DNA of 21,837 nucleotides from a virus: IMG/VR virus record IMGVR_UViG_3300032665_000217, positions 1 through 21,837 of that record; one strand, given 5' to 3'. The translations under genes and the position numbers were made by a program. Numbering within the stretch: position 1 is the first letter of the stretch; the number at the start of each line of letters is the position of its first letter. Shown piece by piece: positions 1 through 21,837 of the stretch. A model generated the notes under the pieces. That model worked only from the letters and a program-made list of their open reading frames with translations, did not search any database and was not told the origin of the DNA.

Positions 1-120
1 CAAAAAGATTTCTATGATTTTTTAGAAGGTAAATCTCCAGCAAGTCAAGGTCCAAAAATAGGAAGTTTTGTAACTGATCCAAAAACAAATGAAACTCATT
101 ACCTTCGAGCTACCGATTAA
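1..120 (+). CDS. C-terminal end of an unknown phage protein (5' end outside window)
   Basis: An open frame enters the window at base 1 and closes at TAA 118-120, giving 39 readable codons. The tail ends ETHYLRATD and is hydrophilic, with no motif I recognise. It lies 10 nt upstream of the giant virion-type gene on the same strand, so it probably belongs to the same late structural transcript. The function cannot be told from this fragment. Confidence 0.75.
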   Translation, partial: QKDFYDFLEGKSPASQGPKIGSFVTDPKTNETHYLRATD

Positions 121-130
121 TTAATTAATT

Positions 131-3100
131 ATGCCTAAAATAAACGTACAGGGTTATGGACCTGTAAACTTTCCGGACGATATGTCCCAAGAACAGATTG
201 CTAATGTAATCGAAAACGAATATATCCCACATATGAAACAGCATATCGCTAAGGAAGGTTTTATTCCTGGCGTTAAAGCTGGTTTACAATCAGGGTTAGG
301 TAATGTAGAAACATTCTTAGGTGAGAATCTAGGTATGCCTTCATTATCTGAAGCTGGTAAACAAAATAAAGCAGAAGCTGCTACTAAGTATGAAGAACCT
401 TATGCTGGTGAAACTGCCGCTGCATTTCAACGCGGTATTTTACCTGGTGTTGGCACTGCTATATCAAACGTAACAGGTCCTGTTGGTAATATCTTAGGTA
501 CATTTGGTCCTACAACTTTAGTAGGTGTTGCTGCTGCTCCCTTACTTCCTGAAGAACTTGCTGGTCTAACTCTAAGCACAGCTACTCGACGTGCAATTGG
601 TACTACTGTAGCTAATGGGTTTGAAGAAGCTGGTCAAAATATAGATAAACAAAAAGATTTACATCCCGATCAAAAAGTAAACTTACTCGCTGCTGATTTA
701 ACAGGTCTTATTCAAGGTGCTATTGATACTATTGGTGTGCCTGGACTAGGTAAATTAAGTAATAAATTAGCTCCTCAATTAGAAAACCAAGCTACTAAAT
801 TATCTAAACAAATCGTAGATGGTGAAATAACTCATGCAGAAGCTGCTAAAAGCTTATCAAGTAAATGGACTGAATATCTAGGTTCTACTGCGTCTAACTT
901 TGCTTCAGGTGCTGGTATGATGACTGCAGACGAAGCATTACGTCGTGCACAAGCTGGCGAAGATGTAACAAGTCCTGAAGCCTTAGAATCTTATAAACAT
1001 GATATTGGTAGCGCATTATTAATGTCACCTGTATTTGGTGCATATCACGTTCTTACAGGTAGTGGTCGTGGTGAAGCTAATAGAAAACTAGATGAAGCCC
1101 AAGCTACTAAAACTGCAAAAGACCAAGCTATTGCTGAAGCTGAAGCTAAACGTGAGATGGATATTAAAACTGGGGTTATGCAACAACAACCTATGTTTAC
1201 TGAAGAGCAAGCACCAAGTCCAGCAGGTCCACCAGCCCCAGAAGCACAAGGTCCATCAACGCTTACACAAGCAGAACTCGATCAAATAAATAAAGTTGAG
1301 CAATTACAAAAACAACAAGAAGCTGAAGCTGCGGGTCAACAATCTTTATTTGATGAAAAAGGTAAACCTACTCCTGAAATAGAACAAGAGCAAGCTAAGA
1401 GTCGTGTTCAACAAAATCAAGAAAAAGTGAATACATTGTTAGCTACGCCAGAAGGCACTAAGCAAGTACTAGATAATATCAAGGATTACTTCTTTGACTA
1501 TACAAAGGCTGACCAAAACAAGATTAGAACTCAGTTACAACAACGTATGAATGCGTTTACTTTAAAAGACGAAGATGTGCTAAGTCAAAAACAAAAAGAA
1601 TATGAACAACTATTCTCTGTTATCGAGCCTATACCTGAACACGAATTAACTTCACAAAAATTACAAGAAGCAGGCATTAAAGGTTCTCTTGCAGCGCAAT
1701 TAAAAGATAAGAGTTTGAAAGACCCGGCGGTATATAATAAAGTTGCAGATGTAGCTAATGATTTAAAAAATACAAATGCATCTGCAGCAGCTAAACTATT
1801 AGATGGTATTCAAGCACCAGAAGGAGTAAAAAATGTTAAAAGAACTAAGTCCGCAACAGCTGGAGAAAGCGATGCAGTATCTCTCAAATCCGAAGATGAA
1901 ACTGACACCGGAACTAGCAGAGATATCAAATCTACAATGGGTTTCAATCGAGTTGATAATGGTAGAGCTCTTGAAGGAGCAAAAGATGTCAACGCTGCAT
2001 TAAAAGAAGCTAAGATATATGAAACTAAAGATGAAAGCGGTCAAGAGTATTTAGGTCTTGGTGAGAAGAAAGAAGAAGTAGCTAAAGAAGAAAAAGCTGC
2101 TAAGACTCCTGAAGAAATTAAACAAGCAGAACTTGATCGTAAAGCCTTATTAGAAAGAGAACAAGAACTATCTAAGAAACTTCATAAAGCTGGTGAAGAA
2201 GCTTCTGATATCTACGCTTCACAAAAAGAAGCTGAAGAAAATAAAAACCTAGATTTATCTACTACAACTCCTGCAGAATTAACTGAAGATTCAACATTCC
2301 AAAGAAAATTCAAGAATGTAAAAACACTAGGTGATGCATTAAAAACTCTCAAGAAGATGCCTATTAGTAAAGGTCAACAAGCCCTTGCTAATTTATTACT
2401 CAACACTAAAAATGTTTCAGACGTAGCATTTGAAACAGCTAAACATCCACAACCTAAAGATATACGCAAAAAAGGTCCTAAGACTTACATCGGTGAATTT
2501 ACTGGTGAAAAGCGTACAATGGGAGAAGAAGCATCTAGAAAACTAATCAACTATGAGAAGTTTACAGGTGAATACGACTCTGCTGAAAATAAAGCTAAAC
2601 TTTATCAATCAGGTAATGCCGAGAGTTTATTACATGAAGGCATTCATGCCGCTACTGCATATGAAATAGATAAACATATTGACCATGTACCTGACCCAAG
2701 AGGTGCTGCATACGGTGTAACTCCAGTTGCAAAACCTAACTCAGTTATCGGTAAACGCTGGGTAAGAATGTTTAACGCCGCAAAAGAAGCAGCTAAGAAT
2801 AGAAATGAAGATCACTATGGTCTAGATGACATACATGAATTCGTAGCAGAAGCTCTTAACCCACATGATAATAAATTTAGACAACTATTAAAGAATACAG
2901 CACCTACTTCAAAAGCTAAACCAAGAGGTAGATTGCCTTCACTATTTACTGAGTTTATTCAGAACATAATGGACTTATTAGGTGTTCCACAAAAATATGA
3001 AAGTCTATTCCACGAAATATTAGATCATAGTTCTGAACTATTCAAAGGTCCTGATCTATCAATAGATAAAGATGTAGCTAAATTACAAGCTGCTATTGAA

Positions 3101-5869
3101 GGTAAACCAGCAACTTATATTGATGCAGGTAAAGGCTTACTACAAAAAGTTAAACACTTCTCTATTATTACAGACTCTCCAGGACGTGAGCATGATGTAG
3201 AAGAATTATTATCATCACCTAATGCCATACTAGATAAACTTCCTGAGTTTGATAATACATTTAAAGATAAAGCACTAAATTGGTATTCTAAAGCAACAGA
3301 AGGCATGCGTAAGTATTGGTTAGGTGCATTAGAATTATCTAAATTACATATGTTGTATGGTAAAGAACTACCTTCTATTAAAACATTAGAAACAGCAGTT
3401 AAAGATAGAAATCATTTCCACGTAATAGAAAGAAAGCATATAGATAATATTACTAATAAAGGTCTTATTACTATTCAAAAACATGCTAAGCCTATTATAG
3501 AGAAATTTAATAATACTATACATGAACTATCTCGTCTTCGTTTAGACCCTAGACCTGATGAAAATGGAGTTATAAAAGACAAAGACCATGAATTAGTAAA
3601 ATCATTTTATTCATTACCTGATGATTTACAAAAATTAGGTTTAGATATAGTTAATAGTTATAAAAAATATAGTGATGATTATATAGACTTTATTGCTAAT
3701 GCAGTACCAAGCAAAGCTAATCAAATAAGGAAAAAATTTGAAACAGCTCAAATACCTTTCTATGTACCATTATTACGTAGAGGTCAATACTGGTTGCAAT
3801 ACATGAATCCTACTGGAGAAATGACTACTATAACTAAAGACTCTCCTAGAGAAATAAACATGATTAAAGATGCTTTAGTACAACAAGGTATGAAACGTGA
3901 TGATATTAAAGTATATTCTAAACTACAAGATATTAGTCATAGGTCTGCACCTCCATCAGGTTTTGTATCTGATGTATTAAAGATAATGAAAGAAGGCGGA
4001 GCTTCTGAAAAATCTATGGATGAAACTTACCGTACATATCTATCTTTATTCCCAACAGAATCTATCAGACAATCATTTAATCAACGTCGTGGTGACTTAG
4101 GTTATATACAAGATGTAATTCAAGGGTATGCTAGAACTGCACCTAAGATGGCTAGCCAACTATCTAATTTAAAATATGCTCCAGAGATCGATAAGGCTTA
4201 TTCTGCTTTGAAAGAAGATTTTGTTAAAAGTGGTGAAACTAAAGTAGCTTCAGATGTTATGCATGAACTTATGGAAAGACGTAAATTTATTGATAATCCG
4301 TCTGCTGAATGGTGGGCTTATCGTGCAAGCCAAGCTAACTTTTTAATGAGTATTGCAGGTAACGTATCATCTGCATTAGTGAATACTACAGCTGTTCCTA
4401 TGGTAGCTTTACAACATATTGCCGTAGATAAAAATGGTAATTATAACTATTCTAGAGCTAGCCAAGCGATTGCTAAAGCTACTAAGATGTTCTTCCAAGG
4501 CGGATATGATGATAGTAAAGAGTATTTAGGTAAAATATATAGAATTAGAACATTTGGTGTTAATGACAAGTTATCTTCTGAATATAAAGATTTGCATGAT
4601 AAATTATTAAGAAGTGGTGTATTAACTTATAGTATTGGTCGTGAACTACATAGTATTGCTGAAGCACCATCTGATAAATATCAATTATGGAAAGATAAAG
4701 CTAATACATTATTAGGTCTTACATTTGAGGGTACAGAAAGATTTAATAGAGAAGTAACTGCATTAGCAGCCTATGATGTTGCTCTTCAAGATGGGTATAC
4801 TCATGAACAAGCTATTAAAAAAGCTATTGACCTTACAGCTAGAGTTCATACGGAAGCTATACCAGAAGCAGGTCCACGTTGGTTACAGGGTCAAGGTGCT
4901 ATTGGTGGACTACAAAAAATTGCATTAACATTTAAACGCTTTACATTAGCACAGATTCTTAATATGGGTATGTTGTCTAGAGATATGTTTAAAGATGCTA
5001 AAACTGCTGATGAACTTATGGCTAAAAAGATTGCAGTTAAACAATTATTAGGTATCTTAGGTGCTACTTATATGTTTGCAGGATTACAAGGATTACCTGG
5101 TTATGGTCTAGTAAACGCAGCAGCAAACTTCTTTGGTAGCGATTCTGATGAACCGTTTGATCTTGATGAATATATTAGAAATGCTTATGGTGATATTGGC
5201 TTAACAGGTCCAATCAATGCAGCTACAGGTATTGATATAGCTTCTAGAACTGGTTTCAATGGAGCATTGTGGAGAGAAGATAAGAAACGTTTAGCTGATG
5301 TAGGTTATGTTGCATACGCTATGGAAAACCTAATGGGTCCTACTTTCTCTAATTTAGAGAATATGGAAAAAGGTGTTAAGCAAATGACAGAAGGTCAGTA
5401 TGAACGCGGTCTAGAAAAGATGGTACCTTCTCCAGTAAGAAATGTTATGAAAGCTTTTAGGTTCTCTGCTGAAGGTGCGTTAAATCCTAATGGTACTCCA
5501 GTAATTGATAACGTAAGTGATTGGAATAAGTTTATGCAAGTATTTGGCTTTAGTGATGCAGAGCTTACAGAACAATATGCTAGATCAAGTGCTATGAAAT
5601 CAATGGAGAAAACTATCTTAGATAGAAGGAAAGCATTATTAGATTCAATGTTCCTAGCATTAAGTAATGGTGATGAAAGTGCTCAAACTAGTGTAACAGA
5701 ATTAATTAGTAAGTTTAATGAGAAACACCCAGAGATTGCTATTACTGCTCAAACAATACAGTCATCTTATAAAAATAGAGAACGTGCAATTAATGAAAGT
5801 GTAGGCGGTGTACACTTTAATAGAAAACTATTACCTGAACTTCAAGAGATGTATAAAGAAGAAGAGTAA
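131..5869 (+). CDS. Giant polyvalent-type virion protein with zincin (HExxH) domain and PLxRFG/LPD-like C-terminal region
   Basis: 1912 residues. The N-terminus (about 8-30, with VNFPDDMS) matches the short module that opens many large phage internal proteins. A glycine/alanine-rich hydrophobic stretch lies at about 120-150, followed by a Gln/Glu/Ala/Pro-rich low-complexity linker at about 320-420. HEGIH at 835-839, with EFVAE at 903-907 downstream, reads as a zincin metallopeptidase site. Residues 1394-1430 (WWAYRASQANFLMSIAGN) and about 1585-1670 (KIALTFKRF, then a hydrophobic helix) resemble the LPD and PLxRFG regions of 'polyvalent proteins', which are packaged and delivered with the phage genome. 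I infer a virion or ejected role; the protease may act on host or virion proteins. The ATG has no clear Shine-Dalgarno site. The gene ends directly against the convergent operon. It shows no T7-type or N4-type RNA polymerase motif that I can see. Confidence 0.85.
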   Translation: MPKINVQGYGPVNFPDDMSQEQIANVIENEYIPHMKQHIAKEGFIPGVKAGLQSGLGNVETFLGENLGMPSLSEAGKQNKAEAATKYEEPYAGETAAAFQRGILPGVGTAISNVTGPVGNILGTFGPTTLVGVAAAPLLPEELAGLTLSTATRRAIGTTVANGFEEAGQNIDKQKDLHPDQKVNLLAADLTGLIQGAIDTIGVPGLGKLSNKLAPQLENQATKLSKQIVDGEITHAEAAKSLSSKWTEYLGSTASNFASGAGMMTADEALRRAQAGEDVTSPEALESYKHDIGSALLMSPVFGAYHVLTGSGRGEANRKLDEAQATKTAKDQAIAEAEAKREMDIKTGVMQQQPMFTEEQAPSPAGPPAPEAQGPSTLTQAELDQINKVEQLQKQQEAEAAGQQSLFDEKGKPTPEIEQEQAKSRVQQNQEKVNTLLATPEGTKQVLDNIKDYFFDYTKADQNKIRTQLQQRMNAFTLKDEDVLSQKQKEYEQLFSVIEPIPEHELTSQKLQEAGIKGSLAAQLKDKSLKDPAVYNKVADVANDLKNTNASAAAKLLDGIQAPEGVKNVKRTKSATAGESDAVSLKSEDETDTGTSRDIKSTMGFNRVDNGRALEGAKDVNAALKEAKIYETKDESGQEYLGLGEKKEEVAKEEKAAKTPEEIKQAELDRKALLEREQELSKKLHKAGEEASDIYASQKEAEENKNLDLSTTTPAELTEDSTFQRKFKNVKTLGDALKTLKKMPISKGQQALANLLLNTKNVSDVAFETAKHPQPKDIRKKGPKTYIGEFTGEKRTMGEEASRKLINYEKFTGEYDSAENKAKLYQSGNAESLLHEGIHAATAYEIDKHIDHVPDPRGAAYGVTPVAKPNSVIGKRWVRMFNAAKEAAKNRNEDHYGLDDIHEFVAEALNPHDNKFRQLLKNTAPTSKAKPRGRLPSLFTEFIQNIMDLLGVPQKYESLFHEILDHSSELFKGPDLSIDKDVAKLQAAIEGKPATYIDAGKGLLQKVKHFSIITDSPGREHDVEELLSSPNAILDKLPEFDNTFKDKALNWYSKATEGMRKYWLGALELSKLHMLYGKELPSIKTLETAVKDRNHFHVIERKHIDNITNKGLITIQKHAKPIIEKFNNTIHELSRLRLDPRPDENGVIKDKDHELVKSFYSLPDDLQKLGLDIVNSYKKYSDDYIDFIANAVPSKANQIRKKFETAQIPFYVPLLRRGQYWLQYMNPTGEMTTITKDSPREINMIKDALVQQGMKRDDIKVYSKLQDISHRSAPPSGFVSDVLKIMKEGGASEKSMDETYRTYLSLFPTESIRQSFNQRRGDLGYIQDVIQGYARTAPKMASQLSNLKYAPEIDKAYSALKEDFVKSGETKVASDVMHELMERRKFIDNPSAEWWAYRASQANFLMSIAGNVSSALVNTTAVPMVALQHIAVDKNGNYNYSRASQAIAKATKMFFQGGYDDSKEYLGKIYRIRTFGVNDKLSSEYKDLHDKLLRSGVLTYSIGRELHSIAEAPSDKYQLWKDKANTLLGLTFEGTERFNREVTALAAYDVALQDGYTHEQAIKKAIDLTARVHTEAIPEAGPRWLQGQGAIGGLQKIALTFKRFTLAQILNMGMLSRDMFKDAKTADELMAKKIAVKQLLGILGATYMFAGLQGLPGYGLVNAAANFFGSDSDEPFDLDEYIRNAYGDIGLTGPINAATGIDIASRTGFNGALWREDKKRLADVGYVAYAMENLMGPTFSNLENMEKGVKQMTEGQYERGLEKMVPSPVRNVMKAFRFSAEGALNPNGTPVIDNVSDWNKFMQVFGFSDAELTEQYARSSAMKSMEKTILDRRKALLDSMFLALSNGDESAQTSVTELISKFNEKHPEIAITAQTIQSSYKNRERAINESVGGVHFNRKLLPELQEMYKEEE

Positions 5870-6076
5870 TTATTTAACTCGCCAAACTCTTACGCCTAAG
5901 CACCCTTCTTTCATACATACAAAACATTTAACTCTTATCTCTGCACGTTTAGCCCCTGTTTCTACGGCATAAATTAACGGTGCAGTTTTGAGAGTGGGGA
6001 CAAAGAAGCTATCCCCGACACTCATCCCCTCAAATGGAAACACCCATTCTATTTCATCATGCAGTTTCAGATGCAA
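5870..6076 (-). CDS. Small conserved phage protein (GDSFFVP...RVWR type), unknown function
   Basis: Last gene of the leftward operon, overlapping the end of the primase-helicase gene by 20 nt. The core 'MSVGDSFFVP' and the end 'GVRVWRVK' recall a small protein seen in many phages, always near replication genes; its role is not known to me. The longest frame (68 aa) opens with TTG at 6076. The only good ribosome site (AAGGA) is a single base from that codon, so a CTG at 6070 (7 nt away) or the internal ATG at 6025 (residue 18) may be the true start. Its stop codon directly abuts the stop of the rightward giant gene. Confidence 0.7.
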   Translation of the reverse strand: MHLKLHDEIEWVFPFEGMSVGDSFFVPTLKTAPLIYAVETGAKRAEIRVKCFVCMKEGCLGVRVWRVK

Positions 6077-8933
6077 TTCCTTTTAGCGTGTCGCCAGAAA
6101 ACTTATCGCTAGGGAATACATATGCTTCAACATTAACTTGAGCTGTAGCATCTTTCCAACCAGCACCCATCTTCTTACGTTTCTCTATAACTTCAATACC
6201 TTTTTGTTTCATCTTATATAAGAACTCTCTTGTGCTTACTTGCCTATCAATTAAGAACTTTCTAAATTCAGGTTTTGATATATAGATCAACTTGCTCGCA
6301 GCTTCTACACGAATAACTAATGATGTTCTAGGTTCCATGCAATGTTTGTTATCTTCGTTAAATGCAAGAATACCTGTTTGATGTAAGTTAATAAACTCAC
6401 CAATGATAGACTCATAATCTACGCTATTGACCTTAACGACATTATCTCTAATGTTAATCATTTCATGTACAATGTGATTATAAACTCTATCTAAATCATA
6501 GTTTACAATACCTTCTTTAACTGCTATTTCTCCCGCAGTCATAGCAGCTGCAATTAAATTCTCATAGAACCGATAAGCTGTATCTTCACCAAAGTCCTTC
6601 TTAAATCTAATTATCCAGTTATTCATCATGGCAGATATATCAGCATAGTGGTATCCGAATAATACTTTAATAAAATCAGGACCAGCCCAACCATAGTTAT
6701 ATCTAAATATATCAAATATCTCTTTACCTAACTGAGCATCTGATTTAAATACTTTAGGTTTTCTAACACTAAACTCAATAAGTCTTGCTACTTCACCATT
6801 AGGGTCTTTCTTAATAGTAGTTAACTTATCATATAATGAATGGTTAGATGTAAAGATTGCAATCAATGATGCTGACATCTCATGGTCTCTTTCCGCATTT
6901 ACAGATGCCTGCATACGTATTTTAGATTTACCTTGTGATATCTTATGAATTAACTGTGATAAGTCTTTAGGTAATATGTTACCTACTTCATCTAATCCGA
7001 ATGGTAAGTTATGTAATCCAAGATAGCGTCCAGTCATACCATTAGCCGTAGCTTCTAATACTGATAGGTCTTTAGGATTACCCCATACTGATAATGATGA
7101 ATATAACGCACCTGTCTTAGCTGCACCTGATTCACCTGTTAAAGATATAGTTACACCTGATGTAGAAGTCTGATCCATAAGTACTGAACCAAAACCACAT
7201 AGTAATGTAAATGCATGTAACTCTAATCCTTCCATATTTAATTTGTTAGCTGATTCTTTCCATGCTTCGTATGTTCCAAGCTGTGTCAAATGTTTTGCAA
7301 TACTTTTACATAGAGGCGATGTAGGTGAAGATAATATTCTGCCATCTTTTGTTATCTCTCTATCTCCTACTACAAACGCATCATGGTCAGGTGTCCAACC
7401 CATTTGCATACGCATAATTTCAGCCGATTGTTTTGCTACTAAATACTTACCCCAATTTATAATATAACTCACTAAATGTCCTCCTTGTTTTGTTGTAGGG
7501 TCATAATATATGCCTACACTTGATATAATTTCTTTAAACTTTTCTGTTGCATAAACATGTTTCATTGGTAATATAAACTCTCTATCAGCATCGTTAGGAA
7601 GTATTGCAACCATTAATAAACATTCACCATCAACCGTACTAAAGATTCGTTTAACAGGCCATAGGTCATATGGCGATACTAAGACTGGTGGTTTTGCTGG
7701 TAATGGGTTGCCATCATCGTCAAACGTTGTTGGTGGTTGGTAGTATATACCGCCATTGACTCCGTATTTATAAGGTTCTAGCTCTTTGGGTAACCCAGTT
7801 AATTTACGTCTAACAGGTGCAAACCCTGATGTGCTAGGTATTATTTCATTATTAGTTTGATGCTCTACATAAGGTGCTAGTTTAAATACTTTACCTAAAG
7901 CTAACGGGTTTGTTATCTTACCCCTGCTAGGACACTTATCACATATACCAGGATTAACATTATTAAATGTTTCGCATGAATGTGGTTTACCTTGTGTAGC
8001 CTGTGCCTTTTTAATAGTAGCTTCTCTATTGTAGCCAGGGTGTTCATCTGACATCTTATGAATAGCTTCTTCGCCATCAATACAATGTTGAGCTATAGAT
8101 AATCCTGAATACCAAATAGGCTCTGATAAAGTTTTGGCATTTTCTAATATATATTTAATCTGACCACAACCATCAGTTCTACCTTCTTCTAAACTTTTGA
8201 GTGCAAGTATTTCAAACTTAGCTTCAAAGTTATCAGTCTTATACATTGTCTTTTCTTCATCTGTTAAACCCTTTTGAGCTTGTTGAAGTATAGACTCTAA
8301 TGATTGATTGACTTCTATTTCACCTAAGAATTGTTTAAACTCATCAAAGTTATATACAGGTAATTCTTCTTGACGGTATACATATGTTCTACTCGGTGGG
8401 TCTGATTTATAATTAAGTGTATTAGGTGCTCGTAGAATACGAGCTACGTCCGCAGTAACTACTGGGTCAATCTTTAAGTTATTATCTAAGCAATAGTTTT
8501 TAAACTTTTCAGCATAAGGCTTCCATTCATGTATAGGAATATCTTTATCAAACATCCAGTATGCATGAATCCCATTACCTGAATCAATTACAACAGGTGG
8601 AGGAAGTTGTGCCTTCTTTATAAATACATCTAATTCAATAAGCGCATCTGATTTAGATTTATATTCTTTTGATTCACCCACATCTAGGTCTAAAAAGAAT
8701 GACCTCGCAAATATAGCATCATCTGCTTTACGGCTATGTCCGTTGAATGAACTTAATGCTACAAAGATATTAACCTTGTTCTTTGCTAATTGGTTAATAG
8801 TATCTTCAATATCGTCAAGTGATTCTACAAACTTATGTCTTGTTCTTTTATCGCCTGTTGGCTCTATTGTAGCAATACAATAAACACCTTGTGATGGTAG
8901 TGCTTTTTTATAAAATTCTTTTATCACATCCAT
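6057..8933 (-). CDS. Replicative primase-helicase: AEP/prim-pol domain fused to a DUF927-like ATPase
   Basis: 958 residues. The N-terminal part looks like an archaeo-eukaryotic-type primase: metal-binding FFLDLDVG (D82, D84), SGNGIH at 118-123, D156, and RILRAPNTLNY around 165-174. A PriCT-like helical part follows (about 265-310). H318, C320, C331 and C334 could bind zinc. The C-terminal half carries an ATPase with Walker A GESGAAKT (600-607), Walker B FGLDE (D648, E649) and a sensor-type TSN, as in DUF927 helicases. Expected role: making primers and unwinding DNA at the phage fork, together with the family A polymerase of the same operon. The gene overlaps the HTH gene upstream by 10 nt. 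This architecture replaces the TOPRIM-type primase-helicase of T7-like phages. Confidence 0.88.
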   Translation of the reverse strand: MDVIKEFYKKALPSQGVYCIATIEPTGDKRTRHKFVESLDDIEDTINQLAKNKVNIFVALSSFNGHSRKADDAIFARSFFLDLDVGESKEYKSKSDALIELDVFIKKAQLPPPVVIDSGNGIHAYWMFDKDIPIHEWKPYAEKFKNYCLDNNLKIDPVVTADVARILRAPNTLNYKSDPPSRTYVYRQEELPVYNFDEFKQFLGEIEVNQSLESILQQAQKGLTDEEKTMYKTDNFEAKFEILALKSLEEGRTDGCGQIKYILENAKTLSEPIWYSGLSIAQHCIDGEEAIHKMSDEHPGYNREATIKKAQATQGKPHSCETFNNVNPGICDKCPSRGKITNPLALGKVFKLAPYVEHQTNNEIIPSTSGFAPVRRKLTGLPKELEPYKYGVNGGIYYQPPTTFDDDGNPLPAKPPVLVSPYDLWPVKRIFSTVDGECLLMVAILPNDADREFILPMKHVYATEKFKEIISSVGIYYDPTTKQGGHLVSYIINWGKYLVAKQSAEIMRMQMGWTPDHDAFVVGDREITKDGRILSSPTSPLCKSIAKHLTQLGTYEAWKESANKLNMEGLELHAFTLLCGFGSVLMDQTSTSGVTISLTGESGAAKTGALYSSLSVWGNPKDLSVLEATANGMTGRYLGLHNLPFGLDEVGNILPKDLSQLIHKISQGKSKIRMQASVNAERDHEMSASLIAIFTSNHSLYDKLTTIKKDPNGEVARLIEFSVRKPKVFKSDAQLGKEIFDIFRYNYGWAGPDFIKVLFGYHYADISAMMNNWIIRFKKDFGEDTAYRFYENLIAAAMTAGEIAVKEGIVNYDLDRVYNHIVHEMINIRDNVVKVNSVDYESIIGEFINLHQTGILAFNEDNKHCMEPRTSLVIRVEAASKLIYISKPEFRKFLIDRQVSTREFLYKMKQKGIEVIEKRKKMGAGWKDATAQVNVEAYVFPSDKFSGDTLKGIASETA

Positions 8934-9226
8934 ATCCCATCTAAATATTCTTTTGCCTGTTTTAAAGTTTGGGCGGGCAATTCACCAGTATCTAAACTTC
9001 TTTCAATTTCAGATATTAAACCTTTTATTTGTTCTCTGTTGGCAGGTCTTATTTTCCCACCTCTAAACCAACTGTATACACTTCTTGTATCTACTCCAAA
9101 TTTATCTGCAACATAAAGTGAAGGAAGGTTAGCCTTGACACATAACTTGGCTAACCTTACCCCTACCGACCTAGACTCTGTTTTTGTTAAAGAGATTAGG
9201 AACTGTTCACTATATGGTCTTGCCAT
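8924..9226 (-). CDS. Small helix-turn-helix DNA-binding protein
   Basis: 100 residues. Residues about 36-56 (YVADKFGVDTRSVYSWFRGG) read as a helix-turn-helix with the spacing of Cro/CI-like or transposase-type recognition helices. The rest is charged and helical. The start ATG overlaps the stop of the preceding gene in a TAATG junction, so translation is probably coupled; the 3' end overlaps the primase gene by 10 nt. It may regulate operon promoters such as the dyad-containing one before the SNF2 helicase, or assist replication. Neither role is shown by the sequence. Confidence 0.75.
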   Translation of the reverse strand: MARPYSEQFLISLTKTESRSVGVRLAKLCVKANLPSLYVADKFGVDTRSVYSWFRGGKIRPANREQIKGLISEIERSLDTGELPAQTLKQAKEYLDGIWM

Positions 9227-10128
9227 TAAGTTTTAGTAGACCACTTCTTAACAATATCACTAACATCATTTACCTTTTGTGTAGGTGCTGAGTTAGCATT
9301 TTGTAAAACAGGTTCTTCGATAGCTACATCAGTTACAGGTTGTGTTGGTTGTGCTTGAGTTACAGTAGCTGTTACCACAGGTTGTGCAGGTATAAACTCT
9401 TCGCCGTCTTCACTACCTTGATATACAGTTAACTTAACTGCTTGTTCCGCCGCAGGAGATTTAGCTTGACGTTGTAGAATTTCCATTTCATCTACAGATA
9501 CCGCCGCTGCGGGAGAGAATAATAACTTAGGTGATTCTGATTTAGTATCAAATTGCATCTTAGTTACAACTCTACCTGCACTAATATTATTATTAGCAAG
9601 CATTTGAATATATGGTCTGAATGGCCATTTACCTGTTTCTTCTTTACCGAAACATGACTTAGCTGGAATAATTAACTGCATAACATCACCGCTTGGGTCA
9701 TTAGGTAATACAACTGCTGTTCTCCATGATAGACGGCAAGCTGCGCCTGTGCCTGTAGCCCCTGAGCCTTTAGCACTAAACTGACATGTTTCACATGCTG
9801 ATGATTGTGGTGTCTTTACTTCTTTATCAGGTGTTCTTGAATCTGATGACCAACATGTAGGAACAGTCTTCTCACCTTCTTTATAGTTAGCAGAATAAAA
9901 CATTCTAGATGCATTATGTGCCATCTTTACAAAGATAACATTCATATATCTATCTTCAATAGCACTAACTTCTTTACCGCCTACATACTTACGGAATACA
10001 CCGCCTTTGATTGAGATTCTCTTAGTAGCATTTTGCGAATTACCTGCAACGGCTCTAGTGTCATCGTCAAGTCCTGTTTGAATAATCTGAGGATTATTCT
10101 GTAAAATATTCATTAACTCATTACTCAT
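9226..10128 (-). CDS. Conserved four-cysteine phage replication-module protein, possibly ssDNA-binding
   Basis: 300 residues. C92, C112, C115 and C131 sit in a Gly/Ser-rich loop (ACETC...GTGAAC) and could hold a zinc ion inside a beta-rich core (about 40-210). The C-terminal third (about 225-285) is a flexible Pro/Gln/Val/Thr-rich tail ending with basic KKWSTKT. Proteins of this build occur next to phage polymerase and primase genes and are plausible single-stranded DNA-binding proteins, comparable in idea to zinc-containing T4 gp32, but the tail lacks the usual acidic tip. I offer ssDNA binding as a hypothesis only. Start ATG has a good site, GGAG, 8 nt upstream. Confidence 0.7.
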   Translation of the reverse strand: MSNELMNILQNNPQIIQTGLDDDTRAVAGNSQNATKRISIKGGVFRKYVGGKEVSAIEDRYMNVIFVKMAHNASRMFYSANYKEGEKTVPTCWSSDSRTPDKEVKTPQSSACETCQFSAKGSGATGTGAACRLSWRTAVVLPNDPSGDVMQLIIPAKSCFGKEETGKWPFRPYIQMLANNNISAGRVVTKMQFDTKSESPKLLFSPAAAVSVDEMEILQRQAKSPAAEQAVKLTVYQGSEDGEEFIPAQPVVTATVTQAQPTQPVTDVAIEEPVLQNANSAPTQKVNDVSDIVKKWSTKT

Positions 10129-10150
10129 ATTATATCTCCACTAATTTTGA

Positions 10151-10558
10151 CTAGGTTTTGGTAGGTTTCTTAACAGTAATAGTAAATTCACGCATCGTAC
10201 TAATTCCTGGTGGTAAACCTTCCTCTTTGCGACCATTAACAAACTCTTTAAAATTTGATTGATGTATACGTTGTTGTAATAACTCTATGGCTTGGTTCTC
10301 CATAATAAACTCTTTAAAGTTATTCCAATCTCCACACACATAACTTTCTTTTAAAGATTTAACTATCGTTCCGCTTCCAGTACGAATACTTTCCGCTTGT
10401 ATTTCATTGCAGGCATTTAATAGTACCTGTTCTATAGCTCTAAGCTCGGTTTCAAGCTCGGCATCCTTTGCTTCAAACTGTCTTGCAATATTCTCACGCT
10501 CACTTCTTATTGTCAAGTATGTCTGAACTAATTCTTCTAGTTTTAGGTCTCCCGACAT
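10151..10558 (-). CDS. Conserved phage protein with N-terminal coiled coil, unknown function
   Basis: 135 residues. Residues about 5-55 form a charged heptad-like helix (coiled coil). The C-terminal half has LLQQRIHQSNFKEFV and GLPPGIST followed by a short beta strand rich in Thr/Val/Lys. I recognise the pattern (RTGSGTIVKS, then LQ-R-H and PPG) from many unannotated phage proteins near recombination or replication genes, but no function is established. The first 59 nt overlap the end of the preceding gene in another frame. GGGGAA about 7 nt before ATG supports this start. Confidence 0.75.
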   Translation of the reverse strand: MSGDLKLEELVQTYLTIRSERENIARQFEAKDAELETELRAIEQVLLNACNEIQAESIRTGSGTIVKSLKESYVCGDWNNFKEFIMENQAIELLQQRIHQSNFKEFVNGRKEEGLPPGISTMREFTITVKKPTKT

Positions 10559-10961
10559 TTTTAGTTCCCCTTTTCTTTATTATTCTTCCTGATTTAGTTC
10601 TTGCTACACCTTCTATTCGTTTCCTACCACGTTTCTTTTTAGGTGCCATAGGTTCTCTACCTAGTTTAATTAATGCATCAAATTTAACTTCACCTAATTC
10701 GTTTTTAATTACTTTTTCTAGTGTATCATCATGTATTCCTAAAAGCAACATAGCGATTTGTTTTGTAGGAGTATCCTCATAAAATAACCATTTCACCGCA
10801 GCTTTCTTTTCTTCTTTGTTTTTTGAATACACCATATCACTAATAGCTGACGCAAATATATTAATCATAAGTTTACCCTCTGGAGTGAAGGCATACCTAG
10901 ACCAATTCATTTTTATATTGAATAGGCTTTCTTTCTTAGCAGTATTTCTTTTACGAGGCAT
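10500..10961 (-). CDS. Unknown protein with basic AT-hook-like C-terminal tail
   Basis: 153 residues. The middle (about 30-95) is helical, with KQIAMLLLGIHDDTLEKVI looking like a helix-turn-helix-type segment. From about 105 the chain is very basic, with KKKRGRKRIEG and VGRPKTRR, which resemble AT-hook GRP/RGR cores that insert in the minor groove of AT-rich DNA. I infer a nucleic-acid-binding protein. The start overlaps the helicase gene by 11 nt and the 3' end overlaps the next gene by 59 nt, the longest overlap in the operon; the overlap encodes part of the basic tail. It could be a small terminase-like or transcription-related factor, but nothing decides this. Confidence 0.7.
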   Translation of the reverse strand: MPRKRNTAKKESLFNIKMNWSRYAFTPEGKLMINIFASAISDMVYSKNKEEKKAAVKWLFYEDTPTKQIAMLLLGIHDDTLEKVIKNELGEVKFDALIKLGREPMAPKKKRGRKRIEGVARTKSGRIIKKRGTKNVGRPKTRRISSDILDNKK

Positions 10962-12519
10962 CTATTTCTTCTTTATATAAGTCAACAAGTTTAGTATGTA
11001 AATCAATCTTACCTTGCAACATCTTATACATCTTACGTTCAATATCCGAACCTTGTAGATGAACGACTGTCATTTTATGTTGTTGTCCATATCTATCCAT
11101 ACGGGCTATACATTGTAAATAAGTTTCTACACCCATAACTGGAGACCAGAATACTACAACATTTGCTCTAGTCAGCGTCACTCCGTGCGAAGCTGATTGC
11201 GGTTGAATAATTAAAACTCTAGGTTCATCCATTGTTTGAAATCTACTAATAATGCTTGCTCTATCTGTTGCCGATACTGCACCGTTAATGATTTCATTAG
11301 ATATATTATTCTTTGATAAGTGTTTAGATACCAATTCAATCGTATGTTTATAAGGCACAAACACAATAACTTTTTGTTCGGTCTCATCAATAACTTCATC
11401 TAACGCTGATAGACGCGGTGATACATCAAACTGAACTACTTCTTTTGTATCGGTATATACTGCACCACCTGATATCTGTAATAGTTTATTTAAGTTGGCT
11501 GCCGCATTTACTGCCGTAATCTGTTCACCCGCAGCTTGAATTAGCATTTCATTCTTTAAAGCTTTGTAATACTTTTCAACTTGAGGTGTCAATGGTATAT
11601 CTCTTGTTTGATACATGACATCAGGTAAATCTAAGCATTCATCTTTTGAAAACCTAATAGCAGGTTGTAGAGCTTTGAACACATCGTCTTTCGCTGATGT
11701 GCGAGGTATCCACTTAAATCTAGATTGTTGAAACATAACCTTATCACGCCAAGCTGCTGAAAATTTAGGCACTCTTTGTGGACTTACTAACTTAGCTAGA
11801 CCATATGCATCAACAGGTGATTGCGATGCGGGAGTTCCTGTAAGCATCCAAAGACGAGTCTCAGGCCTTAATATTTTAGCTAGGGTTTTCCAACGAGCTG
11901 TGCTTGGTGTCTTATAAGCGTTAGCTTCATCAATAACAATTAAATCAAACTTAGATGATTCAATAGCTTCACGAACTACACCTACACCATCGTAGTTAAT
12001 AATAACTATTTCATATTCACCCTTAATAATCTTTTCTCTTTTATCTGCCGTTCCATGTGCAACCCCGACAGTTCTATGCATAGCTGTATTAAATACGTCA
12101 GCCTGCCAAGCAGAATACATAATAGATAACGGACATATAATTAAAACGCGTTTAACTTCTTTCTGTGTCATTAGATAATCTATAGCCCAAATGACTGATG
12201 ATGTTTTGCCTGTGCCTGCTTCGTTAAAACAAAAGGCTCTTTGATGTATGCTTAAAAATTCAGCAGTTGTTCGTTGATGTGTGAAAGGTTTATACAATCC
12301 TGGCCAATTATAATCTCGTACAATAGGCGAAGGTAAGTTCTTACGGAATGCAATTAACTGATTAAGGCGTGTCATTTCTTGGACACCCCAATAGACCATG
12401 ACTTCTGCTAAGTTGCCTTTACGTTCAACAACTTCGCTTTTCTCAATGTTATCTGTAATGTGCGGAACAATATGTTCAGGCACAGTTAATTTAATAGCCG
12501 TGTTTTGTATAATTTCCAT
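10951..12519 (-). CDS. SNF2-family DNA helicase/translocase
   Basis: 522 residues with a full set of superfamily 2 motifs: Q-like YKPFTHQ (76-82), Walker A NEAGTGKT (99-106), motif II DEAN (197-200), motif III LTGTP (226-230), motif V SHGVTLTRANVVVFW (about 444-458) and motif VI QCIARMDRYGQ (469-479), which has the SNF2-type arginines. It is near the minimal two-RecA-domain length, with no extra DNA-binding domain. Such compact SNF2 proteins are common beside VRR-NUC nucleases in phage genomes and are thought to remodel DNA or protein-DNA complexes in replication or recombination. The ATG has no Shine-Dalgarno site but sits 6 nt after a -10 box, so a leaderless transcript is possible. Confidence 0.92.
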   Translation of the reverse strand: MEIIQNTAIKLTVPEHIVPHITDNIEKSEVVERKGNLAEVMVYWGVQEMTRLNQLIAFRKNLPSPIVRDYNWPGLYKPFTHQRTTAEFLSIHQRAFCFNEAGTGKTSSVIWAIDYLMTQKEVKRVLIICPLSIMYSAWQADVFNTAMHRTVGVAHGTADKREKIIKGEYEIVIINYDGVGVVREAIESSKFDLIVIDEANAYKTPSTARWKTLAKILRPETRLWMLTGTPASQSPVDAYGLAKLVSPQRVPKFSAAWRDKVMFQQSRFKWIPRTSAKDDVFKALQPAIRFSKDECLDLPDVMYQTRDIPLTPQVEKYYKALKNEMLIQAAGEQITAVNAAANLNKLLQISGGAVYTDTKEVVQFDVSPRLSALDEVIDETEQKVIVFVPYKHTIELVSKHLSKNNISNEIINGAVSATDRASIISRFQTMDEPRVLIIQPQSASHGVTLTRANVVVFWSPVMGVETYLQCIARMDRYGQQHKMTVVHLQGSDIERKMYKMLQGKIDLHTKLVDLYKEEIDAS

Positions 12520-12524
12520 ATAGC

Positions 12525-12545
12525 TATTCTAGACTAACTAGAATA
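12525..12545. promoter_or_regulatory. Dyad overlapping the helicase promoter (putative operator)
   Basis: TATTCTAG (12525-12532) and its exact reverse complement CTAGAATA (12538-12545) are separated by 5 nt. On the - strand the right-hand arm contains the -10 box, and the other arm lies in the -35/-10 spacer. Placement within a promoter is typical of a repressor or activator operator. As RNA it would be a weak A/U-rich hairpin. Confidence 0.55.
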
Positions 12546-12553
12546 AATGTCAA
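12526..12553 (-). promoter_or_regulatory. Sigma70-type promoter for the SNF2 helicase and downstream genes
   Basis: On the - strand, TTGACA (12553-12548, perfect -35) is followed by a 16-nt spacer and TAGAAT (12531-12526, five of six consensus). The helicase ATG starts 6 nt after the -10 box, about where transcription should begin. It lies in the 34-nt gap right after the TAG stop of the HNH-like gene. It would read the helicase, HTH, primase and adjacent genes. Confidence 0.6.
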
Positions 12554-12886
12554 CTATTTTTTCTTTGGTTTGGAAGTTTTTTTACGTTCTTTCGTGCTTA
12601 TTTCTGACACTAAGTTTCCTTTAGAGTCACGCTTGAAAGACCTATTTGCGGAAGCACTTTGAATGAAGACACCGTTCTTATTAGAACCGCCTTTATCTAA
12701 TGCCTTTTTATGAGCTACATCTTTTCCTTCTCTTGCATCTGCCTTGCCGTTATTATTACGGTCAGGTAATTTTTTATCTAAAGCACGTCTAGCACGTTGT
12801 CTTTCTGCACGACGAGGTTCTTCATCGCGAGCAAGCTGTTGCTGATATTCTTTCTTATATGGACGTGGTTTATTTACGTAAGGCAT
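12554..12886 (-). CDS. HNH-like basic phage protein (MPYVNKPRPYKKEY type)
   Basis: 110 residues, strongly basic. GKDVAHKKALDKGG followed by FIQSASANRSFKRD has the H...N...N pattern of an HNH (beta-beta-alpha metal) nuclease without zinc-ribbon cysteines, though the usual acidic residue before the first His is replaced by Ala (DVAH rather than DVDH). The N-terminus MPYVNKPRPYKKEY is seen in many phage genomes. It may be a DNA nuclease or a degenerate, DNA-binding relative; the Ala makes catalysis uncertain. There is no good Shine-Dalgarno site; a TATAAT box ends 6 nt before the ATG. Confidence 0.7.
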   Translation of the reverse strand: MPYVNKPRPYKKEYQQQLARDEEPRRAERQRARRALDKKLPDRNNNGKADAREGKDVAHKKALDKGGSNKNGVFIQSASANRSFKRDSKGNLVSEISTKERKKTSKPKKK

Positions 12887-12892
12887 GTGCGT

Positions 12893-12922
12893 ATTATACC
12901 TTATTCTTTATGGAACTCGCAA
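12893..12922 (-). promoter_or_regulatory. Sigma70-type promoter before the HNH-like gene
   Basis: Perfect -10 TATAAT (12898-12893) with a moderate -35 TTGCGA (12922-12917, four of six) at 18-nt spacing, inside the 3' end of the nuclease gene. The -10 box is 6 nt from the ATG, the same distance as at the helicase promoter, so the transcript would begin at or next to the start codon. Confidence 0.45.
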
Positions 12923-13557
12923 TCTTTTACTGGACAATATTTACATAGAGGGGAAGGGTTTGCTATCCAAGTATTTGTATCATATGAATTATCTAGTCTT
13001 GCTAGCGGTTGTTCAAACTGTTTCCATGATGCTTCTATACCAGACCTATGATACTCTTCGGGTAAGAAACTATTCTTCATTAGGAACAATAAACCTGCCT
13101 TAATTTTAATCACTTGTGGGAAGTGAGCATATGTCATTAAAGCCATAAGCCTTAATTGTTTAGGGTCAGGGTATCTATTACTTCCTGTTTTATAGTCTAT
13201 GATGAAAGCGGTATCACCATCCACAATGAGCAAGTCCACAATTCCGCGAACCCAACGATTATCAGTATCGAAAGCACAAGGCGTTTTATCACGCGTAAGA
13301 GCCATTTCATATTCACAGTATTTGTCTCCTGGTATTTTAATTAATTCATCGACAACATCTTTAAAGCGTTCGTAATTTTTAGCTAGTTCAATCTTATCTC
13401 TTACATAATCTTCTAATGCTTTATGAACTTCTTTACCATATATAGTCTGAGGTGTATCTTGAAATACATAGTTCTTAGCTACTTTTAATTCATAATACTT
13501 CTTAGGACATTTTGTATATTCACTTAAGGCAGAATAAGACCATGTATAGTTAGCCAT
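12901..13557 (-). CDS. PD-(D/E)XK exonuclease, RecB/Cas4-like, with Fe-S cysteines
   Basis: 218 residues. The N-terminal SYSALSEYTKCPKKYY carries the arginine/lysine-rich 'S-x-L-x-x-y-x-x-C-P' motif of RecB/AddB/Cas4 nucleases (C17). GKEVHKAL (41-48) gives H45; VRGIVDLLIVDG gives D108; FIIDYKTG gives D121 and K123, the PD-(D/E)XK catalytic pair; QLRLMALM gives Q134. C205, C208 and C213 at the C-terminus with C17 are positioned to bind a [4Fe-4S] cluster. Expected role: 5'-3' or end-processing exonuclease in phage recombination and replication, working with the SNF2 helicase and polymerase. The start overlaps the preceding stop (TAATG). Confidence 0.9.
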   Translation of the reverse strand: MANYTWSYSALSEYTKCPKKYYELKVAKNYVFQDTPQTIYGKEVHKALEDYVRDKIELAKNYERFKDVVDELIKIPGDKYCEYEMALTRDKTPCAFDTDNRWVRGIVDLLIVDGDTAFIIDYKTGSNRYPDPKQLRLMALMTYAHFPQVIKIKAGLLFLMKNSFLPEEYHRSGIEASWKQFEQPLARLDNSYDTNTWIANPSPLCKYCPVKDCEFHKE

Positions 13558-13811
13558 TAATCTTCTTTCTTTTGGACTTCGCCTGTTGATTTATTAAGTT
13601 CATATTCATAGTGTAACCCCTCATTACCATTCTGTCCTACTACATCAATTCGTGAAGGTTCAGGTCTTAGAATTTTATGTGGCATATCTTTTGGTAATGG
13701 GTCTACTGTTTTTTGTTTACCAAATATTAAATCCCAATTCTTTTCAAACATTTCACTATTAGGTTTGGATTGTATCCAATCGCCTGTTATATCATTTTTA
13801 GCAGTCGCCAT
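13557..13811 (-). CDS. Small conserved phage protein (KNDITGD...WDxIFG type), unknown function
   Basis: 84 residues from the chosen ATG at 13811. I prefer this start over the upstream GTG at 13835 because GGAG lies 6 nt before it and the conserved block (AKNDITGDWIQSK, then WDLIFGKQK) begins right after it. I recognise that block from many phages, always a small protein of unknown role. The rest (DMPHKILRPEPSRIDVVG) is proline-rich and probably unfolded until bound. It overlaps the polymerase gene end by 14 nt and the nuclease start by 1 nt, so it may be an accessory factor for either; that is inference. Confidence 0.8.
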   Translation of the reverse strand: MATAKNDITGDWIQSKPNSEMFEKNWDLIFGKQKTVDPLPKDMPHKILRPEPSRIDVVGQNGNEGLHYEYELNKSTGEVQKKED

Positions 13812-15666
13812 AAGAGTCTCCATAGTTAGCTTCACATGCCACAGGTAGTCCTTTAGCCCAGTCAGGTGGTGTTGACATTACATCTGTAATATATCTTACT
13901 GCATTATCAACATCATCATCTTTAGCCACACAAACTACTGCATCATGCACTGTTAATACTGGTTTATATTTCTCATTGATACTTATCATCTGTTCACCTA
14001 CAATAATTCTAGCTAATGCCTGCACGACGTTCTCGACGACAGACCCACCCCATATAGATGTAAACCCATTTCTAGCACGGTATACAAACTTACTCTTAGA
14101 CTCTGATGTATCCCATGTAAGACCTGGATAATAAATATATAAGCCGTTGGGTAGCCTAATTCCTTTTTCTGTGACTTGTAATACATTATGTTTACCGATG
14201 TAGTATGGTTCTTTACCTTGCTTCCATGAAGCTAAATCCTGTAAGGCATCGTCACATTCACGCCACAATTCAATAACTTTATCATTAACTTCTCTATAAA
14301 CTCTAACAAGCCTTTGACATTCATCATCTGATAAGTTAGCGTTAGGTGGTTGAGTCTTTAGTGTATGTTGTAGCTTAGCCCACCCTGTGCCATAGCCTAG
14401 TCCTAATGTGCAAGTCTTACCTACGAACCTTTCAACTGTATCTTTCTTAGTTATGGGTCGTTCATAAACTTTACTTGCAAACTCAGAATAAACATCTCGA
14501 CCATCTTTATACCATTGGACTATGTCATCTTGTCCTGCAAGCCATACTAAGACACGAGCTTCAATCTGCGAAGAGTCACAGTTAATAATCTTATGACCCA
14601 TAGGTGGAACGATAGCGTTCTTTAGTGCTTTCTTTTTCTTATCTCGTGCAGGTAAGTTTTGGAAGTTAACCTTATCTAAGCCTGACCATCTGCCTGTATG
14701 TGCGCCGTAATACTTTAATGGAATAGGTAGCTTACCCTTATTGCGTTTACCAATATCTATAAATCTCTCTATCCTTGACTCTTCAAGTGTAGACTTAGTG
14801 CCTAGTCTTACTCGACATAGTTCTTGTATAAATACATCTTCACTCTCAGATAATGCAATAAACCCTACATCATTCTTAGCTAAAGCATAAGTATCTTTGC
14901 CTGTAGTCGGACTTACTTTCATAGGTGGGTCTATGCCTAGCTCTATAAGTAGCTCAGCAAATTGTTTATTAGATGCTAACTTAGCACGGACTTCTTCTGT
15001 AGTTTTACAGTCTAAGCGTATCATCAACCCTGTAAGTAATTCAGCTTTTAAGTTCTTAACTTCTTCTAAACGTTCTACAAGTAAAGCATCGTCTACTTCA
15101 AGTGTAGGCTCGGTATACATGCGAAGAGTTATATCAATAAGTTTAACTTCATTCTCATTAAACTGTGGTGCTAAGACTTGGAATAGTTTATAGGTTAAAT
15201 CAACGTCATTCTTACAATAACCACCATATCTATCTAACTCAGCAGGCGTAAAGTTTTCTAGTCGCTTACCTTTAGCATCTATAACTTCTGTGCCTTTTGT
15301 GCCTAAATTATATCTTTCTACAAGTGTAGCTAACGAACCGCCCGCATTAGTGCCGTGTATAGCCCTAGCCATGCAGAGAGTATCGAAATACATAGAAGGA
15401 ACAATCCCAAAACTAAAAGATAAAATACCACCGTCAAACAACATGTTATGACAGAGTAAGGCAGAGTTAGGAATGTCATAAGAGTCGAGTATAGTTTTGA
15501 TTTCTTGATGCGTTCCAGTATGCCATTTAGTTTCTTCATCATTTACTTTAACTCCTACGCCAATCACTTGAAATTGTGGTGACCTTATATACTCTTCAGT
15601 AGTAAGGCTTGATAAGGTAAAACCTACATCATAGTAAGTTTCAAAGTCTAAGGTTATGAGTTTCAT
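13798..15666 (-). CDS. Family A DNA polymerase with 3'-5' proofreading domain
   Basis: 622 residues. The N-terminal exonuclease has DFET (D7, E9), HNMLFDGG (N74, D78) and YCKNDVD (Y150, D154). The polymerase part has GAHTGRWSG...VNFQNLP (321-339), motif A INCDSSQIEARVL (D364), motif B RFVGKTCTLGLGYG (R413, K417, Y425) and motif C TVHDAVV (H574, D575). Motif C reads HDA where bacterial Pol I has HDE. There is no 5'-nuclease domain, as is usual for phage enzymes. It copies phage DNA with the AEP primase-helicase. The ATG follows AGGA at about 6 nt. The 112-nt gap upstream is among the longest in the operon. Confidence 0.95.
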   Translation of the reverse strand: MKLITLDFETYYDVGFTLSSLTTEEYIRSPQFQVIGVGVKVNDEETKWHTGTHQEIKTILDSYDIPNSALLCHNMLFDGGILSFSFGIVPSMYFDTLCMARAIHGTNAGGSLATLVERYNLGTKGTEVIDAKGKRLENFTPAELDRYGGYCKNDVDLTYKLFQVLAPQFNENEVKLIDITLRMYTEPTLEVDDALLVERLEEVKNLKAELLTGLMIRLDCKTTEEVRAKLASNKQFAELLIELGIDPPMKVSPTTGKDTYALAKNDVGFIALSESEDVFIQELCRVRLGTKSTLEESRIERFIDIGKRNKGKLPIPLKYYGAHTGRWSGLDKVNFQNLPARDKKKKALKNAIVPPMGHKIINCDSSQIEARVLVWLAGQDDIVQWYKDGRDVYSEFASKVYERPITKKDTVERFVGKTCTLGLGYGTGWAKLQHTLKTQPPNANLSDDECQRLVRVYREVNDKVIELWRECDDALQDLASWKQGKEPYYIGKHNVLQVTEKGIRLPNGLYIYYPGLTWDTSESKSKFVYRARNGFTSIWGGSVVENVVQALARIIVGEQMISINEKYKPVLTVHDAVVCVAKDDDVDNAVRYITDVMSTPPDWAKGLPVACEANYGDSYGDC

Positions 15667-15758
15667 ATTATCCTAAAAATGGTGGGCTACTCACGGTTTA
15701 TATAAATGCAAAAATACCGTCTAAATAATTTAACATACATATAAAAGTGCTTTCGCCC
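15667..15758. other. Part of the 112-nt leader before the polymerase gene; no gene
   Basis: Contains the polymerase ribosome site (AGGATA). On the - strand the gap begins with a short hairpin with a GAAA tetraloop (GGC-GAAA-GC within AAAG...CTTTT) that could act as a weak terminator or stabiliser after the zinc-finger gene. I find AT-rich -10-like strings but no convincing -35/-10 pair. Confidence 0.4.
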
Positions 15759-15810
15759 TTTGCGTTTACTGCAAATTCTTATTTATTTTTTGCGTGTCGT
15801 GCAAATTCAT
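15759..15810. repeat. Imperfect 22-nt tandem duplication (30-nt period) at the end of the zinc-finger gene
   Basis: The copies at 15759-15780 and 15789-15810 share TTTGCGT and TGCAAATTC with four differences over 22 nt. The 30-nt period keeps the reading frame. The right copy encodes EFARHAK of the zinc-finger protein; the left copy, after its TAA, would read EFAVNAK. It looks like a duplication of the gene's 3' end. Confidence 0.7.
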
Positions 15811-15982
15811 CACGACATATTACCGAACACCAACGACGAGTATCCTTAACAGGTTCATCACACCATATACATTTACCTGTTGTGTTAACAGGTGTTTTAG
15901 CTTTATTATGGGCATTGGTGACTGCCGTATCAATCATTTGTTGTAGATATTCGTTAGCGACATCTACTTCGTCGTTCATCAT
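15779..15982 (-). CDS. Small zinc-finger protein (DksA/TraR-like arrangement)
   Basis: 67 residues. An acidic helix (about 4-30) is followed by C38-x2-C41 and C52-x3-C56 (GKCIWC, then WCSVICRDEFARH), a four-cysteine zinc finger. The build recalls short phage DksA/TraR-like proteins, which in the known cases bind RNA polymerase, but here I infer only zinc binding. The ATG overlaps the preceding TGA (ATGATGA), so translation is likely coupled. Just past the stop lies an in-frame degenerate copy of the last codons. Confidence 0.75.
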   Translation of the reverse strand: MMNDEVDVANEYLQQMIDTAVTNAHNKAKTPVNTTGKCIWCDEPVKDTRRWCSVICRDEFARHAKNK

Positions 15983-16227
15983 GCAGTTGCTCTTTCTATT
16001 GGTTTACTATACATTGTGAAACTTCTACGCCATGCTTTACCTCTTGGTTCAGGTGTAGGAAGTTTAACTAATCCTTGTTTTTCTAAATCTCTAATTCTAC
16101 TTTCATTACCTAATGTATTTAGTATAACTTTGTATCTGCCTGCATTAGGAAACTTAGTCATATATTCTAACGCACTATTAATAATTTCTTGGTCAGTAAA
16201 TCGTTTATAAGCTCTCAAAATAAACAC
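15979..16227 (-). CDS. Small basic protein, possibly winged-helix-like
   Basis: 82 residues by the longest frame, which opens with GTG at 16227. A strong AGGAGA lies too close to that GTG, so translation may begin at TTG (16218-16216, about 10 nt away). SRIRDLEKQGLVKLP followed by basic GKAWRRSF looks like the recognition helix and wing of a small winged-helix fold. This is a weak structural guess. It overlaps the preceding gene by 13 nt and the zinc-finger gene by 4 nt. Confidence 0.65.
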   Translation of the reverse strand: MFILRAYKRFTDQEIINSALEYMTKFPNAGRYKVILNTLGNESRIRDLEKQGLVKLPTPEPRGKAWRRSFTMYSKPIERATA

Positions 16228-16400
16228 TCTCCTACTAATTCATATAAATTTTCTTTGACAACTATCGGTTTATCTAGTTTTATTACTATAACATCTTTAT
16301 TATTTTCTGTAAACCATTTCGCTTCTTTTTGACTCCATCTATACTTTCTAATAATTTCTCCATCATCATCTAAAGTAGCATGAGTAAAAGGTAAAGACAT
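16215..16400 (-). CDS. Small unknown phage protein (RKYRWSQKEAKWF type)
   Basis: 61 residues. MSLPFTHATLDDDGEIIRKYRWSQ... has a pattern I know only as a small unannotated phage protein; the second half alternates hydrophobic residues (VIVIKLDKPIVV) in beta fashion. It is the first gene after the intrinsic terminator, so it depends on readthrough or an unseen promoter. GGGGGA lies about 8 nt before the ATG. Confidence 0.65.
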   Translation of the reverse strand: MSLPFTHATLDDDGEIIRKYRWSQKEAKWFTENNKDVIVIKLDKPIVVKENLYELVGECLF

Positions 16401-16414
16401 TTAATCAATCCCCC

Positions 16415-16446
16415 AAAAAAATAAAGCATAGCCACGATGACTATGC
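16415..16446 (-). terminator. Strong Rho-independent terminator inside the leftward operon
   Basis: On the - strand GCATAGTCA, loop TCG, and TGGCTATGC form a 9-bp stem (one T-G wobble), followed at once by an 11-nt tract with ten T's (16425-16415). It lies after the 61-aa gene that ends at 16467 and separates the AAA+/nuclease/endolysin half from the replication half of the operon. Confidence 0.85.
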
Positions 16447-16466
16447 CGTCTATAACAGGTTGTGTC

Positions 16467-16652
16467 CTATTCAATAGGTGTTCGTCGAATAATTTCTTTT
16501 GCAATCTTGGCACGTTTTTTACCGCCTTCTTTAAACTTATCTAACATTTCGTATAAGACCTTAATGGACAATGCCTTAAGTCTATCTTTGCCTGTCTTAG
16601 TTTTAAACGGATTGGCATGTCGTTTGCTTTTATGAACTTGTTGTGTTGCCAT
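16467..16652 (-). CDS. Small very basic protein, unknown function
   Basis: 61 residues with about one third Lys/Arg, e.g. HKSKRHANPFKTKTGKDRL and GGKKRAKIAKEIIRR. No cysteine, no membrane segment. It may bind nucleic acid. GGAGG about 7 nt before the ATG is a good ribosome site, and the ATG overlaps the preceding stop (TAATG). It is the last gene before the terminator. Confidence 0.7.
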   Translation of the reverse strand: MATQQVHKSKRHANPFKTKTGKDRLKALSIKVLYEMLDKFKEGGKKRAKIAKEIIRRTPIE

Positions 16653-16888
16653 TATAATCCTCCAAATGCTTCTGCTAATTTTTTACTGTTATACTTATTT
16701 TCTTTGTTATACTCTTGAGATTGAGCTTCGTTTTTATACATGGGTGTAATAACTATATGATGCACATCTTTTAAATTAGAAAAATACTTTAAGTCGTCAG
16801 GTAGAAAAGTCCATACATGTCTAGCCCTTAAATTATTATTTGTGTCATATTCTTTATATTCCCAAGCATCAGGTTTAGTTGCTTGCAT
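16652..16888 (-). CDS. Small unknown phage protein
   Basis: 78 residues. The stretch around LRARHVWTFLPDDLKYF and VHHIVITPMYK suggests a compact alpha/beta domain; the C-terminus is Asn/Lys/Glu-rich and probably flexible. I do not recognise a family. It overlaps the endolysin gene upstream by 14 nt and the basic-protein gene by 1 nt, which suggests coupled translation. Confidence 0.7.
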   Translation of the reverse strand: MQATKPDAWEYKEYDTNNNLRARHVWTFLPDDLKYFSNLKDVHHIVITPMYKNEAQSQEYNKENKYNSKKLAEAFGGL

Positions 16889-17264
16889 ATTTAGTCGCCT
16901 CTTGTTTATAAAATATTATATGAGACCATTGTATAGCTTGTTGCAATTTCCACCATGACTTAGGCTTAGATATACTTGTATCATGGAACGATGTAGCACC
17001 ATAACTATAATCAGGTTCTAGCTTGTGCATTATACGCCATGCGAGCTGATAATAGTAAGGATTTATTTCATTCGGTTCGGGTGGCTTTACTTTTCCATAC
17101 CAACTGAACTGAGATGGTCGTTTCATTTCATAGCAAACATTCTTTGGATTAAAGTCTGCTCGTCTCATCAATACATATCCTACGGCAATTTGGGCTTGTT
17201 GTGGTTCTATGCTACTTTCCATAAATATGGTTGTGGCTAGACACGCCAATGCTTGGTCTATCAT
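16875..17264 (-). CDS. Endolysin, SleB/CwlJ-type cell wall hydrolase
   Basis: 129 residues covering one hydrolase domain. ACLATTIFMESS places a glutamate (E16) where the SleB/CwlJ (Hydrolase_2) family has its catalytic Glu. AVGYVLMRRADF, VCYEMKRPSQFSW (about 43-55) and GATSFH (89-94) match the order of that family's conserved blocks. Expected role: cleaving peptidoglycan glycan strands at lysis. No signal peptide or membrane anchor is visible, so a holin is needed; none is recognisable next to it. AAGGAGG before the ATG is the strongest ribosome site in its area, pointing to high expression. Confidence 0.85.
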   Translation of the reverse strand: MIDQALACLATTIFMESSIEPQQAQIAVGYVLMRRADFNPKNVCYEMKRPSQFSWYGKVKPPEPNEINPYYYQLAWRIMHKLEPDYSYGATSFHDTSISKPKSWWKLQQAIQWSHIIFYKQEATKYASN

Positions 17265-17278
17265 AATGACCCTCCTTA

Positions 17279-17296
17279 AAAACTGAAACCAGTTTT
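17279..17296 (-). promoter_or_regulatory. A/T-rich hairpin just before the endolysin ribosome site
   Basis: On the - strand AAAACTG, loop GTTT, CAGTTTT makes a perfect 7-bp stem, followed by one more T and then AAGGAGG. It may be a weak terminator, an RNA-processing site or a translation control element. It occupies the 39-nt gap after the DUF3310 gene. Confidence 0.45.
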
Positions 17297-17303
17297 ATTT
17301 AGA

Positions 17304-17564
17304 TTATTTTTTTGATTTTAGATATTCTTGAATGTCTCTAGCATACCATTCTATTTTGCCTGCTTCTTGAATAGGGTCGTCTTTGTCACCTAAACGACTA
17401 GCATATGCTATAAGAGTGCCTTTGATATAACCACAATATTCCTCTGTGGTTAGTTTTGCTTTGATGTAATCTGATGTTTCTATGCCACCTTTTGTGTAGT
17501 GAGATGGGCTATTTACCATATCAGATGTTATGGGTTTTGCTCCTGTGCCTTGTGTTTCTGTCAT
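17304..17564 (-). CDS. DUF3310 protein (T7 gp1.7-like)
   Basis: 86 residues. VNSPSHYTKGGIETSDYI is the hallmark opening of DUF3310, with GYIKGTLIAYASRLGDKDD and the KIEWYARDI helix completing the domain. In T7 the relative gp1.7 acts on nucleotides (thymidylate kinase-type activity); other members are uncharacterised, so a part in nucleotide supply is likely but not certain. The usual 'KYLxR' is altered to AYASR here. The gene starts in a TAATG overlap with the VRR-NUC gene, with AAAGGA upstream. Confidence 0.88.
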   Translation of the reverse strand: MTETQGTGAKPITSDMVNSPSHYTKGGIETSDYIKAKLTTEEYCGYIKGTLIAYASRLGDKDDPIQEAGKIEWYARDIQEYLKSKK

Positions 17565-17848
17565 TATAGTCCTTTCATTAGGGTTATAAGTTCATCTATA
17601 TTACTCTCATTTACCACGATTGCCAAGCCTTTATTATTGTTTATTAGGTTAATGTTGTGTTTTTGCAACTCGGTAAGTTTGTTATTACCTGCCTTACATT
17701 CTATCCCTATAAACTTTCCCTTATGACATACAACGATGTCAGGCACACCACTACTGCCATATCCACCTGTCTGTGGGAAAAAATAATAACAACCGACAAT
17801 GTCTAAAATTCTTTTAACTTGTTTCTTTACTTTGGCTTCGGGTGTCAT
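17564..17848 (-). CDS. VRR-NUC domain nuclease
   Basis: 94 residues, the stand-alone length of phage VRR-NUC proteins. MTPEAKVKKQVKRIL opens the domain; GYGSSGVPDIVV supplies D37, and GIECKAG gives E50 and K52, the PD-(D/E)XK catalytic set; LTELQ (Q62) follows. Such enzymes cut branched DNA and commonly occur with SNF2-type helicases, one of which lies in this operon. Probable role: resolving recombination or replication intermediates. The first 35 nt overlap the preceding gene. Confidence 0.92.
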   Translation of the reverse strand: MTPEAKVKKQVKRILDIVGCYYFFPQTGGYGSSGVPDIVVCHKGKFIGIECKAGNNKLTELQKHNINLINNNKGLAIVVNESNIDELITLMKGL

Positions 17849-18062
17849 TAACTTCCTTATCTAGTTGTTCGTTATAGTTTGCTATCTGTGTTGATGCAAA
17901 GTGAATACCTCTGATGATGCCTAATCTAAATGCATAGTAAAACATCTTAGCATCTTTCTCAGACCTTACACCTTTAGTATCATCTACATATTTATAATAA
18001 TTAGGGACGGCTACTTCAATGATATCCTGTTCAAGTTTTTGTTTCTGTTCTTCTTGGTTCAT
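17814..18062 (-). CDS. Small unknown protein
   Basis: 82 residues. A Gln/Glu-rich helix (2-14) is followed by a Tyr-rich part (NYYKYVDDTKG, then FYYAFRLGIIRGIHFAS) and an acidic/serine tail, which is the part overlapping the VRR-NUC start. No family recognised. AGGAG lies about 12 nt before the ATG, a long spacing. Confidence 0.65.
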   Translation of the reverse strand: MNQEEQKQKLEQDIIEVAVPNYYKYVDDTKGVRSEKDAKMFYYAFRLGIIRGIHFASTQIANYNEQLDKEVNDTRSQSKETS

Positions 18063-18216
18063 ATATTCTACTTACTCCTTCAAAGATACCTAATAAATCA
18101 TTAGGCTTAAAATCATTCTTGTTAAATGAGAATGGTGACTTTCTACCATTAGCGTGCTTGATATATCCTGTGACTACAATTTGTTCTACGATAATTTGTT
18201 TCTCTTTAGCTACCAT
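18031..18216 (-). CDS. Small unknown protein
   Basis: 61 residues. It begins with a beta-type stretch (KQIIVEQIVVTGYI), then HANGRKSPFSFNKNDFKPNDLLGIFEGV. No known family. It overlaps the preceding gene by 11 nt and the next by 32 nt, and AAAGGTG lies upstream of the ATG, which supports it as a real gene in the chain. Confidence 0.65.
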   Translation of the reverse strand: MVAKEKQIIVEQIVVTGYIKHANGRKSPFSFNKNDFKPNDLLGIFEGVSRIYEPRRTETKT

Positions 18217-18562
18217 CTTTTACACCTTTTAGTTCGTTGAGTTGCTCTTCATCTAAAATAACTATATAGAATGACTTTGATGCTCGCCAACCTATATACT
18301 CCATATTTTTAACAGGACAATTATACATTTGAAATTCAAACAAATCTCTATCCTCTGCTATTTTGTTAGGCGATGATGCCTTTGCAAATGTAAGTTTAGC
18401 TTTAATATAATTAGGCAAAGTATGTTCGTTAAATATTCTACGATGTCCTCTGCCTACAAACACATTATATTCATCACTTACATACACAGGAACTTTGTAT
18501 AAGATTTCTGTCCTAGAAGTTTCTATGGGTTCTATAACTTCTATTATAAGATTTTGAAACAT
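18206..18562 (-). CDS. Unknown protein preceded by a dyad/hairpin element
   Basis: 118 residues, beta-rich N-terminus (LIIEVIEPIETSRTEILYKVPVYV) and an acidic C-terminus (ILDEEQLNELKG). No family recognised. Its ribosome site (AAAGGAA) directly follows the first of the two AGTCTAC...GTAGACT dyads, so its expression is probably set by that element together with the VWA gene. Confidence 0.65.
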   Translation of the reverse strand: MFQNLIIEVIEPIETSRTEILYKVPVYVSDEYNVFVGRGHRRIFNEHTLPNYIKAKLTFAKASSPNKIAEDRDLFEFQMYNCPVKNMEYIGWRASKSFYIVILDEEQLNELKGVKDGS

Positions 18563-18577
18563 ACATTCCTTTGGTTG

Positions 18578-18596
18578 AGTCTACATGATGTAGACT
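18578..18596 (-). repeat. Dyad copy 1 (AGTCTACAT-N-ATGTAGACT), before an SD site
   Basis: A perfect 9-nt inverted repeat around one central base. On the - strand it follows the stop of the 340-aa gene (sharing one base) and precedes CAACCAAAGGAA and the ATG. As RNA it folds as a 7-8 bp stem with a 3-5 nt loop. A near-identical copy lies at 20843-20860. Confidence 0.75.
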
Positions 18597-19618
18597 TATT
18601 GTAATTGAACTAAGATATTTCCTTTAGTGTCACGGACTTCTATACCCCATCTAGAGTCGGGATAGTTTTTATCAAAGTCCCAGTATTTTACTTTAGTAAA
18701 TGTATTATGTAAAGTCTTGAGCCTATCACTAAATTTTCTTTTAAAGAATTCAAAATATATTATTGGTTTATATCTTGAAGGGTTATTATTACTTACTACC
18801 CAATACAAATCATGAATACCGAACCCAATCATATATAAATAACTTGCCGATACATAATCAGTTTTCCATAACTCATCAGCTTTATTTAATATAACTTCAC
18901 TATGATAATTACCTTCATTATCACTAGATACACACTCCTTAAATACATCTCTAATAGTTTCAACAAAGGATTCATTGTCCAATGTATTCATAAATGTTTT
19001 AATTATATTAAGTTTTTCTTTCTCAGCTTTTATGACTTCATTAGACTTAGTTCTATCTACATAGGGTATATCTATTGAATACCTTGATGACTCATGCAAT
19101 TCAAATGTATCTATATTGTATCTAAAGCCTTTGAATACAGGTATTTTAAGATTGTGTACATAAGACTTAATAATATTACCACCAGCTCTAGATGATTTCA
19201 TAGCAAATACTCTATGAGGTAAATATTGACTCCATATCATGTTTGAACCTTGATGCAAACTATTATGAGTTAGCTCTGCCGTATTATCATCTCTAACGAT
19301 AAAGAATGGTTTTTTATCATGGTTCCATGTAGAGTAATAAGGTATGTTAGCCATGTTTTTCCATCGGTATCCTAAGGCTGAATGATATTTATAAAACTTT
19401 TCAGGGTCATGTTCTTTCATCTGTTCAGCTTCATATGGGTCAAGATAATCTTCTACGAACCCACCCCAATAGTAAAGATGATATTCAATCTTACCATCAA
19501 CTTCTACGACTTTAAAGTATTTATGTCTATGAGTTCTACTAGCATACGGATACTCATCAGTATTCCGATAAGGTTTTGTGTTTGCTACTATTTGTTGTAA
19601 TGCTCTATAGCTTATCAT
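18596..19618 (-). CDS. Unknown AT-rich 340-aa protein next to the VWA gene
   Basis: 340 residues, rich in aromatic residues (many Tyr, Trp, Phe), without cysteine clusters, a signal peptide or membrane segments. Blocks such as EYHLYYWGGFVEDYLDPYEAE, KYHSALGYRW and FDKNYPDSRWGIEVRDTKGN suggest a folded alpha/beta protein, but I know no family. Its ATG follows the VWA stop directly (TAAATG) with AAGGAAG inside the VWA gene, so the two are translated together. Sample 60-nt rows are 22-30% G+C, against 40-45% in most rows sampled from the AAA+ and VWA genes, suggesting a different origin. A substrate or partner of the AAA+/VWA pair is a fair guess only. Confidence 0.75.
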   Translation of the reverse strand: MISYRALQQIVANTKPYRNTDEYPYASRTHRHKYFKVVEVDGKIEYHLYYWGGFVEDYLDPYEAEQMKEHDPEKFYKYHSALGYRWKNMANIPYYSTWNHDKKPFFIVRDDNTAELTHNSLHQGSNMIWSQYLPHRVFAMKSSRAGGNIIKSYVHNLKIPVFKGFRYNIDTFELHESSRYSIDIPYVDRTKSNEVIKAEKEKLNIIKTFMNTLDNESFVETIRDVFKECVSSDNEGNYHSEVILNKADELWKTDYVSASYLYMIGFGIHDLYWVVSNNNPSRYKPIIYFEFFKRKFSDRLKTLHNTFTKVKYWDFDKNYPDSRWGIEVRDTKGNILVQLQ

Positions 19619-20830
19619 TTAGTCTTCCTTTTTAATAACTTTACCATAGGTTGTAGGGAAATTACTTCGTTGCGTTATTAACCACAATGTCGGTGATGTG
19701 ATGTTCCATTTAATATCATCTTCAACATAGCCGTCGGTGAATACAATGACTGCCTCAGTTTGTATCTTATGTTTATTTATATATTCACTCACACTTGATA
19801 CATGAGTTCCACCACCACCTTCGGGTTTTAGTAATGACGCAATAGCATTGTATTGACTTGGTTCAAACACTTGCATCGAATGGACTTCGGTATCCCACCA
19901 TAACACACGAACTTTTGATGGATTACTTACTTCACAAATCGTCACCAGTTCCGTTGCAAACTCTGTAAGCTCTACGCTACCTATTGAACCTGATGTATCA
20001 ATCGCTACAATTAATTCACCCATACTCTCGTTCTCAATAGATGGCATATAAATATCATTGACCATAAGTCTTTTGTTAAACCTTCGCCAAGTATATTCAT
20101 CACTACCACGAGTTGCACTAGATATGAACTCACGCAATACCTCACGCCAATTAACTTTTGGTGTAAGTAAGTCTTGTATGGTTCTTGGTATCTTAGCACC
20201 GAGCCTGCCTGCCAATAGACTACCTTGCCTTATTGCATTGTCTATCTTACTTGCTTGCTCTGCTACTTGTTCAGGTGACATTGTTTGTGCGTTCTCAAAG
20301 TCGTGGTCATCTAATGTTTTCATATCTGATACATCGGGCTGACCATTACCATTGAGTCCACTACCTGTAGACTCACCCTTAGATTTCTTATCTTGTTGCT
20401 CTTTCTGTTTTTGTTTAAGATAGTTATATACTTCACGCACAGACCAATTATGAAACTTTGCATCATACAATGCATCATCGGGCAACTTAACTATGTTAGG
20501 GTTAAGTTGCTTAATGACATCGTTCACAACATAGTCGGCGGCGACATTAACTAAGTGAGGCTCTGCCTTAAACTCTTTGGTAAATCGTTGTATGTGTTTG
20601 AATGCGACATGAAGGTTCTCATGCATCACTAAGCCACATAACTCTTGGTCGGTTAGACCTTCAATAAACTTTCTACCATACTTCTTATTGACGCCGTCGG
20701 TGTATGCAGTAATATCTTTATCCTCAACACTACTCTTACCCATAAGGATAACACCTGAATACAATGCCGTGTCAGTATAGTTGAGCAAGGCAACATGAGC
20801 CTTCTTTAACCTCATCTCTTGACTAGCCAT
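19619..20830 (-). CDS. DUF2201-like protein: HExxH metallopeptidase-like domain plus VWA domain
   Basis: 403 residues. HENLH (70-74) with AADYVVND (97-104) reads as a zincin-like metal site. A Lys/Gln/Ser/Gly linker (about 137-165) follows. The C-terminal VWA domain has an intact MIDAS: DTSGS (278-282), GGGGTH (T342) and FTDG (D366). This HExxH-VWA pairing is the DUF2201 layout; its partners are usually MoxR-type AAA+ ATPases, and one lies directly upstream. CobT of cobaltochelatase is a more distant alternative. The function is unknown in phages; metal-dependent assembly or remodelling of a protein complex is inferred. The ribosome site AAGGAGG is excellent and sits right behind dyad copy 2. 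Confidence 0.88.
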   Translation of the reverse strand: MASQEMRLKKAHVALLNYTDTALYSGVILMGKSSVEDKDITAYTDGVNKKYGRKFIEGLTDQELCGLVMHENLHVAFKHIQRFTKEFKAEPHLVNVAADYVVNDVIKQLNPNIVKLPDDALYDAKFHNWSVREVYNYLKQKQKEQQDKKSKGESTGSGLNGNGQPDVSDMKTLDDHDFENAQTMSPEQVAEQASKIDNAIRQGSLLAGRLGAKIPRTIQDLLTPKVNWREVLREFISSATRGSDEYTWRRFNKRLMVNDIYMPSIENESMGELIVAIDTSGSIGSVELTEFATELVTICEVSNPSKVRVLWWDTEVHSMQVFEPSQYNAIASLLKPEGGGGTHVSSVSEYINKHKIQTEAVIVFTDGYVEDDIKWNITSPTLWLITQRSNFPTTYGKVIKKED

Positions 20831-20842
20831 ATTTCCTCCTTG

Positions 20843-20860
20843 AGTCTACAAGTGTAGACT
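20843..20860 (-). repeat. Dyad copy 2 (AGTCTACA-N2-TGTAGACT), before an SD site
   Basis: Perfect 8-nt arms around two bases. On the - strand it lies between the AAA+ stop and the AAGGAGG of the VWA gene. With copy 1 it shares AAGTCTACA and TGTAGACTCAA. An alternative pairing ACAAG/CTTGT overlaps the same bases, so two mutually exclusive hairpins are possible. Confidence 0.75.
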
Positions 20861-20865
20861 TGTTA

Positions 20866-21837
20866 TTAAAATAACTCATGGTTCTCTGATGCCCACTTCG
20901 TAATCTCTAGATTACTACGAGCTAGCTTTCTAGTCTTATCACTACGGATAATCATAGTAAAGAATATCGCTTGTATCTCAGAGCTATCAATACGCTTAAC
21001 AAACTTCATGAATGATGATAGTTCATCTTGAGTCTTGAGTCTATCTGTCGCTTGGAACATTAACATGAGTTGACCTGCCATATCCTCTGGAATATTAATA
21101 TCCATTGGGTTCTCAATAATCTTGTCAAACTCTGGTAATTGCTTATCAAGTTTAAGGAACGCACTCATATCTGCACTTGCACTCGCACCGATAGTCCCTG
21201 CCAATGCACACATCGTCGCATTATCACCAATGACATCTTGGTTATCTACAATGACTGACGCTTTAGCTAATGAACGAGGGCTACAGAAAGATAGCACAGG
21301 CTTACTAGGATTAAAGATATATGGGTTATCCTCTTGACCTACATCAAGATAACTATTCAATGCTCTTGGGAACATATACACCCATGCTCTAATCAACGGA
21401 TTGATATTGTTATTGCCTGCCCACTTGAGCCATGTATCCACATCGGGCTTTTGCATTTTCAATATACACACACGATTGCCTGCATGAGCTAACATCGTAT
21501 CACCTACACCATCACTTGCATTGTTACTTGTGCCGAACACGATTGAGCCTTGTGGTAACTCTACATCACCGACACATCTCTCTAGCATTAACCTAGTAAA
21601 GATAACTTGTAATAACTTCGGTGACTTCATGAACTCGTCTAGTAAGATAACCTTAGGCTTTGGACTATCTAGTTTAAACAAATTACCGACATAGCTCTCT
21701 AGTGTTTTGCTTTCGTGGTTCGGAATAGTCATAGATATATCTGACATATCTTTCACAGGGCAATCTACATAGATATAATCATAGTCATCGCCTAAGTCTT
21801 GCTCAATCATTTTGAGTAATGATGTCTTACCACAACC
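20866..21837 (-). CDS. MoxR/CobS-like AAA+ ATPase, N-terminus cut by window edge
   Basis: The frame runs to the window edge: the bases before the ATG at 21810 read GCGKTSLLK, the second half of a Walker A loop, so the real start lies outside. At least 323 residues are visible. Counting from that internal Met, VILLDEF (54-60) is Walker B and VFGTSNN the sensor 1 asparagine. AGNRVCILKMQKPD and PRALNSYLD match the order seen in MoxR and CobS types (AAA_5). Such ATPases work as hexamers that remodel a partner through a VWA protein, encoded next. CobS identity (metal insertion into cobalamin precursors, found in some phages) cannot be ruled out. Confidence 0.88.
   Translation of the reverse strand, partial: GCGKTSLLKMIEQDLGDDYDYIYVDCPVKDMSDISMTIPNHESKTLESYVGNLFKLDSPKPKVILLDEFMKSPKLLQVIFTRLMLERCVGDVELPQGSIVFGTSNNASDGVGDTMLAHAGNRVCILKMQKPDVDTWLKWAGNNNINPLIRAWVYMFPRALNSYLDVGQEDNPYIFNPSKPVLSFCSPRSLAKASVIVDNQDVIGDNATMCALAGTIGASASADMSAFLKLDKQLPEFDKIIENPMDINIPEDMAGQLMLMFQATDRLKTQDELSSFMKFVKRIDSSEIQAIFFTMIIRSDKTRKLARSNLEITKWASENHELF

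Follow-up and report, generated by a model that had tools for sequence, protein, structure and literature searches.

In a clade of uncultured phages, a gene pair encoding an AAA+ ATPase and a DUF2201 (VWA) protein is always accompanied by a member of one of two protein families, X and Y, or by both. Among 73 loci sequenced through the slot behind the pair to the next conserved gene, W (a count that includes one contig twice, as L004/L007), 29 hold X only, 29 hold X and Y, 15 hold Y only and none holds neither. What is new about this known and functionally unexplained phage pair is its setting, beside two companion families that are undescribed and exchangeable. The window, the whole stretch of DNA analysed, is a linear IMG/VR virus record of 21,837 bp whose minus strand carries, in 5' to 3' order, the genes of the AAA+ ATPase, the DUF2201 protein and X (Table 1). 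A preliminary description of this DNA had placed an AAA+ ATPase, a DUF2201 protein with HExxH and MIDAS sites and a third, Tyr/Trp-rich protein in consecutive genes, and open reading frames, Pfam matches and invariant motif residues bear this out. Downstream of the module the same strand encodes W, a nuclease-like protein, DNA polymerase A, an exonuclease and helicases, and a 1912-aa plus-strand open reading frame is convergent with the minus-strand genes. In G001, a near-identical contig of 63 kb, terminase, portal and other structural genes lie on the plus strand and the module on the strand of the replication genes. The TAA stop codon of the VWA gene directly abuts the ATG of X in the window. 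The translational link read from this TAAATG junction does not extend to the clade, as the two genes are separated by anything between -50 and +1381 nt in the various clusters, small genes often intervene and tight coupling is not general.

Table 1 Features of the module and its surroundings, in window coordinates.
Feature	Position	Strand	Remarks
AAA+ ATPase, MoxR/Midasin type, N4 gp24 relative	20866..21837	-	phrog_1297; 5' end open at window edge
DUF2201 protein: N-terminal zincin-like metallopeptidase and C-terminal VWA/MIDAS	19619..20830	-	403 aa; phrog_1314; N4 gp25 relative
HExxH motif H70-E71-N-L-H74 of DUF2201 protein	20609..20623	-	invariant in 23 sequences including N4 gp25
MIDAS DxSxS, D278-T-S280-G-S282 (site completed by T342, D366)	19985..19999	-	invariant
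X family protein, 340 aa	18596..19618	-	without known family or PDB fold
X N-terminal beta-rich domain, residues 1-189	19052..19618	-	holds all 17 near-invariant residues
X C-terminal helical domain, residues 190-340, and stop	18596..19051	-	fast-changing between near-identical phages
W, 118 aa, no assigned function	18206..18562	-	conserved gene next after X/Y in clade
VRR-NUC/Holliday-resolvase-like nuclease	17564..17848	-	clade-wide same gene order; weak Pfam match, below cut-off
Intergenic inverted repeat AGTCTACA-AG-TGTAGACT, between AAA+ and VWA	20843..20860	.	
Intergenic inverted repeat AGTCTACA-TGA-TGTAGACT, at X stop / before W	18578..18596	.	

The AAA+ ATPase matches phrog_1297 with an E-value of 2e-45 and, since the near-identical gene in L004 encodes 357 aa, 34 of its N-terminal residues lie outside the window. 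Across 22 relatives the Walker B residues D101-E102 do not vary, nor do N139, R156 and R222, and the Walker A residues are almost invariant, so that Walker A and B, sensor 1, the Arg finger and sensor 2 of a MoxR-type ATPase are all conserved. The best match of its profile to PDB sequences is Midasin (E 3e-17), followed by Clp/Hsp104 ATPases and the AAA+ structure 2r44, an uncharacterised protein that is presumably MoxR-like, and no chelatase is among the best matches. The VWA protein, whose gene adjoins that of the ATPase on one strand, matches phrog_1314 (E 2e-88) and passes the Pfam gathering scores for both domains of DUF2201 (PF13203 and PF09967; DUF2201_N E 2e-30, DUF2201 E 5e-19). Its HExxH and MIDAS residues are joined by the putative zincin helper residues N95, D99 and N103, which are invariant in the same 23 relatives. 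The Pfam search of this protein gave DUF2201 and weak generic VWA matches only, with no CobT family and no extra domain or effector fusion, and the label 'HNH endonuclease' that it bears in PHROG and GenBank is a misannotation. Both proteins of the pair are acidic, in contrast to X, which is basic (pI 8.5).

These assignments bear on the proposal that such pairs are CobS/CobT units that borrow host CobN to raise cobalamin synthesis. AAA+/VWA clusters of tailed viruses and cyanophages have been named cobST and a hijack of host CobN proposed (Liu et al. 2021, PMC8651126), and an AAA+ protein with a VWA/MIDAS partner is indeed common to cobaltochelatase and the phage pair. The phage VWA protein, however, is a DUF2201 zincin with an intact HExxH site and without a CobT match, the ATPase resembles Midasin and MoxR rather than a chelatase, and the model gives X and Y no place. 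CobN (PF02514) was absent from 13 records, although these contigs need not be complete and the host might supply CobN, and no ribonucleotide reductase scored above cut-off in 11 clade contigs or N4. Because neither CobN nor ribonucleotide reductase was found, a cobaltochelatase role is very improbable, and the cobalamin context that the preliminary description had weighed is not supported.

The pair itself is already known. On sequence grounds it corresponds to gp24/gp25 of N4 (phrog_1297/phrog_1314) and is found in hundreds of phages: tblastn of 50,697 phage records located the VWA protein in 774 and the AAA+ protein in 452, and in N4, SABI, D500, RPP1, DSS3phi2, S-TIM61, RHph_TM27B and Pag-Yong1 the two genes are co-oriented and 0-5 genes apart. 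N4 (Schitoviridae) shares with the clade both families, their order and strand and the Walker/sensor, HExxH and MIDAS residues, but identity is only 23-27%, and in N4 the downstream place is taken by a dCTP deaminase gene instead of X or Y. Genes 24 and 25 belong to the core set of N4-like phages and have been assigned no function (PMC4193335). Similarly, the pair of group 2.2 jumbo phages, compared here by description, joins an AAA+ protein to a VWA protein fused to an N-terminal metallopeptidase, and no X or Y family is reported there (PMC7824862). The X profile had no match in the regions of the eight phages named above. Since X is absent from AAA+/VWA phages outside the clade, N4 included, the pair can work without it. 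As a candidate homologue of virion or other genes neighbouring the pair, X was rejected, showing no similarity to those of N4, RPP1, DSS3phi2, S-TIM61, SABI and D500. In Pag-Yong1 the same slot holds a 346-aa gene annotated as the anti-CRISPR AcrVA2, and neither X nor Y matches its product. The suggestion that the module is an undescribed system therefore applies to X but not to the pair, which is gp24/gp25 and has been given proposed functions in two papers.

X is a new, previously undescribed protein family. Phe, Trp and Tyr make up 16.5% of its residues, a content reached by only 0.5% of open reading frames of at least 250 aa, which confirms its description as Tyr/Trp-rich. No match was found in Pfam, PHROGs, NCBIfam or PADLOC, and weak Pfam or PHROG matches of single members (best E 0.0004, a different family each time) were taken as chance. 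The profiles of X and Y gave nothing significant against PDB sequences. The AlphaFold2 model of X, built on 51 sequences (pLDDT 87.8, pTM 0.72), had no Foldseek match in the PDB (best E 0.68), and in BFVD it matched two uncharacterised proteins of uncultured phages (E 2e-6 and 2e-4). Among 27 X representatives, 17 positions are conserved in at least 85%, all of them within residues 4-189. The near-invariant residues include R18, R28, K33, E115, Q123-G124, G146-G147 and R189, with E115 the only acidic residue among them.

The changes in X are unevenly spread. In comparisons of the window with near-identical phages X carries 20-28 nonsynonymous changes and the VWA protein 2, with X at a dN/dS of 0.27-0.46 and VWA near 0.1; the corresponding values against more distant phages, where synonymous sites are near saturation, are 0.36-0.44 and about 0.1. 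Taken over the comparisons with enough changes, dN/dS of the AAA+ and VWA proteins is 0.06-0.13, and X evolves about 2-5 times faster. Judged from these substitutions, X is constrained but still changing. W matches X in its rate of evolution. The C-domain (residues 190-340) holds 21 of 27 changes between near-identical phages, with a p of 0.0004 that is only indicative because the border was placed with the model and the data already in view. In 98% of pairs within the family, similarity is higher in the N-domain than in the C-domain. Thus, X consists of a conserved beta-rich N-domain and a variable helical C-domain.

The neighbourhood of the pair was followed by profile searches in 80 IMG/VR relatives of the VWA protein and in the records from X-seeded searches, for which single X members served as seeds, with VWA proteins clustered at 90% identity. 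Among relatives with a VWA identity of at least 47%, X is present in 27 of 34 clusters, always downstream of VWA and on the same strand. The remaining seven are not cases of simple absence, because mapping of W exposed in them a second gene of about 270-380 aa, Y, which lies between VWA/X and W and there occupies the slot of X; many clusters hold both. Conservation of X beside the pair, which the preliminary description had named as a check, is therefore seen among close relatives, with Y in the rest, but not among cultured phages, where tblastn found no X in the 50,697 isolate records searched. The two branches of Y, Y1 and Y2, form one family (hhalign probability 97%, 273 aligned columns). 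Profile comparison gave no sign of kinship between X and Y and the BFVD matches of the two models do not overlap, and the idea that the proteins in the Y slot are distant X members was rejected. No X without VWA was met in the X-seeded searches wherever upstream DNA was present, and a search of genome contigs returned one VWA relative, on a short MAG contig without X and Y.

On the AAA+/VWA tree, which is rooted at the midpoint and not by an outgroup, X requires three changes and Y two. X was lost in L053 and L065, both placed inside groups with X and Y, and one of the two losses of Y falls on the lineage leading to the window phage; the losses of X and of Y are independent of each other. Whole-contig searches, in contigs that may be incomplete, found X to be absent rather than relocated in L053, L065, L072, L079 and L081, and found no Y elsewhere in G001, G009 and G013. 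These losses weigh on the alternative that a tolerant cargo slot holds X and Y as independent early genes, their position reflecting the gene order of the clade and not joint function. The whole region from AAA+ and VWA through the slot to W and the nuclease is collinear across the clade, and because W and the nuclease are as conserved as neighbours as X and Y, synteny alone is not specific. The variable spacing between VWA and X, with its intervening small genes, and the pairs of cultured phages without an adjacent X also fit a cargo slot. Random cargo would, however, be expected to vanish altogether at times, whereas none of the 73 loci is empty and repeated independent losses of X or Y always leave the other, which disfavours the cargo explanation and leaves it a real but minor chance.

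We give even weight to the proposal that the three genes form one protein-remodelling module, with X and Y as alternatives for its dedicated partner. Within the clade X regularly accompanies the pair, which makes the earlier suggestion of a dedicated substrate or adaptor plausible, but that suggestion had missed Y, and either of the two suffices. The AAA+ protein would form a hexameric ring, plugged by the VWA domain as in NorQ/NorD, and the MIDAS metal would grip an acidic residue of the partner. In NorD it is the target, not NorQ, that offers the MIDAS an acidic residue, and a VWA finger is modelled in the AAA+ pore (PMC9976466). The single Rea1 motor has two alternative substrates, each of which presents a Glu to its MIDAS (PMC6624252). 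It is by analogy with both that X and Y are proposed as alternative MIDAS partners. They may act as adaptors delivering a target, or they may themselves be the clients, subject to remodelling and perhaps to cleavage by the putative HExxH peptidase, which could act on the partner or on the partner's target. Glu115 in the N-terminal domain of X is the best candidate MIDAS ligand, because it is the only near-invariant acidic residue of the protein, and the fast-evolving helical C-domain would select or constitute the target side.

The location of the genes on the replication strand suggests that they act early or midway in infection and not during late assembly. This sets the module apart from the structural genes and counts against the view of the pair as a virion-assembly chaperone with proteolytic maturation, by which X or Y would be a minor virion or injected protein that is loaded or processed. 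Virion assembly with proteolytic processing was proposed for the jumbo-phage pair (Iyer et al. 2021, PMC7824862) and has a precedent in ATV p618/p892, cited in PMC3893208. The pair of cyanophage S-TIM61 lies two genes from an annotated virion structural protein, and RPP1, in which proteins detected in the virion are encoded near the gp24/gp25 homologues (PMC4193335), keeps an assembly role alive. The neighbours of the pair in RPP1, DSS3phi2 and S-TIM61, however, lack similarity to X, and this explanation is unlikely.

The remodelling module with alternative partners has several likenesses in cells. NorQ/NorD, RavA/ViaA and CbbQ/CbbO work like it in combining a motor with a VWA/MIDAS co-chaperone. 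Their targets are host metalloenzymes or respiratory complexes, and none of their VWA partners is known to be a DUF2201 zincin. Midasin/Rea1 (Mdn1), the best PDB profile match of the ATPase, likewise serves two alternative MIDAS ligands with one motor (PMC6624252) but unites six AAA units and the MIDAS in one giant polypeptide; its substrates Rsa4 and Ytm1 carry UBL domains, which were not detected in X or Y. The MoxR-vWA-VMAP/iSTAND ternary conflict systems (Kaur et al. 2020, PMC7159879) likewise add a third conserved protein to MoxR and vWA. These are cellular systems and not phage ones, and Pfam identified neither a VMAP, iSTAND or FtsH third protein, X being without any match, nor an effector fused to the phage VWA protein.

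Published proposals for what the pair acts on disagree, pointing to virion assembly in one case and to cobalamin in the other, and X and Y are specific candidate partners. They offer a testable contact, from the MIDAS to Glu115 of X, and a testable either/or rule, and they constitute two annotatable families that have no Pfam, PHROG or NCBIfam names. More tentatively, exchangeable dedicated adaptors (X, Y or both) may aim one AAA+/VWA-peptidase motor, each with a conserved docking domain that would supply the MIDAS ligand and a fast-evolving domain facing the target; we hold this to be a doubtful reading. If it is true, exchange of the adaptor would let a phage direct remodelling or cleavage at different proteins, of the host or of the virus.

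The gene pair formed by the VWA protein and X, the 340-aa family encoded directly after it, is flanked on both sides by an intergenic hairpin built on the inverted repeat GTCTACA(N2-3)TGTAGAC, copies of which lie at early gene boundaries. The relative loci L003 and L004 carry 5-6 copies, against a chance expectation of 0, and among the loci fetched the hairpin is restricted to near-identical phages. It could be an operator, a promoter or an RNA-processing site. W, encoded next after X or after Y, the unrelated family occupying the same slot, is found in this neighbourhood just as regularly as X/Y, and its sequence changes equally fast.

Features of the window and of relative loci
Feature	Location	Strand	Description
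1912-aa ORF	window 131-5869	+	C-terminal 700 residues similar to DarB-like antirestriction/large polyvalent protein family
W	window 18206-18562	-	118 aa; conserved TLPxxIKxxL motif
Inverted repeat GTCTACA(N2-3)TGTAGAC	window 18578-18596 and 20843-20860		intergenic hairpin
384-aa protein	L107:8668-9822 (G001)	-	DNA polymerase on one side, exonuclease on the other
Two genes, 300 aa and 346 aa	L119 25453-27395 (Planktothrix phage Pag-Yong1, OL906435)		3' of VWA

The C-terminal region of the 1912-aa ORF matched phrog_10089 with an E-value of 5e-81; Pag-Yong1 encodes a 'large polyvalent protein' of 2772 aa in a convergent position. The 384-aa protein of the near-identical 63-kb contig G001 matched phage 'ferrochelatase' and 2OG-Fe(II) oxygenase families, and its counterpart is absent from the window at the corresponding place.

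PHROGs (phrog_1314) and many phage records (GenBank, N4 gp25 relatives) give the DUF2201 family of VWA/metallopeptidase proteins the label 'HNH endonuclease', an assignment with no support anywhere in the sequence. In Pag-Yong1, a cultured phage with a related module, the layout of the 300-aa and 346-aa genes, the latter annotated as anti-CRISPR AcrVA2, resembles X plus Y; homology to X/Y was not detectable. Cyanophage S-TIM61 (L115) consecutively encodes Hsp20, MoxR, DUF2201-VWA, a small gene, a 'virion structural protein' and ThyX, a possible hint of virion assembly in cyanophages.
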